A DNA stretch of 64,000 bases, taken from contig CANLSF010000001.1 in the NCBI GenBank assembly GCA_947493695.1, positions 558,001 through 622,000 of the forward strand, given 5' to 3'. Each line of letters opens with the position of its first letter. The first letter of the stretch is position 1. A model generated the notes under the pieces. The model made no database searches. It was not told where the DNA came from and saw only the letters and a list, made by a program, of their open reading frames with translations. The DNA is from an uncultured Kiloniellaceae bacterium. GTDB lineage: Bacteria; Pseudomonadota; Alphaproteobacteria; Kiloniellales; Kiloniellaceae. The translations under genes were made by a program, and so were the position numbers. Below, piece after piece: positions 1-64,000 of this stretch.

Positions 1-2
1 TT

Positions 3-983
3 GAATTTTTCAGCATCGCATCGGGTTTTCTCGGCGGGCTCTTCGTCGATCCCTTTATCGCCTTTGTCGATCGCCCGGACAAACTGATCCAGATTGTCTC
101 GCAGGGCCTGAGTGCCGGCATCATGTACTCGCTGGTGGCGCTCGGTTTCGTGGTTATTTTCAAGGCCTCGGGCGTGTTCAATTTCGCCCAGGGCATCATG
201 GTCGTGTTCGCGGGCCTGACGGTGGTCAGCCTGATCGAAATCGGCGTGCCCGCGATCTTCGCGATACTCCTGGCCATCGTCGTCATGGGTGCGATGGCGG
301 TTGCGATCGAGCGGGTCGTGCTGAGACCGCTGGTCAATCAGCCCGGCATCATTCTCTTTATGGCGACCATCGGACTGGCCTTCTTTCTCGAGGGTTTTGG
401 CCAGACCATCTTCGGCGCCGATCCCAAGCCCGTGCCGATCGACGCGCTGGGAATTCCCGACGACAAGTTCAGAGTTCTGGGTGATTTCTTCCGCAAACCC
501 GTGCGGATTTATCAGCTCGATCTGACAGCGCTGATCGCTGGTGGTCTCATGGTGGCTGCGATCATTCTGTTCCTGAATCGCACCAAGATCGGCCGCGCCC
601 TGCGGGCTGTTGCGGATGACAATCAGGCCGCGCTTTCTGTCGGTATTCCCCTGCCCTTCATCTGGGTCGTGGTCTGGACGCTGTCAGGGCTGGTCGCGAT
701 CTTCGCCGGTGTTATGTGGGGCGCGCAGAGTCAGGCCGGGTTCTCCCTGGCAGTGATTGCGCTGAAAGCCCTTCCGGTTCTGATTCTGGGCGGCTTTACC
801 TCAGTGCCGGGTGCGATTCTCGGCGGCATCATCATCGGTGTGACTGAAAAGCTGGCAGAGTTCTATTGGCGCGGTGTCCTGGGAGACGGCGTCGAACAAT
901 GGATCGGTTATGTGATCGCGCTGATCATTCTGCTCTTCCGTCCACAAGGCCTCTTTGGCGAAAAAATCATCGAAAGGGTGTAG
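3..983 (+). CDS. livH: Branched-chain amino acid-type ABC importer, LivH-like permease (5' end outside window)
   Basis: Inner-membrane permease that would form the translocation pore together with the LivM-type protein encoded next. The reading frame is open to the left edge with no stop, so the gene begins outside the window. An ATG at 123 is probably internal, because the residues just before it (KLIQIVSQGLSAGIMYS) already match the start of the conserved LivH core. Visible family features are the YSLVALGFVVIFKASGVFNF segment, hydrophobic helices throughout, and the cytoplasmic loop RALRAVADDNQAALSVGI that contacts the ATPase. The stop is 6 nt before livM. A LivG-type ATPase is not visible and presumably lies upstream. 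The substrate cannot be read from sequence: these cassettes carry branched-chain amino acids, amides, urea or aromatic acids. Confidence 0.9.
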   Translation, partial: EFFSIASGFLGGLFVDPFIAFVDRPDKLIQIVSQGLSAGIMYSLVALGFVVIFKASGVFNFAQGIMVVFAGLTVVSLIEIGVPAIFAILLAIVVMGAMAVAIERVVLRPLVNQPGIILFMATIGLAFFLEGFGQTIFGADPKPVPIDALGIPDDKFRVLGDFFRKPVRIYQLDLTALIAGGLMVAAIILFLNRTKIGRALRAVADDNQAALSVGIPLPFIWVVVWTLSGLVAIFAGVMWGAQSQAGFSLAVIALKALPVLILGGFTSVPGAILGGIIIGVTEKLAEFYWRGVLGDGVEQWIGYVIALIILLFRPQGLFGEKIIERV

Positions 984-989
984 TGAACG

Positions 990-2060
990 ATGCTTTATCG
1001 CGAAGCTGGCCAGTTTAAGACTAATTACGTTGCCGATCAGGCGATCTTCCCGATCCGCCAGGACAGAATCGGCATGGCGATCGTGCTGCTCTTTGCATGG
1101 GTGATCATCCCCGCGTTTGGGACCGATTACTTCCTCGAGATCATCATGATCAACTTCCTGTTTTTCTCGCTGGCAGCGATCGGCCTGAATATCCTGACTG
1201 GGTATACCGGACTGATCTCGCTGGGAACCGGCGGCTTTATGGCCGTGGGTGCAGTCGCAAGTTACAAACTGGCGGTGATCTTCCCTGACCTGAACATCAT
1301 TCTGGTCTTCCTGCTTTCCGGCCTGATTGCGGCGGCTGTCGGCATTGTCTTCGGTCTACCCAGCCTGCGGATCAAGGGCTTCTATCTGGCGGTCGCGACC
1401 CTGGCGGCGCAGTTCTTCCTGGACTGGCTGTTCCTGCGGTTTGACTGGTTCACCAACTCCAGTACCGCGATCGAAGGTGTGCCCAAAACACTCTTCGGCT
1501 TTCTGGTCACCGGCCCCGACGCATCGCCTTTTGCCAAGTATTACGTTGCCCTGGGTTTCGTGACCGTCTTTGCACTGATCGCCAAGAACCTTGTGCGCTC
1601 GGCCATCGGCCGGGCCTGGATGGCGATCCGGGATATGGATATCGCCGCGGAGATCATCGGGATCCGGCCCTTGCCGACCAAACTGCTCGCCTTTGCGATC
1701 AGCGCCTTCTACAGCGGTGTTGCCGGAAGCCTGATGCTGTTCCTCTTTTACGATAGCGCCGAGCCGGACCTTTTCGACATCAACCTGTCGTTCAAGGTTC
1801 TCTTCATGGTGATCATCGGTGGCCTGGGAAGTATCCTGGGGTCATTCATGGGCGCCGCCTTCATCGTCATGATACCGATCCTTCTGACCCTCGCACCCGA
1901 TCTGCTCGGGTTACCGATTTCATCGGATCTGGCGAAGCATCTGGAGTTCATGATTTTCGGCGCATTGATCATTTTCTTCCTGATCGTCGAGCCCAATGGG
2001 CTGGCCCGCTTGTGGCAGATTACCAAGGAAAAACTGCGCCTCTGGCCCTTCCCTTACTGA
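990..2060 (+). CDS. livM: Branched-chain amino acid-type ABC importer, LivM-like permease
   Basis: Second inner-membrane permease of the importer, 356 aa, within the usual LivM length. It has a short cytoplasmic N-terminus of about 25 residues, the conserved AIGLNILTGYTGLISLGTGG segment near residues 65-85, and the ATPase-contact loop RAWMAIRDMDIAAEIIGI. The C-terminal half has several membrane helices ending in IIFFLIVEPNGLARLW, the typical LivM end. It starts 6 nt after livH and the two are certainly co-transcribed. A 142-nt gap follows before the binding-protein gene. Family assignment is firm; the transported compound is unknown. Confidence 0.9.
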   Translation: MLYREAGQFKTNYVADQAIFPIRQDRIGMAIVLLFAWVIIPAFGTDYFLEIIMINFLFFSLAAIGLNILTGYTGLISLGTGGFMAVGAVASYKLAVIFPDLNIILVFLLSGLIAAAVGIVFGLPSLRIKGFYLAVATLAAQFFLDWLFLRFDWFTNSSTAIEGVPKTLFGFLVTGPDASPFAKYYVALGFVTVFALIAKNLVRSAIGRAWMAIRDMDIAAEIIGIRPLPTKLLAFAISAFYSGVAGSLMLFLFYDSAEPDLFDINLSFKVLFMVIIGGLGSILGSFMGAAFIVMIPILLTLAPDLLGLPISSDLAKHLEFMIFGALIIFFLIVEPNGLARLWQITKEKLRLWPFPY

Positions 2061-2202
2061 TTTGACGAGAGAGAAGAAACACGTGCAACTGGCGCTTATT
2101 CAGAATTAGGGTTTCAATAGCGACGAGAGATCCACTGTACTTCAAGGGACGGAAGAGCCTGAATACAATCAACGAGATAAAACTGAACTGGGAGAATCAA
2201 AG

Positions 2203-3528
2203 ATGACAGTCAAACGTTTCACCCTTGCCGCGGCTGTCGCGGCAGTGGCCGGGACCACGGCCCTGGGGGGGTTCCTGACAACGGCGCATGCCGAAGATGG
2301 AATCTACGTTCCTTTGCTCACATACCGCACGGGCGCTTTTGCGGATAGTGGCACACCCATCGCCAACGGCATGTCGGATTACTTCGCACTTCTCAACAAG
2401 CGCGACGGCGGCATCAACGGCGTCAAGCTGGTGGTCGAAGAATGCGAAACCGGCTATAAAACCGATGTCGGTGTCGAGTGCTACGAGCGCACCAAAACCA
2501 AGGGCGCGGTTGTCTACAACCCCTACAGCACCGGCATCACCAACGCGATTATCCCGAAGACCAACGGCGATAAAATTCCGGTTCTCTCCATGGGTTACGG
2601 CCTGACACCAGCCGCCGACGGTAACGTCTTCCCATGGGTCTTCAACCTGCCCACGACCTACTGGAGCCAGGCTTCGGTCTTCGTCAAATATGTTGGTGAC
2701 CAGGAAGGCGGACTGGACAAGCTGAAAGGCAAGACCATCGGCCTGATCCACCTGGATCACCCTTATGGCAAAGAACCGATCCCGACCCTCGAAGCCCTCG
2801 CTGAGACCCACGGTTTCGACTTCGTCACCTATCCGGTGCCGCCAAAGACCATGCAGGACCAGCGTTCGACCTGGGAAAAGATCGATTCGGATGAGCCTGA
2901 CTGGCTCTTCATGTGGGGTTGGGGCGCAATGAACCCGACTGCTGTTAAAGGTGCCGTCGACGTCGACTTCCCGATGGATAGGTTCATCGGTGTCTGGTGG
3001 TCGGGCAACGAGTCCGACGTTCGCGACGCAGGCAAGAAGGCAACCGGTTATCTGGCCGGTGATTTCCACGGCGTTGGCGACGGCTGGCCGGTGTTCGACG
3101 CGCTCCGTGAGCACGTCATCGGCAAGGACGGCTCGCAGACCCCTGAAAGCATGGTCGGTGAGACGCTCTACAACCGCGGTCTCTTCAATGCCGTTGTTGT
3201 CGGTGAAGCAATCCGCACCGCAATGGGCAAATACGGCGATCGTCCGATCACCGGCGAAGAAATGCGCTGGGGCCTTGAGAACATCGTTCTCGACAAAGCA
3301 CGCCTCGACGCTCTCGGCCTGGCCGGCTTCACCAACCCGATCAACGTCACCTGCGCGGATCACGAGGGCAGCCACCCTGTGTATCTGAAGAAGTGGGATG
3401 GCGATAAGTGGGAGAAATCCACCGATTGGATCGAGCCCATGAAGGACGTCGTTCGTCCGCTGATCGAAGAAGAAGCAGCGAAGATTGCTGCCGAGCGTGG
3501 TCTCGCGACCAACGCCTGCAGCTCCTAA
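2203..3528 (+). CDS. Periplasmic substrate-binding protein of the Liv-type ABC importer
   Basis: Secreted ligand-binding lipid-independent receptor, 441 aa. Residues 1-30 form a Sec signal peptide (basic MTVKR, Ala-rich core, cleavage after TAHA). The mature part begins EDGIYVPLLTYRTGAF and has the periplasmic-binding-protein fold of the LivK/urea-binding group (NGMSDYFALLNKRDGGINGV is the characteristic first-lobe helix). The ATG is preceded by GGGAGAATCAAAG, a good ribosome binding site. The protein is longer than LivK (about 370 aa) and resembles the long variants encoded with acyl-CoA ligases. The ligase at the end of this operon hints at an aromatic or fatty acid ligand, which is inference. 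A strong stem-loop follows the gene. Confidence 0.88.
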   Translation: MTVKRFTLAAAVAAVAGTTALGGFLTTAHAEDGIYVPLLTYRTGAFADSGTPIANGMSDYFALLNKRDGGINGVKLVVEECETGYKTDVGVECYERTKTKGAVVYNPYSTGITNAIIPKTNGDKIPVLSMGYGLTPAADGNVFPWVFNLPTTYWSQASVFVKYVGDQEGGLDKLKGKTIGLIHLDHPYGKEPIPTLEALAETHGFDFVTYPVPPKTMQDQRSTWEKIDSDEPDWLFMWGWGAMNPTAVKGAVDVDFPMDRFIGVWWSGNESDVRDAGKKATGYLAGDFHGVGDGWPVFDALREHVIGKDGSQTPESMVGETLYNRGLFNAVVVGEAIRTAMGKYGDRPITGEEMRWGLENIVLDKARLDALGLAGFTNPINVTCADHEGSHPVYLKKWDGDKWEKSTDWIEPMKDVVRPLIEEEAAKIAAERGLATNACSS

Positions 3529-3542
3529 GAGTAGTGTTGATC

Positions 3543-3568
3543 GCCCTTGGCCCTTCCGGGTCAAGGGC
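3543..3568 (+). other. Intra-operon stem-loop after binding-protein gene
   Basis: Arms GCCCTTGGCCC (3543-3553) and GGGTCAAGGGC (3558-3568) pair over 11 bp with one G-U wobble and a TTCC loop. A pyrimidine-rich stretch follows but no clean T-run, and the LivF gene starts 41 nt later. It may protect the upstream mRNA from 3' decay or partly terminate, so that the binding protein is made in excess. Confidence 0.6.
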
Positions 3569-3609
3569 GTGATTCCTTCTCTTGTTCTATGATTTAAAGG
3601 CAGTTTCCA

Positions 3610-4449
3610 ATGCAAGCAGACGCCACTCCAACCCAGGCCAGCGAGAAGAACATTCTGCTGTCGGTGAACAATATTGAAGTGATTTACGATCACGTCATCC
3701 TGGTGTTGAAAGGCGTGTCGCTGGAAGTGCCCGATGGGGGCATCATTGCCCTGCTCGGCGCCAACGGTGCCGGGAAGACCACGACCCTGAAGGCGATCTC
3801 GAATCTGCTGCGGGCCGAGCGCGGCGAAGTGACCAAGGGTACGATCCACTTCGAGGGAAACCAGGTCGACCGGCTGACGCCCAACGATCTGGTTAAACAG
3901 GGCGTCGTCCAGGTCATGGAAGGCCGCCACTGCTTCGAACATCTGACCATCGAGGACAATCTTCTGACCGGCGCCTACACCCGTAAGGACGGGCGCACGG
4001 CGGTTCAGAATGACCTTGAGATGGTCTACAATTATTTCCCGCGTCTGCGTGAGCGCCGCACCAGTCAGGCCGGCTACACCTCCGGCGGCGAACAGCAGAT
4101 GTGCGCAATCGGCCGGGCGCTGATGAGCCGTCCGAAAATGATCCTGCTGGACGAACCCTCCATGGGTCTTGCGCCGCAGCTGGTCGAAGAAATCTTCGAG
4201 ATCGTGAAGAAGCTGAACGAAACCGAAGGCGTGTCCTTCCTGCTGGCCGAACAGAACACCAACGTGGCCCTGCGTTACGCGGATTACGGCTACATCCTGG
4301 AGAACGGACGCGTCGTGCTGGACGGCGAAGCCGCCACGCTGCGCGACAACGAAGACGTCAAGGAGTTCTACCTGGGCGTTTCCGGTGCAGGCCGTAAGTC
4401 CTTCCGGGATGTAAAGCACTACAAGCGGCGTAAACGCTGGCTCGCCTGA
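3610..4449 (+). CDS. livF: Liv-type ABC importer ATP-binding protein (LivF-like)
   Basis: Cytoplasmic ATPase that powers the importer, 279 aa. Walker A is GANGAGKT, the signature region is TSGGEQQM, Walker B is MILLDEPSMGLAP, and the switch histidine position reads AEQNTNVAL as in LivF proteins, which carry AEQN rather than a histidine. The C-terminus has an additional basic tail (RDVKHYKRRKRWLA) about 25 residues beyond standard LivF. I recall this tail from LivF proteins encoded beside phenylacetate-CoA-ligase-like genes, which agrees with the next gene. Only one of the two ATPases expected for a Liv system is in the window. Confidence 0.9.
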   Translation: MQADATPTQASEKNILLSVNNIEVIYDHVILVLKGVSLEVPDGGIIALLGANGAGKTTTLKAISNLLRAERGEVTKGTIHFEGNQVDRLTPNDLVKQGVVQVMEGRHCFEHLTIEDNLLTGAYTRKDGRTAVQNDLEMVYNYFPRLRERRTSQAGYTSGGEQQMCAIGRALMSRPKMILLDEPSMGLAPQLVEEIFEIVKKLNETEGVSFLLAEQNTNVALRYADYGYILENGRVVLDGEAATLRDNEDVKEFYLGVSGAGRKSFRDVKHYKRRKRWLA

Positions 4450-4507
4450 TTCTTCGCGTCGCGCTTCCCGCGTTTCACGGCCCCAAAATCTCTCTCTAGG
4501 TATAAGG

Positions 4508-5788
4508 ATGAGGCGCATGACCGCGTCAGGCAGCAGCAATTTCGACGAACTGGAAACCCGCAGCGCCGATGCCCGGCAGGCTTCGATTGCGGCTGCCCTT
4601 CCGGCGCAGATCGCCCTGGCGAAAGACAAGTCGGCAGCCTACGCGGAGCTGCTGTCGGACGTCGCGCCTGAGGACGTTATCGACATGGCTGCGCTCAGCG
4701 GTCTGCCGGTCACCCGCAAAAGCGCGCTGATCGAACTCCAGAAAAAGAACCCGCCCTTCGGGGGCTTCCCGGCTGTCACACCCGGTTCCATGGCCCATAT
4801 CTTTGCCTCACCCGGTCCGATCTATGAGTTCGAGACCGCACGGCAGGATTTCTGGGGCACGGCCCGCGCCTTTTTCGCCGCCGGTTTCCGGCCTGGAGAC
4901 GTCATCCACAATTCCTTTGCCTATCACCTGACCCCCGGCGGCTGGATCTTCGACGGTGGCGCACGTGCCCTGGGCTGCGCGGTGATCCCTGCCGGGGTCG
5001 GCAATACGGAGTTACAGGTCGAAAGCATCGCCCATCTGCGTCCGACCGGCTACGGCGGGACACCCGATTACCTGAAGGTCATTCTGGATAAAGCCCAGGA
5101 CATGAAGGCCGACTGCAGCTCAATCACCCGGGCTCTGGTTTCGGGTGGCGCACTCTTCCCCTCCCTGCGTCAGGAATATGCAGAGCGCGGTATTGCCGTG
5201 CAGCAGTGCTACGCGACCGCAGATCTTGGTTTGATTTCCTATGAGAGCCGTACCGGCGACGGTGCTCTGGTCGAAGGCATGCTGGTCAGCGAGAGCGTGC
5301 TATTGGAAATCGTGCGCCCGGGAACCGGCGATCCGGTCCCCGAGGGCGAAGTCGGCGAGGTCGTGGTCACGACGCTCAATCCCGACTATCCCCTGGTCCG
5401 CTTTGCAACAGGTGATCTCTCGGCAATCCTGTCCGGTGTCAGCCCCTGTGGCCGCACCAATATCCGGATCAAGGGCTGGATGGGCCGCGCCGATCAGACC
5501 ACCAAGATCAAAGGGATGTTCGTGCACCCGGAACAGCTCGACCGTGTCGTCAAAGCCCACCCGGAGATTCAGCGCGCGCGCATCGTGGTCACCCGTGAAG
5601 GCGAGAGCGATGCCATGACCGTAATTTGTGAGAGTGAAACCCGGGACGAAAATCTGGCGGGCGCAATCGCCGAATCGGTTCAGACTTTCTGCAAGCTGCG
5701 CGGCAAGGTCGTCCTGCAGGCACCCGGCGAACTACCTAATGACGGCAAGGTCATCGACGACCAGCGAGACTTCGAAGGCGCGGCCTGA
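4508..5788 (+). CDS. Phenylacetate-CoA ligase-like AMP-forming ligase
   Basis: Cytoplasmic member of the PaaK/adenylate-forming family, 426 aa, a normal length for PaaK. Such enzymes activate aryl or acyl acids to CoA thioesters with ATP. Visible features are the FASPGPIYEFE segment in the nucleotide-binding region, the AYHLTPGGWIFDGG stretch, a GYGGTPDYLK region, LVRFATGDLS (the conserved hinge aspartate area), and a C-terminal lysine in NDGKVIDD. Two starts are possible, 4508 and an ATG at 4517; AAGGATGAGG lies just upstream of the second. Its position at the end of a Liv-type importer operon suggests it traps the imported acid as its CoA ester. The substrate is not deducible. Confidence 0.8.
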   Translation: MRRMTASGSSNFDELETRSADARQASIAAALPAQIALAKDKSAAYAELLSDVAPEDVIDMAALSGLPVTRKSALIELQKKNPPFGGFPAVTPGSMAHIFASPGPIYEFETARQDFWGTARAFFAAGFRPGDVIHNSFAYHLTPGGWIFDGGARALGCAVIPAGVGNTELQVESIAHLRPTGYGGTPDYLKVILDKAQDMKADCSSITRALVSGGALFPSLRQEYAERGIAVQQCYATADLGLISYESRTGDGALVEGMLVSESVLLEIVRPGTGDPVPEGEVGEVVVTTLNPDYPLVRFATGDLSAILSGVSPCGRTNIRIKGWMGRADQTTKIKGMFVHPEQLDRVVKAHPEIQRARIVVTREGESDAMTVICESETRDENLAGAIAESVQTFCKLRGKVVLQAPGELPNDGKVIDDQRDFEGAA

Positions 5789-6171
5789 CGGACGCACGTA
5801 CAGCGGAAAATCCCTGCAAAAACCGGGGGTCGCAGAAATCATCTTTTCGCCACAATTGCGACTCAGTCCGAACGTATTCGAAACTTAGCTTAACAGTCAC
5901 GGAGAACTTCCCCTCTCTGACTGAGGCAGCCAGCTTGTCTCGTGAGTTACCCTTAACGCTGGATACCGAACGGCTGCCGGTCCCCGACCCCGGCGGCCGT
6001 TCATCCTTTCCGGCCCTATGTCCTCTTTCTCTCGCGCCTGCGCCATCAGCTGATCGAGTGCCTGTCGAAAACGCCGCAGCGGCAATCATTGGCGCGTCTG
6101 TAGCGATCTGTTATATCGAGTCCTGAGTTTCAGTAAGATCGATTGCATTCAGCCGGAATCACGTCACCGAT
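5789..6171. other. 383-bp intergenic region before ccmA
   Basis: No supportable gene. Short open frames exist on both strands but show no recognisable protein features or good ribosome binding sites. It separates the importer operon from the ccm operon and contains one strong stem-loop (5969-6001). A ccmA promoter must lie in the right half; no convincing -35/-10 pair was identified. Confidence 0.5.
5969..6001. other. Stem-loop, possible end of importer operon
   Basis: Arms AACGGCTGCCGG (5969-5980) and CCGGCGGCCGTT (5990-6001) pair over 12 bp with one wobble and a 9-nt loop. No T-run follows on either strand, so this is not a textbook intrinsic terminator. It lies about 180 nt after the ligase gene. 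Confidence 0.45.
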
Positions 6172-6843
6172 ATGCCCGCGTTCGAAGGACAAAACCTTGC
6201 CTGCACTCGAGCGGGCAGACGCATTTTTGCTGCGCTGGAATTTACAGTGCCAGAAGGTGGCGCTCTGATCCTGCTCGGCGCGAACGGCAGCGGCAAATCG
6301 AGCCTGCTTCGAATGCTGGCCGGTCTGCTGGCCCCTGCGGGCGGCGCGCTGCACTGGGACGGTAAAGCCGTCGAGGACGACCCCGAGGCCTTCCAGGACA
6401 ACATCTGTTACATCGGTCACGGCAACGCCATCAAAGCGGTGTTGACGGTTCATGAAAACCTCGCCTTCTGGTCAAAGCTTTATCCCCCCACAGCGTCAGA
6501 GGGTCTTGAGGAGCTGCTGGATCGTGCCCTGGAGACATTTTCCCTGACCAGCCTGCGCGACGTGCCGGGACGGCAGCTTTCATCGGGACAGTCCAGACGC
6601 CTGGCGCTGGCCAGACTGGTGACCAGTCCCGCACGCATCTGGTTGCTGGACGAACCCTCTGTCGGTCTGGACGACGTCTCGCTGAAGCGTCTGGAGACGG
6701 CAATAGCCGAACAACGCGCGGAAGGTGGAATAGTAATCGCCGCCACACATACGCCTTTGGATATCCCCGACGCCGGGCTCTTACAGCTGCAAAATTTTGC
6801 ACCGCCGGCCTTTGATCCGGAAATGCTGGAGAACAGCTGGTAA
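6172..6843 (+). CDS. ccmA: Cytochrome c biogenesis ABC ATPase CcmA
   Basis: ATPase of the CcmABCD complex, which releases haem-loaded CcmE from CcmC during System I cytochrome c maturation at the inner membrane. 223 aa, typical for CcmA. Walker A is GANGSGKS, the signature is LSSGQSRRLALAR (the SxGQ form typical of CcmA), and Walker B is IWLLDEPSVGLD. The switch histidine lies in AATHTPLD. First gene of the ccm operon; its stop codon overlaps the ccmB start by one base (TAATG), indicating translational coupling. Confidence 0.96.
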   Translation: MPAFEGQNLACTRAGRRIFAALEFTVPEGGALILLGANGSGKSSLLRMLAGLLAPAGGALHWDGKAVEDDPEAFQDNICYIGHGNAIKAVLTVHENLAFWSKLYPPTASEGLEELLDRALETFSLTSLRDVPGRQLSSGQSRRLALARLVTSPARIWLLDEPSVGLDDVSLKRLETAIAEQRAEGGIVIAATHTPLDIPDAGLLQLQNFAPPAFDPEMLENSW

Positions 6844-7505
6844 TGGGTACAGGCAGCATCATAGCCAGAGACCTGAAGCTCGCCCTCAGACAGCGTTCAG
6901 ATGCGGCCATGATCGTGCTTTTCTTCGTTCTGACCGCGGCGCTTTTTCCCTTTGGTGTCGGCCCTGAGGCGAACCAGCTGGCCACCATTGCCCCCGGGGT
7001 GATCTGGGTAACGGCGCTGCTTGCCGTGCTGCTGTCGCTGGAAAGGCTGTTTCTCGCCGACTACGAGGATGGCAGCCTGGAATTGATGGCCTTATCTCCC
7101 GTACCGCTCGAATTCACGGTGCTGGCCAAGGTCCTGGCACACTGGATGACAACCGGCCTGCCCTTGATCGCAGCCGCGCCGCTGATCGCGATCCTGTTCA
7201 ATATGCCGGTGGATGCGCTGCCGGTCCTCGCACTCGCCATGCTGCTGGGCACACCGACCCTGAGCCTGATCGGAGCTATTGGCGCGGCCCTGACCCTCGG
7301 GGCGCGGCGCGGTGGCGTTCTGGTGCCTCTTTTGGTTCTCCCGCTTTACATACCAACCCTGATTTTCGGTGTTTCAGCCGTCGATGCAGCACTCTTGGGC
7401 TTTCCGGTGCGCCCGCATTTACTGCTGCTCGCAGGAATTTTACTGATTTCGCTCGTTGTCTCGCCCCTGGCTGGCGCTGCGGCCTTGCGGCAGGCGAACG
7501 AGTGA
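6843..7505 (+). CDS. ccmB: Cytochrome c biogenesis membrane protein CcmB
   Basis: Membrane subunit of the CcmABCD haem-handling complex, 220 aa, the standard length, with about six hydrophobic segments. Recognisable CcmB sequences are the first cytoplasmic segment RDLKLALRQRSDA, the first helix with LTAALFPFGVGPE, and the LFLADYEDGSLELMALSP loop. The C-terminus SPLAGAAALRQANE is also characteristic. It overlaps ccmA by one base. It is followed by an unusually long 326-nt gap before ccmC. Confidence 0.96.
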   Translation: MGTGSIIARDLKLALRQRSDAAMIVLFFVLTAALFPFGVGPEANQLATIAPGVIWVTALLAVLLSLERLFLADYEDGSLELMALSPVPLEFTVLAKVLAHWMTTGLPLIAAAPLIAILFNMPVDALPVLALAMLLGTPTLSLIGAIGAALTLGARRGGVLVPLLVLPLYIPTLIFGVSAVDAALLGFPVRPHLLLLAGILLISLVVSPLAGAAALRQANE

Positions 7506-7831
7506 CTAGTCTGTTTGAACAGGAGTTCGTTTGAAGACTCACGGTTTATGATGGTGGTCTTGGCATTGGGAGTGGAGCAATGCCGCATGAATCCGCAAGA
7601 CGTCACGACAGCGGATATTAGGGCGGTCGATACAAAACTGCGCAAATGGCGTAAGCTTGGCGGCAGCGCTGCGTGGCCTGTGGGCCGCGCCGGATTGATC
7701 ACGCGTCCAAAAAACAGGACTGAAATTGATCGAGATCATCGTAAATCATGACGTCTCAACCTAGGTTTATGTCATGACTGGTTGGTACGTGCGGCAATTC
7801 GCGGCTGACGCTTTTAAGGGGCTGGTAGGCC
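7506..7831. other. 326-bp gap inside the ccm operon (ccmB-ccmC)
   Basis: No supportable gene. A short plus-strand frame with a TTG start around 7515-7751 has no recognisable features. A weak inverted repeat CATGAC ... GTCATG occurs around 7747-7776, just upstream of ccmC. The gap could hold a second promoter for ccmC-I, but no clear promoter was identified. Confidence 0.45.
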
Positions 7832-8560
7832 ATGATACTTGATTATTTTGCCAATCCAGCCCGTTTTCTGAGGCTGGCCAACGCAGTACTGCCGTGGTGC
7901 GTGAGCGCCACGGTCATCCTGCTCGGCGTTGGTCTTTACATGGCACTGTTTGTCGCCCCTGCCGATTATCAGCAGGGCGAGAGCGTACGCATTATGTACG
8001 TGCATGTGCCTGCCGCCTGGATGGCAATGTTCGTCTATACCAACATCGCGATCGCCAGCGCACTCTCGTTGATCTGGCGCCACCCTCTGGCTGATCTGGC
8101 TGCGAGCGCGTCGGCGCCGATCGGCGCGGCCTTTACCTTCCTGGCCCTGGTGACCGGCTCACTTTGGGGTAAACCCATGTGGGGCACCTGGTGGGTCTGG
8201 GATGCACGGCTGACCTCGGTCCTGATTCTCTTCTTCCTCTATCTGGGCCACATGGCCATCACATGGGCCTTCGACAACCCGGCCCGCGGCGCCAAATCGG
8301 CTGCAGTATTGGCCTTGGTGGGCTTCGTGAACGTGCCGATTATCAAGTTTTCCGTCGACTGGTGGAACACCCTGCATCAGCCGGCCAGCGTGTTCCGGGC
8401 AGGCGGCCCGACGATCCACCCGGATATGCTCTGGCCGCTTCTCATCATGGGGTTGGGTTATAGCTTGTTTTACATCACCTTACTGTTGTTACGGATCAAG
8501 AGTGAACTGTTAGGGGCGCGCTTGCGCACCCTGGATAGCTTGCGTCAAGATGCCGCGTAA
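7832..8560 (+). CDS. ccmC: Haem-handling protein CcmC
   Basis: Inner-membrane protein that binds haem in a WWD domain and loads it covalently on CcmE. 242 aa with six predicted helices. The tryptophan-rich signature WGTWWVWDARLTS lies in the second periplasmic loop, and conserved periplasmic histidines sit in YVHVPAAW and NTLHQPAS. The ATG follows AAGGGGCTGGTAGG. The gene ends 142 nt before ccmD, again an unusually wide spacing for this operon. Confidence 0.96.
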   Translation: MILDYFANPARFLRLANAVLPWCVSATVILLGVGLYMALFVAPADYQQGESVRIMYVHVPAAWMAMFVYTNIAIASALSLIWRHPLADLAASASAPIGAAFTFLALVTGSLWGKPMWGTWWVWDARLTSVLILFFLYLGHMAITWAFDNPARGAKSAAVLALVGFVNVPIIKFSVDWWNTLHQPASVFRAGGPTIHPDMLWPLLIMGLGYSLFYITLLLLRIKSELLGARLRTLDSLRQDAA

Positions 8561-8702
8561 ACAATAGGTGAACGCGTAGGATTGCAGCCTGACTTCCGGG
8601 CGCGGAATACCTACATTCCAGAGATTAGGAGGACCCCGACAAAGATCGGTGCAACCTCTTGGGGAAATACGCTTTTCAGACTTAGGGCGGCAGATATAAC
8701 CA

Positions 8703-8915
8703 ATGGACGCTTTCCAGAATTTCCTAGAGATGGGTAACTACGGCAGTTACGTCTGGCCTTCCTACGGACTGTCGGCCTTCATCATGATCTGGCTGGTCAT
8801 GTCTACTCTGCGACGTTTGCGCGCCCGCGAGCAGGAGCTCGCGCGACGGCAGGGAGAGTTCCCCAGCCGCCGGAGCAGCAGCCCCGACACCTCTGGAGAC
8901 CCGGCAAGCTCATGA
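8703..8915 (+). CDS. ccmD: Haem exporter protein CcmD
   Basis: Small inner-membrane protein, 70 aa, that stabilises the CcmABC-CcmE complex and is needed to release holo-CcmE. It has the family pattern: a short N-terminus with FLEMGNYGSYVWPSYG, one transmembrane helix (about residues 20-38) and a basic cytoplasmic tail starting RRLRAREQELARR. The stop overlaps the ccmE start by four bases (ATGA). Between ccmC and this gene there is an isolated AGGAGG near 8628 with no start codon at a normal distance. Confidence 0.9.
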   Translation: MDAFQNFLEMGNYGSYVWPSYGLSAFIMIWLVMSTLRRLRAREQELARRQGEFPSRRSSSPDTSGDPASS

Positions 8916-9370
8916 CCCGAAAACGCAGACGTTTATACATGGTCGGCGGCGGAATGCTGATCCTCGCTACAGCGACGGCCCTGATTCTCACAGCCTTCAG
9001 CGATAACATTGTCCTGTTCTGCAGCCCGACCGACATTCAGAACAAGGCAACCTGTGCCAAGGCCGACATCCGCTTGGGCGGCCTTGTGGAGGAGGAATCT
9101 CTGGATCGCGGCGCGGACGGTGTCACTGTAAGTTTCCGTGTCACCGATCTGAGCAACAGCATTCCCGTCACCTACAAGGGCATCCTGCCGGACCTCTTCC
9201 GCGAGGGTCAGGGCGTCGTGACCGAGGGCACGGTCAACGCCGAGGGCGTTTTCGTTGCCCGCGAAGTCCTTGCCAAACACGACGAAAACTACATCCCCAA
9301 GGAAGTCTCCGACGCGCTGAAAGCATCGGGCAACTGGCATGAAGAAACAAAAGACGCGAAAGACTACTAA
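8912..9370 (+). CDS. ccmE: Periplasmic haem chaperone CcmE
   Basis: Membrane-anchored chaperone that binds haem covalently and passes it to the CcmF lyase. 152 aa: basic cytoplasmic N-terminus (MTRKRRRLY), one signal-anchor helix (about residues 9-29), then the OB-fold domain. The haem-binding histidine is H123 within VLAKHDENYIP, with the axial tyrosine Y127. It overlaps ccmD by four bases and is followed after 16 nt by a tiny leader frame ahead of ccmF. Confidence 0.96.
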   Translation: MTRKRRRLYMVGGGMLILATATALILTAFSDNIVLFCSPTDIQNKATCAKADIRLGGLVEEESLDRGADGVTVSFRVTDLSNSIPVTYKGILPDLFREGQGVVTEGTVNAEGVFVAREVLAKHDENYIPKEVSDALKASGNWHEETKDAKDY

Positions 9371-9386
9371 CCCCGGAGAGGCCGAG

Positions 9387-9431
9387 ATGAGCGCACCGAC
9401 CATACGCGATCCCCTGGTGATACGCACATGA
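9387..9431 (+). CDS. Possible 14-codon leader peptide ahead of ccmF
   Basis: An ATG at 9387 with a strong ribosome binding site (GGAGAG at 9375-9380, six bases away) opens a frame reading MSAPTIRDPLVIRT whose TGA overlaps the ccmF ATG (ATGA at 9428-9431). The ccmF start itself has only a moderate site (GGTGA). This is the arrangement expected for translational coupling through a leader peptide. Chance occurrence cannot be excluded at this length. Confidence 0.35.
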   Translation: MSAPTIRDPLVIRT

Positions 9432-11425
9432 GCGCGGAAATCGGCCAATTCTCGCTGATTCTGGCATTGCTGCTGTCTGTCGTGCAGTCGAGCCTTCCCA
9501 TGATCGGCGCCGCCAACGGCAACCGTGCCTGGATCGCCATAGCGCAACCCAGCGCCCTTCTGCTTTTCGGTATGATCGTCCTGGCGTTTGGCGCGCTGAC
9601 ACAGGCTTTCATGGTCTCCGACTTCTCTTTGTCGGTCGTCTACCAGAATTCGCATTCGGCCAAGCCGATGCTCTACAAGATCACCGGGGTCTGGGGAAAC
9701 CACGAAGGCTCCATGCTGCTCTGGGTTCTGATCCTAACCGGCTTCGGCGCAGCGGTCGCAGCCTTCGGCCATAATCTGCCCCCAACTTTGCGGGCGCGGG
9801 TTCTCTCGGTTCAGGCCATGATCACCCTGGGCTTCCTGGCCTTCCTGATCTTCACATCGAACCCGTTCGACCGAATCTTTCCGGCTCCGCTGGACGGACG
9901 CGATCTTAATCCTCTGCTGCAGGATCCGGGTCTCGCGTTCCATCCGCCCATGCTCTATGCCGGTTACGTCGGCTTCTCCATCGCCTTTTCCTTTGCCGTC
10001 GCCGCGCTGATCGAAGGCAAGGTCGATGCGGCCTGGGCACGCTGGGTCCGCCCCTGGACCCTGGCCGCCTGGATCACGCTGACCGCCGGCATCGCCCTTG
10101 GCAGCTGGTGGGCCTACTACGAGCTGGGCTGGGGTGGCTGGTGGTTCTGGGATCCCGTGGAGAACGTGTCCTTCATGCCCTGGCTGATGGGCACCGCCCT
10201 GCTCCATTCAGCGATTGTGGTCGAGAAGCGGGATTCCCTGAAGGTATGGACCATTCTTCTGGCAATCCTGACCTTTTCACTCTCCCTGATCGGCACCTTC
10301 GTCGTGCGCTCGGGGCTGCTGACCTCGGTTCATGCCTTTGCCACCGATCCGGAGCGCGGTCTTTTCATCCTGGTGCTGCTTGCCATCGCCATCGGCGGCT
10401 CGCTTTTACTCTTCGCGATACGGGCCCCCTCGCTGACGTCAGGCGGCCTCTTCAGCCCGATCAGCCGGGAAGGCGGACTGGTGCTCAACAATCTGCTGCT
10501 CACAGTAGGCACCTCGGTGGTGTTCGTCGGAACCCTCGGGCCCTTGCTGCTGGAAGCCACCGGCACGAAAATTTCGGTCGGTACGCCATACTATAACGCC
10601 GTGTTCGTACCTCTGATGGTGCCTTTGGTCGCCGTGATGGCAATCGGGCCGATGCTGCCCTGGAAGCGCGCGGAACTGGGTGCGGTGCTCTCGCGCCTCA
10701 AGTTCGCGGGCCTCATGACCATCATTGCGGTTCTGGCGACAGCCTATCTGGTGGACGGCGGACCGGTGCTTGCCATTGCTGCCGTCGGTTTCGCGGTCTG
10801 GCTTTTTGTCGGCGCGCTGGTGGAATGGGCCGACCGGATCAAACTCTTCCGCATTCCCCTGGGCGAATCCGTCAAGCGGATGACAAAGCTGCCGCGTTCG
10901 GCCCACGGCATGACCTTGGCGCACGCAGGTATGGCCATCGCCATTATGGGCATGACCGGATCCGCCGCCTGGAAAACCGAAGACATTCGGATCGCCCGGC
11001 CAGGCGATATCATCGAGGTTGCAGGCTACAGCTATCGCTTTGATGGCATGAAGTCCATCCAGGGCCCGAATTACCAGGCAGAACAAGGCAGCTTCATCGT
11101 CACCAAGGACGGTGAGTTCGTTACAGAACTCACGCCGGAGAAACGCCTATATCCAGTTCAGAACATGCCCACGACCGAGGCTGCGATCCATACCAACGGC
11201 TTGAGAGATCTTTACATGGCTGTTGGAGATTCCGACGGAAAAGGCGGCTGGACGGTACGCATCTATCACGAACCCCTGGTGCCTTGGATCTGGGCCGGCT
11301 GCCTGATCATGGTACTTGGCGGAACCTTCTCGCTCAGCGATCGCCGTCTGAGGGTCGGCGCACCGGTGCGCAGCAAAAAATGGCAGGCAAAAAGCGGAAC
11401 CGGCCAAGCAGGAGCAAACGCTTAA
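9428..11425 (+). CDS. ccmF: Cytochrome c haem lyase subunit CcmF
   Basis: Large inner-membrane protein that, with CcmH and CcmI, attaches haem to CXXCH motifs of apocytochromes. 665 aa with about 14-15 helices, the usual size. The WWD domain reads WGGWWFWDPVENVSFMPW, preceded by WWAYYELG. Other landmarks are WGNHEGSMLLWV near residue 90 and HPPMLYAGYVGFS. A large periplasmic domain lies near the C-terminus, followed by the last helix WIWAGCLIMVLGG. The start codon is overlapped by the stop of a 14-codon frame, and the stop TAA directly abuts the ccmG ATG. Confidence 0.97.
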   Translation: MSAEIGQFSLILALLLSVVQSSLPMIGAANGNRAWIAIAQPSALLLFGMIVLAFGALTQAFMVSDFSLSVVYQNSHSAKPMLYKITGVWGNHEGSMLLWVLILTGFGAAVAAFGHNLPPTLRARVLSVQAMITLGFLAFLIFTSNPFDRIFPAPLDGRDLNPLLQDPGLAFHPPMLYAGYVGFSIAFSFAVAALIEGKVDAAWARWVRPWTLAAWITLTAGIALGSWWAYYELGWGGWWFWDPVENVSFMPWLMGTALLHSAIVVEKRDSLKVWTILLAILTFSLSLIGTFVVRSGLLTSVHAFATDPERGLFILVLLAIAIGGSLLLFAIRAPSLTSGGLFSPISREGGLVLNNLLLTVGTSVVFVGTLGPLLLEATGTKISVGTPYYNAVFVPLMVPLVAVMAIGPMLPWKRAELGAVLSRLKFAGLMTIIAVLATAYLVDGGPVLAIAAVGFAVWLFVGALVEWADRIKLFRIPLGESVKRMTKLPRSAHGMTLAHAGMAIAIMGMTGSAAWKTEDIRIARPGDIIEVAGYSYRFDGMKSIQGPNYQAEQGSFIVTKDGEFVTELTPEKRLYPVQNMPTTEAAIHTNGLRDLYMAVGDSDGKGGWTVRIYHEPLVPWIWAGCLIMVLGGTFSLSDRRLRVGAPVRSKKWQAKSGTGQAGANA

Positions 11426-11971
11426 ATGGGCCGTAAGCTGATTTACTTCCTGCCGATTGTCGTCTTCATGATCCTCGGCGGATACTTCTTCTGGGGGCTC
11501 GATCCGGATCGTAATCCCGCGAACATTCCTTCGGTCATGATCGACAAGGAGGTTCCTGTTTTCGATCTCGCGCGACTGGATGGGTCGGGGGTCATTGGCT
11601 TCGACAACGACGACCTGAAAACCGGCACCGTGACACTGGTCAATGCCTTTGCTTCCTGGTGCCTGCCCTGCCTCGCCGAACACCCGATCCTGACCGAGCT
11701 GGCCAAACGTAATGGCATCCGCCTCTATGGCATCAACTACAAGGACAGGCCCGACGACGCTGCAGAGTGGTTGCGCGAGCACGGCAATCCCTATGCCCGA
11801 ATTGGGGCGGATACCAACGGACGGGTTTCGATTGACTGGGGTGTTTACGGCGTACCTGAGACCTACATCGTCGATGGTGAAGGCCGCATCCGCTACCGCC
11901 ACATCGGCCCGCTCGACCAGGCCGCCACCGACGAAATCATCATTCCGCTCATAAAAGAGCTGAGCAAATGA
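11426..11971 (+). CDS. ccmG: Thiol:disulfide interchange protein CcmG/DsbE
   Basis: Periplasmic membrane-anchored thioredoxin-like protein that keeps apocytochrome cysteines reduced for haem attachment. 181 aa: one N-terminal anchor helix (about residues 5-24) then a thioredoxin fold. The active site is WCLPC (C79 and C82). The conserved GVYGVPETYIVDGEG contains the cis-proline. It starts immediately after ccmF and ends overlapping ccmH by four bases (ATGA). Confidence 0.96.
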   Translation: MGRKLIYFLPIVVFMILGGYFFWGLDPDRNPANIPSVMIDKEVPVFDLARLDGSGVIGFDNDDLKTGTVTLVNAFASWCLPCLAEHPILTELAKRNGIRLYGINYKDRPDDAAEWLREHGNPYARIGADTNGRVSIDWGVYGVPETYIVDGEGRIRYRHIGPLDQAATDEIIIPLIKELSK

Positions 11972-12570
11972 CCGAACCGCAAAGAAACGAACCAGGCAGC
12001 ATTCCGCGTAAAGTAATCGCGGCTTTGAGGCACAGGGTCCGCCAGATGACGGTCGTCTTTCTTTGCCTGTTCCTTGTCGCGCCGGCACTCGCCGTCGAAC
12101 CGGACGAAGTCCTCGACGACCCGGTTCTAGAAGCACGCGCGCGGGAGCTCTCCGCTGAAATCCGTTGCCTCGTCTGTCAGAACGAGTCTATCGACTCCTC
12201 AAATGCGCCGCTTGCCAAGGATCTGCGTATCATCGTGCGTGAACGTCTGGTCGGCGGCGACAGCAACCAGGAAGTCCTGGACTATCTGGTCGCGCGCTAC
12301 GGCGATTTTGTGCTTTTACGCCCCCCGATGAAACCCGCAACCTACTTCCTCTGGTTCGGTCCGCTGGCCATATTGCTCCTGGGCACGCTGGGTGTCGGCA
12401 CTTACTTCGTCAGCCTCAAGCGGCGTGCGGCAAGCGATACGCCGGTGCCCTTGTCCGCTGAAGAACAACAGCGGCTCAACGAGCTTCTTGCAGATACCAC
12501 GACAGAAAACCCGTCGGTTAATAACCCCCAGACGCACAACGGCGGTCGTTCCGAAAGCCCGAATTCATGA
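11968..12570 (+). CDS. ccmH: Cytochrome c maturation thiol reductase CcmH (CycL)
   Basis: Inner-membrane protein with a periplasmic thiol pair that reduces the CcmG/apocytochrome mixed disulfide in the lyase complex. 200 aa. The motif is RCLVCQN (C67 and C70). A signal or anchor segment lies at about residues 28-43, the three-helix periplasmic domain follows, and a second helix sits near 120-140 (FGPLAILLLGTLGVGTYF). The N-terminus is about 26 residues longer than usual; an internal ATG at 12046 would give a conventional signal peptide, but the ATGA overlap with ccmG favours the upstream start. Confidence 0.94.
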   Translation: MTEPQRNEPGSIPRKVIAALRHRVRQMTVVFLCLFLVAPALAVEPDEVLDDPVLEARARELSAEIRCLVCQNESIDSSNAPLAKDLRIIVRERLVGGDSNQEVLDYLVARYGDFVLLRPPMKPATYFLWFGPLAILLLGTLGVGTYFVSLKRRAASDTPVPLSAEEQQRLNELLADTTTENPSVNNPQTHNGGRSESPNS

Positions 12571-13787
12571 TCATCTGGATTATCGCAGCAATCCTGACAG
12601 CACTCTGTGTTGCGATCCTGCTGAACACACTGCTCAAGTCCCGTGCTCTCGACGGACCAAGGTCCGAGTTCGACCTGACGGTCTACAAGGACCAGCTCGC
12701 CGAAGTCGAGCGGGATATGGATCGCGGTTTGCTGAATGAGGTGCAGGCGCGTTCGGCGCGGCTCGAGATCGAACGCCGCATGCTGTCCGTCAACGACGCC
12801 AATCAGGCGGACGGCGTAATGCTCGAACCTGAAGAGGCGGGAAAAAGCAACCGCTGGGTGGCTTGGTTCCTCGCTGCGGCCTTGCCGGGGCTTTCGCTTG
12901 GACTTTATTTGAATCTCGGGTCTCCCGAAAAACCCGGCATTCCCTATGCGGATCGACGTGCCCTGGAAAACGAGTTCCAGAAGGCCATCGGCGGCGACCT
13001 AGCGACCGAAATCACCGCCTTACAGGCCCTTGTGGAAGCCAAGGGCTTTGACGCCCACGCCTGGTTGCTGCTTGCCGGTGCCTACGGCGAACTGGGAAGA
13101 TATCTCGATTCCGCCAACGCCTATCGGCGCGCAATCAATCTTGGTGCGGAGGAGGCCCAGCTTTATTCGTCACTCGGCGAAGCCTTGGTTGCCGCGAGTG
13201 GCGGTGAAGTCGGTATCGAAGCCAGGCGTGCCTTCGCGGAAGCCATCACCCTTGATGCCGGGAACATGAAATCCCTCTACTACAGCGGCCTGGCGCTGGC
13301 TCAGGATGGCCGTCTGGACGATGCCCTGCGCATCTGGAAAGGACTTGCAGAGCGCTCGAGCCCTTCGACACCCTGGCGCCCCTTGCTGGAGCAACGCATC
13401 GCTCAGCTTGAAGCAGCGGTGAACGAACAGCGTGGCCAAGGCGAAGCGCGGATTGCCACGCCGGGCAGTTCTGGTGCCACAGGCACTGCAAATGGCACAG
13501 CAATGCGCCAACCCAGCGCAGAGGAAATAGAAGCCGCCCGTCAGATGTCCGCAGAGGACAGGATGGCCTTTATCCGTTCCATGGTGGAGCAGCTTGCGGA
13601 ACGCCTGGACGGCGAGCCAGCTGATCTTGAGGGCTGGCTGCGTCTCGCACGCGCGTATACCGTGCTCCAGGAGCCAGAAAGTGCCCGTGCTGCACTTGCA
13701 AAGGCCTCCAAAACCTTTGCCGGTCAGCCCCAGGAAGCTCAGGCAGAAGCCGCAATCACCAGGACCCGGAACGAGCTTGGGCTCTAA
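12567..13787 (+). CDS. ccmI: Cytochrome c maturation TPR protein CcmI (CycH)
   Basis: Membrane-anchored apocytochrome c chaperone that delivers substrates to the CcmFH lyase. 406 aa with two N-terminal helices (residues 1-22 and about 94-112) flanking a leucine-zipper-like cytoplasmic loop (YKDQLAEVERDMDRGLL). A periplasmic domain with TPR repeats follows (around AWLLLAGAYGELGRYLDS and GWLRLARAYTVLQEPESA). This is the bipartite CycH form of alphaproteobacteria. It overlaps ccmH by four bases and is the last ccm gene. Confidence 0.94.
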   Translation: MIIWIIAAILTALCVAILLNTLLKSRALDGPRSEFDLTVYKDQLAEVERDMDRGLLNEVQARSARLEIERRMLSVNDANQADGVMLEPEEAGKSNRWVAWFLAAALPGLSLGLYLNLGSPEKPGIPYADRRALENEFQKAIGGDLATEITALQALVEAKGFDAHAWLLLAGAYGELGRYLDSANAYRRAINLGAEEAQLYSSLGEALVAASGGEVGIEARRAFAEAITLDAGNMKSLYYSGLALAQDGRLDDALRIWKGLAERSSPSTPWRPLLEQRIAQLEAAVNEQRGQGEARIATPGSSGATGTANGTAMRQPSAEEIEAARQMSAEDRMAFIRSMVEQLAERLDGEPADLEGWLRLARAYTVLQEPESARAALAKASKTFAGQPQEAQAEAAITRTRNELGL

Positions 13788-13924
13788 CATTCCCGTTACT
13801 TCCAAGTAAGAGCACGCGCAGACCGGCAAAAACCAGGCTGTTCTGCGGCTCAAGGACTCTGTAAATCCAGAAGCTGCCATTAATGCCGGAAAAGCCCTGA
13901 TATCCAGGGGCTTTGAGCGCCCAT

Positions 13925-13950
13925 TGCGGCTGTGAAGCCGCAGTTTTCCT
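13925..13950 (+). terminator. Probable intrinsic terminator of the ccm operon
   Basis: Stem TGCGGCT / AGCCGCA (7 bp, GTGA loop, 13925-13942) followed by GTTTTCCTTT. It lies 138 nt after ccmI and just before the next operon. A second, bulged stem-loop (AAAGCCCTG ... CAGGGGCTTT) sits at 13891-13914 upstream of it. Confidence 0.6.
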
Positions 13951-14022
13951 TTGACTCGTGGAGAAAGCCAACTAACGTTCAACCAACGCTAAAAAATGGC
14001 GATTGATTGCAGGGATCATACT

Positions 14023-14820
14023 ATGCACGAGACGGCTTCGGGACGAGCCGCCGAGCACCACGCATTGGTTTGCGAGGATATCCATAAGAGTTTTGGGACT
14101 CTTGAGGTTTTAAAAGGCGTTTCTCTTTCCGCACGTAAAGGCGATGTCATCGCCATGCTTGGATCCAGTGGTTCGGGCAAAAGCACCTTCCTACGCTGCA
14201 TAAACCTGCTGGAAACCCCGAATTCCGGCCAGGTTTTCGTCGGCGGTGAGCTTATCCGCATGTCCAACGACAAGCGTGGCGAGCCGCAGGCGGCCGACCG
14301 AAAACAGGTCGAACGGCTGCGGACCCGCCTCGCCATGGTGTTCCAGAGCTTTAATCTCTGGTCACACATGACGGTCCTGCAGAATGTCATCGAAGCCCCT
14401 GTGCATGTCCTGAAAAGACCCAGGCGCGATGCCATCGAGCAAGCCGAGGCACTGCTTGAAAAGGTCGGAATCCACGCGCGTAAAGACGACTACCCGGCCC
14501 ACCTCTCCGGTGGCCAGCAGCAGCGTGTCGCTATTGCCCGGGCCCTCGCAATGAACCCGGATGTCATGCTGTTCGACGAACCGACCTCCGCACTGGACCC
14601 GGAACTGGTCAATGAAGTTCTGAAGGTCATCAAGGATCTGGCGGAAGAAGGCCGGACCATGATCGTGGTCACCCATGAGATGGGCTTCGCCCGAGAGGTC
14701 TCGAGCGAAACCGTGTTCCTGCACGAAGGGCGCGTCGAAGAAGCCGGCCCGCCCCGCGAGGTTTTCGAACATCCAAAATCCGAGCGTTTCCGGCAGTTTC
14801 TGGCCGGAACGTTGAAGTAA
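14023..14820 (+). CDS. Polar amino acid ABC importer, HisP/ArtP-type ATPase
   Basis: Cytoplasmic ATPase of a histidine/lysine/arginine/ornithine-type importer. Walker A is GSSGSGKS, signature [14 protein letters not shown], Walker [15 protein letters not shown], switch histidine in [12 protein letters not shown]; all are typical of the HisP family. The start at 14023 has a clear ribosome binding site (AGGGA, 8 bases away) and gives 265 aa, close to HisP. An in-frame ATG at 13996 would add nine residues but has no such site. The binding protein and two permeases follow in the same orientation. Confidence 0.93.
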
Positions 14821-14858
14821 ATTTTAAGACTGCAAAACTGACTATTGGGAGAACCATC

Positions 14859-15653
14859 ATGAAAAAACTCGTTGTTGCCGCGATGGCCGCAGCCTTCACC
14901 CTGGGCGCCGCGCCCTTCATCGCCTCCGATGTGGACGCAAAAGACTGGAAGAAAGTCCGTATCGGGGTCGAAGGTGCCTATCCGCCCTTCAGCGAAACAA
15001 CCCCCAGCGGCGAGCTGAAAGGCTTCGACATCGACATCGCCAATGCCCTCTGCGCCGAGATCAAGGCTGAGTGCACGCTGGTTGCACAGGACTGGGACGG
15101 CATCATTCCGGCCCTGATGGCAAAGAAATACGATGCCATCGTGGCCTCCATGTCGATCACGGAAGAGCGCAAAAAGAAAGTCGCCTTCACAAACAAATAC
15201 TATCAGACGCCCGCGAAATTTGTTCGCAAGTCCGGGTCCGGAATTGAAATTTCAAAGGACGCCTTGAAGGGCAAACGGGTCGGCGTGCAGCGGGCGACCA
15301 CACACGATAACTTCCTGACCTCGGAATTCGGTGATTCCGTTGAGATCAAACGCTACGGCTCGCAGGACGAAGCCTATCTGGACCTGACCGCTGGACGCGT
15401 TGATCTGTTATTGGCCGATTCTGTCGCAATCAAGGACGGTTTCTTGGGAACCGAGGCAGGCAAGGACTACGAATATGTCGGACCAGACTTCTCAGATCCA
15501 AAATATTTCGGCTACGGAGCGGGTATCGCGATCCGCAAAGCCGATGAGGACCTGCAGGCAAAACTGAATGATGCCATCGTCGCCATTCGAGCAAACGGTA
15601 CATATAAGGCTATTCAGGACAAGTACTTCGACTTCAACATTTACGGCGAGTAG
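14859..15653 (+). CDS. Periplasmic lysine/arginine/ornithine/histidine-type binding protein
   Basis: Secreted solute-binding protein of the importer, 264 aa. Signal peptide MKKLVVAAMAAAFTLGAA with cleavage near DVDA-KDW. The mature sequence begins with VRIGVEGAYPPFSE and carries GFDIDIANALC, DWDGIIPALMAKKYDAI and SMSITEERKKKVAFT, the hallmark of the HisJ/ArgT group that binds basic amino acids. A strong ribosome binding site (TTGGGAGAACC) precedes the ATG, in keeping with high expression. A perfect 12-bp stem-loop follows before the permease genes. Confidence 0.93.
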   Translation: MKKLVVAAMAAAFTLGAAPFIASDVDAKDWKKVRIGVEGAYPPFSETTPSGELKGFDIDIANALCAEIKAECTLVAQDWDGIIPALMAKKYDAIVASMSITEERKKKVAFTNKYYQTPAKFVRKSGSGIEISKDALKGKRVGVQRATTHDNFLTSEFGDSVEIKRYGSQDEAYLDLTAGRVDLLLADSVAIKDGFLGTEAGKDYEYVGPDFSDPKYFGYGAGIAIRKADEDLQAKLNDAIVAIRANGTYKAIQDKYFDFNIYGE

Positions 15654-15733
15654 CAGTAACGTTGTCCGCATTGAGACTGATTGCACTGCCTAACGTCACG
15701 ACAGTTTCAGCGGGATGATCTGAAAAACCTGAC

Positions 15734-15765
15734 CCGGCGTCATATTCAAGATGATATGACGCCGG
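15734..15765 (+). other. Perfect 12-bp stem-loop between binding-protein and permease genes
   Basis: Arms CCGGCGTCATAT (15734-15745) and ATATGACGCCGG (15754-15765) with an 8-nt loop. No T-run. It lies 80 nt after the binding-protein gene and 40 nt before the first permease, the position where the Salmonella hisJ-hisQ spacer carries a REP element. It probably stabilises the upstream message. Confidence 0.7.
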
Positions 15766-15805
15766 AGTTCACCTCTCAGGAAAGGTTGATTAAGGTCCAT
15801 GTCGA

Positions 15806-16495
15806 ATGCTTGACCTTCAAGGATACGGTCCGTCCATTATAGACGGCGCACGCCTGACCATTTCAGTCGCGCTGATATCTTTGCTGATTGCGATGGCCCT
15901 CGGCCTGATCACAGCACTGGCCAAGCTCTCGGGAAGACGCCCTGCAATCATAGCAGCAACTGTCTACACGACGATCATTCGCGGAGTCCCCGATCTGGTG
16001 CTGATGCTGCTGATCTTTTTCGGCGGCCAGGTTTTAGTGAACGATCTCGCGACAATGGTCGGCTACGAAGATTACATAGACATCAATCCCTTTATCGCCG
16101 GCTCGGTCACGATCGGTTTTATTTTTGGCGCTTACATGGGCGAGACCTTCCGGGGCGCCATCCTAGCGGTGCCTGTCGGTTTGCTGGAAGCGGGTGCCGC
16201 CTATGGCATGACGCGACGACAGGTGCTACTGCGTATTCTGATACCGCAAATGATGCGCCATGCGTTGCCCGGCTTTGGCAACAACTGGCTTGTGCTGATG
16301 AAAACAACGGCGCTGGTATCAGTCATTGGTTTGGAAGATATGGTTCGAAAAGCTGGCCTTGCCGCGGGTGCGACGCGAGAACCCTTTCCATTTTATTTTA
16401 CAGTCGCTCTGATCTTCCTCGCCTTAACCACCTTGTCCATATTGGCGTTGCGCTGGGCTGAAAAGCACTACAGCGCCGGCGTCCGGCAGGCTTAA
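15806..16495 (+). CDS. Polar amino acid ABC importer, HisQ-type permease
   Basis: Inner-membrane permease, 229 aa, of the His/Glu/Gln/Arg/opine family. It starts MLDLQGYGPSIIDGARLTIS, the usual HisQ beginning. Five hydrophobic helices follow, with the segment TIIRGVPDLVLMLLIFFGG and the EAA motif EAGAAYGMTRRQVLLRILIP, which docks the ATPase. The second permease starts 14 nt after its stop. Confidence 0.92.
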   Translation: MLDLQGYGPSIIDGARLTISVALISLLIAMALGLITALAKLSGRRPAIIAATVYTTIIRGVPDLVLMLLIFFGGQVLVNDLATMVGYEDYIDINPFIAGSVTIGFIFGAYMGETFRGAILAVPVGLLEAGAAYGMTRRQVLLRILIPQMMRHALPGFGNNWLVLMKTTALVSVIGLEDMVRKAGLAAGATREPFPFYFTVALIFLALTTLSILALRWAEKHYSAGVRQA

Positions 16496-16509
16496 ATGGT
16501 GAGTTGACC

Positions 16510-17208
16510 ATGGATTTCTCGATCATCGTCGAAAGCCTTCCCGAATACCTGGACGGCGCCTGGCTGACAGTTCAGCTGGTTTCATTTTCACTCTTCATCG
16601 GTCTTTTGCTGGCCGTCCCCTTCGCTATCATGCGTTCAAGCAACAAGCTTTTTGTTTCGGGGCCAGTCTGGCTTTTTACCTATTGCTTCCGGGGGACCCC
16701 CTTACTGGTTCAGATGTTCCTTTTCTACTATGGTCTGGGCCAACTGGAGCTTGTGAAAGAACTGAGCGAGACCTGGAAGTTCCTGCATAACGCCTATTGG
16801 TATGCCTTACTTGCGTTCACACTTAACACAGCCGCCTATACTACCGAGATCATCCGCGGTTCCATCGTTGCGACACCCTTTGGTGAAATTGAAGCCGCCC
16901 GCGCTTGCGGCATGTCACGATCATTGGTCCTGCAGCGGGTCGTTCTGCCCAGCGCGTTCCGGCGCGCGCTGCCAGCGTATTCGAACGAAGTTATTTTCAT
17001 GCTCCACGGCAGCACTGTCGCCAGCCTGATCACACTTGTCGATATCACGGGCGCAGCCCGCGTCATCAATTCGCGTTTTTATAGTCCCTACGAAGCCTTT
17101 CTCACTGCTGCCGCCTTCTACATGGCACTTACTTTCCTCATCGTCTGGGGCTTCAAACAGCTTGAGAAACGCTGGCATGCACACCTAAAGCCCCGGGAAA
17201 CGAATTAG
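16510..17208 (+). CDS. Polar amino acid ABC importer, HisM-type permease
   Basis: Second permease of the importer, paired with the HisQ-type protein. The ATG at 16510 is preceded by GGTGAG six bases away and is preferred to an in-frame TTG at 16504; this gives 232 aa. Landmarks are YCFRGTPLLVQMFLFYYGLG, NTAAYTTEIIRGSI and the EAA motif EIEAARACGMSRSLVLQRVV. A short inverted repeat AGGCC-GAAC-GGCCT overlaps the stop codon. This is the last gene of the operon. Confidence 0.92.
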   Translation: MDFSIIVESLPEYLDGAWLTVQLVSFSLFIGLLLAVPFAIMRSSNKLFVSGPVWLFTYCFRGTPLLVQMFLFYYGLGQLELVKELSETWKFLHNAYWYALLAFTLNTAAYTTEIIRGSIVATPFGEIEAARACGMSRSLVLQRVVLPSAFRRALPAYSNEVIFMLHGSTVASLITLVDITGAARVINSRFYSPYEAFLTAAAFYMALTFLIVWGFKQLEKRWHAHLKPRETN

Positions 17209-17364
17209 GCCGAACGGCCTACTGCGAGTGCGCATCCGGCGTTGTTGCGTGACCGGACTCACTGGACAGAGAGAAGGTGAAGCTTTAATCCTCGCCAGAT
17301 TCGTTAACTTTGCTCTATTGTTATAAACTCTCTCGAACATGCCGCCCTGCACGAGGCAAATTCT

Positions 17365-18678
17365 ATGTCCGACGTTCGGACGAAATACTCAGGATTGAGC
17401 CAAGCTGAACTGCTCCAGGAAGTTGAGCGGCTTGAAGAGCGCTTGCGTAAGTTTCAGGAGAAAACCAGGGACGGACTGGAGGCGGAAGAAGCGCTCTGGC
17501 AGAGCCAGCAGCGCTTCCAGGACATAGCGGAGATCGCATCGGACTGGTTCTGGGAGATGGATGCGGACCTCCGCTTCAGCTACTTCTCGGATCGCTACGA
17601 GGCGGTCACCGGTATTCCGCCCGAGAAGTCGATGGGCAAGACCCGCAAGGAGCTGTGGGAGCGCCTGCCGCCGCCCTCACCCTTACTGAAGTTCGAATGG
17701 GATCAGCACTGGGAACTGCTGTTGAACCGGCAACCTTTCAGTAATCTGCGCACCCAGTGGGTACATGCCGACGGTCAGCTGCACAGCTATGTCATCAGCG
17801 GGAAGCCGCTGTTCGACAGTGCAGGGAATTTCGCCGGCTATCGCGGCATCGGCACCGACATCAGCATGGAAGTCCGCGCCCAGGAAGAATTCATTGCGGC
17901 CAAGGAGGCAGCGGAACGGGCCAATCGCGGCAAGTCCGAGTTTCTGGCCAACATGAGCCATGAACTGCGCACGCCCCTGAACGCCGTGATCGGGTTTTCC
18001 GAAGTCATGGAACATGAGCTGTTCGGCGAGCTGGGCGACCGGCGTTACCGGGAATACGTCGGTTACATGAAAAACAGCGGGCTGCACCTGCTGGGAATCA
18101 TCAACTCGATCCTTGATCTCTCCAAGATCGAGGCTGGCAAGCTCACGCTCTACGAGGAAGAGATCAATCTGGAGGAGGTCGTGACCTACTGCTTCCAGCT
18201 TGTCCTGGCCAAACAGGAAGAGAAGCAGATCGAACTGGATCTGCAGCTTTCGAAAGAGCTTCCCAATCTCTGGGCTGACGAACGCCTGGTGCGGCAGATT
18301 CTCCTGAACATCGGCTCCAATGCGCGCAAGTTCACGAGTAACGGCGGCAAGGTGACCGTGGTGACGCGCCTGGGTGATCACGGCGGACATGAGATTGCGA
18401 TAACGGATAACGGGATCGGAATGAGCAAAGCGGATCTGGAGGCGGCATTGACGCCCTTCGGCCAGGTCGACAGCTCACTCAGCCGGCGCTACGAAGGAAC
18501 AGGCCTGGGTCTGCCCCTCTCCAATTCTTTCACCCGGTTGCATGAAGGGCACCTTGAAGTCGAAAGCGCGCCCGACGCAGGCACGGTTGTCACCGTGAAG
18601 TTCCCAGTCGAACGCGTTCTCAAACCTCAGGACCCAAGACTGAGCATGCGGCTGAATGAGAAGAAAGAAGGCGTGTAG
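17365..18678 (+). CDS. Soluble PAS-domain sensor histidine kinase
   Basis: Cytoplasmic two-component kinase, 437 aa, with no membrane segment. Order: coiled coil (about 12-45), PAS domain (about 50-165), linker, HisKA with phospho-accepting H199 in FLANMSHELRTPLNAVIGFS, and HATPase with N-box NIGSNARKFT, G1 DNGIGM and G2 GTGLGLPLS. The sequence after the H-box (ELFGELGDRRYREYVGYMK and ILDLSKIEAGKL) is of the PleC/DivJ/PdhS type common in alphaproteobacteria. No response regulator gene is adjacent, so it is an orphan kinase with an unknown partner. A GAGG site precedes the ATG. It converges with the chemoreceptor gene. Confidence 0.88.
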   Translation: MSDVRTKYSGLSQAELLQEVERLEERLRKFQEKTRDGLEAEEALWQSQQRFQDIAEIASDWFWEMDADLRFSYFSDRYEAVTGIPPEKSMGKTRKELWERLPPPSPLLKFEWDQHWELLLNRQPFSNLRTQWVHADGQLHSYVISGKPLFDSAGNFAGYRGIGTDISMEVRAQEEFIAAKEAAERANRGKSEFLANMSHELRTPLNAVIGFSEVMEHELFGELGDRRYREYVGYMKNSGLHLLGIINSILDLSKIEAGKLTLYEEEINLEEVVTYCFQLVLAKQEEKQIELDLQLSKELPNLWADERLVRQILLNIGSNARKFTSNGGKVTVVTRLGDHGGHEIAITDNGIGMSKADLEAALTPFGQVDSSLSRRYEGTGLGLPLSNSFTRLHEGHLEVESAPDAGTVVTVKFPVERVLKPQDPRLSMRLNEKKEGV

Positions 18679-18693
18679 CCACACTACACGCCT
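18669..18693. other. Stem-loop between convergent kinase and chemoreceptor genes
   Basis: Arms AGGCGTGTAG (18669-18678) and CTACACGCCT (18684-18693), a perfect 10-bp stem with a 5-nt loop; the kinase stop codon lies inside the left arm. No T-run on either strand. Likely a bidirectional transcript 3' end. Confidence 0.5.
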
Positions 18694-18712
18694 CAATCGA
18701 AATCAGAGAAAC

Positions 18713-20392
18713 CTAAGCGGCACGAACCTTCCGCAGGAAGTCGTTCACCTCGCGACGCAGCGTGTCCGAATGTGTGGCGAGTTCACCGGCAGCATTCAGA
18801 ACCCCGCTGGAAGATGTGCCCGTCGAAGCTGCGGCCTTGGTCACTTCGGCGATAGTAGCCGAAACCTCGCTGGTACCGGTGGCAGCCTCTTGAACGTTGC
18901 GCGAGATTTCCTGGGTTGCGGCGCCCTGTTCTTCGACAGCGGCAGCAATCGATCCGGCCACCTCGTCGACCTTGGCAATGGTTCCGCCGATGTTTTTGAT
19001 GGCATCCACGGCCCCGGTTGTCGCAGTCTGCATTGCTGCAATCTGCGCGCCGATTTCGTCCGTGGCCTTGGCGGTCTGAGAGGCCAGGTTTTTCACCTCG
19101 CCGGCAACCACTGCAAAGCCTTTGCCCGCTTCGCCGGCGCGCGCAGCCTCAATGGTGGCGTTAAGCGCCAGCAGGTTGGTTTGCTCTGCAATGTCGGAGA
19201 TCAGGCTGATCACATCGCCAATCTTTCTTGCGGCTGCAGACAGACCCTCGACGTCTTCGTTGGTGCGCCCCACCTGAGTGACCGCCTCGCTGGCAATCTG
19301 TGAGGACTCCGAGACACGCCGGCTGATTTCGGTGATGGAGCTGCTGAGTTCTTCCGACGCCGAAGCGACGGCCTGGACATTGGAGGTCGTGACTTCGGAA
19401 GCCGATGATACGCTGTTGGCCTGCTCCGTCGTCGACTGTGCAGCCGAAGACATCTCCTGCGCGGCGGTCTGCATTGACTTGGCGCCGTTGGCCACGTGGT
19501 CGACAACAGCCATAACCGAAGCTTCGAAGGCGTCAGCCATGGCATTCATTGCTGCCTGCTTGTCTGCTTCAGCTTTCGCTTTGTTTGCCGCCTGTTCGCC
19601 CTCAAGGCGGCGCATCTCAATGGCATTCTGTTTGAAGACTTCCACAGCCTGCGCCATCGCGCCGATGTCATCGCGCTTTTCACGTGCCGGTACATCGGTT
19701 TCAAGCTGGCCGTCAGCCAGTTCGCGCATTGCCGCCGTCATCCGGGCGAGAGGCTGTCCAACCAGTCGCGTGGTCACAAAGGCCAGCAGACCGACCAACA
19801 GAATTACAGCAACCGTAGCTCCTATAATCTGGGTTGTCAGGGCTTCCGCGACGAGGGAATTCAGACCTTCCAGGCTCCAGGCAACAGCCAAAAGCCCCAC
19901 CGGATCACCCTTCTTGTTGACGGGTTGAACGACGATAATAACGTGGTCGCCTGTTGATTCGAAGTATAGACCGTCGCTCTCCACTGCGGATTTCGCCCAT
20001 TCGGAGACGTTCGGCAGGTCATGCGAAGGCAGCCTGTCTGATGTGAATCGGGTTACCTCAGCGCCGTCGCGGTCGTAGGTCACAATGTTGGAAATTGCCG
20101 AGTCTTCCGCCTCCGCAAAAGCCTTGTAACCACCAATGATGGACTCTTCCTTTTTCCACTGCAGGCCACCGGCGACCGTGTTTGCAAGCAGACTGGTAAT
20201 GGTCGTGAAGGACCGTTCACCCTGGGAAATCAGTGTCTTGCGTTCGTTGAGGACATTCATCGTCACCAGCGCAATAAGGCCGAGTGCAATCGCGCAAGCA
20301 GCTACCAGAGACACCTTACGTGCGACCGTCAACTTACTCCGTGACACCTGTTCACCCGAATTTTCAGCAAGGCCGAACTGTTGCTCAGTCAT
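18713..20392 (-). CDS. Methyl-accepting chemotaxis protein
   Basis: Inner-membrane chemoreceptor, 559 aa. TM1 at about residues 27-47 and TM2 at about 187-208 flank a roughly 140-residue periplasmic sensor region that looks like a single compact sensor domain. HAMP follows (about 209-262, starting TTRLVGQPLARMTAAMREL), then a long signalling coiled coil. The hairpin tip contains DIAEQTNLLALNATIEAARA and AGKGFAVVAGEVKNLA, the highly conserved CheA/CheW contact. No C-terminal CheR-docking pentapeptide was seen. The next gene upstream encodes a secreted Cache-like protein on the same strand, which may be a partner. Confidence 0.92.
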   Translation of the reverse strand: MTEQQFGLAENSGEQVSRSKLTVARKVSLVAACAIALGLIALVTMNVLNERKTLISQGERSFTTITSLLANTVAGGLQWKKEESIIGGYKAFAEAEDSAISNIVTYDRDGAEVTRFTSDRLPSHDLPNVSEWAKSAVESDGLYFESTGDHVIIVVQPVNKKGDPVGLLAVAWSLEGLNSLVAEALTTQIIGATVAVILLVGLLAFVTTRLVGQPLARMTAAMRELADGQLETDVPAREKRDDIGAMAQAVEVFKQNAIEMRRLEGEQAANKAKAEADKQAAMNAMADAFEASVMAVVDHVANGAKSMQTAAQEMSSAAQSTTEQANSVSSASEVTTSNVQAVASASEELSSSITEISRRVSESSQIASEAVTQVGRTNEDVEGLSAAARKIGDVISLISDIAEQTNLLALNATIEAARAGEAGKGFAVVAGEVKNLASQTAKATDEIGAQIAAMQTATTGAVDAIKNIGGTIAKVDEVAGSIAAAVEEQGAATQEISRNVQEAATGTSEVSATIAEVTKAAASTGTSSSGVLNAAGELATHSDTLRREVNDFLRKVRAA

Positions 20393-20536
20393 AGATATCC
20401 CCAGTGTTTAAACGCAATCGGAGTCTCACTGCCTTCCTCCTTCAAAGGAAAGGCGGCGTCAGCTCCAGTCATTGTAGTCGGAGGGCGATTCATGCTTCAG
20501 ATTGCCGAATCCAAAAGCCACCGCACTCTTGAAACT

Positions 20537-20569
20537 GATCGTCTGCCTTTGCTTCAAAGACAGACGATC
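20537..20569. other. Stem-loop between Cache-like gene and chemoreceptor gene
   Basis: Arms GATCGTCTGCCTTTG (20537-20551) and CAAAGACAGACGATC (20555-20569), 15 bp with one mismatch and a 3-nt loop. It sits in a 280-nt gap between two minus-strand genes. The T content downstream on the minus strand is weak, so it may be a partial terminator or processing site. Confidence 0.5.
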
Positions 20570-20672
20570 AGACTCTGAATGAACGAACGAGAGAGACTCA
20601 AACTCTCAAGGGTATCCACCGACGCGAGTCAGTTGCTCTCTGTTCCACTCATTTCGTATCGCGTCTCAGCTC

Positions 20673-21260
20673 TTACAGGAAGGCCTCGACGTTCATGCCA
20701 ACCGTGATCGCACCGATCACTTCACCGCTGGCAGGATCGACAATGGACATGCTCATCTGCGACTGGAAAGTCTGCGTCGACTCGTCTTCTTCAACTTCGT
20801 CGATGAACATTGCGTCCGGACCGGCAAGGAAGGTTTTCTGCCACTTGCCTTCGTCACCCTGCCAATAGTCAGACGTCACATCGCTCTGCGCGACATTCAG
20901 ACCCTTGGAGTCCATAACGAAAACTTCCGTGACGAGCCCACCGGACTCTTCCTTAACCTGCTTGAGGTAACCGGAAGCAGCGTGGCTCAGGACTTCGCTG
21001 ATCATGGGCTGGCTGGAAGCGCTGGTTTCAGCACGCCACTGTTTATCCATGGCATCGATGTCAGCCTGCGACAGGCCGGCATGCTTAGCGTTCTGAGCTT
21101 TGATAGCAGCAACCAGGTCTGCATTCGCAACCCAGGTCTTTACGGTCGAATTGGCGAAATCCTGCATCGGCGCAACGTGCGCGTCCGTCGCCATTGCGAC
21201 TGAAGCAGACAACATTCCAGCGAGGCCTGTGGCCGCAACCAAAGATGCTTTTAAATTCAT
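20673..21260 (-). CDS. Secreted stand-alone Cache/PDC-like sensor protein
   Basis: Predicted periplasmic protein, 195 aa. Residues 1-24 form a signal peptide (MNLKASLVAATGLAGMLSAS, cleavage near AMA-TDA). The remainder reads like the membrane-distal part of a chemoreceptor sensor domain: a helix with VKTWVANADLVAAIKAQN, then VFVMDSKGLNVAQSDVTSDY, KWQKTF and a closing strand PASGEVIGAITVGMNVEAF. There is no transmembrane or signalling domain. A good ribosome binding site (AGGTGGTGTC) precedes the ATG. It lies 280 nt upstream of the chemoreceptor gene, same strand, suggesting a soluble ligand-binding partner. Function is inferred from pattern and context only. Confidence 0.65.
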   Translation of the reverse strand: MNLKASLVAATGLAGMLSASVAMATDAHVAPMQDFANSTVKTWVANADLVAAIKAQNAKHAGLSQADIDAMDKQWRAETSASSQPMISEVLSHAASGYLKQVKEESGGLVTEVFVMDSKGLNVAQSDVTSDYWQGDEGKWQKTFLAGPDAMFIDEVEEDESTQTFQSQMSMSIVDPASGEVIGAITVGMNVEAFL

Positions 21261-21762
21261 GACACCACCTATGAGTTAATCAGAGTTTTTATACTGGCCG
21301 GATACTATGCGGTTTATCCTAACTATCTATTAATACGCGAAAGTCAGAAGCAAACAGCTATGCAACCCTGGATTATGTTTGCATGCGAATTCCCACTATC
21401 GGCGAAACACCAAAAACGGCACATCACTATCCGGGAATTATCTGAAATCTCGAAAAAGTGGTGAGTTCTCGGCGCCAGAGCAAAAGCCGGCGATAGGCCG
21501 GTATTTAGCGGCTACAAGATTCAGGGCGCTGGGGGACTCTACGCACCAATATCTGTCCGGGAGATTCTTGAAAACCGGAAGTTAACCCCGATCTGCCATT
21601 GAAAGAGCAGGGTTAACACCCTTCATTCTCTAAGTGATAAGCGATCGTTCTCTGGACATCTGGCCGTCATTAGGGTACCGGCTTGCTGACACAAGCCCGG
21701 ATAACCTAGAGTGCGATCGTGCTTGATTGTGAAATCAAGATCAGAAACCGCCCTCTAATTGC
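21261..21762. other. 502-bp intergenic region, divergent promoters
   Basis: No supportable gene. It separates the Cache-like gene (minus) from yggT (plus) and should contain both promoters. It holds an 8-bp inverted repeat GTTAACCC ... GGGTTAAC (21581-21588 and 21610-21617), and a 7-bp stem CTTGATT / AATCAAG (21722-21739) about 25 nt ahead of yggT. No tRNA-like structure was found. Confidence 0.45.
21581..21617. repeat. Inverted repeat GTTAACCC ... GGGTTAAC
   Basis: Perfect 8-bp arms separated by 21 nt, with an inner CTGC/GCAG pair that extends the potential stem. It could be a protein-binding site or an RNA hairpin; neither can be decided from sequence. Confidence 0.35.
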
Positions 21763-22086
21763 ATGATGAAGAGTCTGATGATTGTTCTGGATCCCATCCT
21801 CGCTGTTCTACTAGTCGCACTGAACCTTTACTGGTTCGTGGTAATCATATCGGTGATCCTCTCATGGCTGGTCCAGTTCAACGTGGTCAACACCCAGAAC
21901 CAGTTCGTCAGCATGATTGGCGAGTTCACCTGGCGGGCAACCGAGCCTGCATTACGACCGATCCGGCGCTTCGTGCCCAACCTGGGCGGTCTCGACATTT
22001 CGCCTATCGTGCTTTTGCTCGGCATCTTCTTTCTCCAGCAGGTCATCGGGAACCTTCGCGGATCCCTGCACACCGGTGGGTTCTGA
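21763..22086 (+). CDS. YggT family membrane protein
   Basis: Small inner-membrane protein, 107 aa, with two hydrophobic blocks (about 8-35 and 75-95) separated by the conserved cytoplasmic stretch [16 protein letters not shown]. The family is widespread and linked to cell division and osmotic tolerance, but its molecular role is unsettled. It is followed directly by the DUF167 gene, a very common gene pair, and then folD. Confidence 0.88.
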
Positions 22087-22432
22087 CAACACCCCCTTCA
22101 GATTAACGGATAAAGGCGTGACCGTAGCCGTGCGCCTGCAGCCCGGTGCACGCCGAAGCCAGGTCGACGGGACAACGCAGCTCGACGACGGGACAGCGGT
22201 TTTAAGAGCCCGGGTCAGCGAGCCGCCGGAAAAAGGCAAGGCAAACGCAGCCCTGATCAAGTTACTTTCAAAGGCCTGGCGGCTACCGAAATCAGCAATT
22301 GAACTGCAAAGCGGCCAGAGCGACCGGCGCAAGACCCTGCTGGTGATCGGCGGCAAGGAGCGGCTCGACGCTTTATCGACCTGGCTCGGCAAGCTCGAAA
22401 GCGACGAAAAGGCCCGCGGCCATGGCGCTTGA
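22076..22432 (+). CDS. DUF167 (YggU) family protein
   Basis: Small cytoplasmic protein of the DUF167/YggU family, about 118 aa from the chosen start. Family signatures are [35 protein letters not shown] and the end of the domain with [12 protein letters not shown]. No ATG is available: a GTG at 22076 (overlapping yggT by 11 nt) gives [15 protein letters not shown], matching the usual family N-terminus, whereas a GTG at 22118 would cut into it. The start codon is therefore provisional. Function unknown. Confidence 0.8.
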
Positions 22433-22582
22433 TACCGCAATGACGCACGCCGGGATCAGTGAGTCGGCATCGTTCATGAACCTGCCGCTTTCAGGCATGG
22501 CTTCGAACTTCAAATTGATAAAACCCTCGAGTGCGATAGAAAATCAGACTCGAGCCTGAACAACAGCGGGGAGACCAGCAAA

Positions 22583-23482
22583 ATGGCAAGCGCGGTAACA
22601 CTTGATGGAAAGGCCTTTGCGGCTGGTTTACGCGAGCGGGTTGCGACAGAAGTCGCCAAGCTGAAATCAGAGCACGGCCTGACGCCGGGTCTGGCTGTGG
22701 TGCTGGTCGGTGAAGACCCCGCGAGTCAGGTCTATGTGCGCAGTAAAGGAAAACAGACCGTCGAATGCGGGATGAACTCCTTTGAACACAAGATGGATGC
22801 CGGCATCAGCCAGGAAGAACTGCTGGCCAAGGTCGCCGAACTTAACGCGGACCCCGCCGTTCACGGTATTTTGGTACAATTGCCTCTACCGAAACATATG
22901 GACGATCTGGCCGTCATCGATGCCATCGATCCCGCAAAAGACGTCGACGGCTTTCATGCCATCAATGCCGGACGCCTCATGACCGGTGGCAAGGGCGCCG
23001 CCGCACCGATGGTGCCCTGCACACCTCTGGGGTGCCTGCTGCTGCTGCGCGATCATCTGGGTGATATGTCGGGCCTGACCGCCGTGGTTGTCGGCCGCTC
23101 CAACATCGTCGGCAAGCCGATGGGCCAACTCCTGCTTCAGGAAAGCTGCACCGTGACCATCGCCCACAGCCGGACCAAGGACCTGCCGGCAGTCTGCCGG
23201 GAAGCCGATATTCTGGTGGCCGCGGTCGGTCGCCCCGAGATGGTGAAGGCTGAGTGGATTAAGCCGGGCGCTACGGTGATCGACGTCGGCATCAATCGTA
23301 TTGAAGCAGAGGGCGGCAAGACACGCCTGGTCGGCGATGTCGCAACAGCCGAAGCCCGGGAAGTCGCCGGCGCGATCACACCTGTGCCTGGCGGTATCGG
23401 CCCCATGACCATTGCCTGCCTGCTGGCCAACACCGTAACCGCGACCTGCCGTCAGGCCGGTATCGACGCACCGGACTTCTGA
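22583..23482 (+). CDS. folD: Bifunctional methylenetetrahydrofolate dehydrogenase/cyclohydrolase FolD
   Basis: Interconverts 5,10-methylene- and 10-formyl-tetrahydrofolate with NADP, supplying one-carbon units for purines and initiator tRNA formylation. 299 aa. Signatures: [14 protein letters not shown], which holds the catalytic lysine (YxxxK); [21 protein letters not shown]; the dinucleotide-binding [17 protein letters not shown]; and [14 protein letters not shown]. The ATG follows GCGGGGAGACC. An inverted repeat CTCGAGT ... ACTCGAG lies at 22526-22554 just upstream. Confidence 0.97.
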
Positions 23483-23509
23483 TCCCCGTATCTATCTAAC
23501 GAGGTTTTT

Positions 23510-23538
23510 CCGGCATCACGTACTAAAAGTGATGCCGG
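23510..23538. other. Stem-loop between convergent folD and DUF3253 genes
   Basis: Perfect 10-bp stem CCGGCATCAC (23510-23519) / GTGATGCCGG (23529-23538) with a 9-nt loop. It lies 28 nt after folD and 12 nt from the end of the convergent gene. Only two T follow on the plus strand. Probable shared transcript 3' end. Confidence 0.55.
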
Positions 23539-23550
23539 TTGGCGCCTGGA

Positions 23551-23880
23551 CTAAGAGTTCGTGTCCTCGGCCGTTCGCGGTTGGGACAAACGGATCAAAC
23601 CTTTTATGGGTGCGTTCGGATCCGCGACCTTTCCCTTGCGCAGAATCGACAAACGCCCCTGACGCGCCAAGTGCAGCGCCTGTTGCCTGACCGCAGGCAG
23701 GTACTTACGCCAAAGATCGGGCGGGTCATTCCGCTTTGCGCGGCCAGCCGCAAAAGTGCGGGCGACTTCGTTGGGATCCAGGTTCTGCGTGGCTTCGCGC
23801 TGTTCCAGAAGCTGAAGAATCATTTTGGCGATTGGATCGTCTTTCTCCGCCTCCGGCGCCTTACTCGTTTCGTCTGTCAT
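23551..23880 (-). CDS. DUF3253 family protein
   Basis: Small cytoplasmic protein, 109 aa, matching the DUF3253 winged-helix-like pattern: ILQLLEQR, then NEVARTFA, WRKYLPAVRQQALHLARQGR and a closing KGKVADPNAPIKGLIRL. The family is found beside small metabolic genes in many proteobacteria and has no established function. The arrangement of helices suggests a nucleic-acid-binding fold, which is inference. It is convergent with folD. Confidence 0.7.
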   Translation of the reverse strand: MTDETSKAPEAEKDDPIAKMILQLLEQREATQNLDPNEVARTFAAGRAKRNDPPDLWRKYLPAVRQQALHLARQGRLSILRKGKVADPNAPIKGLIRLSQPRTAEDTNS

Positions 23881-24056
23881 TGGTCTATAGCTTTCAAATA
23901 GATATGGCTTGATGCTTTTATACTGGACCGCGGCAAAAGCCTGCTCTGGACAGTTGGCAAGGCTGTTCCCATATTGCCATAATTGGTTCTACTTCAGAGC
24001 GCCCTGGTTTATCCGCCATTGAGGGAGAAGCCACCAAGCTCCCAGATGACAATACG

Positions 24057-24755
24057 GTGCCTTTTGTGAACGAACTTCTGGCTGCAACGATCCTCTTTGT
24101 CGGCGGACATTTTCTGCTCTCCAGCGCGTCTTTACGCAAGCCCCTTTCGCAAAAACTCGGCAACAACGGGTTTCAGGCGCTTTACTCGATCACCGTTCTC
24201 ACCGCTTTCGTCTGGATGCTCTATTCCTACGCCAATGCGCCCTTCATAAACCTATGGTTCCCGGCGCCGGTTTTCGCCTGGGTTCCTCATGTGCTGATGC
24301 CCTTTGCTTTCTTCGGCATCATCGCGGGACTGACAACCCCCAGCGCAACTGCAGTCGGTGGGCAGAAGCTCCTGGCCGACACGGCTCAGTCTGCGGCACG
24401 CGGCATCTTCACAATAACCCGCCACCCCTTCTTGTGGGGTACGACGCTATGGGCGTTCAGTCACCTGCTCATCAATGGTGACGCCGCATCCATCACCCTG
24501 ATGGCCGGCATCGCGGTCCTCAGCCTTGGGGGCATGCGCCACATAGACCATCGCAGAGAGGCTGAGCTTGGCGCGGCCTGGGGGCCTTTCGCCATGACCA
24601 CCAGCCTCGTTCCCTTTTCGGCCATCGCATCGGGACAGACAAAACTGGACTGGCGCGGCATCGGCTGGTGGCGACCCGCACTGGCCCTGGCAATCCACGT
24701 CGTCGCCATGGCTCTTCATCCCACGGTGATCGGCGTCAGCCCCTTCCCGGGTTAG
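24057..24755 (+). CDS. NnrU family membrane protein
   Basis: Inner-membrane protein with about six hydrophobic helices, 232 aa. NnrU was named from a gene required for nitrite/NO metabolism in Rhodobacter; the family also includes zeta-carotene isomerase-like proteins. The diagnostic segment is TRHPFLWGTTLWAFSHLLINGD, with the histidines conserved in the family, followed by GGMRHIDHRREAELG. No ATG is in the right place; GTG at 24057 or 24066 are candidates, the latter giving MNELLAATILFVGGH, closer to family starts. No denitrification genes are nearby. It is convergent with argG. Confidence 0.8.
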   Translation: MPFVNELLAATILFVGGHFLLSSASLRKPLSQKLGNNGFQALYSITVLTAFVWMLYSYANAPFINLWFPAPVFAWVPHVLMPFAFFGIIAGLTTPSATAVGGQKLLADTAQSAARGIFTITRHPFLWGTTLWAFSHLLINGDAASITLMAGIAVLSLGGMRHIDHRREAELGAAWGPFAMTTSLVPFSAIASGQTKLDWRGIGWWRPALALAIHVVAMALHPTVIGVSPFPG

Positions 24756-24780
24756 CAGCAACCCGTTTCAGCAGCCGCCA

Positions 24781-25986
24781 CTAGCCTTTTTGACGATTGA
24801 GCAGACGCAGGCGCAAGGCGTTGAGTTTGATGAAACCCTCTGCATCGCGCTGATCGTAGACTGAATCTTCTTCAAAGGTGACGTGCTCCATGCTGTAGAG
24901 CGAGTCAGGCGACTTGCGGCCACAGACAATGACGTTGCCTTTGTAAAGCTTGAGCCGAACCGTGCCGTTGACCTTTTCCTGGCTCTTGTCGATCAGGGCC
25001 TGGAGCATCTCGCGTTCCGGACTGAACCAGAAGCCGTTGTAGAGCAGTTCGGCATAGCGGGGCATAATCTCGTCTTTAAGATGCGCCGCGCCCCGATCCA
25101 GGGTAATCGATTCCATTGCCCGATGGGCTGCAATCAGGATCGTACCGCCCGGTGTTTCATAGACACCGCGGCTCTTCATCCCCACAAAACGGTTCTCAAC
25201 CAGATCCAGCCGTCCAATGCCGTTCGCGCCGCCCAGCTCGTTCAGACGGGTCAACAGGCTGGCGGGACTGAGGGTCTCACCATCGATCGCGACGGGGTCG
25301 CCGTTTTCAAATTCAACCTCAATGAAGGTTGCTTCGTCCGGTGCGGCCTCGGGAGAAACACTGCGCGAGAAGACATGTTCACCCGGCGACACCCAGGGAT
25401 CCTCCATCTCCTTGCCTTCAGCTGAGATATGCAGAAGGTTCGCATCGACGGAAAAGGGTGCCTCGCCGCGCTTGTCCTTGGCAATCGGGATCTGGTGATT
25501 TTCCGCGAATTCGATCAGGCGTGTCCGCGACGTCAAATCCCATTCACGCCAGGGCGAGATCACATGAATGTCCGGCTGTAGCGCGTAGTATCCCAGCTCG
25601 AAGCGAACCTGGTCGTTGCCCTTACCTGTCGCTCCATGACAGACCGCGTCGGCCCCGGTTTCACGCGCGATCTCGATCTGCCGCTTGGCGATCAGAGGAC
25701 GGGCGATCGAGGTTCCCAACAGGTAGACACCTTCGTAGAGCGCATTCGCGCGGAACATCGGGAAAACATAGTCGCGGACAAAGGTCTCGCGCAGATCCTC
25801 GATATAGATTTCCTTCACGCCCAGCATTTCGGCTTTTTTGCGTGCGGGCTCAAGCTCCTCGCCCTGGCCAAGGTCGGCCGTGAAGGTCACGACCTCGCAG
25901 TTGTAGGTCGTTTGCAGCCACTTAAGGATAACCGAGGTGTCGAGGCCACCAGAATAGGCGAGCACGACTTTCTTGATGTCGTTCAT
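24781..25986 (-). CDS. argG: Argininosuccinate synthase
   Basis: Ligates citrulline and aspartate using ATP in arginine synthesis. 401 aa from the start at 25986, giving [20 protein letters not shown], where AYSGGLDTS is the ATP-pyrophosphatase P-loop. The frame is open 25 codons upstream but those residues are not family-like. Other signatures: [17 protein letters not shown], which binds substrates; SPWREW; and [19 protein letters not shown]. It lies in the order ialB-rlmN-argG on the minus strand, a neighbourhood conserved in several alphaproteobacterial groups. rlmN starts 176 nt upstream of it. Confidence 0.97.
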
Positions 25987-26162
25987 GAGATCCACGCGTC
26001 GTTCGAGTGCAGAAAAGCGATAAAATCGCGCGGAGTATAGGCAAAAGCGGACGCGGGGCAAGGCTTGCCGCGGGGTTTAACGGACGAGATGCAATCTTGG
26101 TCGGCAGAAATAGCCCGCAAGGCTGTTGGGTCGGGAATCACGCTCCGAAACAGAGGACTGTT

Positions 26163-27284
26163 CTAGGTTCGCTCGCTCTTACGTTTCCGCTCTGATTCAG
26201 ACTTGAGCTGACCGCAGGCCGCCAGGATGTCCTCGCCACGTGTGGCCCGGATAGGCGCAGAAAGCTGGCCGTCGTTCAGGATCTGTGCGAAGCGGTGGAT
26301 CGCATTGTTCGAGGAGCACTCGAAGAAAGAACCCGGCCAGGGGTTAAAGGGAATCAGATTCACCTTGGCCGGAATATCCTTGAGCAGCCTGATCAGCGCC
26401 CGCGCATCCTCTGGGGAGTCGTTGACGCCCTTGAGCATGACGTACTCGAAGGTGATACGCCGCGCGTTGTTGGTGCCGGGATAGTCGCGACAGGTCTGCA
26501 GAAGATCCTTGAGCGGATACTTCTTGTTGATCGGCATGATCTTGTCACGCGTCTCATCGTCGACCGCGTGCAGCGAAACCGCCAGATTAACCCCGAGCTC
26601 GCGTCCGCAACGCTCCATCTCAGGCACAACGCCGGAAGTCGAGAGGGTGATCTTGCGCTTGGAAATGGCAATACCCTCGCCATCCATGGCGATCTTCAGC
26701 GCCGTCGCCACATTATCGTAGTTATAGAGCGGTTCGCCCATGCCCATCATCACAACGTTTGTGATTTTACGGTCCAGGCGGGTGCTGGGCCATTCTTCCA
26801 GGGCATCGCGCGCCAGCATGATCTGGCTGATGATTTCTGCCGGAGACAGATTCCGAACCAGCCGCTGTGTACCTGTATGACAAAACTTGCAGGTCAGCGT
26901 GCAGCCGACCTGACTGGAAACACAGAGTGTGCCGCGGTCGTCTTCGGGGATGTAGACGGTCTCGACTTCCTGGCCGTCGGCAAAGCGCAAGAGCCACTTG
27001 CGTGTCCCGTCGGTCGAGATCAGGTCCTGAACGACATCGGGACGGCGTACCTCAAAGCGCTCGGCCAGACGGGCGCGGAACGTCTTGCTGAGCGAGCTCA
27101 TCTCGGAGAAATCGGTGACGCCTTTACTGTAGATCCAGTGCCAGAGCTGCCGGGCGCGAAATGCGGGTTCGCCGCAGGCAACGATCTCAGCCTCAAGCGC
27201 CTCGCGGGAGAGCCCCACAAGGTTCTTGGTGTCCGCCGAGTCACTCGGCGGCGCAAACAGCTCAGCATGCGCGGTTCCAGCCAT
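26163..27284 (-). CDS. rlmN: Dual-specificity rRNA/tRNA adenine-C2 methyltransferase RlmN
   Basis: Radical-SAM enzyme that methylates C2 of A2503 in 23S rRNA and A37 in some tRNAs, tuning the peptidyl-transferase centre. 373 aa. The cluster motif is CxxxCxxC at C128, C132 and C135 ([12 protein letters not shown]). The catalytic cysteine pair is expected at C121 (TLCVSSQVG) and in the C-terminal DILAACGQL. An N-terminal HhH-like domain includes [30 protein letters not shown] is another family signature. Confidence 0.96.
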
Positions 27285-27428
27285 AGGCGTTAGATACGCG
27301 CGCAGAGGCCAGAACGCAAGTCATCTGACCCGGAATTTCACTCTAAATCCGGCGGAAAGCGGGAGTCTGATCGATTTCCACCAGGTAAGTGGAAATCGCT
27401 AAGCCGCCCCTCGCCTGGACAACTGTGG

Positions 27429-27962
27429 TTAATTGACGCCGCAGCTTTTTGAGATTGCACGGTAAGCCGCCGTAAAGCCCTTCAACGAATAGGTATCCGT
27501 CGTGAGCGTCCCGCGGGATGAGGTGCCTTTGACCTGCATGGTCGAACCGCGAATCATTGCCTTGACCATCGCTTTATCCAGATTGTGGTCCGGCGCCCAA
27601 GCGCCATCGTTCTGGGTAAAGAAATCTTCCGTGCGGTTCCCAATCGACACCTTTGCCGGACTGCCCTTTTTGAATTGGTAGCCCGCCACAAAACTGACCT
27701 CGTCACGCCGGGATTCGGCAGGCCGATGCGTCACCAGGGCATAGATATCTCCCCGCTGCGAATACTCACCTTCCGACTTGCTCGGAACGGAGGCCATGTA
27801 ACATGCCGGCTTACCGTCCTCGACAAAGCGATATGCACTCCAGGATCCAAAATCTCCCAGGCGTTCGATTCCCTGGGCTGATGCTGAGGTGCCCAGTGTA
27901 AAAAAGAGCGGCAACGCCAGAACACCGGCCATTGTCGCTCGCATCAATGCGAATGAAGTCAT
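27429..27962 (-). CDS. Invasion-associated locus B (IalB) family protein
   Basis: Exported protein, 177 aa, of the IalB family first described in Bartonella. A signal peptide spans about residues 1-30 (hydrophobic core GVLALPLFFTLG, cleavage near SASA-QG). The mature domain opens with DFGSWSAYRFVEDGKPACYM and contains two cysteines, one here and one in the closing AISKSCGVN, which could form a disulfide. In free-living alphaproteobacteria these proteins are common envelope proteins and do not imply virulence. Upstream of rlmN on the same strand, 144 nt away. Confidence 0.82.
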   Translation of the reverse strand: MTSFALMRATMAGVLALPLFFTLGTSASAQGIERLGDFGSWSAYRFVEDGKPACYMASVPSKSEGEYSQRGDIYALVTHRPAESRRDEVSFVAGYQFKKGSPAKVSIGNRTEDFFTQNDGAWAPDHNLDKAMVKAMIRGSTMQVKGTSSRGTLTTDTYSLKGFTAAYRAISKSCGVN

Positions 27963-28080
27963 GACTTTATTATAGAGAGAGCTTTTCCGTTCGCTACCCC
28001 CTGATCACAGGAATTTTTGCTCAAAGAGGGCATATCACGAATTTTATGCAAAAAAAGCGCTCCGCTTGAACCCCCGAAAC

Positions 28081-28110
28081 TGATCCACCCCGGTTTCCCG
28101 TCCGTATATC
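28081..28110 (+). promoter_or_regulatory. Putative ECF sigma (RpoE/ChrR-type) autoregulated promoter
   Basis: TGATCC (28081-28086), an exact 18-bp spacer, then TATATC (28105-28110). This matches the -35 element and spacing known for Rhodobacter sphaeroides RpoE promoters (TGATCC-N18-TA-rich). It lies directly upstream of the sigma/chrR pair, so it would be an autoregulatory promoter with transcription starting near 28117. Confidence 0.7.
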
Positions 28111-28229
28111 TGTCTGTAATGCAGTGAAAAGTGGAAGATCGCGTGAAAAACGCCCTTGTGCGACCGGATATAGACACGACTGTGGCAAGATCGCTTGCCG
28201 CCATCGCTTTTATCGCGTCTGATAACGCC

Positions 28230-28826
28230 ATGACGCAGGAGCCAAAAGCGAGAGAACCCAAGCGGTTGGAGCCTTTGACACCGCCTGAATTGGTGGTGCT
28301 GGTTCAGTCAATCGCGGAACGGAGGTGTAAAGCCTCGTTCCAGGAGCTCTTTGGCTATTTCGCGCCCCGTGTTAAGGCCTATCTGATGCGGCTCGGTTCG
28401 GACATGCATCAGGCGGAAGAGCTTGTGCAGGAAGCCATGATCATGGTCTGGCGGAAAGCACCAAGTTTCGATCCGGGTCAGGCGGCGGTCAGTACATGGA
28501 TTTTTACCATTGCCCGGAACAAACGGATCGACGCGATCCGGCGTGAAAAACGCCCGGAGATCGATCTGGAGGACCCGGCCCTCGTCCCGCAACCCGAAGC
28601 ACTTGCAGACGGAGTGGTCGAACAACAGCAACACGCTAGACGGCTGAAAGAAGCAATCAGCCGTCTTTCCGAAGAGCAGGCAAAGTTGATACAGATGGCA
28701 TATTTCGCAGATAAGGCGCATGGCGCCATTGCCGAGGAGACCGGATTACCTCTGGGCACGGTCAAATCGCGCTTGCGTCTGGCACTAGGCCACCTTCGCA
28801 AGGAACTGAAGGAGGACGTGCTATGA
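28230..28826 (+). CDS. rpoE: ECF sigma factor, RpoE (ChrR-controlled, ECF11-like)
   Basis: Extracytoplasmic-function sigma factor that recruits RNA polymerase to stress promoters; in Rhodobacter the orthologue drives the singlet-oxygen response. Region 2 includes FQELFGYFAPRVKAYLMRLG, AEELVQEAMIMVWRKA and FDPGQAAVSTWIFTIARNK. Region 4 includes LSEEQAKLIQMAYF and LPLGTVKSRLRLALGHLRK. The ATG at 28230 gives 198 aa, the normal size; a GTG at 28131 in the same frame would add 33 non-conserved residues, and neither has a good ribosome binding site. The stop overlaps the chrR start (ATGA), so sigma and anti-sigma are translationally coupled. Confidence 0.92.
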   Translation: MTQEPKAREPKRLEPLTPPELVVLVQSIAERRCKASFQELFGYFAPRVKAYLMRLGSDMHQAEELVQEAMIMVWRKAPSFDPGQAAVSTWIFTIARNKRIDAIRREKRPEIDLEDPALVPQPEALADGVVEQQQHARRLKEAISRLSEEQAKLIQMAYFADKAHGAIAEETGLPLGTVKSRLRLALGHLRKELKEDVL

Positions 28827-29545
28827 CCTTGCCTTCCAGCCATAGCCACGGCGGCACCGGAAGTCCGCTTCCGACAAACCACATCAGTGACGAGCTGCTT
28901 ACTGCCTATGCAGCAGGTACTCTGTCGGAAGCCGAGTCCCTGATTGTCGCAACCCACTCGGCCTTCTGCCCGCTGTGCAGAGACGCGATCGCGGAATTCG
29001 AGGCAATCGGCGCCACCTTCATGGACGAGCTGGAACCAGAAGAAATGGCTGCGGGTTCTCTGGATTTCGTAATGTCCAAGCTCGACGACGATGAAGCCTG
29101 GCCCGAGAATGTCGTGCAGCATCCCAGCGCCCAGACAAAAGCCGAAAATCTGGATAGTGACGTCATCCTGCCTGAACCGCTGCGCAGCTACGTCGGTGGC
29201 GATCTGAAGGATGTTGTCTGGCGTCCTGTCATCCGTGGGCTTGAGGAGGCCGAGCTCTCCGTCTCAAGTCCGGATTATAACGTTCGGCTGATCCGGGTTG
29301 CTGCTGGCGCCGCCATGCCGCAACACAGTCACCAGGGGTTGGAATACACCCTGCTGCTGACCGGCGCTTATCGGGACAGCTCGGGCCGCTTTGCCCGCGG
29401 TGACGTGCAGATTGCCGACGGCGATGTTGACCATCAGCCGACGGCCGAACCGGGCGAACCCTGTGTCTGCTTGATCGTGACCGATGCGCCGATCAAGCTG
29501 ACCGGCCCTCTGGGACGGCTGCTCAATCCCTTTATTACCTACTGA
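28823..29545 (+). CDS. chrR: ChrR-type zinc anti-sigma factor
   Basis: Cytoplasmic anti-sigma factor that holds RpoE inactive until stress. 240 aa in two domains. The N-terminal zinc anti-sigma domain has H20, H45, C49 and C52, and the 25-residue H-H distance equals that of H6/H31 in Rhodobacter ChrR. The C-terminal cupin domain has H168, H170, E174 and H204, exactly the spacing of the H141/H143/E147/H177 zinc site of Rhodobacter ChrR. The cupin is the part needed for the singlet-oxygen signal there. Four-base overlap with the sigma gene; convergent with the TrmH-like gene. Confidence 0.94.
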   Translation: MTLPSSHSHGGTGSPLPTNHISDELLTAYAAGTLSEAESLIVATHSAFCPLCRDAIAEFEAIGATFMDELEPEEMAAGSLDFVMSKLDDDEAWPENVVQHPSAQTKAENLDSDVILPEPLRSYVGGDLKDVVWRPVIRGLEEAELSVSSPDYNVRLIRVAAGAAMPQHSHQGLEYTLLLTGAYRDSSGRFARGDVQIADGDVDHQPTAEPGEPCVCLIVTDAPIKLTGPLGRLLNPFITY

Positions 29546-29568
29546 CCGGCCAGGTCCACAGGCAGATT

Positions 29569-30168
29569 TCAGCTCTCGCTGTTGTCTGTCTGTTGCGTCT
29601 GTTCGGTCTGCGCCTGCTGGGCTTGTTCCGCTTCCTGCCGCCGCTTCTTTCGCAGGACCTGTCCGCCTTGAACATGTTCAGGCAAAGGCTCCGGCGCGGC
29701 GCGGGAATGCACAGGGCGCGCCGGAAAACGGCCGTAACTGATCAAGCGGTCGTACATCAGAATGGCCCCGGCCGTTCCGACATTCACGCAGAACTTCATG
29801 GGAATTTTCACGATGTGGTCGCAGGCCGCCTGAAGCTCAGGTGACAGGCTTCCCCTCTCCGGACCCAAAACATAGGCCGCGGCCGCCGGATGCCGGAAAC
29901 TTGGCAGGGCAATCGCTTCGTCGGTGAGCTCAACACCTACCAGCGAACAACCGCGTGGCAGCATGAGCTCATCCACGGTGTCATAGGTATAGAGCGGCAT
30001 GGTCTTGGCCGCATCTGAGGTATCAGCGTTCTTCACCTGCCGGGCATTAAAGACCGGGGCGATGGTAAAAAAGAAGCTTCCGCCAAACGAATGCGTCGAG
30101 CGGATCAGGTTGCCGAGGTTCATCGGTTTGCTGATTCCTTCGACGCCGATTCCAAAATATCCGCGCAT
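29569..30168 (-). CDS. TrmH/SpoU-family RNA 2'-O-methyltransferase
   Basis: SPOUT-fold RNA methyltransferase, 199 aa from the start at 30168 (MRGYFGIGVEGISKPMNLG). Motif 1 is MNLGNLIRSTHSFGG, motif 2 AYVLGPERGSLSPEL and motif 3 VKIPMKFCVNVGTAGAILMY; the asparagine/arginine of motif 1 and the glycine-rich knot are intact. The frame is open 17 codons further upstream but those residues are not conserved. The last 35 residues are a charged Gln/Glu-rich tail (RKKRRQEAEQAQQAQTEQTQ) unlikely to be folded. The target nucleotide is not predictable. Confidence 0.85.
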   Translation of the reverse strand: MRGYFGIGVEGISKPMNLGNLIRSTHSFGGSFFFTIAPVFNARQVKNADTSDAAKTMPLYTYDTVDELMLPRGCSLVGVELTDEAIALPSFRHPAAAAYVLGPERGSLSPELQAACDHIVKIPMKFCVNVGTAGAILMYDRLISYGRFPARPVHSRAAPEPLPEHVQGGQVLRKKRRQEAEQAQQAQTEQTQQTDNSES

Positions 30169-30307
30169 AATGCGAAAACTTGCATGCCCGGCGGCTGCAA
30201 GGCAAGTTGCTTTAAGCATGGATCAATCAGAGGCGCGGCCTTTTCAAAAACCCGCGAAGTGAGATCCGCAGTGGTAGAAGCGGCACAGGCGAATTAAGTA
30301 CAACCCT

Positions 30308-31381
30308 ATGACAGACAGCCCCAAATCGACGCTCTCAAGTCTGAGCGGCGCAAAAACAGATGCCGTAAAGGAAATTGACAGCCCAATTTCGGTTGAGGTC
30401 ACCCGCGGCTCCATGGTCGAGAGCCGCCATCGGGTTTCTCTTGCGGTCGTCGATGCCGACGGCCATGTCGTGCACTCTTTAGGCGCCTTCGAACGGGTGG
30501 TTTACGGTCGTTCGGCTATCAAGCCCCTGCAGGCAATCCCGCTGGTCGAATCAGGGGCCGCAGAAGCTTTCAATCTGAGCGCCGCCGAAATCGCAATCGC
30601 CTGCGCCAGTCACGACGGCGAGGCGCGGCACGTGGAGACGGTTGAAGCCTGGTTGCCCCGCATCGGCTGCACGGTCTCGGATCTGGAATGCGGTGCCCAC
30701 CTGCCCTACCATCAGGATTCGATGATCGCGCTGCTGCGCAGCGGTGCTGAACCGACCGCCGCCTATAATAACTGCTCGGGCAAGCACTCAGGCTTTCTGA
30801 CCCTGGCCAAGCATTTGGGCGTCGAGACAAGCGGTTACATCAAGTACGAGCATCCGGTTCAGCAGCGGATTCTGGGCGTACTGGAAAGCATGTGCGGCCT
30901 TGATCTCAGCGATGCGCCCCGCGGCATCGACGGCTGCGGCATTCCGGTGATCGGTATTCCTCTCGGCAACATCGCCCTGGGCATGGCCCGCATGGCCGAC
31001 TCTTCCAGTCAGCCGGAAGCCAGACAGGTCGCCTGCAAAAAGATTCTGGACGCCATGGGCGCCGAACCCTTCATGGTCGCCGGAAGCACACGTTTCTGCA
31101 CCCGCATCATGGAAGCCACCGGCGGGCGGGCTCTGGTCAAGACCGGTGCCGAGGGCGTCTACTGCGGCGCGATCCCCGAACTTAAACTCGGTTTTGCGCT
31201 GAAGGTCGATGACGGGGCAACCCGGGCAGCGGAGGTGGCGACCAGCCAGATCCTGCGTAAACTCGGGATCATCAGTGACACCCATGCCACCAGTCTGGCC
31301 GATCTGATCGAACCACCGCTCTTCAATCGCGCGGGCACGAAAACCGGTCAGGTCCGCGCTGCGAAGGACATGCCTTTCTGA
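30308..31381 (+). CDS. L-asparaginase, Rhizobium etli AnsA/ReAV type (class 3)
   Basis: Hydrolyses asparagine to aspartate and ammonia. This family is unrelated to the E. coli enzymes and uses a serine-lysine active site plus a zinc site. 357 aa. The ReAV residues S48, K51, S80, C135, K138 and C189 align by spacing with S69, K72 (GRSAIKPLQ), S101 (CASHDGE), C156 and K159 (NNCSGKHSG) and C210 (GIDGCGIP). Compared with ReAV it carries about 21 extra N-terminal residues of low complexity. No amino acid transporter is adjacent. Fourth class assignment is firm; physiological role (asparagine use as nitrogen source) is inferred. Confidence 0.9.
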   Translation: MTDSPKSTLSSLSGAKTDAVKEIDSPISVEVTRGSMVESRHRVSLAVVDADGHVVHSLGAFERVVYGRSAIKPLQAIPLVESGAAEAFNLSAAEIAIACASHDGEARHVETVEAWLPRIGCTVSDLECGAHLPYHQDSMIALLRSGAEPTAAYNNCSGKHSGFLTLAKHLGVETSGYIKYEHPVQQRILGVLESMCGLDLSDAPRGIDGCGIPVIGIPLGNIALGMARMADSSSQPEARQVACKKILDAMGAEPFMVAGSTRFCTRIMEATGGRALVKTGAEGVYCGAIPELKLGFALKVDDGATRAAEVATSQILRKLGIISDTHATSLADLIEPPLFNRAGTKTGQVRAAKDMPF

Positions 31382-31451
31382 CCAACTTTTTTGGTAACAT
31401 CAACGTCTGCAACGGCCAGATCGATTTCTGATTTCCGGAGACCTTCAAACA

Positions 31452-32450
31452 ATGCGCGCTGTCCTCTGTCATCAATATGGCCCCGCCGAAGATCTTGTTG
31501 TTGGTGAGGCCCAGCTGCCGGAACTCGCCCCCGATGAGGTCAGGGTCGCACTCCACGCCGCAGGCGTGAATTTTGCCGACACCCTGATGATTGTCGGCAA
31601 GTATCAGGAAAAACGCCCCTTCCCCTTCAGCCCCGGGCTCGAGGGCGCAGGTGTCGTGGAAGCCGTGGGTTTAGAGGTCGCCGGGCCCGACGCAGGCGGT
31701 GTCGCGGTGGGCCAGCGGGTTCTCTGTCTGAGCGATCACGGCGCCTTCGCCGATACGGCCATCGTAAAAGCCAGCGATGTGCACCCGATCCCGGATTCAA
31801 TGAATTTTATCACCGCCGCCGGATTTCCCATCACCTACGGCACGGCGCACGGCGCCCTGACATGGCAGGCCCGGATGCGGCGCGGCGAGACTCTGCTGGT
31901 GCACGGCGCCGCGGGCGGCGTCGGACTGGCTGCGGTTGAGGTCGGCAAGGCGCTGGGCGCAACCGTCATCGCGACAGCCGGCGGCGCAGACAAACTGGAA
32001 GTCGCCCGCAAACACGGCGCAGACCATCTGATCGACTACCGCGAGGAAGACATCCGGGCGCGGGTGAAGGAGATCACCAACGACCGGGGCGCGGATGTGG
32101 TGTTTGATCCGGTTGGCGGCGATGTTTTTGACGCGACCCTGCGCTGCACCGCCTGGTCCGGACGCATCGTGATCATCGGATTTGCCGGTGGCCGGGTGCC
32201 GCAGATCCCCGCCAACCATCTGCTGGTGAAGAACATTGCGGCCCTCGGGTTCTACTGGGGTTCCTACCGCAAGCATGCCCCGGCACTGGTGCGAGAGGAA
32301 TTTGCCGAACTCATGCACTGGTTCGAGACAGGCAAGCTTTCGCCGCTGGTTTCGCACCATTACGATCTTGCCGAGACGGCGACAGCCATGGAGCTGCTCA
32401 CAAACCGTAAATCCACCGGCAAGGTCGTTCTGACTACGGGCCGAAGCTGA
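31452..32450 (+). CDS. Zinc-free quinone oxidoreductase-like MDR protein
   Basis: Medium-chain dehydrogenase/reductase of the NADPH:quinone oxidoreductase group, 332 aa. The N-terminal GroES-like domain contains HAAGVNFADTLMIVGKYQ, with the conserved NxxD of zinc-free members and no zinc-ligand cysteines. The Rossmann domain carries VHGAAGGVGLAAVEVGKA. ADHLIDYREEDI and GADVVFDPVGGDVFDATLRC follow. The cofactor is expected to be NADPH; the physiological substrate (quinones, enones) cannot be read. A methyltransferase gene follows after 18 nt, likely co-transcribed. Confidence 0.88.
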   Translation: MRAVLCHQYGPAEDLVVGEAQLPELAPDEVRVALHAAGVNFADTLMIVGKYQEKRPFPFSPGLEGAGVVEAVGLEVAGPDAGGVAVGQRVLCLSDHGAFADTAIVKASDVHPIPDSMNFITAAGFPITYGTAHGALTWQARMRRGETLLVHGAAGGVGLAAVEVGKALGATVIATAGGADKLEVARKHGADHLIDYREEDIRARVKEITNDRGADVVFDPVGGDVFDATLRCTAWSGRIVIIGFAGGRVPQIPANHLLVKNIAALGFYWGSYRKHAPALVREEFAELMHWFETGKLSPLVSHHYDLAETATAMELLTNRKSTGKVVLTTGRS

Positions 32451-32468
32451 GCATAGCGAGAGACGACG

Positions 32469-33701
32469 ATGTCCGACTCTGTGCAGGATCAATATGAAGC
32501 CTATCCCTACCCGAGCCGTGACCCGCGCGAGGAACGCAAACGCCTGATCACGGGATCCCCGAGTAATCTGGATGAGCTGAACCATTATCTTTTCGCCGGA
32601 CGGCGCGACTTCACCAAACCCTTCAGGGCACTGGTCGCAGGCGGAGGAACTGGCGACGCCACCATCATGCTGGGCCAACAGCTGGCGGACCGCTGCCCGC
32701 AGGGCGAAGTCGTTTATCTCGATCTCTCGAGCGCATCGCGGGCCATTGCGGAAGCACGCGCGGCAGAACGCGGCCTGACCAACATCACCTTTCACAGCGG
32801 CTCCCTGCTCGATCTGCCCGGGATGGGCCTGGAAGCCTTCGACTACATCGACTGCTGCGGGGTGCTGCACCATTTGCAAAAGCCGGAAGACGGTCTGGCC
32901 GCCTTGAAAGCAGTCCTCAAGGAGGATGGCGGTATGGGCCTGATGGTCTACGCCACCCACGGGCGCACCGGCCTCTATCCCGCACAGGATATGCTCCGAA
33001 CCCTGGGCGGCGATCTGCCCCTGAAGGCGCGCGTTGAACAAGCGCGCCGGCTGCTGGAGGCTTTACCGCCGACCAACTGGCTGCGCCGCAACCCCTTCCT
33101 GGGCGATCACAAACGCAGCGATGCCGAGCTGGTCGATCTGCTGCTGCACAGCCAGGACCAGGCCTACAGTGTGGAAGAGGTCGGTGCCTTTGTTGCGTCC
33201 GCAGACCTCAATCTCGTCAGCTTTATCGAACCGGCACGCTACCGGCCGGAGAGTTATCTGAAGGACCCGAAGCTGCTCGCCGAAATTCGGGATAAAAACA
33301 ATCTGGAGCGTGCGGGCTTTGCCGAAAAACTGGCCGGCAACATCAAGACCCATGTTCTCTATGTCAGCCGCAACGAAGACAGCCGCGCGGAACCAGATAC
33401 AGAAGGTTCAGCCGTTCCTTTCCTCTGCCGGCTTGAGAACCATGTCCTCGCCGCGTCGCTTCGCAAAAATCCGGTTCTGAGCGTCACCTTCGATGGTCTG
33501 CCGATGCGCTTCAACCTGCCACGGCTTGCCGCCGCCATCGTCGAACGCATCGACGGCAAAACCAGCGTGGCCGGAATTTACGCCAGCCTCTCGGAGCTCG
33601 ACCCCCGGCTGGAGCGTGCCGCTTTCGACCAGCAGTTCACCCAGACCTATGACGCTCTGAACGGAGTCAACCATCTGCTGCTCCGGACCTCGCCCGGCTG
33701 A
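32469..33701 (+). CDS. Class I SAM-dependent methyltransferase with C-terminal extension
   Basis: Cytoplasmic methyltransferase, 410 aa. The N-terminus has the short motif QYEAYPYPSRDP, seen in a subset of methyltransferases. The SAM-binding motif I is LVAGGGTGDATIML, the acidic motif II is VVYLDLSSASRAIAEARA, and FDYIDCCGVLHHLQKPEDGL is motif IV-V. The core ends near residue 200. The last 200 residues include a winged-helix-like segment (RLAAAIVERIDGKTSVAGIY) resembling PqqD-type peptide-binding domains, a weak match. Substrate unknown. It sits between a quinone reductase and an LMW-phosphatase-like gene, all same strand with short gaps. Confidence 0.8.
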   Translation: MSDSVQDQYEAYPYPSRDPREERKRLITGSPSNLDELNHYLFAGRRDFTKPFRALVAGGGTGDATIMLGQQLADRCPQGEVVYLDLSSASRAIAEARAAERGLTNITFHSGSLLDLPGMGLEAFDYIDCCGVLHHLQKPEDGLAALKAVLKEDGGMGLMVYATHGRTGLYPAQDMLRTLGGDLPLKARVEQARRLLEALPPTNWLRRNPFLGDHKRSDAELVDLLLHSQDQAYSVEEVGAFVASADLNLVSFIEPARYRPESYLKDPKLLAEIRDKNNLERAGFAEKLAGNIKTHVLYVSRNEDSRAEPDTEGSAVPFLCRLENHVLAASLRKNPVLSVTFDGLPMRFNLPRLAAAIVERIDGKTSVAGIYASLSELDPRLERAAFDQQFTQTYDALNGVNHLLLRTSPG

Positions 33702-33730
33702 ACGCTCGCCCAAACCCTACGGAGTGCCGC

Positions 33731-34231
33731 ATGCAATCACGCCCAACCCTTCTGTTCATCTGCAGCGGCAATATCTTTCGCAGCATGAGCGCTGAATACA
33801 GCCTCAAGGCGCAGGCCGGTGCCAGCGAGAAAGTCATCGTCCGCTCCGCAGGTCTGAAACCACCGCCCCACGGCATCGTGGACTTTGTTCGCGACCATCT
33901 TGCGGGCAAGGGGATCGACATCTCCGGCCATCACCCGACGCAGCTCGAGCCCGCGATGCTTGATGAGGTCGCACTTCCCATCGCCATGGGACTGGAACAT
34001 CAGCAGGTCATCGAACGCGACTTCGGGCGACGCTTGCCGCTCTTCAGCGAAGTCGCCTACGGCACGATAGAGCCCTTGCGGGATGTCTGGGAAGTGGTGC
34101 CGGATTGGCGCAACAACGAACCCGCCTCAGCGAAGTACGGCTGCTCGGTCATCGACTATATCCACGATGGCATGCCCGGTTTACTCGAAAGGATGGACGG
34201 ATTTATGGGGCGGGACAGCAAGACTCCCTGA
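33731..34231 (+). CDS. Low-molecular-weight phosphatase-like protein (atypical)
   Basis: 166 aa protein with the LMW-PTP/arsenate-reductase P-loop ICSGNIFRSMSAEY (C11 and R17, CX5R). The next landmark RSAGLKPPPHG corresponds to the usual SAGT region. The conserved DP general-acid motif is not plainly present; VVPDWRNNEP near residue 125 is the best candidate. The cysteine-arginine catalytic core is intact, so activity is possible, but the C-terminal half deviates from tyrosine phosphatases. A canonical LMW-PTP is encoded elsewhere in the window (52181). Ends 6 nt from the convergent CGNR gene. Confidence 0.72.
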   Translation: MQSRPTLLFICSGNIFRSMSAEYSLKAQAGASEKVIVRSAGLKPPPHGIVDFVRDHLAGKGIDISGHHPTQLEPAMLDEVALPIAMGLEHQQVIERDFGRRLPLFSEVAYGTIEPLRDVWEVVPDWRNNEPASAKYGCSVIDYIHDGMPGLLERMDGFMGRDSKTP

Positions 34232-34237
34232 TCCAGT

Positions 34238-34852
34238 TCAATTTGGCTTAGGGCCGCCCGTCGTTTCCTTTTGCCTTTGCCGGAATGTCTGCTTTTTTAC
34301 CCGGTTACCGCAGCGGTTCATGGAGCACCAGCGGCGTTTGCCGGGACGCGAGCCGTCGATAAAAAGCACCGTACACTCGGGCGCTGCGCATTCACGGATC
34401 CGGCCAATCAGATCGCCCGCCATGAGCTCCACGGTGTCTCTGGCGACTGAAGCCAGAACCGCTTCCAACGGAACCTCTGCCCGCCAGATCAGGCTCTGGC
34501 CATTGGCTGCCAATTCCGGGATGAGCGCCGGACGCGCTGCCCAGCCGTTCAGCACATCCAGGTCCTTCTGTTCAAGACTTCGCTTTGACCGCGCCGCCTG
34601 AACCAGCCGGTAGGTAACCTCCCGCAGGTCTCGTGCCTCTGCGAGTTCCACCTCACTGACTTCGGGCGGCTTGGTCAGCAAACCGGCTTCCACGCACCAG
34701 CGCCCGAGATCTTCCGGTCTCCGCCAACGCTCGATGTCGTCCTGCCGCCAGCCCCCCATACTTGCGACCGCATTCAGACAGAGACGTCCTGAATCAAATC
34801 GGAACGTGAGATCCGACGGGTCGATGCCGGTTGGTGGAGAGATTTCATTCAT
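34238..34852 (-). CDS. CGNR zinc-finger (ABATE-domain) transcriptional regulator
   Basis: 204 aa protein with the two-part architecture of CGNR regulators. The N-terminal ABATE domain begins FRFDSGRLCLNAVASMGG. The C-terminal zinc finger has ECAAPECTVLFIDGS, then RRWCSMNRCGNRVKKQ, with four cysteines as CX4C...CX4C. CGNR proteins are DNA-binding regulators, usually of a neighbouring enzyme gene. The divergent neighbour is a haloacetate-dehalogenase-like gene, and two palindromes lie between them, the first touching this gene's start codon. That start has essentially no leader free of the palindrome, implying tight autoregulation or a leaderless message (inference). Confidence 0.87.
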   Translation of the reverse strand: MNEISPPTGIDPSDLTFRFDSGRLCLNAVASMGGWRQDDIERWRRPEDLGRWCVEAGLLTKPPEVSEVELAEARDLREVTYRLVQAARSKRSLEQKDLDVLNGWAARPALIPELAANGQSLIWRAEVPLEAVLASVARDTVELMAGDLIGRIRECAAPECTVLFIDGSRPGKRRWCSMNRCGNRVKKQTFRQRQKETTGGPKPN

Positions 34853-34875
34853 GGAACTTGTATAACTGGTTCCAT
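34851..34875. promoter_or_regulatory. Palindromic operator 1 (CGNR/dehalogenase intergenic region)
   Basis: ATGGAAC and GTTCCAT arms around a TATAAC-containing centre. The inner 21 bp (34853-34873) are identical to operator 2 at 17 of 21 positions. It overlaps the start codon of the CGNR gene (34850-34852). A likely site for the CGNR regulator itself. Confidence 0.7.
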
Positions 34876-34879
34876 CATG

Positions 34880-34918
34880 TTACGCAATGGAACCGTTATA
34901 ACCGGTTCCATTGCGTAA
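34880..34918. promoter_or_regulatory. Palindromic operator 2 with perfect 15-bp arms
   Basis: Arms TTACGCAATGGAACC (34880-34894) and GGTTCCATTGCGTAA (34904-34918) around a 9-bp centre GTTATAACC. It lies 16 bp before the dehalogenase start codon, next to its GAGGAG ribosome binding site, so occupancy would block dehalogenase transcription. Centre-to-centre distance to operator 1 is 36 bp. Confidence 0.75.
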
Positions 34919-34934
34919 TTGAGGAGATATCAGG

Positions 34935-35813
34935 ATGTTCGAGGGCTTCGAAAACCGGCAGGCTCCGGTCGGTAACTGCGTGATCAACCTCTTGGTGGGC
35001 GGCGAGGGTCCGCCGCTGCTGTTGCTGCACGGCTACCCTCAGACCCACGTCGCCTGGCACGCAGTTGCGCCAACCCTGGCGAAGCGCTTCACCTTGATCA
35101 TTCCCGATCTGCCCGGATACGGCGACAGCGTGGGTCCGGAGCCCGACCCGGCGCACCTGAACTACGCCAAGCGCACCACGGCGAAGACACTGGTGGACCT
35201 GATGATCACGCTGGGGCACGAACGCTTTTCGCTCGCAGGGCATGACCGTGGCGGACGCGTGGCCTATCGGATGGCCCTGGATCACCCGGAGCGCATCGAG
35301 CGCGTAGCGGTGCTCGACATCATCCCGACCCTCGATACCTGGGAGACCATGGATTGGGAGCAGGCGCTCAAAACCTACCACTGGCCGTTTCTTGCGCAAC
35401 CAGTGCCCTTGCCCGAGCGCATAATTGCACAGGATCCGGACTTTTATATCCAGCATCTGCTTGATCGCTGGATTCTGGATGGAAACAGCCTTGCGCCTGA
35501 AGCGGCAGCCCACTACCGCCGTCAATTCCATAAGGCCTCGGTCGTCGCCGCCACCTGTGCCGACTACCGCGCGGGTGCAAGTCAGGATGTCGTCCACGAC
35601 AGGGAAGACCGTGCAGCGGGCAGGCGCATTTCCTGCCCGCTTCTGGTCGTCTGGGGGCAGGGATACTCTCTTACTATAGAAAAGAGTCCGGCAGAGACCT
35701 GGCGTACGTGGGCGGGCGAGGTTTCCGAGGTCGCGCTGGACTGCGGTCACTTTGTCACGGAAGAGCAGCCTGACGCCTGCGCTGAAGCACTGTCTGTGTT
35801 CTTCTCGGGTTAG
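34935..35813 (+). CDS. Fluoroacetate/haloacetate dehalogenase-like alpha/beta hydrolase
   Basis: Predicted to displace halide from 2-haloacetates (fluoroacetate) by attack of an active-site aspartate. 292 aa alpha/beta hydrolase. All residues of the Rhodopseudomonas fluoroacetate dehalogenase active site align: nucleophile D104 with carboxylate-binding R105 and R108 in AGHDRGGRV, halide-pocket H149 and W150 (TYHWPFLAQP) and Y211 (DYRAGA), and catalytic H272 (CGHFVTEEQP). HGYPQ forms the oxyanion region. A GAGGAG site lies 8 bases before the ATG. It is divergent from a CGNR regulator with two shared palindromes. The last 18 codons are echoed 604 bp downstream. Defluorination versus other haloacid activity cannot be told from sequence. 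Confidence 0.86.
   Translation: MFEGFENRQAPVGNCVINLLVGGEGPPLLLLHGYPQTHVAWHAVAPTLAKRFTLIIPDLPGYGDSVGPEPDPAHLNYAKRTTAKTLVDLMITLGHERFSLAGHDRGGRVAYRMALDHPERIERVAVLDIIPTLDTWETMDWEQALKTYHWPFLAQPVPLPERIIAQDPDFYIQHLLDRWILDGNSLAPEAAAHYRRQFHKASVVAATCADYRAGASQDVVHDREDRAAGRRISCPLLVVWGQGYSLTIEKSPAETWRTWAGEVSEVALDCGHFVTEEQPDACAEALSVFFSG
35758..35782 (+). repeat. 25-bp direct repeat, copy 1 (inside hydrolase 3' end)
   Basis: The segment starting CGGAAGAGCAGCCTGACG (35758-35782) is repeated exactly at 36362-36386. In this copy it encodes EEQPDACA near the end of the dehalogenase-like protein. Confidence 0.9.
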
Positions 35814-35969
35814 TGGCCGACAGGCTGATCAAAGGGAAAAGACATTGTCCAATTTAGCGACCCGAACCAGCTTTAAAGCGCTGAGAATTCGCGCGAAGCT
35901 CCAGATTATGACCGCGTAGGTCATCAGATAACTTGTGGACTCGTTCCAGCGATTTGATAACTTTTGCAA

Positions 35970-36350
35970 ATGCCTAGATCAGCCCAGAAGAACTATCGGG
36001 ATCAAATTCGCAATTCACTCTCGCAGTCTGGCTGGGAGATTATCAGCATTGATGACAAAACTGATTGGTGGGTCGATGAGCACTGGACCATCAGCTCAAC
36101 TTCGCAAGAGTTCGGATACAGCCTTGTCATTAGCTTCCTTGTTGATCCGCTTTATGAAGGTCACGACAAGAGCTCAGCCATTTGCGAGATCGTCATCTGC
36201 AAAACCCGACCGCCAGACCGTTTGGATAACGAAAGCAGAGTCGCTGAGTTGGACATGCAAAAAGGTCATTTTGCCACAAAGCTCGATAGCTTTATTCACG
36301 AGATCAATCAGCATCGAAATTCATTAGGTGAGGCTTCTTCGCTCGACTAG
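35970..36350 (+). CDS. Hypothetical protein in an AT-richer insert
   Basis: 126 aa from an ATG at 35970 (MPRSAQKNYRDQIRNSLSQS); a TTG at 35964 would add two residues. I do not recognise a family. The protein is predicted soluble, has an amphipathic N-terminal segment, WWVDEHWTISS and a C-terminal helix DSFIHEINQHRNSLGEA. Codon use is clearly AT-richer than that of its neighbours. It lies between the two copies of the 25-bp repeat, so it may have arrived with the inserted segment. No convincing ribosome binding site was seen. Could be a small accessory or defence-island protein, but nothing in the sequence supports a function. Confidence 0.5.
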   Translation: MPRSAQKNYRDQIRNSLSQSGWEIISIDDKTDWWVDEHWTISSTSQEFGYSLVISFLVDPLYEGHDKSSAICEIVICKTRPPDRLDNESRVAELDMQKGHFATKLDSFIHEINQHRNSLGEASSLD

Positions 36351-36360
36351 CTTTCTCTTC

Positions 36361-36417
36361 TCGGAAGAGCAGCCTGACGCCTGCGCCAAAGCCCTTCAAC
36401 GCTTCTTCTTGGATTAA
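36361..36417 (+). pseudogene. Remnant of a second hydrolase 3' end
   Basis: Reading from 36361 gives SEEQPDACAKALQRFFLD and a TAA, aligned to the end of the dehalogenase-like gene (TEEQPDACAEALSVFFSG). The first 25 bp of the match are identical and the rest diverged. Nothing upstream of it is homologous, so it is a detached gene end: either a deleted paralogue or the original gene end displaced by an insertion. Confidence 0.7.
36362..36386 (+). repeat. 25-bp direct repeat, copy 2
   Basis: Exact copy of 35758-35782, offset by 604 bp, lying in the detached hydrolase 3' end. Homology continues in a diverged form for about 30 bp beyond, so this is a duplicated gene end and not a simple target-site duplication. 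Confidence 0.9.
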
Positions 36418-36434
36418 CCAAGTTTTCGGGAAGT

Positions 36435-36462
36435 AAAAAAGGGCTGCCTTCTTCAGCAACCC
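36435..36462 (-). terminator. Probable intrinsic terminator of the small DUF1127-like gene
   Basis: On the minus strand a GC stem (GGG-GCTG / CAGC-CC with a two-base bulge, 7-nt loop) is followed by six T (36435-36440 complement). It lies 47 nt beyond the stop of the gene at 36509-36700. Confidence 0.5.
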
Positions 36463-36508
36463 CCATTTAAAAATCTATAGAACCCTCCGGCTAGACGCTC
36501 ATTTTGCG

Positions 36509-36700
36509 CTAGCAGGAACTCCGGTCCAGACCGAGATCCTTCAAAATGCGAAGGTCGGAGATCTTGGACCAGCGTGACTTCCGTGCGGCCGGAACCGCGT
36601 TGGAATAGGACGCTTCTGTGGCCTGACCGCTACGACGGGTCAAATCACTTGCGCATAAACCCGGCATCGTGCAGTCGACAACAAAATTGAAGTCCGCCAT
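36509..36700 (-). CDS. Small DUF1127-like protein
   Basis: 63 aa protein from the ATG at 36700, which has a strong ribosome binding site (AGAAGGATC, about 8 bases away). A longer frame to 36784 is possible but lacks such a site. The C-terminal 20 residues (SKISDLRILKDLGLDRSSC) resemble the end of DUF1127 proteins (the LxDIGLxR pattern), small Arg-rich proteins linked to RNA and phosphate metabolism in alphaproteobacteria. The N-terminal half does not match. An intrinsic terminator follows. Assignment to DUF1127 is tentative. Confidence 0.5.
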   Translation of the reverse strand: MADFNFVVDCTMPGLCASDLTRRSGQATEASYSNAVPAARKSRWSKISDLRILKDLGLDRSSC

Positions 36701-36920
36701 TGCGCTGATCCTTCTAAAGAGCTCTGACACCAGAATATTGGTGAATACTTCAGAGCCTAAGTTAAAACTCGTTCTGATCTCCAATTAAGCCCAGTTGAGG
36801 CGCGGCACCAATGCCGAATCAACGGGCGCGCCATGCCGAATCTGCATAGCGGAAATCCACGAAACCTTAACTATTTGTGCGGTGGTTTCAGCCCGTCGGC
36901 AAAGTCCCGAACGAGGGCAG

Positions 36921-38093
36921 CTAAAGGGGCTTACCAAGTACCGGAACAAGCCGGTCCATCGCCTCGGAAAGGCGCTCCAGGGTTCCGGCATAACAGAGTC
37001 GGAAATTCCCTTCCCCGCCCTTCCCGAAAGCCGATCCCGGCGCGAGCCCGACCCCGGTCTCGTTCAGGATTTTCTTGGCCGCGCTCAGACTGTCGGTCAT
37101 GCCCTCGACTGCAAAGAAAAAGTAAAACGCACCCTTGGGGCTGGTCGCCCGGACCTCGGGCACCGCCGACAGCCGCTGAAACACCAGATCCCGCCCCTGA
37201 CGGCAGCGATCCACGGTCTGTTTCACAAAATCCTCTCCCTCCCGCAGGGCAGCGATGCAGCCGTGCTGAAGAAAGGCCTGGGTCCCGGAAGTATTGAATT
37301 CGATGAGATTGTCCAACACAGGCCCCAGGCTCGCTGGGTGGGTCAGCCAACCCATGCGCCAGCCGGTCATGGCCCAGGCCTTGGAAAAGCTGTTCACGAC
37401 GATCAAGGCATCTTCGGGATCGGCAATCTGCAAGAAGGAGTTCGCGACTTCCTGCTCGTAGACGAAGCGATGATAAACCTCGTCCGCGATCAGCCAGATC
37501 CCACGCGCACGGCAAAATTCCAGGACTTCGCGCTGTTCATCCCGGGTGATCATCCAGCCAGTAGGATTGCTCGGCGACACAATAAACAGCGCCCGTGTAT
37601 GTTCATCGCAGTTGGCAAAAAGACGCTCCAGATCGAGCGTAAAACTGCCGTCGTCTTTTTGATCGAGGCTGACCTGGCGGGCTTCAGCGCCCATGATCTC
37701 GATCGCCCCCATCACATTCGGCCAGCCCGGCGTCACGCAGACGATATTATCTCCAAGTCCCGCAAGGGTCTGCGCCGCCAGCATGATGCCGTTCATGGCC
37801 GCCGAGGTGACAGTCACGCGCTCAACATCAAGCGGAATCTCGAAAGTCCGCTGCATGTAGCCGGCGAGCTCCTGCCGGAGTTCGGGCAGGCCGCGTTTTT
37901 GACTGTAAAAGCAGAGACCCTTCTGCAAGGCCGCGTGCGCTGCGTCGGAGATAAAGGCCGGCGTGGTGTCGTTGCCCTCACCGACCCAGAGCGGAATCAA
38001 GTTTTCACGCCCAAATCCCATCTGCCAGAGTTCAACAATCTTCGAGCTCTCAAGTCCGGCAATCTGTGGACGGATCGGCGCGGGGAAAGGCAT
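36921..38093 (-). CDS. PLP-dependent aminotransferase, class I/II
   Basis: Fold-type I aminotransferase, 390 aa from the start at 38093 (MPFPAPIRPQIAGLESSKIV). The frame stays open to 38525 but the extra residues are not family-like and overlap the promoter of the divergent CoA-transferase genes. The pyridoxal-phosphate lysine is in VNSFSKAWAMTGWRMGWL; SPSNPTGWMI carries the conserved NPTG, and LIADEVYHRF the cofactor-binding aspartate and tyrosine. It belongs to the aspartate/aromatic aminotransferase subgroup, but the amino acid used cannot be told. Confidence 0.88.
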   Translation of the reverse strand: MPFPAPIRPQIAGLESSKIVELWQMGFGRENLIPLWVGEGNDTTPAFISDAAHAALQKGLCFYSQKRGLPELRQELAGYMQRTFEIPLDVERVTVTSAAMNGIMLAAQTLAGLGDNIVCVTPGWPNVMGAIEIMGAEARQVSLDQKDDGSFTLDLERLFANCDEHTRALFIVSPSNPTGWMITRDEQREVLEFCRARGIWLIADEVYHRFVYEQEVANSFLQIADPEDALIVVNSFSKAWAMTGWRMGWLTHPASLGPVLDNLIEFNTSGTQAFLQHGCIAALREGEDFVKQTVDRCRQGRDLVFQRLSAVPEVRATSPKGAFYFFFAVEGMTDSLSAAKKILNETGVGLAPGSAFGKGGEGNFRLCYAGTLERLSEAMDRLVPVLGKPL

Positions 38094-38334
38094 CAAAAAA
38101 ACCACTTCAAATTTGAACCTCGTCAAGAGGTGCCATGGCCCGCGGAGCTTGGCAAGCGCCATGCCGGTCAAGGGAAAGAGATCGCCTTGAGCCGAGCCGA
38201 ACGCTTGAGTATGATGCCGCGTTTTTTGCACTGCGGCGATGATCCAAAAGCAGTGATGCGATAACATACAGACGCACAAGATCGAGCGGCTTCGAAGCTC
38301 GCGGCGAAACCATTGTGACAAGGGTAGACACAGC

Positions 38335-39036
38335 ATGAACAAGGTATTTCCCGACGCGACCAGCGCCCTCGACGGTCTGCTGTTCGACGGCATGACGCTG
38401 ATGGCGGGTGGCTTCGGACTCTGCGGAGTTCCGGAACATCTGACCGAAGCCCTCAAGGCATCGGGCGTGAAAGGCCTGACGGTTATCTCAAACAACGCCG
38501 GCGTCGATGGAGACGGCCTGGGCATCCTGCTCGAAACCCGGCAGATCGCGAAGATGATCTCGTCCTACGTTGGCGAGAACAAGCTCTTCGAAAAGCAGTA
38601 TCTGGACGGTGATCTGGAACTCGAATTCAATCCGCAGGGTACACTGGCCGAACGCATCCGCGCCGGTGGCGCCGGGATCCCGGCCTTCTTCACCAAGACC
38701 GGCGTCGGCACCCTGGTGGCTGAAGGCAAAGAGGTCCGCAACTTCGATGGCGATGACTACGTCATGGAAAGCTGGCTCAAGTCCGACGTCTCGATCGTCA
38801 AAGCCTGGAAGGGCGATACGGAAGGCAATCTGATTTTCCGCAAGACCGCCCGTAACTTTAACGCGCCCATGGCCACCGCGGGCAAGGTCACCATCGCCGA
38901 GGTCGAGGAACTAGTTGAGCCAGGAAGCCTGCACGCCGACGAGATTCACTGTCCCGGCATTTTCGTCCAGCGCATCGTGGATGGTGGAAATTATCGCAAG
39001 GTCATCGAAAAACGCACAACGCGGCCCCGCAGTTAA
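38335..39036 (+). CDS. scoA: 3-oxoacid CoA-transferase (SCOT-type) subunit A
   Basis: Alpha subunit of a two-gene CoA-transferase, 233 aa. It transfers CoA from succinyl-CoA to acetoacetate or a related 3-oxoacid, allowing use of ketone bodies and polyhydroxybutyrate products. Landmarks: GMTLMAGGFGLCGVPEHL, with the glycine-rich CoA loop; SNNAGVDGDGLG; and GTLAERIRAGGAGIPAFFT. The start is MNKVFPDATSAL. Subunit B follows after 71 nt. It diverges from the aminotransferase gene across 241 nt. Confidence 0.93.
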   Translation: MNKVFPDATSALDGLLFDGMTLMAGGFGLCGVPEHLTEALKASGVKGLTVISNNAGVDGDGLGILLETRQIAKMISSYVGENKLFEKQYLDGDLELEFNPQGTLAERIRAGGAGIPAFFTKTGVGTLVAEGKEVRNFDGDDYVMESWLKSDVSIVKAWKGDTEGNLIFRKTARNFNAPMATAGKVTIAEVEELVEPGSLHADEIHCPGIFVQRIVDGGNYRKVIEKRTTRPRS

Positions 39037-39107
39037 TCTGCGCGCGCAGCCGCCCGGCGAATTGATGACTTCACAACCAGACAAACACTCAGATAGGAAC
39101 GAATGGC

Positions 39108-39758
39108 ATGGCTTGGACGCGAGATGAGATGGCGGCACGCGCCGCGAAGGAACTCAGCGACGGCTTTTACGTAAACCTGGGCATCGGCATCCCGACCCTG
39201 GTGGCCAACTACATCCCCGAAGGTATGCACGTCACCCTGCACAGCGAAAACGGCATGCTGGGTATCGGCCCCTTCCCCTATGAAGGCGAAGAGGACCCGG
39301 ACCTGATCAACGCCGGCAAGCAGACCGTGACCGAGCTGCCGCAGAGCTCTTACTTCGACAGCGCTGCAAGCTTCGGCATGATCCGGGGCGGGCACATCAA
39401 CCTGGCCATCCTGGGCGCCATGCAGGTTGCCGAGAACGGTGATCTCGCCAACTGGATGATCCCGGGCAAGCTGGTCAAGGGCATGGGCGGCGCGATGGAC
39501 CTGGTGGCCGGCGTGCAGCGCGTGGTCGTCGTGATGGACCATAACTCCAAAGCCGGCGATGCGAAGTTCCTGAAGGCCTGTGATCTGCCATTGACCGGCA
39601 CCCACGTGGTCGATCTGCTGATCACAGACCTGGGTGTTTTCGAGATCGACAAAAAGGATGGCGGTGTCACCCTTACGGAACTGGCACCCGACGTCACCGT
39701 GGACGTTGTTCGGGAACGCACCGAAGCCAACTTCGAGGTCGCTGCCGGTTTGGCGTAA
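39108..39758 (+). CDS. scoB: 3-oxoacid CoA-transferase (SCOT-type) subunit B
   Basis: Beta subunit with the catalytic glutamate in [14 protein letters not shown], which forms the glutamyl-CoA intermediate. 216 aa, normal. Other signatures: [17 protein letters not shown] near the N-terminus and [34 protein letters not shown] completes the family pattern. The ATG at 39108 is preceded by AGGAACGAATGGC. Functions as a heteromer with scoA. Confidence 0.94.
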
Positions 39759-39835
39759 CGACCCTGTGCAGACAGCCGGTTCGTGCTGAAGGTACCAGCT
39801 GTTGAGGGCGGTAGCGTTAAGCCGCCCGCCTCGCG

Positions 39836-39861
39836 CAGGGCAGGCCTGCGTCTGCCCTGCC
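39836..39861 (+). other. Stem-loop after scoAB
   Basis: Perfect 9-bp stem GCAGGGCAG / CTGCCCTGC (39836-39844, 39853-39861) with an 8-nt loop, preceded by a second stem GGGCGG ... CCGCCC. No T-run follows. Likely transcript 3' end of scoAB, or a Rho-dependent stop region. Confidence 0.45.
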
Positions 39862-39899
39862 TAGCGGATTAAGCCGTCAGGCTGTATCTTTCGTGCGGT

Positions 39900-40829
39900 A
39901 TGCCTCCGCCCAAACTATCTTTCAGCCGCGTCGATGCGATCTCCGCGCCGGTGCAGGGTGCTCTGTTGATGACCCTGGCCGCGCTCGGGTTTTCTATCAT
40001 GAACATCCTGATCCGCTATGCTGCTAATGAGCTGCATCCGGTTCAGATTGCGTTTTTCCGGAACTTTTTTGCGCTCGCATTCGTCCTGCCCTGGCTCTTC
40101 CGGCATGGTCTGTCGGGCCTCAAGACCGAGCGTCCCGCATTGCATCTCCTGCGTTCTGTGGTCGGTCTCTCGGCAATGTTCTGCTGGTTTACCTCGATCA
40201 CCATACTGCCGCTCGCCGAGGCTGTTGCGCTGAACTTCACAGTCCCGCTCTTTGCCACCGCAGGCGCCTACTTCATCCTGCGTGAGGCGGTCGGTGTGCG
40301 GCGTTGGTCCGCAACCCTTGCCGGGTTTGTCGGGGTGATCGTGATCCTGCGCCCGGGCTTTGTCGAACTCACACCGGCGATGGCCATGCCGGTGATCGCG
40401 GCCGGCTTTATGGCGGGATCTGTACTGCTGGTCAAAACCCTGTCGCGGACCGAAGACACGGTCGCAATGGTGCTGATCATGAACCTGATCATGACACCTC
40501 TGTCTCTAATTCCCGCGCTTTTCGTCTGGGAATGGCCGAGCTGGACCGTGCTAGGCTATCTGACGATGATCGGGCTTGTCGCGACCATCGCGCACCTCGC
40601 ATTAACGAGATCCTATCGGCTGGCAGATGCCTCGGCGGTGATCCCCTTCGACTACGCCCGCCTGCCCTTCGTGGCCTTCTTTGCCTACTTCGCGTTCGGC
40701 GAGGTGCCGGACGAATGGACCTGGATCGGCGCAACCATCATCGCCGGTTCTGCAATCTACATCGCTCAGCGGGAAGCCAAGGTTGCGCGTGAGCGCACGG
40801 CCGCCGAAGCACCGCGAGCCCAGACTTAA
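39900..40829 (+). CDS. DMT-superfamily (EamA) transporter
   Basis: Inner-membrane drug/metabolite transporter, 309 aa, with ten predicted helices in two EamA repeats. The first repeat contains LAALGFSIMNILIRYAANEL and FFRNFFALAFVLPWL; the second ends AVIPFDYARLPFVAFFAY. GEVPDEWTWIGATIIAGSAI is the typical last-helix pair. Substrates of this family include amino acids and other metabolites; none can be assigned here. The TAA stop shares its A with the start of a second, homologous EamA gene, suggesting a co-translated pair. Confidence 0.9.
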   Translation: MPPPKLSFSRVDAISAPVQGALLMTLAALGFSIMNILIRYAANELHPVQIAFFRNFFALAFVLPWLFRHGLSGLKTERPALHLLRSVVGLSAMFCWFTSITILPLAEAVALNFTVPLFATAGAYFILREAVGVRRWSATLAGFVGVIVILRPGFVELTPAMAMPVIAAGFMAGSVLLVKTLSRTEDTVAMVLIMNLIMTPLSLIPALFVWEWPSWTVLGYLTMIGLVATIAHLALTRSYRLADASAVIPFDYARLPFVAFFAYFAFGEVPDEWTWIGATIIAGSAIYIAQREAKVARERTAAEAPRAQT

Positions 40830-41761
40830 TGACAACAACGCCAAGCGAGGCCCGGAAAAAGACCTGGCATATGCTCTCCCCGAACCATCGCGGTGCGATC
40901 TGGATGATGGGCGCCACCGCCGGTTTCACAATCAATGGCGCGCTGGTGAAAACACTCTCGCAGCTCGACATGGACGCCTTTCAGATCAGCTTCGCCCGCG
41001 CCTTCTTCGCGCTGCTGGCAATCCTGCCTTTTGTCTGGCGCGAACGACAAAGCGTGCTGATCAGCAAACACTGGGGCATTCATATCGTGCGCGCGCTCTC
41101 CGGAGCGATTGCCATGATCGCAGGCTACTATGCCGTCTCCAGAATGCCGCTGGCGGATGTAACCGCACTTGGCTTTACCCAGCCGCTCTTTACGACCCTG
41201 CTAGCCTTTCTGCTGCTGAGCGAGGTCGTACGCTGGCGCCGCTGGTCAGCAACCTTTATCGGATTTCTCGGCGTTCTGGTTATCGTCCGCCCCGGTGCCG
41301 ACAGCTTCGAGCCGACGGCGTTCGCAGCACTTGCCATGGCCTTTGGGATCGCGTTGGCGGTAACACTGGTCAAACGCTTTCCGGAGGGCGAGAGCAGCGT
41401 CACCATGCTGCTGGTTTTCTGCGTCACCTCCATTCTGCTCACTGCGCCACCCGCGCTTTACCTCTGGCGCGAACCCAGTCTTTATGAATTTGGATTGCTG
41501 TGCGGAGTCGGTGTGGTCGGCATTGGTTCTCAAGCCATGATCATCCAAGCCTACCGCAACGGCGAAGCCTCCTTCGTCGCACCCTTCGACTACACAAAGT
41601 TGCTGTTGGCCGGTGTCATTGGTTATCTGCTGTTCGATGAGTTTCCGGATGGCTGGACCTGGGTCGGAGCCGCAATCATCGTTGGCTCGACGCTCTACAT
41701 CGTCAACCGGGAAGGCCAGCAAGGCCGCGACCGCAGCACACCGCCGCAATCAAGACTGTAG
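40829..41761 (+). CDS. DMT-superfamily (EamA) transporter, tandem paralogue
   Basis: 310 aa, ten helices, homologous along its length to the preceding gene: ATAGFTINGALVKTLSQLDM against the equivalent first helix, FARAFFALLAILPFVWRE, then VAPFDYTKLLLAGVIGYLLF and FPDGWTWVGAAIIVGSTLYI. It overlaps the preceding stop by one base (TAATG). Tandem EamA genes with coupled translation could form a heterodimer, as in the small-multidrug-resistance relatives, although single EamA proteins usually act alone. Convergent with the DUF1232 gene, 2 nt apart. Confidence 0.9.
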   Translation: MTTTPSEARKKTWHMLSPNHRGAIWMMGATAGFTINGALVKTLSQLDMDAFQISFARAFFALLAILPFVWRERQSVLISKHWGIHIVRALSGAIAMIAGYYAVSRMPLADVTALGFTQPLFTTLLAFLLLSEVVRWRRWSATFIGFLGVLVIVRPGADSFEPTAFAALAMAFGIALAVTLVKRFPEGESSVTMLLVFCVTSILLTAPPALYLWREPSLYEFGLLCGVGVVGIGSQAMIIQAYRNGEASFVAPFDYTKLLLAGVIGYLLFDEFPDGWTWVGAAIIVGSTLYIVNREGQQGRDRSTPPQSRL

Positions 41762-41763
41762 CG

Positions 41764-42231
41764 CTATGCGCCCGGCGCTTCGTCGCGCTGCATATCGGCG
41801 GCTTCCAACTCCTCGGAGTCTGACAAAGTGTATCTCGCGCGCGTGCGGTGTTCCTCGTTCAAGTGTCCGGAGATCGCGCGCAGCGCCGCAAGCACGACAG
41901 TCGCGTCATCGGTAAATCCGAGACCCGCGATAATGTCAGGGATCATATCGGTGGGAACCACGAAATACGCCAACGCGCCCATCAGTGTCGCCCGCACCCA
42001 GACCGGTGTCTTACGGTCCGTGGCACAATAGTAACCCGCCACCGCATCCTCTATGAAGGGAACCTTGCCGATGGTGGTTCGAACCTTCGGCCAGAAGCCG
42101 CGCTTGACCTTCTTTTCGTCGCGCTTCATTCGTTCCGGCGAGACGGGTACAAGCGCCTTACCCGTGAGGGCTTCCTCGTAAAGAGAAGCCTCGTCTTCAG
42201 AGGCCTTGGATGTTGGTTGGTCAGTCGACAT
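41764..42231 (-). CDS. DUF1232 (YkvA-like) family protein
   Basis: 155 aa protein with the short DUF1232 domain: VRATLMGALAYFVVPTDMIP followed by DIIAGLGFTDDATVVLAALR, where the V(P)xDxIPD and GxxDD motifs are the family hallmark. There is a hydrophobic stretch in this region that may associate with the membrane. The N-terminal 60 residues and the acidic C-terminus are variable. The molecular function of the family is not established. Confidence 0.82.
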   Translation of the reverse strand: MSTDQPTSKASEDEASLYEEALTGKALVPVSPERMKRDEKKVKRGFWPKVRTTIGKVPFIEDAVAGYYCATDRKTPVWVRATLMGALAYFVVPTDMIPDIIAGLGFTDDATVVLAALRAISGHLNEEHRTRARYTLSDSEELEAADMQRDEAPGA

Positions 42232-42328
42232 AGCCTAGATATGGGAATTTATGGCAAGGGTCGCAATGTCTGAGTCGATATGCTATCTGCGGCGGCGATT
42301 GCTGAAACAGCTTGAGAAGGTATAGCGA

Positions 42329-43378
42329 ATGCTCGGAGCCGGCTCGGTCCTGATGAAGAACTTCTGGTATCTCGCCGTACCCGGCGGGCGACTGGCACGG
42401 GGCAAAACACTGGCAAAGCAGTTGATGGGCGAACCAGTGCTGATGGGGCGCACGAACGATGGCGAAGTCTTTGCGATGCGCGATATCTGCCCGCACCGGG
42501 GCATTCCCCTGCGCCACGGCACCTTCGACGGGCAGGAAGTCGCTTGCAGCTACCATGGCTGGCGATTTGCGCCCAGCGGCCAGTGCACGGAAATTCCGTC
42601 GATCGCACCAGGACAGGAGTTTTCCTGCGAGCGCATCAAGGCCAAGACCTATCCTTGCCGTGAGGTACAGGGAAACATCTGGATTTACTTCGCAGACGGT
42701 GCCTTTGACCCTGAAAATCTTCCGGAGGTGCCGCGCATGCCGGATATGGGCGAGCGCACGCCACAGGTTGCCATTTCCATGGACTTTCCCTGCGATACGG
42801 ATCAGGCAGCCTTCGGGCTGATGGACCCGACCCACGCAGCCTTTGTGCACACTTCCTGGTGGTGGAAAAAACAGGCCACGAAGCTACGTCCGAAAGAAAA
42901 GCATTTCGAACCGCAGCCACTGGGATGGCGCATGATCCGCCATAAACTGCCTGCCGAGCACCGGGTCTACAAGATCCTCGGCAACAACGTCACCACTGAG
43001 ATTGCCTATGCCCTGCCCGGCCTGCGCATTGAACACATTCAGGGTGACAAACACAGCGCCGTCGGCCTGACCGCCATAACGCCGGTGAACGAGAACGAGA
43101 CTGAAGTCCACCAATGCCTCTACTGGACCATCGACTGGCTGGCACCTTTGAAACCGCTGGCGCGTCATCTCTCCCGGGTGTTCCTTGATCAGGACCGCGA
43201 CGTGGTGATCAAGCAGCAGGAGGGCCTGGCATACAACCCCACCCTGATGCTGATCGACGACGCTGATACACAGGCAAAATGGTATTACCGGCTGAAGCGC
43301 GAGTGGCTGAAGGCAGCAGACGAGAAACGGCCGTTCGAGAACCCGATCAAGCCCAAGACCCTGCGCTGGCGCAGCTGA
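42329..43378 (+). CDS. Rieske non-haem iron oxygenase, alpha subunit
   Basis: Aromatic-ring-hydroxylating or demethylating oxygenase, 349 aa. The Rieske [2Fe-2S] ligands are C54, H56, C73 and H76 (CPHRGIPLRHG and CSYHGW). The mononuclear iron site has the bridging D166 with H169 and H174 (MDPTHAAFVH). Size and motif spacing fit the vanillate-demethylase-like group, with no beta subunit. No reductase or ferredoxin gene is adjacent, so electrons must come from elsewhere. The ATG follows GAGAAGGTATAGCGA. The next gene encodes a short-chain dehydrogenase. Substrate unknown. Confidence 0.88.
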   Translation: MLGAGSVLMKNFWYLAVPGGRLARGKTLAKQLMGEPVLMGRTNDGEVFAMRDICPHRGIPLRHGTFDGQEVACSYHGWRFAPSGQCTEIPSIAPGQEFSCERIKAKTYPCREVQGNIWIYFADGAFDPENLPEVPRMPDMGERTPQVAISMDFPCDTDQAAFGLMDPTHAAFVHTSWWWKKQATKLRPKEKHFEPQPLGWRMIRHKLPAEHRVYKILGNNVTTEIAYALPGLRIEHIQGDKHSAVGLTAITPVNENETEVHQCLYWTIDWLAPLKPLARHLSRVFLDQDRDVVIKQQEGLAYNPTLMLIDDADTQAKWYYRLKREWLKAADEKRPFENPIKPKTLRWRS

Positions 43379-43501
43379 GCCGGCCGGGAAACCCACTCAA
43401 ACGCAAGCTATCGCCTTCGTCAGCGGCTTCTGCTATAGAGCCGCCCGAGATAACAAAGCGAAACAAAGGCTGGCAGGCCTGTCGACAAAGGAGCTAGAGG
43501 A

Positions 43502-44257
43502 ATGGACGTTAAGGGACAAGCAGCGATTATCACAGGCGGCGGTTCGGGCCTCGGCGCGGAAACGGCACGCCATCTGGCCAAGGCCGGTGCCAAGGTTACG
43601 GTCTTCGACCTGAACCAGGAGACCGTTGAAGCGGTTGCCTCCGAGACCGGCGGACTGGGCATCGCCTGTGACGTTGGATCGAGCGAAGACCTGGAAGCCG
43701 CCGTCGCCAAGGCCCGCGAAGCTCATGGCCCCTGCCGCATCGCGGTTAACTGCGCCGGCATTGCACCTGCCAAGCGGATCGTCGGACGCGGCGGTGCGAT
43801 GCCTCTGGAAGACTTTGAAAAGGTCATCAAGGTCAATCTGATCGGCAGCTTCAACCTGATGCGCCTTGCGGCCGCCGAGATGCTGGCCGAAGAGCCCCTC
43901 GATGACGGTGAACGCGGTGTGATCATCTCCACCTCGTCCATTGCGGGCGAAGAAGGTCAATTGGGTCAGGTCGCCTACGCCGCCTCCAAGGCCGGTATCA
44001 CCGGCATGATGCTGCCGGCGGCGCGTGAGTTCGCCAAGAACGGCGTTCGGGTGCTGACCATCGCCCCAGGCCTGATCGGCACGCCTCTGCTGCTGAACAT
44101 GCCCCAGGAAGTGCAGGATAACCTGGCCGGTCAGATCCCCTTCCCCCATCGCTTCGGCCGTCCGGACGAGTACGCGCGGCTGGTGCTGCACATCTGCGAA
44201 AACGTCATGCTGAACGCCGCATCCTTCCGGCTGGACGGCGCCATGCGCATGCAGTGA
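43502..44257 (+). CDS. Short-chain dehydrogenase, 3-hydroxyacyl-CoA dehydrogenase type 2-like
   Basis: NAD-dependent SDR, 251 aa. The cofactor motif is TGGGSGLGAETARHLAKAGA, acidic D after the second strand (FDLNQ) indicates NAD over NADP, NCAGIAPA is the NAG-type motif, and catalytic S and YxxxK lie in STSSIAGEEGQLGQVAYAAS. The insertion with the EDFEKVIKVNLIGSFNLMRL and the closing HRFGRPDEYARLVLHIC match HSD17B10/3-hydroxy-2-methylbutyryl-CoA dehydrogenase proteins, which oxidise short branched 3-hydroxyacyl-CoAs in isoleucine breakdown. AAAGGAG precedes the ATG. The stop lies in an 8-bp tandem repeat. Confidence 0.87.
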   Translation: MDVKGQAAIITGGGSGLGAETARHLAKAGAKVTVFDLNQETVEAVASETGGLGIACDVGSSEDLEAAVAKAREAHGPCRIAVNCAGIAPAKRIVGRGGAMPLEDFEKVIKVNLIGSFNLMRLAAAEMLAEEPLDDGERGVIISTSSIAGEEGQLGQVAYAASKAGITGMMLPAAREFAKNGVRVLTIAPGLIGTPLLLNMPQEVQDNLAGQIPFPHRFGRPDEYARLVLHICENVMLNAASFRLDGAMRMQ

Positions 44258-44270
44258 TGCAGTGATGCAG
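44249..44270 (+). repeat. Tandem 8-bp repeat at the SDR stop codon
   Basis: ATGCAGTG is repeated 2.75 times in tandem across the stop codon (TGA at 44255-44257). Loss or gain of a unit would change where the reading frame ends. Confidence 0.7.
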
Positions 44271-44290
44271 GCGAGCAGGTAGTTTCGTGG

Positions 44291-44319
44291 AAAAAGGGAC
44301 CGAAAAGGGTCCCTTTTTT
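44291..44319. terminator. Bidirectional intrinsic terminator
   Basis: AAAAAGGGACC (44291-44301) pairs with GGTCCCTTTTT (44308-44318), 6-nt loop, with one more T following. The A-run and T-run make it functional on both strands, between the convergent SDR and phhB genes. Confidence 0.9.
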
Positions 44320-44345
44320 CGTTCCAGGAACATAAACCTGCAGGA

Positions 44346-44639
44346 TTAGGCCGTCGCGAAGCTATCCATTGCTTTTGCCAGTTTCACATCCAGCTCCGAA
44401 AGGCCGTCGCAGTCATGAGTGGTCAGAACGACCTCGACACGATTGTAGACGTTGAACCATTCAGGATGATGGTTCATCTTTTCCGCAAGCAACGCCGCCC
44501 GGTTCATAAAGCCCCAGGCCTCGATGAAGTCCTTGAACTTGAAGGATTTCTGGATTGCGTCACGACCCTCGACATCCTGCCAGCCCGCCAGTTCGGCCAA
44601 AGCCGCAGCACGCGCAGCCGTCGTTAGCTTCTCGGCCAT
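44346..44639 (-). CDS. phhB: Pterin-4a-carbinolamine dehydratase
   Basis: Regenerates the pterin cofactor of aromatic amino acid hydroxylases by dehydrating 4a-hydroxytetrahydropterin. 97 aa, normal length. The active-site signature [20 protein letters not shown] carries the conserved HHPEW histidines and the TH pair, followed by DCDGLSELD. No phenylalanine hydroxylase gene is in the window, so its partner must be elsewhere, or it may serve molybdopterin or general pterin salvage. Convergent with the SDR gene across a bidirectional terminator. Confidence 0.93.
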
Positions 44640-44776
44640 AGTATTTCCTCTTTAGCAGTGTCGGCACTTAGGGTATCTGGAGGTATTGCTCGCGACAACA
44701 GGCTTGCAGCAAGATCACTATACGTATGAAAGCGGACTTGGCGCGCAATCTACGCTACGCTAGAGTCCGGGAAACT

Positions 44777-45199
44777 ATGGCACACCTGCATAACATTGGG
44801 CGCTACACCACGCCGCCCGAGCTGTCCGATCTAGAGGCACAGGCTCGGGAAGCCTATGCGACAATCCCGACGGACCTGCGAAGCTATGTCGGCAATGTCG
44901 TCATTCAGGTCACGGATTTCCCCGATGACGAGACGCTGGAACTCATGGAATGCGAGTCGCCTTTCGATCTCCTCGGCCTCTACAAGGGGATCGATTTGAC
45001 ACAAAAGTCCTCATTGGAGAGCCCGGAAGACCTCGATATGATCTTTCTCTACCGGCGCCCGATCCTCGATTACTGGTGCGAAACAGGTGAAGATCTGGTC
45101 CATATCGTCCGGCACGTCCTCATACACGAAATCGGCCATCATTTCGGGCTTTCGGATGATGACATGGAGCGAATTGAACAAAACGAGGCTTTTCGTTAA
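44777..45199 (+). CDS. Zincin-like metallopeptidase family protein
   Basis: 140 aa from the ATG at 44777 (MAHLHNIGRYTTPPELSDLE), preceded by GGGAAACT; an ATG at 44726 in frame adds 17 non-conserved residues. The zinc motif is LIHEIGHHFGLSDDDM, HEIGHH with the third ligand probably the downstream aspartate/histidine. SPFDLLGLYKGI and DMIFLYRRPILDYW are family landmarks. This small-metallopeptidase family (TTHA0227-like) has structures but no confirmed substrate. Cytoplasmic, no signal peptide. Confidence 0.85.
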   Translation: MAHLHNIGRYTTPPELSDLEAQAREAYATIPTDLRSYVGNVVIQVTDFPDDETLELMECESPFDLLGLYKGIDLTQKSSLESPEDLDMIFLYRRPILDYWCETGEDLVHIVRHVLIHEIGHHFGLSDDDMERIEQNEAFR

Positions 45200-45318
45200 G
45201 TTTCGAGTAAACTACGAGTTGAATTTGCGCTGCAATTGATTCACGACTAAAGTTTTTATTAAATATTCCTTGCCATAGTGTTTAAGCTCAACTGTTCTAC
45301 ATTGGGATTGAACGAGAA

Positions 45319-45987
45319 ATGACTATAGGTATTCCAGGGATAGTGAGTTTGGCAGGCGTTTTCGCACTGATGCCGAGTCTCGCCTGGAGTATGGATGTCG
45401 AACAGCTGGTTCCCGGTGGTTTCTTTGCGGAAAGCAGCGCCTGGAACGGCGAGACATCCAACAGCAGTTCTTCCGACGCAACGGCATTCGATCTGCGGAT
45501 CAACCGACAGGTCTTGTCGGAGAGCCAGACCTACGGGCTTTCGCCTCACAGCAGCGACAGTGGTGTTGCCTTCTTCACCCCCCGATTTGCCGGCCTTCAG
45601 GGCAGCGTCGGCTATCGCCCGGACGCACTGGAGTCCGGCAACGATGCCCAGCTCGGCGTAAACTGGTCTCTCGATTTAACTTCGGACTCGCAGATTGCAG
45701 CGGCAACCAGCTATGAACTCGGCAATGGCGGCTTCGATATCGGCGCCAAATATGCGCAAGGCCCCTGGGAAGTTCAGTTGACCTACGGCAGCAGCGAAGG
45801 GGAAAGCGAACAGGACGAGATCGAGTCCCTCGCGTTCTCCGCCGGCTACACGGTGGGGCCGGGCATCAGCTTTACCGGTGTCCTGGGCGCCGCAGGACGA
45901 AGCAACACCGCAGAAGAGAACAAAAGCGCGGATGACCCGAACCGCGATGACTTCTGGGTCGTCACCGGTGTCAAAATTCGGTTTTAA
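45319..45987 (+). CDS. Short porin-like outer-membrane protein
   Basis: 222 aa exported protein. A signal peptide covers about residues 1-24 (core GIVSLAGVFALMPSLAW, cleavage after WS-MDV). The mature sequence alternates polar and hydrophobic residues in beta-strand fashion (GLQGSVGYRPDA, AQLGVNWSLDL, GFDIGAKYAQGPWEVQLTYG) and ends in a phenylalanine (VVTGVKIRF), the BAM recognition feature of outer-membrane barrels. The pattern is that of Gram-negative porins, but at under 200 mature residues it is about half a 16-strand porin, giving perhaps 8-10 strands. It is intact, not visibly frameshifted. AT-rich promoter DNA precedes it. Confidence 0.68.
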   Translation: MTIGIPGIVSLAGVFALMPSLAWSMDVEQLVPGGFFAESSAWNGETSNSSSSDATAFDLRINRQVLSESQTYGLSPHSSDSGVAFFTPRFAGLQGSVGYRPDALESGNDAQLGVNWSLDLTSDSQIAAATSYELGNGGFDIGAKYAQGPWEVQLTYGSSEGESEQDEIESLAFSAGYTVGPGISFTGVLGAAGRSNTAEENKSADDPNRDDFWVVTGVKIRF

Positions 45988-46001
45988 ATCAATATACTAA
46001 T

Positions 46002-46616
46002 CTAGATTAGCGCTTTGACACGGGTGCGCAGCTCCGGCAGAATTTCTTCCTCGAACCAGGGGTTTTTCCGCAACCACATGGTCGAGCGCCAGCTCGGATG
46101 CGGTGTCGGCAGAAACGCCGGCTGGTAGTCACGCCAGTGCCGGACCGTTTCGGTCAGCGTCTTCTTCTTCGCTTTTCCCAAATAAAAGCCCTGGGCGTAT
46201 TGCCCGACGAGAAGAGTCAGCTCGATATTGGGCAGGCCGGCCCGCAAGGGCGCGTGCCAAAGCGGCGCGCACTCGGGCCGCGGCGGGTTATCGCCCCCTT
46301 TGGGATTGCGTCCCGGGTAACAAAAACCCATTGGAACGATGGCGATACGGCCCTCGTCATAGAAGCTTTCGGCATCAAGATCCAACCACTCCCGCAAGCG
46401 ATCCCCGGAGGCATCGTTCCAGGGAATACCGCTTTCGTGGACTTTGGTACCCGGTGCCTGGCCGATGATCATCACGCGCGCACTTGCCTTCGCCCGCACC
46501 ACGGGCCGGGGTCCAAGGGGCAGATGCTCCTCGCAGACCCGGCAGGCCCTTGCCTGCGCCAGGGTTTCCGCCAGTTCAGGCGGTGGCCCGGCTAGTTCTC
46601 TGTCCTTTTCGGTCAC
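46002..46616 (-). CDS. Uracil-DNA glycosylase-like protein
   Basis: 204 aa protein of the uracil-DNA glycosylase superfamily, resembling bacterial family-4/MUG-like members. Motif A is MIIGQAPGTKVHESGIPWND, then ASGDRLREWL; motif B is TPHPSWRSTMW. Only two cysteines lie near the N-terminus (RACRVCEEH); the two others that complete the 4Fe-4S cluster in family-4 enzymes are not obvious, so the cluster may be absent. The start is a GTG. Likely role: removal of uracil or other deaminated bases in DNA repair, by family inference. Confidence 0.78.
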   Translation of the reverse strand: MTEKDRELAGPPPELAETLAQARACRVCEEHLPLGPRPVVRAKASARVMIIGQAPGTKVHESGIPWNDASGDRLREWLDLDAESFYDEGRIAIVPMGFCYPGRNPKGGDNPPRPECAPLWHAPLRAGLPNIELTLLVGQYAQGFYLGKAKKKTLTETVRHWRDYQPAFLPTPHPSWRSTMWLRKNPWFEEEILPELRTRVKALI

Positions 46617-46752
46617 GCTTGCAACACATCTCTTGTGAGGATTGCCGCCAGCTTAGCGTGAAGAGGACACCGGAGAACAGACCATGAATGGAACTTCGCG
46701 CGAACGTGATCGCGCTGCAAGAGCCTCATCTGGTTGAGATTTCAGTTCCCGG

Positions 46753-48339
46753 CTACTCACTCGCAACGAAGGCCAGGGCCTGCCGGGCGGTGCGCAGGCT
46801 GTGGCGGCGTTTCAGGGGTGAGTTGAGAAAGCGGTTTAAACCGGCAACGAGTGCTTGCCCGACCTCAGGCTCAGGCCCCGCCGCAAGTTCATCCTGAATC
46901 GCCAACGTGAGCTTCACCTGATGGCAGGCAACGATGTATTCGAACTGGCCGTGATCGAGCAGATTCTCGACGTTATGACATACAAATGCCACAGGATCGG
47001 ACACCTGCCAGGGTTCCATGTCGAAATCACGGTCGATGTAACGCGCATTGCGTCCGGCGAAGCAGGCCATCTGCAGAAGACCTTGCGGCCAGAGTTCCGG
47101 AACCCGGTCACAGAGATGCCGCACGGCGTTCGAGAAGGTCACACCATGCGTGAAATCGAGCCAGGAGACGTTGTTGGAAATCGAACCTTCAGTCCGGCCC
47201 TGCAAGGAAAGTTTGAAGCTCAGGAGATTAAGCGCGTTCGCGCCCAGCAGCGCCTGATAAGCCTGCAGCGGCGCGCCGCCGGATTCCAGGGTTCGTTCCA
47301 GGGCCTGCACGACAGTCAGACCAACGAAATCCGAGGCCCTGGCCTCACGCGTGCCGGCATCGCCCCAACGGCTCAGAACATCGGCGTAGTGACGGAACTC
47401 AGGCAGCAGATCCTCGCGGCTGGCGTAAATCAGCGAACGGGTCAGGGCCAGCAGCAGCGGCTCGGCGACCTCCGGCCCCAACGCGGCGATCAGTTCGCCG
47501 GTCTTGAGAACATAGATCGCCGAATGCCCGAAGTTGGCATAGTGCGCCAAAGCGGCACGTGCGAAGGCGGGCTCCAGATCGGCAAAGCCCAGCCCGGCGG
47601 TTAAAGCGCCGCGCAGAAGCCGCACGGCGCGGTCTTCATCTTCCGCCTCGATGGCTGCGAGAAAAGCGGCCTCCTCATAAGGTTCGACACCCTCGGCAAA
47701 GGGAAAGCGCGGTTCGCGCAGGGCGTCCCAGGAGAAATGACCGATGGTTTCGACCAGCGGCACCAGCGTCGCGGCATCCACCCCGGCGCCGGAGTCCCGC
47801 TCAGCAAGTGTACGGCGGATCGCGAGCCAATCCGGCGAGGCCGCGATGGCATGGGTCGTTCCGAACTCGAAGCGATCATGTTGCCAGAGAATGACTTTGC
47901 GCAGCGCCTCCAGCGGATCCGCGCCGGCCAGAGTCAGACGGGAAAGCTCGCGCGCGATGCGGTCATACTCGTGCTCGTCCACCGCCTCGCGCAGATTAGC
48001 CTCGGCCGACGCGACCCTCTCCGCCCGGGGCGGTTCCGTCAGATCGAGCCAGATCTCGTCGCCATCGATCCGAACCGGGTAACGCCGAAGCTTATCGCCG
48101 CCCACCAGGGTTTCGCCGCTTTCGAGGTCGAATTTCCAGTTGTGCCAGTTGCAGGTCAGGATGCAGCCGTCGGTCAGGTTCCCCTCCTTGAGGGGATAGC
48201 CTTCATGCGGGCAGCGGTTATTGCAGGCGAAAACGCCCTTCGGGCCGTCGAAAAGCACAATCTGCTTCCCCTCCAGCCGTATCAGGTCAGATCCTTTCTC
48301 TGAGAGCTCGCGGTAGCTGCCCGCCCGTACAAACGCCAT
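46753..48339 (-). CDS. Rieske [2Fe-2S] domain fused to a large helical domain
   Basis: 528 aa protein from the ATG at 48339, which has the site AAGGGCAGATC; a start at 48357 would add six residues. Residues 1-105 form a Rieske ferredoxin-like domain with ligands C43, H45, C63 and H66 (CPHEGYPLKEG and CNWHNW). The remaining 420 residues are predicted largely helical, with conserved-looking histidine motifs (GHFSWDALREPRFPF, HYANFGHSAIYVLKTGELI, DFTHGVTFSNAVRHLCD). They lack the mononuclear-iron motif of Rieske oxygenases. I do not recognise this region with confidence; a distant resemblance to questin-oxidase-like (DUF4243) proteins is possible. Divergent from a Cys-rich regulator gene. Confidence 0.72.
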   Translation of the reverse strand: MAFVRAGSYRELSEKGSDLIRLEGKQIVLFDGPKGVFACNNRCPHEGYPLKEGNLTDGCILTCNWHNWKFDLESGETLVGGDKLRRYPVRIDGDEIWLDLTEPPRAERVASAEANLREAVDEHEYDRIARELSRLTLAGADPLEALRKVILWQHDRFEFGTTHAIAASPDWLAIRRTLAERDSGAGVDAATLVPLVETIGHFSWDALREPRFPFAEGVEPYEEAAFLAAIEAEDEDRAVRLLRGALTAGLGFADLEPAFARAALAHYANFGHSAIYVLKTGELIAALGPEVAEPLLLALTRSLIYASREDLLPEFRHYADVLSRWGDAGTREARASDFVGLTVVQALERTLESGGAPLQAYQALLGANALNLLSFKLSLQGRTEGSISNNVSWLDFTHGVTFSNAVRHLCDRVPELWPQGLLQMACFAGRNARYIDRDFDMEPWQVSDPVAFVCHNVENLLDHGQFEYIVACHQVKLTLAIQDELAAGPEPEVGQALVAGLNRFLNSPLKRRHSLRTARQALAFVASE

Positions 48340-48460
48340 AGATCTGCCCTTTCGCAATATTATGAAAGTTTTTTCTTTCTAAATATAATCTGTTCCCGAT
48401 CATCGCCTTTTGCAAGATTTTTCTTTAGGAATAAGCGCTGAAATTCTATAGGTGACGTCT
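48340..48460. promoter_or_regulatory. Divergent AT-rich promoter region, Rieske fusion / SufR-like regulator
   Basis: 121 bp with a perfect TATAAT (48384-48389) for the plus strand and TAATAT (about 48357-48362 complement) for the minus strand. Overlapping inverted repeats CTTTC ... GAAAG and GAAAG-TTTTTT-CTTTC lie between them, candidates for binding of the divergent regulator. The -35 elements are not clear. Confidence 0.45.
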
Positions 48461-49159
48461 ATGGCGGAAAAATCGACAAAGACCATCAAGACCCGGCAGG
48501 CCATTCTGGAGCTGCTCAAGCGGCAGGGCCCCCAGAGCGCCCAGGCCCTGGCCAAGGCTTTCTCGATCACGCCAATGGCTGTGCGTCAGCACCTCTACGA
48601 CCTCTACGATCAGAAACTGGTGTCCCAGGATAGCACAGGTAACACAGCGGGCGACGAGACCCCGGGCGGTTCGGAAAACAACCGCAAACCACAGGCGAGT
48701 GCCGGCCGGCCGGTCAAGCGCTGGCGCCTGACCTCCGCCGCCGACAGCCTCTTTCCCGACCGTCACGCGGATCTGGCAGTCGATCTGATTACCTCTATCC
48801 GCCAGACCTTCGGTGCGGACGCAATGGAGCAGTTGATCGCCACCCGCTCGCAAAGCCAGGTCGCCAGCTACCGGGCCGCCCTTGAGTGTTCGCAGAGTCT
48901 GGAGGAAAAACTCAAGGCCCTGGCCAAAGCCCGCAGCGATGAAGGCTATATGGCCGAAGTGCTGCCCGGGGAAAATGGCGACTATCTCTTTGTAGAGAAT
49001 CATTGCCCGATCTGCGCCGCAGCCAAGTCCTGCACGGGGATCTGCGCCGCCGAGCTAGCGGTATTCAGAGATAGCCTGGGTCCAGACATCAGGCTTGAAC
49101 GCATTGAACATCTGCTTGAGGGCGCGCGGCGTTGCGCCTATCGGGTTTCGCAAAACTGA
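48461..49159 (+). CDS. SufR-like winged-helix regulator with C-terminal cysteine cluster
   Basis: 232 aa from the ATG at 48461 (a GTG at 48452 would add three residues). The N-terminal winged helix reads TRQAILELLKRQGPQSAQAL then ITPMAVRQHLYDLYDQKLVS, as in DeoR/SufR-type repressors. The C-terminal part has five cysteines, C182, C185, C191, C195 and C225 (HCPICAAAKSCTGIC and RRCAYRV). This pattern occurs in SufR-like proteins that bind an Fe-S cluster, although the exact C-x12-C-x13-C spacing of cyanobacterial SufR is only partly kept (182-195). Likely senses iron-sulphur status or oxidants. No suf genes are nearby; its evident target is the divergent Rieske fusion gene. Confidence 0.8.
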   Translation: MAEKSTKTIKTRQAILELLKRQGPQSAQALAKAFSITPMAVRQHLYDLYDQKLVSQDSTGNTAGDETPGGSENNRKPQASAGRPVKRWRLTSAADSLFPDRHADLAVDLITSIRQTFGADAMEQLIATRSQSQVASYRAALECSQSLEEKLKALAKARSDEGYMAEVLPGENGDYLFVENHCPICAAAKSCTGICAAELAVFRDSLGPDIRLERIEHLLEGARRCAYRVSQN

Positions 49160-49373
49160 TCGGTTCAATTGGCGCGCCCTGACACTCTCGCCAAGATTAA
49201 CTCTTCAAAAACGCGATTCTCAAAATGTACTTTCTGTGATTACTACGTCACTCGAAATACAACTTAACTACCACTAACCTTACAATTACAGGTTGGTTCA
49301 ATGGTTTATACAGACTTCGCCATGATAATGGTGAACTGTAGTTAACTATAACTTATGGCACCGGCCAGCGGAA

Positions 49374-51323
49374 ATGTCTTTACCCCAACAGCTTACGCTT
49401 GAAACGTCCCCTCGAGGCGCAAAGCCTTTGCAGGTTTTGATCATCGATGATGACGAAGTCGACTTCCGTTCGACCCGCCGGATGCTGACCGAGACTTTTG
49501 GCGCCGAGGTCACGCTGGACTGGATCTCTGACTGGAACGACGCAACGAAGGCATTCGCTCAATCGAGCTACGATGTCTATCTCATCGACTATTTCCTGGG
49601 CGGCAGAACCGGGTTGGAATTGATTGAGACCTGTGATCCTTCGGACAAACCCAGCGTCTTTATATTTCTAACAGGCCATGACGACCGGAAGGTCGATGTC
49701 GCAGCAACCAATGCCGGCGCGGCAGGCTATCTGGTCAAATCCGACATCACTGCATCGACGCTGGAACGCACAATCCGCTACGCCCTTTTCATGGCCCGCA
49801 AGAAAGAAGAACTGCGGCAAGAGATGATCGCAGTAAAAGCCGCGAAAGACATCGTCGAACGCCAATCCGAAATGCATGCCAAGATGGCCAATGACCTCTC
49901 CGCCACCCAGGCGAAGCTGCAAACAGCGCTCGACAGCGCCGAGGAGAGCGAGGCGAAATACCGAAACCTTGCACAGCACGATCTCCTGACCGAACTGCCC
50001 AATCGCGTGCTCTTCATGTCGCAGCTTGAGCGTATGATTGACAATTCACACCGCAGTGGAAAGAACATGGCGCTGCTGCTGCTGGATCTCGACCGTTTTA
50101 AGTCCATCAATGATTCACTTGGCCACCCCGTCGGCGATCGCCTGCTGATGCAAGTGGCGAGACGCCTGACCAACTGCATTCGTAAAACCGACACCGTCGC
50201 CCGCCTCGGTGGCGATGAGTTCGCCGTCATCGTGACGAACCTGCAAAGCCACGAAGACACGGCGATTGTCGCTCAGCACATTATCGAGTCACTCACCGAG
50301 TCTTTTGAAATAGAGGGACACGAAATTAATACAAGCGCATCGATCGGCATTGCGGTCCTGAACGAAGACAGCAATACCGTTGATGCTTTACTCAAGAATG
50401 CCGATGCCGCCCTCTACAAGGCGAAGGGCGCAGGCCGAGGTATTTATCACTTCTTCGACGCTGCGCTTAACAATCAGGTGCGCACGATCACGCTGCTCAA
50501 ACGAGAGCTCTCGGAAGCGCTGGAGCATCATCAGTTCTTTCTCGAGTATCAGCCGCAAATCGAAACCGCGACGAATAAGGTCACGGGTGTCGAAGCCCTG
50601 GTGCGCTGGCAACATCCCACGCGCGGCAGAGTGCCCCCTTGTGATTTCATCCCGACCGCTGAGTCTACCGGCCAGATCGCCGCAATGTCGGAATGGATTT
50701 TAAAAGAGGCCTGCAGTCAGTCGGTAGTGTGGGAGGCGATGTTTGGCCGCAGCATTCCCGTTGCTGTCAATCTTTCAGCCATACAGTTTAAGCGCGGTCG
50801 TCTGGTCGAAACCATTGCCACCATTCTCAGCGGCACCGGGTTGCCGCCTGCATCGCTCACGCTTGAAATCACCGAAACGGTCATGATCCACGATGTCGAC
50901 GAAGTAGAGATGCAGTTACGCGATCTGGTAGCCTTAGGCGTAAAGATCGCTATCGATGATTTCGGGACAGGATACTCATCTCTTGCACACCTGCGACAGC
51001 TCCCGATCGATCAAATCAAAGTCGACCGTTCTTTTGTTTCCGACATGCTCAGCAACCACCGGGATGCAGCGGTCGTCGAGGCCGTCATCGCACTGGGACG
51101 AAACCTGGGAGTCACGGTTGTTGCAGAAGGTGTCGAGACAATCGAGCAGATGGACTATCTGCGCAAAATGCCCTCGATTGATGCGCAAGGTTTTTTCATC
51201 GCCAGACCGATGCAGCCGGACCAGTGTCAGAATTGGCTGAGCAAAAACCTGCGGCCTGAACTCGAAATGCCCGCTGCGATTCCTCTCGCGCATACGACTG
51301 GTAAGCTCAGACTCACTCCGTAA
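49374..51323 (+). CDS. Response regulator with GGDEF and EAL domains (c-di-GMP turnover)
   Basis: 649 aa cytoplasmic protein in the order REC-coiled coil-GGDEF-EAL. The receiver (about 18-137) has the acidic pocket IIDDDE and phospho-acceptor D72 (YLIDYFLGG). The GGDEF motif is intact at 279-283, with an RxxD inhibitory site at R270-D273, five residues before it, so the cyclase can be product-inhibited. The EAL domain begins at E407 (VEALVRWQHP) and keeps DDFGTGYSSLAHLRQLP and EGVET, so phosphodiesterase activity is plausible. Both activities look intact; which dominates is not predictable. The receiver implies control by an unlinked histidine kinase, such as the orphan kinase at 17365 (speculative). 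Confidence 0.92.
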   Translation: MSLPQQLTLETSPRGAKPLQVLIIDDDEVDFRSTRRMLTETFGAEVTLDWISDWNDATKAFAQSSYDVYLIDYFLGGRTGLELIETCDPSDKPSVFIFLTGHDDRKVDVAATNAGAAGYLVKSDITASTLERTIRYALFMARKKEELRQEMIAVKAAKDIVERQSEMHAKMANDLSATQAKLQTALDSAEESEAKYRNLAQHDLLTELPNRVLFMSQLERMIDNSHRSGKNMALLLLDLDRFKSINDSLGHPVGDRLLMQVARRLTNCIRKTDTVARLGGDEFAVIVTNLQSHEDTAIVAQHIIESLTESFEIEGHEINTSASIGIAVLNEDSNTVDALLKNADAALYKAKGAGRGIYHFFDAALNNQVRTITLLKRELSEALEHHQFFLEYQPQIETATNKVTGVEALVRWQHPTRGRVPPCDFIPTAESTGQIAAMSEWILKEACSQSVVWEAMFGRSIPVAVNLSAIQFKRGRLVETIATILSGTGLPPASLTLEITETVMIHDVDEVEMQLRDLVALGVKIAIDDFGTGYSSLAHLRQLPIDQIKVDRSFVSDMLSNHRDAAVVEAVIALGRNLGVTVVAEGVETIEQMDYLRKMPSIDAQGFFIARPMQPDQCQNWLSKNLRPELEMPAAIPLAHTTGKLRLTP

Positions 51324-51345
51324 CATCAGTTCCGGTCAGTCGGCT

Positions 51346-52077
51346 TCAGCACTCTGCAAACAGCCGATCGACATAGGAGGGAACCACCTCGCTCGCCGGG
51401 CCGTGAATGCATTCGTGAAACAGGCTCGCGCCATCTGACGGCTCAAGATTGAGTTCGACCGTCCGGGCGTCGGGGCGGCCCTGTCGCCGGACATGCTCCA
51501 CGAAACCCGCGGCAGGATAGACGCTGCCCGAGGTGCCGATCGAGAGAAAGAGATCACAGGTCCCCAGCGCGTCGTAGATCCGTTCCATGTGATAGGGCAT
51601 CTCGCCGAACCAGACGACATCGACCCGCAGGCCACCTTTCTCGTCACAGGCCGGGCAGAGGCTTTGCCGCGACATATCCGAACGCCAGTCCGAAACGGCG
51701 TTGCAAAACAGACAGCGCGCCTTCAGGAGTTCGCCGTGCATATGCAACAAATTTGAAGACCCGGCCCGGTCATGCAGGTCGTCAATATTCTGAGTAACGA
51801 GCAGGAAGTCACTTTCCGCACCTCTGTCGCGCCATGCCGCCTCCAGGCGCGCCAGAGCCGCATGGGCTGCATTGGGCTGAACGGCGGCATCCAGCAGACC
51901 CTCCCGGCGATGATTGTAGAAGGCATGCACCCTATCGGGATCCCGTTCAAACGCTTCCGGGGTGGCCACATCCTCCAACCGTACTTTCGACCAGATACCA
52001 TCGGCATCGCGAAAGGTATCCAGACCCGATTCCTTGGAAATGCCAGCCCCCGTAAGAATCACCACCGACTTGCTCAT
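51346..52077 (-). CDS. cobB: NAD-dependent sirtuin deacylase, CobB-like
   Basis: Sirtuin of 243 aa from the start at 52077 (MSKSVVILTGAGISKESGLD); the frame is open further upstream but without family similarity. The NAD site is GAGISKESG, TQNIDDLHDRAG, and catalytic His in LHMHGEL. Zinc cysteines are CLFC and CPAC. Y54 and R57 in HAFYNHRREG reproduce the Tyr-x-x-Arg pair that gives CobB and SIRT5 their desuccinylase/demalonylase activity, so removal of acidic acyl groups is predicted as well as deacetylation. Divergent from an LMW-PTP gene, 103 nt apart. Confidence 0.92.
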   Translation of the reverse strand: MSKSVVILTGAGISKESGLDTFRDADGIWSKVRLEDVATPEAFERDPDRVHAFYNHRREGLLDAAVQPNAAHAALARLEAAWRDRGAESDFLLVTQNIDDLHDRAGSSNLLHMHGELLKARCLFCNAVSDWRSDMSRQSLCPACDEKGGLRVDVVWFGEMPYHMERIYDALGTCDLFLSIGTSGSVYPAAGFVEHVRRQGRPDARTVELNLEPSDGASLFHECIHGPASEVVPSYVDRLFAEC

Positions 52078-52180
52078 ACCATTGTTTTCCTTCAGGGTTA
52101 CGGCCTTCGTTGTGGCGCTCACCGGCGCACTGAAGTTTCCGAAGAAGATTCGACATCCAGTATCAAGTATGAGGTTTCCT

Positions 52181-52660
52181 GTGGCCGCACTCCAGGTTCT
52201 CTTTGTCTGCACCGGGAATATATGCCGTTCCCCTTCCGCGGAAGCTGTGCTGCGCCAGCGGCTCGAGACTGCAGGCCTGGACGCGCAAATTCATGTCGAT
52301 TCCGCCGGAACGCATGCTTATCACACGGGTGATTCGCCCAGCGAACTTGCGCTGCGCAGCGGTGTCAAACGCGGATATGACCTGACCGCTCTGCGGGCCC
52401 GCCAAGTGACTCCGGAGGACTTCGAGACTTTCGACGTGATTTCGGCCATGGATCAGGGTCACCTAGAGATCCTGCGTCAGCTCTGCCCGCCTGATTACCT
52501 GCAGCGGATTCAGCTTTTTATGGAGCATGCGCCGCAACCGCTTCAGGGGCAGGATGTCCCCGATCCCTACTACGGCGGACCTGAGGACTATGAACGTACT
52601 CTGGACCTCATTGAGGAAGGCATGGGCGGATTGATCAAACACCTGCGCAGCAGATTATGA
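52181..52660 (+). CDS. Low-molecular-weight protein tyrosine phosphatase
   Basis: Canonical LMW-PTP, 159 aa from the GTG at 52181, which has a GAGG site six bases away; an ATG at 52169 in frame is an alternative. The P-loop is VCTGNICRSPSAE (CX5R), the HVDSAGTHAYHTGDSP segment is typical, and the general acid is in VPDPYYGG. It could dephosphorylate tyrosine kinases of exopolysaccharide systems or small molecules; no such genes are near. The stop overlaps the next gene's start (ATGA), a DMT transporter. Confidence 0.92.
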   Translation: MAALQVLFVCTGNICRSPSAEAVLRQRLETAGLDAQIHVDSAGTHAYHTGDSPSELALRSGVKRGYDLTALRARQVTPEDFETFDVISAMDQGHLEILRQLCPPDYLQRIQLFMEHAPQPLQGQDVPDPYYGGPEDYERTLDLIEEGMGGLIKHLRSRL

Positions 52661-53538
52661 CCCTGGCGCAGACACAAGGCGACCGCGTCGGCCTTGGGCT
52701 GGCTTACGCCGGTGCCGGAATGCTGCTGATGTCCATCATGGACACCATCGTCAAGTGGCTCAGCACCGGCTATCCGGTAAGTGAAATTCTTGTCTTCCGT
52801 AACCTCTTCGGTCTGCTGCCCCTGCTGGTGGCCCTGGCGATGACAGGCGGCGTGAAAACCTTGCGCACGTCCCAGCCGCTGCTGATGTGTCTGCGGGCGT
52901 TGTTCGCGTTAGGCGCGGGCTTTATGTTTTTCGCAGCGCTGCGCACGATACCTCTGGCGGATGCCTTCGCCCTCGCCTTTACAAGCCCGCTCTTCATCAC
53001 CGCGCTCTCGGTTCCTGTTCTGGCCGAAAAGGTCGGCATCCATCGCTGGTCGGCAGTCATATTGGGTTTCCTCGGCACCCTGGTCATCCTGCGCCCGACC
53101 GGTCAGACCTTCGATCCGGCCGCGCTGCTGGTGATCGGCGCGGCGCTTTGCTACGCCATGGTGATGCTGCTGACCCGCAAGCTCGCACCCGGCAATACCA
53201 CTCTTTCCATGATGATCTGGACGGCAGTTATTTCTCTCGGGATCTCGGGCGCCATCGCCCCCTTCGAATGGGTCGCACCCTCAGGTGCGGACTTCACTCT
53301 GCTGGCCATCATGGGACTGATCGGCAGCGCGGGTATGTTCCTGATCGGACAGGGTTACCGCTACGCGCCCGCCGCCGTGATCGCGCCCCTTGATTACAGC
53401 GTTTTGCTGTGGGGCGTGCTCTTCGGCTGGCTGCTCTGGCAGGAGCTTCCGGACCAGTATGTCTGGATCGGTGCCGCAGTGGTGGCGACCAGCGGCATCT
53501 ACATCGTGCAGCGGGAGACCCGCAGGACGGCAGCCTAG
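52657..53538 (+). CDS. DMT-superfamily (EamA) transporter
   Basis: 293 aa inner-membrane transporter, ten helices in two EamA repeats (MDTIVKWLSTGYPVSEILVF at the first helix pair, FALAFTSPLFITALSVPVLA, and YAPAAVIAPLDYSVLLWGVL in the second repeat). It overlaps the phosphatase gene by four bases, so both are translated together. It is the third EamA protein in the window, in the same subgroup as the pair at 39900-41761. Substrate unknown. Confidence 0.9.
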   Translation: MTLAQTQGDRVGLGLAYAGAGMLLMSIMDTIVKWLSTGYPVSEILVFRNLFGLLPLLVALAMTGGVKTLRTSQPLLMCLRALFALGAGFMFFAALRTIPLADAFALAFTSPLFITALSVPVLAEKVGIHRWSAVILGFLGTLVILRPTGQTFDPAALLVIGAALCYAMVMLLTRKLAPGNTTLSMMIWTAVISLGISGAIAPFEWVAPSGADFTLLAIMGLIGSAGMFLIGQGYRYAPAAVIAPLDYSVLLWGVLFGWLLWQELPDQYVWIGAAVVATSGIYIVQRETRRTAA

Positions 53539-53551
53539 AGCCGTCGCAACA

Positions 53552-54130
53552 TCAGGGCGCAGGGTCGTCCTCTGGCGGAAGAGATTCGATAGGATCATCC
53601 ATCAGCGCATAGCTGGCCTCGCGCGTATAGAGCGGCGCGCCTTTGCCGAGCTCACTCGAATAGAGATGAAACTGCGTCACCTGAAATGGCGGTGTGCGGA
53701 ACAGCGCATGCTGCGCAAAATAGGTCCGCAGCTTTTTGCCGGGACTGGAAGAAAAGCGCGCCAGGGTCACATGGGGATGAAATTTCCGGGTTTCCGCACT
53801 GTAGCCGACGGCCTGAACCGCCCGCTCAACCCGGCTCTGCAGCGCGGTGAGTTCCGATGAGGTCTCGCTCCCCGCCCAGACGGAGCGGGTGCGCCGCCCG
53901 TCGCCGAACTGCCCTAACCCGGTCAGCGACAGGGTGAAAGGGGCGCCCGAAACGCGCGAGAGCGCGGTGTCAAGATCGTGCGCCTGATGATCGTCGGCGT
54001 CGCCGATAAAACGCAATGTCAGATGAAAACCCTCCGGGCGCACCCAGTTGGCGCCCGGCAAACCCGAACACATTCTCTCAAGCTGTTCCGCCAAATCCTC
54101 CGGCAGTGCCAATGCAACAAACAGCCGCAT
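53552..54130 (-). CDS. thpR: RNA 2',3'-cyclic phosphodiesterase (2'-5' RNA ligase family)
   Basis: 2H-phosphoesterase fold protein, 192 aa. The two catalytic HxT motifs are in FHLTLRFIGD and HPHVTLARF. It starts MRLFVALALPEDL, the usual family beginning. The family hydrolyses 2',3'-cyclic phosphates on RNA and can ligate tRNA halves in vitro. The C-terminal 15 residues are acidic and proline-rich. Convergent with the DMT gene 13 nt away. Confidence 0.92.
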   Translation of the reverse strand: MRLFVALALPEDLAEQLERMCSGLPGANWVRPEGFHLTLRFIGDADDHQAHDLDTALSRVSGAPFTLSLTGLGQFGDGRRTRSVWAGSETSSELTALQSRVERAVQAVGYSAETRKFHPHVTLARFSSSPGKKLRTYFAQHALFRTPPFQVTQFHLYSSELGKGAPLYTREASYALMDDPIESLPPEDDPAP

Positions 54131-54257
54131 ATTAATAAACCCCTACGTGAGTCATTTTACTGAATATTCTATCTGAATAAATTTTGTCTTGAATGCTACG
54201 CCGGAACCTTCCCCTCACCAAAGGCCCAATGGCATCGTTATTAGGATATGTACTCCG

Positions 54258-55298
54258 TCAGGGACAAGGGTAGGTGTAAGTCTTATGGATTTGCTCGATC
54301 CCGTCGAGCACCTCGGCCGAGAGCGTCACATCCTTTGATGCAATATCCAGCTTCAACTGCTCCAGCGAAGTCGAACCGATAATGGTCGACGTCATAAAGG
54401 GCCGTGTATTCACATAGGCCAATGCCATCTGGGCAGGATCCAGCCCCTGCGCCCGCGCAAGCTCTACATAGGCCCGCACCGCCTTATCGGCGTGATCGCC
54501 CCGATAGCGCCGGTTCTCGGGAAAAAGCGTGAAGCGGGCGCCTTCCGGGCTTTGCCCATCAAGATACTTGCCGGTGAGGGTTCCAGCCCCCAGCGGCGCG
54601 TAAGCCAGCAGACCGCACTTTTCGCGAATGGCAATTTCCGCCAAACCGGCTTCGAAACTGCGATTGAGCAGGCTGTAAGGGTTCTGGATCGACACCACCC
54701 GCGGTCCGAGGCCCAGTTTCGCCATCTGGATAAGGCTCATTACGCCCCAGGGCGTCTCGTTCGACACGCCGTACTGCCGGATCTTGCCGGCGGTTTCGAT
54801 CTCGGCCAGGACATCCAGGGTCTCTTCAAGCGGCGTGCTGTCTTCTTCGGCGTCGTAGCTGTAGCCCAGCTTGCCGAAAAAATTGGTCGAACGGTCAGGC
54901 CAGTGCAGCTGATAGAGATCGATGTAATCTGTCTGCAGCCGTTTCAGACTGGCATCCACCGCCTCCAGGATATGCTTGCGCGTCAGGCGCGGCTTGCCAT
55001 CGCGCAGAAAGGGAAAGCGGCTGCCGGGTCCTGTCACTTTCGTGGCCAGCACCACCTTGTCGCGGGACCCGCGCGCGGCCAGCCAGGCCCCAATGATTTC
55101 CTCGGTTTTGTGAAAGGTCTCTTCGCGCGGCGGGGCCGGATACATCTCCGCCGTGTCGAAGAAATTCACGCCTTCACCAAGCGCATAGTCCATCTGCGCA
55201 AAGGCCTCGTCCTGCGTGTTCTGAGATCCCCATGTCATGGTCCCCAGGCAGATCGAACTGACCTTGATGTCGCTGCGCCCGAGGCGGCGATATTCCAT
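54258..55298 (-). CDS. tas: NADP(H)-dependent aldo-keto reductase, Tas-like
   Basis: 346 aa aldo-keto reductase closely matching E. coli Tas in length and sequence landmarks: LGTMTWGSQN, FDTAEMYPAPPREET (catalytic D and Y), LATKVTGPG (catalytic K), LYQLHWPDR (catalytic H), FFGKLGYSYD and GVSNETPWGVM, and ending with QIHKTYTYPCP. The FGKLGYS insert is specific to the Tas subgroup. The physiological substrate is not known. It lies upstream of thpR with 127 nt between. Confidence 0.93.
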   Translation of the reverse strand: MEYRRLGRSDIKVSSICLGTMTWGSQNTQDEAFAQMDYALGEGVNFFDTAEMYPAPPREETFHKTEEIIGAWLAARGSRDKVVLATKVTGPGSRFPFLRDGKPRLTRKHILEAVDASLKRLQTDYIDLYQLHWPDRSTNFFGKLGYSYDAEEDSTPLEETLDVLAEIETAGKIRQYGVSNETPWGVMSLIQMAKLGLGPRVVSIQNPYSLLNRSFEAGLAEIAIREKCGLLAYAPLGAGTLTGKYLDGQSPEGARFTLFPENRRYRGDHADKAVRAYVELARAQGLDPAQMALAYVNTRPFMTSTIIGSTSLEQLKLDIASKDVTLSAEVLDGIEQIHKTYTYPCP

Positions 55299-55478
55299 GC
55301 TTCTTCCTTCTATCTCTTACGCTGTGAAGTCCGGGATCGGGAGCTTCATCCTTGGAGCAAAGCCAAAGGGAGTTCAGCCTTGCAAATTGTGGCCCAGAGC
55401 AGCTCCTGTTTAGATGGCATCGCCTACGGCGATTTATCGTTCAGGTGAGTCTGCTCTAACTATTTAACCTAGAACGGA

Positions 55479-56684
55479 TCACCGAAACAGCGTCAGAACA
55501 CCGGTGTATCCATATACACGATCTCGCGAAATCTCGCCATTTGCGAAAAAGCCCGCAATGGGTAGATCGCCGAACTCCTCCTGAATCATCTTCATCTCCT
55601 GGGATTCCGACCCGAAGAGGTTCTGCCCGCGGCCAACGCAACTGTAGTAAAGCCCCGCGCGGGCTGTTCCGCCACAACGCGCCTTCACATCCTTCAGCAT
55701 CCGGCGCATATCCTGCTCGGCAGCGGCATGGTCGCGCCGGCAGAACAGAAGCTTGCGGCCCGGTTCGACGTTTTCACCCACACTCACCCAGCCGCGCTCC
55801 GTATCCAGCGCCATCAGGTTCCGAACGAGGTAATCGCCCATATCGCTGTTATGCATGGGAAAGGCCGCAAAGATATAGCCGGCAATCCGGCGCAGATCCC
55901 GCGACAGCAGCTCGCCGATATCCTCTTTGAAGACCTCGAAGGCCGGACGGCCGTCAATTTCCTTGATGACGTTGTCTTGCGCCTGGGTCACTTCGCGCAG
56001 CGGCCCGATCGGCGAGCAGCCCTGGGTCAATCCAGTTACCACCTCGATCTCGGGTTTCAGCAGAACGCCCGATACGCCACCATCCACGACCCGATCAGCG
56101 ACCTGAGGGAATTCGCCGATCCGACTTGCGGCAAGACCGCCCACCAGAAACGGCGCGGTGCTCTCGGCAAGTTCTTCAATGACCTCGGTCAGCCTGACAT
56201 TGCGCGGATCACCGTGCACAATAGCCAATCCGGGCCGTTCTTCGCCGAGCCACTGCCGCTGGCTCTCCAGCAGTTCCGACAGGCCCTGTTCGGGAGCATC
56301 GCCCTCGATCGTGCTGAAGATCTTAAAACTCGCTTCCGGCAGAGCCGCCACCAGCACCGAGAGCGCGCCGCGGTCGTGATACTCGACGCCGTTGCCCAGC
56401 ACACCCAACCCGACGGTCCCAACCCAGTTCTGAATACCTGTCTTCTCGCGCAGGAAGGTCAGAATGCTCGGCATGTCCTTGGTGAAAGCGTCGGTCAGAT
56501 AGAGAAATCCGAAGTTCGCCCCCTCAGGAAGGCTGTCCAATTCACTGGCGCAGGCCTTGACGGCCGGCCCCCACTCGCCGTCACGCGCCCAGGCGGCCCG
56601 GAAGCCCCCTGCGGCCAGAGATCCCGACTTGGGGCCGGGATCAGCAGCAGGCATTACGCTTTCGCCGGAATCCTCATCCGCCAT
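55479..56684 (-). CDS. FIST domain signal-sensing protein
   Basis: 401 aa soluble protein with FIST_N followed by FIST_C. FIST_N: FGFLYLTDAFTKDMPSILTF then VGTVGLGVLGNGVEYHDRGA; FIST_C ends with GLYYSCVGRGQNLF and DLPIAGFFANGEI. FIST domains are thought to bind small ligands, perhaps amino acids, and usually feed signalling proteins; here the domain stands alone. Its start codon lies inside the end of tesA (11-nt overlap), so it is translationally coupled to an esterase gene, an unusual pairing. No kinase or cyclase gene adjoins it. Confidence 0.88.
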   Translation of the reverse strand: MADEDSGESVMPAADPGPKSGSLAAGGFRAAWARDGEWGPAVKACASELDSLPEGANFGFLYLTDAFTKDMPSILTFLREKTGIQNWVGTVGLGVLGNGVEYHDRGALSVLVAALPEASFKIFSTIEGDAPEQGLSELLESQRQWLGEERPGLAIVHGDPRNVRLTEVIEELAESTAPFLVGGLAASRIGEFPQVADRVVDGGVSGVLLKPEIEVVTGLTQGCSPIGPLREVTQAQDNVIKEIDGRPAFEVFKEDIGELLSRDLRRIAGYIFAAFPMHNSDMGDYLVRNLMALDTERGWVSVGENVEPGRKLLFCRRDHAAAEQDMRRMLKDVKARCGGTARAGLYYSCVGRGQNLFGSESQEMKMIQEEFGDLPIAGFFANGEISRDRVYGYTGVLTLFR

Positions 56685-57438
56685 GGCGCATCTCCGTCTG
56701 GCGGGCCTTGACGAGCAGTTCCTCGACGTGGGGCAGGATTTTGGAAACGATGACGGCCACCCCTTCCTTGTTGGGATGCGTGCCGTCCGCCTGATTCAGA
56801 TCCCGATTAAGGGCGACGCCTTCGAGAAAGAAAGGATAAAGCGCGACATCGTGTTTTTCCGCCAGGCGTGGATAAACTGAATCGAATTCATCCACATACT
56901 CCTGTCCGAGATTGCGCGGGGCAAGCATGCCCGCCAGCAAAACCGGAATACCTTCCTGCTTGAACCTGGCCACGATGGCATCGAGGTTTTCATAGGTTTG
57001 CGAAGGCTCCAGCCCGCGCAGGCCGTCGTTCGCCCCCAGTTCAACAATCACCGCATGCGGTTTGTCGGCCAGTGCCCACTCCAAACGTGAGCGCCCCGAA
57101 GCCGTTGTGTCGCCGGAATTCCCGCTGTTTATGACCGTCACCTTCTGATCGCGCGCCTGAAGGGCTACCTCCAGTTGATCCGGAAAAGGCTCCCCCGCAC
57201 TCAGCCCATAGCCATGGGTCAGGCTGTCGCCAAACACCATTAGGCGCAAGGGTTCCTGGGCGGAAACGGCAGATGAAAACAGCAGAAACCCGACGGCGCC
57301 CCCCAGGCAGAGGGGTTGCAAAAATCCTCTAAAACAGCGCTGTATTCGCTGAGCGGAAAAGAAAGAGCGCGCAAAAGTTGTTAAGGCTACCACAAGCAAG
57401 ACTTCTATGTAATTCGCTGAAAAATATAGGGTGCTCAC
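56674..57438 (-). CDS. tesA: GDSL arylesterase / acyl-CoA thioesterase I, TesA
   Basis: Periplasmic SGNH hydrolase acting on acyl esters and thioesters. Block I VFGDSLTHGYGL (catalytic Ser), block II SGNSGDTTASG, block III VELGANDGLRG, block V ADGTHPNKEG (catalytic Asp and His). The hydrophobic segment LCLGGAVGFLLFSSAVSA just before QEP is the signal peptide. The GTG start at 57438 gives 254 aa, about 40 more than usual; a TTG at 57321 with AGAGGA just upstream would give 215 aa and a normal signal peptide, so the start is uncertain. Divergent from ybbA, as in E. coli, and overlapping the FIST gene downstream. Confidence 0.92.
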   Translation of the reverse strand: MSTLYFSANYIEVLLVVALTTFARSFFSAQRIQRCFRGFLQPLCLGGAVGFLLFSSAVSAQEPLRLMVFGDSLTHGYGLSAGEPFPDQLEVALQARDQKVTVINSGNSGDTTASGRSRLEWALADKPHAVIVELGANDGLRGLEPSQTYENLDAIVARFKQEGIPVLLAGMLAPRNLGQEYVDEFDSVYPRLAEKHDVALYPFFLEGVALNRDLNQADGTHPNKEGVAVIVSKILPHVEELLVKARQTEMRHGG

Positions 57439-57606
57439 GGCAGGCGATCAACTCACCAGAACGACAGTTGCCGCGCCGGAGCGTTGAAAAGCAATTCTTC
57501 CAGACCATATCGGAAGAGCTTCTATTTATATATCCTTCGGCTTTTACCAGGATTATTGAACCTTGCCCGACGCCGATAAGCACCTTCAATCCACTTCGGA
57601 GACGTC

Positions 57607-58365
57607 ATGATGCACGCGCCGCTGGACCGCGCAACCGCAAGCGGACAGGCCGCTGCAGTGGGATCGATCATCGGTCTCGACGCCGTTGAACTGACTCTGC
57701 CCTCAAGCGCCGGGCCGGTGCATATCCTGCGCGGTCTGACGCTGGACATCCAGAGGGGAGAAACCGTCAGCGTGGTGGGGCCCTCTGGATCGGGCAAGTC
57801 CTCGATGATGATGATCATGGCCGGGTTGGAACGCGCAAGTCAGGGCCGCGTGGTGATCGGCGGCACCGACTTTACCGCGCTGGACGAAGACGGGCTCGCC
57901 CGCTTTCGCCGGGACGCAGTGGGCATCGTCTTCCAGGACTTTCACCTGGTCCCCACCATGACCGCCCTGGAAAACGTGGCAATCCCGCTGGAGCTGGCCG
58001 GACGCGCCGATGCATTCGATCGGGCGGCATCCTGTCTGGAATCGGTCGGCCTGGGACATCGCCTGACCCACTATCCGGGTCAGCTCTCCGGTGGCGAGCA
58101 GCAGCGTACCGCGCTGGCCCGCGCCTTCGCACCGGAACCGGACCTTCTGCTGGCCGACGAACCCACAGGTAATCTGGACGGGGCCACGGGCGAAACCGTG
58201 ATCCAGCTGCTCTTCGACCTGCAGGCACAGCACGGGACGACCCTGGTGCTGATCACCCATGACCCGAAGCTGGCGGAACGCTGTGACCGGACCGTGAAGC
58301 TGCTCGACGGCCTGATCGTCGACGATGGTACATCAGCAGGCAGCCGAGGGGATGCGCAAGGGTGA
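57607..58365 (+). CDS. ybbA: ABC transporter ATPase, YbbA-like (LolD/MacB type)
   Basis: 252 aa ATPase of the lipoprotein-release/MacB family. Walker A is GPSGSGKS, the signature LSGGEQQRTALARAF, Walker B LLLADEPTGNLDG, and switch histidine in LITHDPKLAE. The Q-loop region is GIVFQDFHLVPTMTALENV. It is paired with the YbbP-type permease downstream (4-nt overlap, GTGA) and divergent from tesA, the same arrangement as in E. coli. Such systems are thought to act mechanically on periplasmic substrates; the substrate is unknown. Confidence 0.93.
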   Translation: MMHAPLDRATASGQAAAVGSIIGLDAVELTLPSSAGPVHILRGLTLDIQRGETVSVVGPSGSGKSSMMMIMAGLERASQGRVVIGGTDFTALDEDGLARFRRDAVGIVFQDFHLVPTMTALENVAIPLELAGRADAFDRAASCLESVGLGHRLTHYPGQLSGGEQQRTALARAFAPEPDLLLADEPTGNLDGATGETVIQLLFDLQAQHGTTLVLITHDPKLAERCDRTVKLLDGLIVDDGTSAGSRGDAQG

Positions 58366-60959
58366 GCGCGCTCGGCAACACACAGAACAAACAAATCAGC
58401 GGTTCGACGCGGATCGCCTTCGGCTTTGCCCGCCGCGAGCTGCGCGCCGGTCTGCACGGCTTCCGGATCTTTCTGGCCTGCCTGATTCTAGGCGTCGCCG
58501 CAATTGCCGGTGTCGGCTCGGTCTCCCAATCCATGGTCGAAGGCCTGCGCAACGATGGACGGGCGCTGCTGGGCGGCGACATGTCCCTGAACCTGATCCA
58601 CCGCGCCGCGGAAGCGGACCAGCGCGCCTGGCTCTCCGAGCGTGCGACCATTTCCGAAGTGGTCGAGATGCGCGCCATGGCACGGGGCACGGGCGAGGAC
58701 TCCAAGCGCGTTCTGGTCGAACTGCGGGCGGTCGACGATCTCTACCCGCTCTACGGCCAGGTCAAACTCGACAGAGGCACGGCGCCGGAGAGCGCAGAAA
58801 CAACCGACAGCTCTGCCGCGCTGGAAGCTTCCCTGGCGCAGACCGATGGGGTCTGGGGCGCCGCGATCGATCCGCGCGCCCTGCGCCGCCTCAACCTGGA
58901 GATCGGCGACAGTGTCTCTGTGGGCGAGGCAAGCTTCATCATCCGTGCCACCCTGCTGAAGGAGCCGGACCACACGACGCGCGCCTTTACCCTCGGCCCG
59001 ACCTTTATGATCGCCGCCGAGGCGCTCGCCTCGACCGGACTGATCCAGCCCGGCAGCATGACCCGCTACGACTACCGCCTGGCCTTGCCGGCGAACCTGA
59101 ACGTCGGTGAGTTCCGCAAGGATCTGACCGAGACCTTCCCGCACGCGGGCTGGCGCATTCGCGATTCCACCTCAGCGGCCCCGCGGGTCAGCCAGTTTAT
59201 CGACCGCCTCACACTCTTCCTCACTCTGGTTGGACTGACCGCCCTGCTGGTCGGTGGTGTCGGCGTCGGCAATGCGACGCGCAGCTATCTGGAGGGCAAG
59301 ACCGCCACGATCGCGACCCTCAAGTGTCTCGGCGCCCCCAGTCAGCTGATCTTCAAGGTCTATCTGATCCAGATCCTGCTGCTGGCCGCGCTGGGCACCG
59401 TGATCGGTCTGGCGATCGGGGCCATCGCGCCCATGATCGTTGCCACACTGGTCGGCGATTCCCTGGGTTGGAACGCCGTGGTAGGACTCTACCCGCTGCC
59501 CCTGCTGACAGCCGCCGTCTTCGGCCTGATGACCGCGGTTACCTTCTCGCTCTGGTCTCTCGGCCGGGCCCGGGACGTGGCCCCTGCCAGCCTTTTCCGC
59601 AGCACCATCGCGCCGGTAAAGGGCAGTCTGGGCCTCGGCATGATGCTGAGCGTGCTGGCTTCCGGCGGCCTGCTGGCGGCTCTGGTCATTCTCAGCGCCG
59701 TCGATCAGAAAATCGCAGGCTTCTTTGTGATCGCCACGCTGATCGCCTTCGCGGTCTTCTACGTCACCGCGCTGGCCGTGATGGCCCTGGCCCGCAGAGC
59801 GCCGAGGTTCCGCATCCCCAGCCTGCGCCTGGCGATCGCCAACCTCTACCGGCCCGGCGCGCCGACACCCAGTGTCGTGCTCTCCCTCGGTCTCGGCCTG
59901 ACGGTGCTGGTCACCATCGCGCAGATCGAAGGCAACCTGACCCAGCAGGTCGAACAGAACCTGCCGGAGGAAGCTCCGGGCTTCTATTTCATCGATATCC
60001 AGCCGGATCAGATCGAAGACTTCGACGCGGTGGTCAAAAGCATCGACGGCGCCTCGGATCTGCAGCGGGTCCCCATGCTGCGCGGACGGATCACCGCGGT
60101 GAACGGCACGCCGCCGGACCAGATGGAAATCCCGCAAGAGGTCAAATGGATCTTCCGGGGTGATCGGGGCCTGACCTGGTCGCGGCAGCCACCGCCCAAT
60201 ACCGAATTGACCGCCGGTGACTGGTGGCCCGCCGAATACGAGGGAAAACCCCTGGTCTCGCTCGATCAGCAGGTGGCAACCGGCCTCGATCTGGGGATCG
60301 GTGACAGCCTGACGGTCAACATCCTGGGGCGTGACGTGGAGGTGGAGATCGCCAATCTGCGCGCCATTGACTGGGCCCAGCTTCAGATCAACTTCGTCAT
60401 GGTCTTCTCGCCGGGCCTGCTGTCCTCGGCCCCGCAGACCCAGATCGCCACGGTCCGCGCCGCCCCCGAGGTCGAAGACAAGATCGAGCGTGCGGTCACG
60501 GACCGCTTCGTGAATGTGTCCTCGATCCGGGTCAAGGAAGCCCTGAACGCGGTATCCGAGCTGCTCGGGCAGATCTCGACCGCCGTCCGGGCAACAGCCT
60601 CCATCGCCCTTTTCGCCGGCGTCCTGGTCTTGGCCGGCGCCGTCGCCGCGGGACATCACCGGCGGGTCTACGACGCAGTCATCCTGAAGGTTCTGGGCGC
60701 GACCCGCGCAACCATAGGACGGGCCTTTCTGCTTGAGTACGGGCTGCTGGGCGGCCTGACCGCTGCAATCGCCGCCGTTCTGGGCACCACAGCCGCTTAC
60801 CTGGTGATCACCAACATCATGCGGCTGGATTTCGTCTTCCAGCCCTGGGCCGTGGTGTCGACCGCGATCATCGCCACCGTCATTACGCTGCTGTTCGGAT
60901 TCGCAGGCACCTGGCGGGCTTTAGGGCAGAAAGCCGCGCCGCTGCTGCGCAACGAATAG
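58362..60959 (+). CDS. ybbP: ABC transporter permease, YbbP-like (FtsX family)
   Basis: 865 aa inner-membrane protein with the long YbbP architecture: one N-terminal helix (about 30-55), a large periplasmic domain, three helices (from about 285), a short spacer and another helix group, a second large periplasmic domain (about 530-730), and three C-terminal helices ending TLLFGFAGTWRALGQK. The FtsX domains contain GKTATIATLKCLGAPSQLIF and VYDAVILKVLGATRATI, the matching cytoplasmic coupling segments. Starts at GTG within the ybbA stop (GTGA). With YbbA it forms a MacB-like complex. Confidence 0.93.
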   Translation: MSALGNTQNKQISGSTRIAFGFARRELRAGLHGFRIFLACLILGVAAIAGVGSVSQSMVEGLRNDGRALLGGDMSLNLIHRAAEADQRAWLSERATISEVVEMRAMARGTGEDSKRVLVELRAVDDLYPLYGQVKLDRGTAPESAETTDSSAALEASLAQTDGVWGAAIDPRALRRLNLEIGDSVSVGEASFIIRATLLKEPDHTTRAFTLGPTFMIAAEALASTGLIQPGSMTRYDYRLALPANLNVGEFRKDLTETFPHAGWRIRDSTSAAPRVSQFIDRLTLFLTLVGLTALLVGGVGVGNATRSYLEGKTATIATLKCLGAPSQLIFKVYLIQILLLAALGTVIGLAIGAIAPMIVATLVGDSLGWNAVVGLYPLPLLTAAVFGLMTAVTFSLWSLGRARDVAPASLFRSTIAPVKGSLGLGMMLSVLASGGLLAALVILSAVDQKIAGFFVIATLIAFAVFYVTALAVMALARRAPRFRIPSLRLAIANLYRPGAPTPSVVLSLGLGLTVLVTIAQIEGNLTQQVEQNLPEEAPGFYFIDIQPDQIEDFDAVVKSIDGASDLQRVPMLRGRITAVNGTPPDQMEIPQEVKWIFRGDRGLTWSRQPPPNTELTAGDWWPAEYEGKPLVSLDQQVATGLDLGIGDSLTVNILGRDVEVEIANLRAIDWAQLQINFVMVFSPGLLSSAPQTQIATVRAAPEVEDKIERAVTDRFVNVSSIRVKEALNAVSELLGQISTAVRATASIALFAGVLVLAGAVAAGHHRRVYDAVILKVLGATRATIGRAFLLEYGLLGGLTAAIAAVLGTTAAYLVITNIMRLDFVFQPWAVVSTAIIATVITLLFGFAGTWRALGQKAAPLLRNE

Positions 60960-61076
60960 GTTGTAAATCTGCGCGAATATTAATTGTCGCACAGTTTATG
61001 CGGAAATATGTTGATTCGCGATCCATAACCCCCAATATTAGGCTCAGATTCAAATAGGATCATGAGGATCAAAGCT

Positions 61077-61793
61077 ATGGTTAACGGCCCAGACCGCCGC
61101 TATATGTCTTCCAGTCAGGCTGAAGCGTCACAATATGACGTCGGCCTGCGGAGCTACATGCTCCACGTGTATAACTACATGGCCGCTGCAATGGCAGTGA
61201 CCGGTGCGGTGGCTTACGGCGTTTCCAAAAGCGAGACGTTGATGGCCGCTATCTTCGGCACACCCCTGCAGTGGGTCGTGATGCTGGCGCCATTGGGATT
61301 GGTATTCTTCCTGTCGGCGCGCGTCCACAAAATGAAGGCTGCAACAGCTCAAACGCTGTTTTGGGTCTATGCCGGGCTGATGGGCCTGTCGTTATCTTTC
61401 ATTTTCCTGGTCTATACAGGCGCTTCGATTACCCGCGTCTTCTTCGTCACTTCCGCGGCCTTCGCGGGCTTGAGCCTCTACGGCTACACAACGAAGAAGA
61501 GCCTGTCGGGCATGGGTTCCTTCCTGATGATGGGCCTGATCGGCATCATCGTCGCGATGGTCGTGAACATCTTCCTGGCCTCGCCGATGATCCAGTTCGT
61601 GATCTCGGTCGCCGGTGTCCTGATCTTCGCTGGCCTGACCGCTTACGACACTCAGCAGATCAAGAATATGTATGCTGAAACCGACGGCGGCGAAGTCATG
61701 GAGAAGAAGGCGATCATGGGCGCTCTGCGGCTCTATCTCGACTTCATCAACATGTTCCTGTTCCTGCTGCAGTTGTTCGGCAATCGCGAATAG
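61077..61793 (+). CDS. Bax inhibitor-1 family membrane protein
   Basis: 238 aa with seven predicted helices, related to E. coli YbhL/YccA. The start at 61077 has GAGGATC at good distance; an ATG at 61062 would sit too close to its only AGGA. Landmarks are VGLRSYMLHVYNYMAAAMAV in the first helix, FAGLSLYGYTTKKSLSGMGS, and the closing VLIFAGLTAYDTQQIKNMYA with the conserved aspartates of the pH-sensitive calcium-leak channel fold. Followed by a strong intrinsic terminator. The bacterial role is uncertain. Confidence 0.93.
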   Translation: MVNGPDRRYMSSSQAEASQYDVGLRSYMLHVYNYMAAAMAVTGAVAYGVSKSETLMAAIFGTPLQWVVMLAPLGLVFFLSARVHKMKAATAQTLFWVYAGLMGLSLSFIFLVYTGASITRVFFVTSAAFAGLSLYGYTTKKSLSGMGSFLMMGLIGIIVAMVVNIFLASPMIQFVISVAGVLIFAGLTAYDTQQIKNMYAETDGGEVMEKKAIMGALRLYLDFINMFLFLLQLFGNRE

Positions 61794-61823
61794 GCAAGTT
61801 TCGGATCTTTCGGATCCAGACGG

Positions 61824-61857
61824 AAAAGGCCCGGTTTTTACCGGGCCTTTTGCTTTT
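61824..61857 (+). terminator. Strong intrinsic terminator after Bax inhibitor-1 gene
   Basis: AAAAGGCCCGGT (61824-61835) pairs perfectly with ACCGGGCCTTTT (61840-61851) around a TTTT loop, followed by GCTTTTT. It can also act on the minus strand thanks to the A-run, and lies between convergent genes. Confidence 0.93.
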
Positions 61858-61924
61858 TGACTGGAATCTTTGGCTCACCGGTTTTGGGTCATGAACGCAA
61901 AATCATGACGTCCGGCGATAAATC

Positions 61925-62458
61925 TCAACGATTGTAGACGGCGGTGATCCTGGCCGACGCGATGGAGTTTGCGTTGACCATATAGCCTGCCAGGGCATTG
62001 CTGACGGAGCCGTCCAGCTCCAGCACTGTCCCAAGAGCATGGACCGTGAACTGGTAGCGATGGACCTCACCGGGAGGTGGACAGGCACCACCGAAGCCAG
62101 CAGCGCCGTAATCATTACCGAGTTCGATGGCGCCCTCTGGCACTGCGCCACCAGCAGGCAGGCCGGTTGCATCGGCTGGAATGTTAAAGGCGAACCAGTG
62201 CCACCAGCCCGATCCCGTCGGGGCGTCGGGGTCGTAGGCCGTCACGGCGAAGCTCTGCGTGCCTTCGGGGGCACCTGACCACGTCAAATCAGGTGCAGTA
62301 TTACCGCCTTCGCAACCAAATCCCTGAAAGACCTGATCGGCATTCAGTTGCTGCCCTTCTGCAATCGCGCTGCTGCGCAGGGTGAAGGAGTCGGCGGCGG
62401 CCGGGGTTGCAAAGGTACCCGCGATGACGGCGGCGGTGAGAATTGAAACACGAAACAT
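61925..62458 (-). CDS. YbhB/YbcL family (PEBP-like) secreted protein
   Basis: 177 aa protein of the phosphatidylethanolamine-binding-protein family. A signal peptide covers residues 1-22 (core LTAAVIAGTFATP, cleavage AAA-DSF). The family motifs are APDLTWSGAPEGTQSFAVTA, with the DPDAPTG ligand loop; WWHWFAFNIPADATGLP; and YGAAGFGGACPPPGEVHRYQF, the GxxxPP-HRY site. A bacterial role in secretion or ligand binding has been proposed but not settled. It is next to an AraC-type regulator gene on the same strand. Confidence 0.9.
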   Translation of the reverse strand: MFRVSILTAAVIAGTFATPAAADSFTLRSSAIAEGQQLNADQVFQGFGCEGGNTAPDLTWSGAPEGTQSFAVTAYDPDAPTGSGWWHWFAFNIPADATGLPAGGAVPEGAIELGNDYGAAGFGGACPPPGEVHRYQFTVHALGTVLELDGSVSNALAGYMVNANSIASARITAVYNR

Positions 62459-62557
62459 TCTGAGCGTCCTTTCGACAACATCTTGTTGAAGAAGGTAATT
62501 TAGTCAGCGCAGGTTCTCCCCGCTTCCGGCCAACACTCAAAAAATGTCGTAAAACGA

Positions 62558-63370
62558 TCAAATTGCGGCTTTTCGGATCTGATTAGGGCGAATCCCGAAC
62601 CTTTTTCTGAAAGCATCGGAAAAGTGCGACGGGGTCTTAAAGCCGCATTCGAGAGCAATTTGCGAGATCGGGGTGCTGGTTGCCTGCAACAGACCGAGCC
62701 CGTGTTCCAAGCGGGTGTTCAAGAGTATCTTGGCAAAGCCATGGCCCGATCTGGCGAGCCAACGGCGCAGGGTTGCCTCGCTCATACCAAAGTGGCGGAC
62801 CACGTCCGTCGTGCGCCATGGGTAACTCAGATCCGTCTCGATCAAGCGCCGAAGGCGGCTGAAGGGCAGCTCTTCCCTATGCGACGCGAGGCTGTAACCC
62901 TTGTGCCGCAGCCATATCAGCGGCTCCAGCAAGCGGTGTTGCCTGATCGGCTCGGGCAAACCGTCATCCCTGAGTGTTTGCGTGATCAGATCAAGAAGGC
63001 CTGATGGCCGGTCCGGCTCGGCAGACACAATCTGAATGCCGTTATCGCGTGCCGGTGTTTGCTGATCGGCGAAGACTGTCTCGATCAGGTCATCGGCGAA
63101 ACTGACACCGACCGCACGATAACTCTCGTCAAGAAGGGCCCGGTTTTCCAATGTCACCATCGAGCCCTGAGGAAAGATTATCAAATCCCCTGCCTGACCA
63201 ATCAGCTCGCCCTGAGAGGGACTCAACACGCGCTTTGATCCCGTTTGGACGAAGATGAAAAAGGTGCTTCGAAAGTAGAGATCGGAAAAGGTCGCCGTTG
63301 TCGCCTGGGTGATCGGCAGAATGGAGACTTTAGGTTGGGGACTAGTCATAGGATAAATACCGAGCGGCAT
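62558..63370 (-). CDS. AraC-family transcriptional regulator
   Basis: 270 aa regulator. Residues 1-150 form a cupin-like sensor (QAGDLIIFPQGSMVTLEN), and the last 100 the double helix-turn-helix AraC DNA-binding domain: TTDVVRHFGMSEATLRRWLA for the first and ISQIALECGFKTPSHFSDAF for the second, ending RKRFGIRPNQIRKAAI. An in-frame ATG at 63349 would give a slightly shorter protein; neither start has a clear ribosome binding site. It lies 42 nt from an SDR gene and 99 nt from the PEBP gene, all minus strand; its target may be one of them. Confidence 0.9.
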   Translation of the reverse strand: MPLGIYPMTSPQPKVSILPITQATTATFSDLYFRSTFFIFVQTGSKRVLSPSQGELIGQAGDLIIFPQGSMVTLENRALLDESYRAVGVSFADDLIETVFADQQTPARDNGIQIVSAEPDRPSGLLDLITQTLRDDGLPEPIRQHRLLEPLIWLRHKGYSLASHREELPFSRLRRLIETDLSYPWRTTDVVRHFGMSEATLRRWLARSGHGFAKILLNTRLEHGLGLLQATSTPISQIALECGFKTPSHFSDAFRKRFGIRPNQIRKAAI

Positions 63371-63412
63371 CTGGCAGGACGGTCAGGCGCCGCAAGGCGC
63401 CAGATGGAATTT

Positions 63413-64000
63413 TCAGATGCAGCGCCCGCCGTCGACCTCCATGCAGACGCCGGTGATGAAAGCCGACTCGTCAGCTGCGAAATATAGTGCCGCCTGCGCA
63501 ATATCAGCGGGCGTCGAGAAGCGGCCAAGCGGAATAGTGGCCTCAAACTTTTTCCGGTTCTCCGGCGTATCCGGAACCCCCATGAAGGTTTCCAGCAAGC
63601 CGGTCTCGCCGATCACCGGGCAGATGGCATTGACACGGATCCTGTCGGGCGCCAGCTCCACGGCCATGGACTTGGTCATGACGTTGGCCGCACCCTTGGA
63701 GCCGTTATAGACCGTCAGTCCGGGACGCGGACGCAGGGCCGCAGTCGAACTGGTGTTGATGATGCAGCCACCACCCTGGTTCCGGAACAGTGGCACCGCC
63801 TCCAGCGCCCCGAGATAGATCGCTTTGACGTTCACGTCGTAGATACGATCGAATTCCTCTTCGCTGACCTCAAGCATCGACTTGTTGCGATGCGCCGCAC
63901 CGGCGTTATTCACCAGTATGTCGAGCCGCCCGTAATTGTCCGAGGCGCAGGCGACCATCGAGGCCACCGCCGCGCGTCTGGTCACGTCCGCCTCGATAGC
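63413..64000 (-). CDS. Short-chain dehydrogenase/reductase (5' end outside window)
   Basis: Classical SDR lacking its N-terminal cofactor-binding segment because the frame continues past the right edge (it reads AIEADVTRRAAVA at the boundary with no start). The visible 195 residues include LDILVNNAGAAH, catalytic serine in INTSSTAALR, YNGSKGAANVMTKSMA (YxxxK) and GVCMEVDGGRCI at the C-terminus. It resembles glucose or 3-oxoacyl-type dehydrogenases; the substrate is unknown. It is transcribed ahead of the AraC regulator gene, 42 nt apart, likely one operon. Confidence 0.9.
   Translation of the reverse strand, partial: AIEADVTRRAAVASMVACASDNYGRLDILVNNAGAAHRNKSMLEVSEEEFDRIYDVNVKAIYLGALEAVPLFRNQGGGCIINTSSTAALRPRPGLTVYNGSKGAANVMTKSMAVELAPDRIRVNAICPVIGETGLLETFMGVPDTPENRKKFEATIPLGRFSTPADIAQAALYFAADESAFITGVCMEVDGGRCI

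Follow-up and report, generated by a model that had tools for sequence, protein, structure and literature searches.

A CGNR zinc-finger regulator divergent from a fluoroacetate-dehalogenase-like hydrolase: a candidate ligand-released switch and an inverted half-site recurring beside CGNR genes

Which protein acts on the two palindromes that separate a CGNR zinc-finger regulator gene from a dehalogenase-like hydrolase gene, and to what signal does it answer? In the window (the whole 64-kb stretch of DNA analyzed), translation and Pfam searches confirmed both ORFs of the first-pass annotation: the gene of an ABATE-CGNR regulator (34238..34852, minus strand; 204 aa, with the ATG at 34850-34852 predicted to be leaderless) diverges from that of a fluoroacetate-dehalogenase-like (FAcD-like) alpha/beta-hydrolase (34935..35813, plus strand; 292 aa, Abhydrolase_1). 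The spacer between them is 82 bp long, not 83 bp as that annotation had it, and contains the palindromes it had reported at 34851-34875 and 34880-34918, which agree at 21 of 25 positions, or 17 of 21 when the core alone is considered, and belong to the type GGAAC-N11-GTTCC rather than N10. The core of candidate operator 1, GGAACTTGTATAACTGGTTCC (34853..34873), abuts the regulator start codon, in agreement with the earlier description of one palindrome touching it. The core of candidate operator 2, GGAACCGTTATAACCGGTTCC (34889..34909), lies 36 bp from the first and is extended in the window to perfect 16-bp arms at 34880-34918, where arms of 15 bp had been claimed and arms of 15-16 bp were found. 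Across the 64 kb, operator 2 is the sole perfect inverted repeat with arms of at least 15 and a loop of 3-12; perfect arms of 12 occur at three places in the real window vs none in five shuffled windows, and the window has no second pair of similar palindromes under the criteria used. In the source genome, the two operators were the only matches to GGAACYNNTWTAACYGGTTCC with fewer than three mismatches, the pattern itself having been drawn from such sites; a wider regulon was thus not detected at this threshold, and two other sites appeared at three mismatches (20 with the reversed control pattern). The extra perfect arms of operator 2, TTACGCAA/TTGCGTAA (34880-34918), occur also in the genome G001, with a matched change. 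Elsewhere in the window (28131-29545), judging from the translations, an ORF for an ECF-type sigma factor is followed by one for a cupin protein resembling ChrR-type anti-sigma factors.

The regulator consists of an ABATE domain (PF07336, residues 22-146, 34415..34789, minus strand; E 9e-21), presumed to bind the ligand, followed by a CGNR zinc finger (zf-CGNR, PF11706, residues 151-194, 34271..34402, minus strand; E 1e-18), presumed to bind DNA, both scoring above the curated Pfam cut-offs, which places the protein in the ABATE-CGNR family. The CGNR motif occupies residues 181-184, and the zinc-binding cysteines C155, C160, C176 and C181 are invariant in seven aligned sequences. A structure model built from seven sequences (mean pLDDT 71, residues 1-40 below 50), which represents the fold of a monomer free of ligand, matched only 3h0n (Jann_2411), with E 8e-6 and TM 0.53-0.58. 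This founding ABATE-CGNR protein, whose structure has been in print since 2009, shares both domains and the fold with the window protein, while its finger motif is CQNR instead of CGNR; it was described as probably dimeric, its zinc finger as presumably DNA-binding and its ligand as unknown, and the available portions of that report give neither operator, ligand nor target gene (PMC2954205), whereas the present analysis proposes both for the window protein, an operator as well as a partner gene. No operator of the CGNR family is reported in the titles and abstract openings searched, among which subscription journals are thinly covered, so that prior work may exist; the fluoroacetate dehalogenase literature, at the same level of titles and abstract openings, does not mention a CGNR regulator.

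By sequence, the hydrolase comes closest, among proteins of solved structure, to fluoroacetate dehalogenases (3r3u and other PDB entries; E 2e-91). It aligns with them over its full length and appears to share their catalytic Asp-Asp-His set, two arginines and His/Trp/Tyr pocket: the alpha/beta-hydrolase fold is accompanied by D104, D128 and H272, and R105, R108, H149, W150 and Y211 are retained, so that D128 adds to the seven conserved residues that had been listed previously. We take R105 and R108 to be the carboxylate-binding arginines and H149, W150 and Y211 to form the halide pocket.

The arrangement is preserved in related genomes. Relatives of the CGNR protein with at least 50% identity were found in G001 (Pelagibius sp. 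Alg239-R121, 68%), G002 (62%), G003 (Denitrobaculum tricleocarpae, 62%), G684 (51%) and G187 (Dongia mobilis, 50%), and in four of these five (G001, G002, G003 and G187) the gene diverges, as in the window, from a hydrolase gene whose product is 58-80% identical. The first-pass annotation had named orthologous loci devoid of the palindromes as evidence that would count against its proposal; both palindromes are present in all four. In G684, no FAcD match was found within 11 kb around the CGNR gene, the locus of which bears a GGAACC-N9-GGTTCC site. A more distant pair in G399 (39% CGNR divergent from 45% hydrolase), located in a different gene setting, has the variant palindromes GGCACTAGTATAACTGGTTCC and GGCACCATTTAAACCGGTGCC, again 36 bp apart; the window, G001 and G002 each have an aminotransferase gene of opposite orientation past the hydrolase. 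Divergent FAcD-CGNR pairs thus number six (window, G001, G002, G003, G187 and G399), with operators 36 bp apart in five of them and 35 bp apart in G187.

Promoter-like sequences recur between the genes of the five loci with GGAAC palindromes. On the regulator strand (minus), a predicted -35 element, TTGCGT (34882..34887), and a predicted -10 element, TATACA (34859..34864), which lies inside operator 1 and 6 nt before the ATG, follow the layout TTGnnT-17-TAwACA found in 5/5 loci, from which a leaderless regulator transcript is predicted. On the hydrolase strand (plus), the predicted elements are TTGTAT (-35, 34858..34863, inside operator 1) and TACGCA (-10, 34881..34886, between the operators), the latter a weak match to the consensus, and TTGTwT-17-TAnnCA is likewise present in all five. 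Each predicted -35 overlaps or touches the -10 of the opposite promoter. This pattern, including the 17-bp spacer, was fixed after reading the loci by eye; a strict sigma-70 scan of the window spacer gave no promoter, and the pattern was not found in G399.

Taking these features together, we consider it quite probable, on the strength of sequence comparison, that the ABATE-CGNR protein would work as a dimer that represses both its own gene and the divergent hydrolase gene until a ligand releases it. Within the dimer, each zinc finger would read one GGAACC/TAACC half-site; bound at operator 1, the protein would cover the -10 and the leaderless start of the regulator promoter together with the hydrolase -35, resulting in autorepression, and at operator 2 it would cover the hydrolase transcription start. 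A small molecule handled by the hydrolase would bind to the ABATE domain, upon which the repressor would leave and both genes would be made. In TetR- and MarR-type autorepressor pairs, too, the regulator diverges from an enzyme gene and palindromes overlap both promoters, as at the window locus; those regulators, however, employ a helix-turn-helix, whereas CGNR would read DNA by a treble-clef zinc finger, with half-sites at one- or two-turn spacing. That CGNR activates the hydrolase from operator 1 and represses only itself appears unlikely: the overlap of operator 1 with the predicted hydrolase -35 and the weakness of the predicted -10 (TAnnCA) would fit an activator, but operator 2 coincides with the predicted start of hydrolase transcription, and a protein bound there would be an obstacle, and operator 1 would be centred near -30, an unusual position for activation.

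The repressor model presupposes that the palindromes belong to CGNR. They could instead serve a different regulator, or operator 2 could function at the RNA level, as a hairpin within the leader of the hydrolase transcript, since its extra arms (TTACGCAA in the window, with the matched change in G001) would form a hairpin if transcribed. These arms are, however, missing from G002, G003 and G187, and an inverted half-site, AACC-Nk-GGTT, follows CGNR genes across taxa and kinds of partner gene, so we regard either option as very improbable; most likely, judging from these comparisons, the palindromes are CGNR operators.

The survey of this half-site covered 106 different CGNR genes whose upstream DNA was usable (99 + 7), collected with the zf-CGNR model and protein searches; sites were counted between -220 and +40 relative to the start chosen for each gene. 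Two loci were left out, L054 because a contig end truncates it and L014 because its frame is broken; 8 matches in one list (contig ends or weak) and 18 in another were not fetched, and plasmid records taken amounted to 22 in all. The palindrome search beside other CGNR genes that the first-pass annotation had suggested thus turned up AACC-Nk-GGTT near 63 of 106: k = 8 in 26 loci, 9 in 14, 18 in 13 and 19 in 14 (8/9 in 40/106 and 18/19 in 26/106), whereas any other k in the range 2-21 was seen in 0-2 loci. Clustering at 50% identity left 32 of 56 clusters with any of the four spacings. Control sets of four spacings gave 3, 0, 3 and 0 loci of 106; with k = 28-30 the count was 6, and with k = 38-41 it was 3. 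AACC-N0-GGTT was frequent too (14 loci), which we interpret as the central portion of certain sites. Near the starts, 90 sites were counted in 27,509 bp vs 17 in the other 393,040 bp of these loci; by spacing, sites upstream and in the rest numbered 36 and 0 (k = 8), 20 and 5 (k = 9), 18 and 3 (k = 18), and 16 and 9 (k = 19). The motif is absent from 43 of the 106 loci.

The AACC half-site had been chosen after inspecting the first set of loci. When all 256 four-base half-sites were ranked at 20 spacings, AACC with k = 8 came first by loci, followed by TAAC with k = 20 and 10; when clusters were counted, AACC k = 8 drew level with TAAC k = 20 at 12, and GC-rich half-sites reached 10. The latter are equally common elsewhere, CGGC k = 3 occurring 14 times upstream vs 133 times in the 14-fold larger rest. 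The AACC count replaced a test of five-base arms with an 11-bp spacer (51/88 loci; shuffle mean 27.6), which was dropped because it includes conserved coding sequence (five CGCCA sites).

Two held-out sets were examined in addition. Among 16 loci drawn from the class that includes G601 and the order that includes G625, in the phylum of the window (the partial matches L195-L197, L212 and L214 having been excluded before counting), ten bore the motif with k = 8, 9, 18 or 19, including all six hydrolase-facing loci, and every other k from 0 to 40 was found in 0-1 of 16. The plasmid set yielded the strict motif in one of 16 loci (L192) and the relaxed form GGAAC-N11-GTTCC in two more (L185 and L188); of the 13 without it, eight are from Streptomyces with nearly the same finger. 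In five Streptomyces plasmid loci lacking the motif (L183, L186, L187, L189 and L190), the CGNR gene is annotated directly behind an ABC-F ATPase gene. In general, AACC-Nk-GGTT tracks CGNR genes in the class of the window, in genomes of the same phylum, in Streptomyces and in Amycolatopsis, next to several kinds of partner gene. Given its occurrence at 63 of 106 loci vs 0-3 in the control sets, and the held-out sets, it seems that a single half-site, spaced by one or two helical turns, is read by much of the CGNR family; the long spacing class exceeds the short one by one helical turn, as would be expected of a two-headed dimer on one face of the DNA.

The base preceding AACC in the half-sites goes with the residue that follows the invariant K186 of the finger. 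This residue is K187 in the window (codon at 34292..34294, minus strand), located inside the predicted helix 178-198 of the structure model; K accompanies GGAACC, V accompanies GTAACC and G accompanies AAACC. By half-site counts, K is found with G in 15/16, V with T in 23/28, A with T or C in 63/66 and G with A in 2/2, and the plasmid loci L185, L188 and L192 agree with the rule. Because K at this position changes just once on the CGNR tree, we treat the rule, and K187 as the base-choosing residue, as a hypothesis.

What, then, is the signal? Divergent ORFs of at least 120 aa were present in 87 of 99 loci and belonged to Abhydrolase_6 in 27 of the 87, to AzlC in 11, Glyoxalase in 8, BPD_transp_2 in 6 and EamA in 5. 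CGNR genes hence often diverge from alpha/beta-hydrolases; among 97 downstream ORFs, no alpha/beta-hydrolase family appeared in the best 25 of 93 families (each with two or more members, so that up to two hydrolases may have escaped), these ORFs having been chosen by length on either strand, a sampling unlike that of the divergent ones. A home-made profile collected 26 CGNR-paired hydrolases. Hydrolase pairing is spread over the CGNR tree with nine changes, at least six of them forced by well-supported branches, and 19 of the 26 pairs have a site with one of the four spacings. An aspartate aligns at the nucleophile position in all 26, and an aspartate nucleophile is a mark of the dehalogenase/epoxide-hydrolase branch; R105, R108, H149 and W150 are confined to the six FAcD pairs. 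A second CGNR gene in the source genome (L016) and in G003 (L114) faces another Asp-nucleophile hydrolase, with two AACC-N19-GGTT sites each. Twelve further divergent ORFs are related to one another (L001, L017, L064, L067, L073, L075, L077, L080, L082, L083, L088 and L092), presumably the 11 AzlC matches plus one; their CGNR genes bear AACC-N8-GGTT in 12/12 cases, 0-15 bp from the start in eight.

Because of the active site of the window hydrolase, our leading guess for the ligand is a small carboxylic acid activated by a halogen or in some other way. The narrower proposal, that the switch senses haloacids of the fluoro- and chloroacetate class and that the hydrolase is a true haloacid dehalogenase, draws on the solved fluoroacetate dehalogenases being its nearest relatives, on the eight checked active-site residues being kept in 6/6 FAcD-CGNR pairs, and on the nucleophile aspartate common to the 26 paired hydrolases. 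We nevertheless find it doubtful. Identical residues occur in the FAcD-like genes L035-L038, the fetched loci of which contain no CGNR match; the source genome has three further FAcD-like genes, of which L038 keeps every checked residue, while in L046 the pocket reads Y/F/F. Many genes partnered with CGNR are of other kinds than hydrolases (AzlC, glyoxalase and transport genes), and no fluoride riboswitch was detected at the Rfam gathering threshold in the five sources scanned (the window, L048, L049, L129 and L130). The Dongia hydrolase gene, moreover, overlaps a cupin gene of the DMSP lyase family (PF16867), whose product matches a solved DMSP lyase with E 5e-6. Of the switch originally proposed, the regulatory half is strongly supported, the pair and both palindromes being kept in orthologous loci and the half-site standing beside more than half of the surveyed CGNR genes (though beside few in the plasmid set), while for the haloacid half the indirect signs are mixed.

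In the Dongia mobilis locus (L130:3113-5581), the FAcD-like and cupin genes are followed by an arginine-deiminase-like gene, all three on one strand behind the CGNR operators; PF16867 genes are present in all six pair genomes, away from the pair in the other five. A link to fluoroacetate via Streptantibioticus cattleyicolor, a producer of this compound, was considered and set aside: its megaplasmid encodes a CGNR protein of 45% identity, but neither a FAcD match within 12.5 kb nor a site of the tested type was found.

For the family as a whole, we tentatively put forward, as a reading about evenly poised and if anything short of probable, that ABATE-CGNR proteins may use one operator code, an inverted (T/G)AACC at one- or two-turn spacing (k = 8/9 or 18/19), in which the residue after the invariant lysine (K187 in the window) would pick the base before AACC, and that many of them may guard Asp-nucleophile hydrolases against reactive compounds (small acids, halides or epoxides). 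If so, the ABATE domain would represent a new sensor class for such compounds. The motif itself supplies concrete DNA targets for dozens of CGNR regulators, with their partner genes pointing to ligands, and K187 is a named residue for probing base choice. The window locus, which combines two sites and a single enzyme in a switch of 82 bp, would provide a clean test case and, should the signal be a haloacid, a ready biosensor part.
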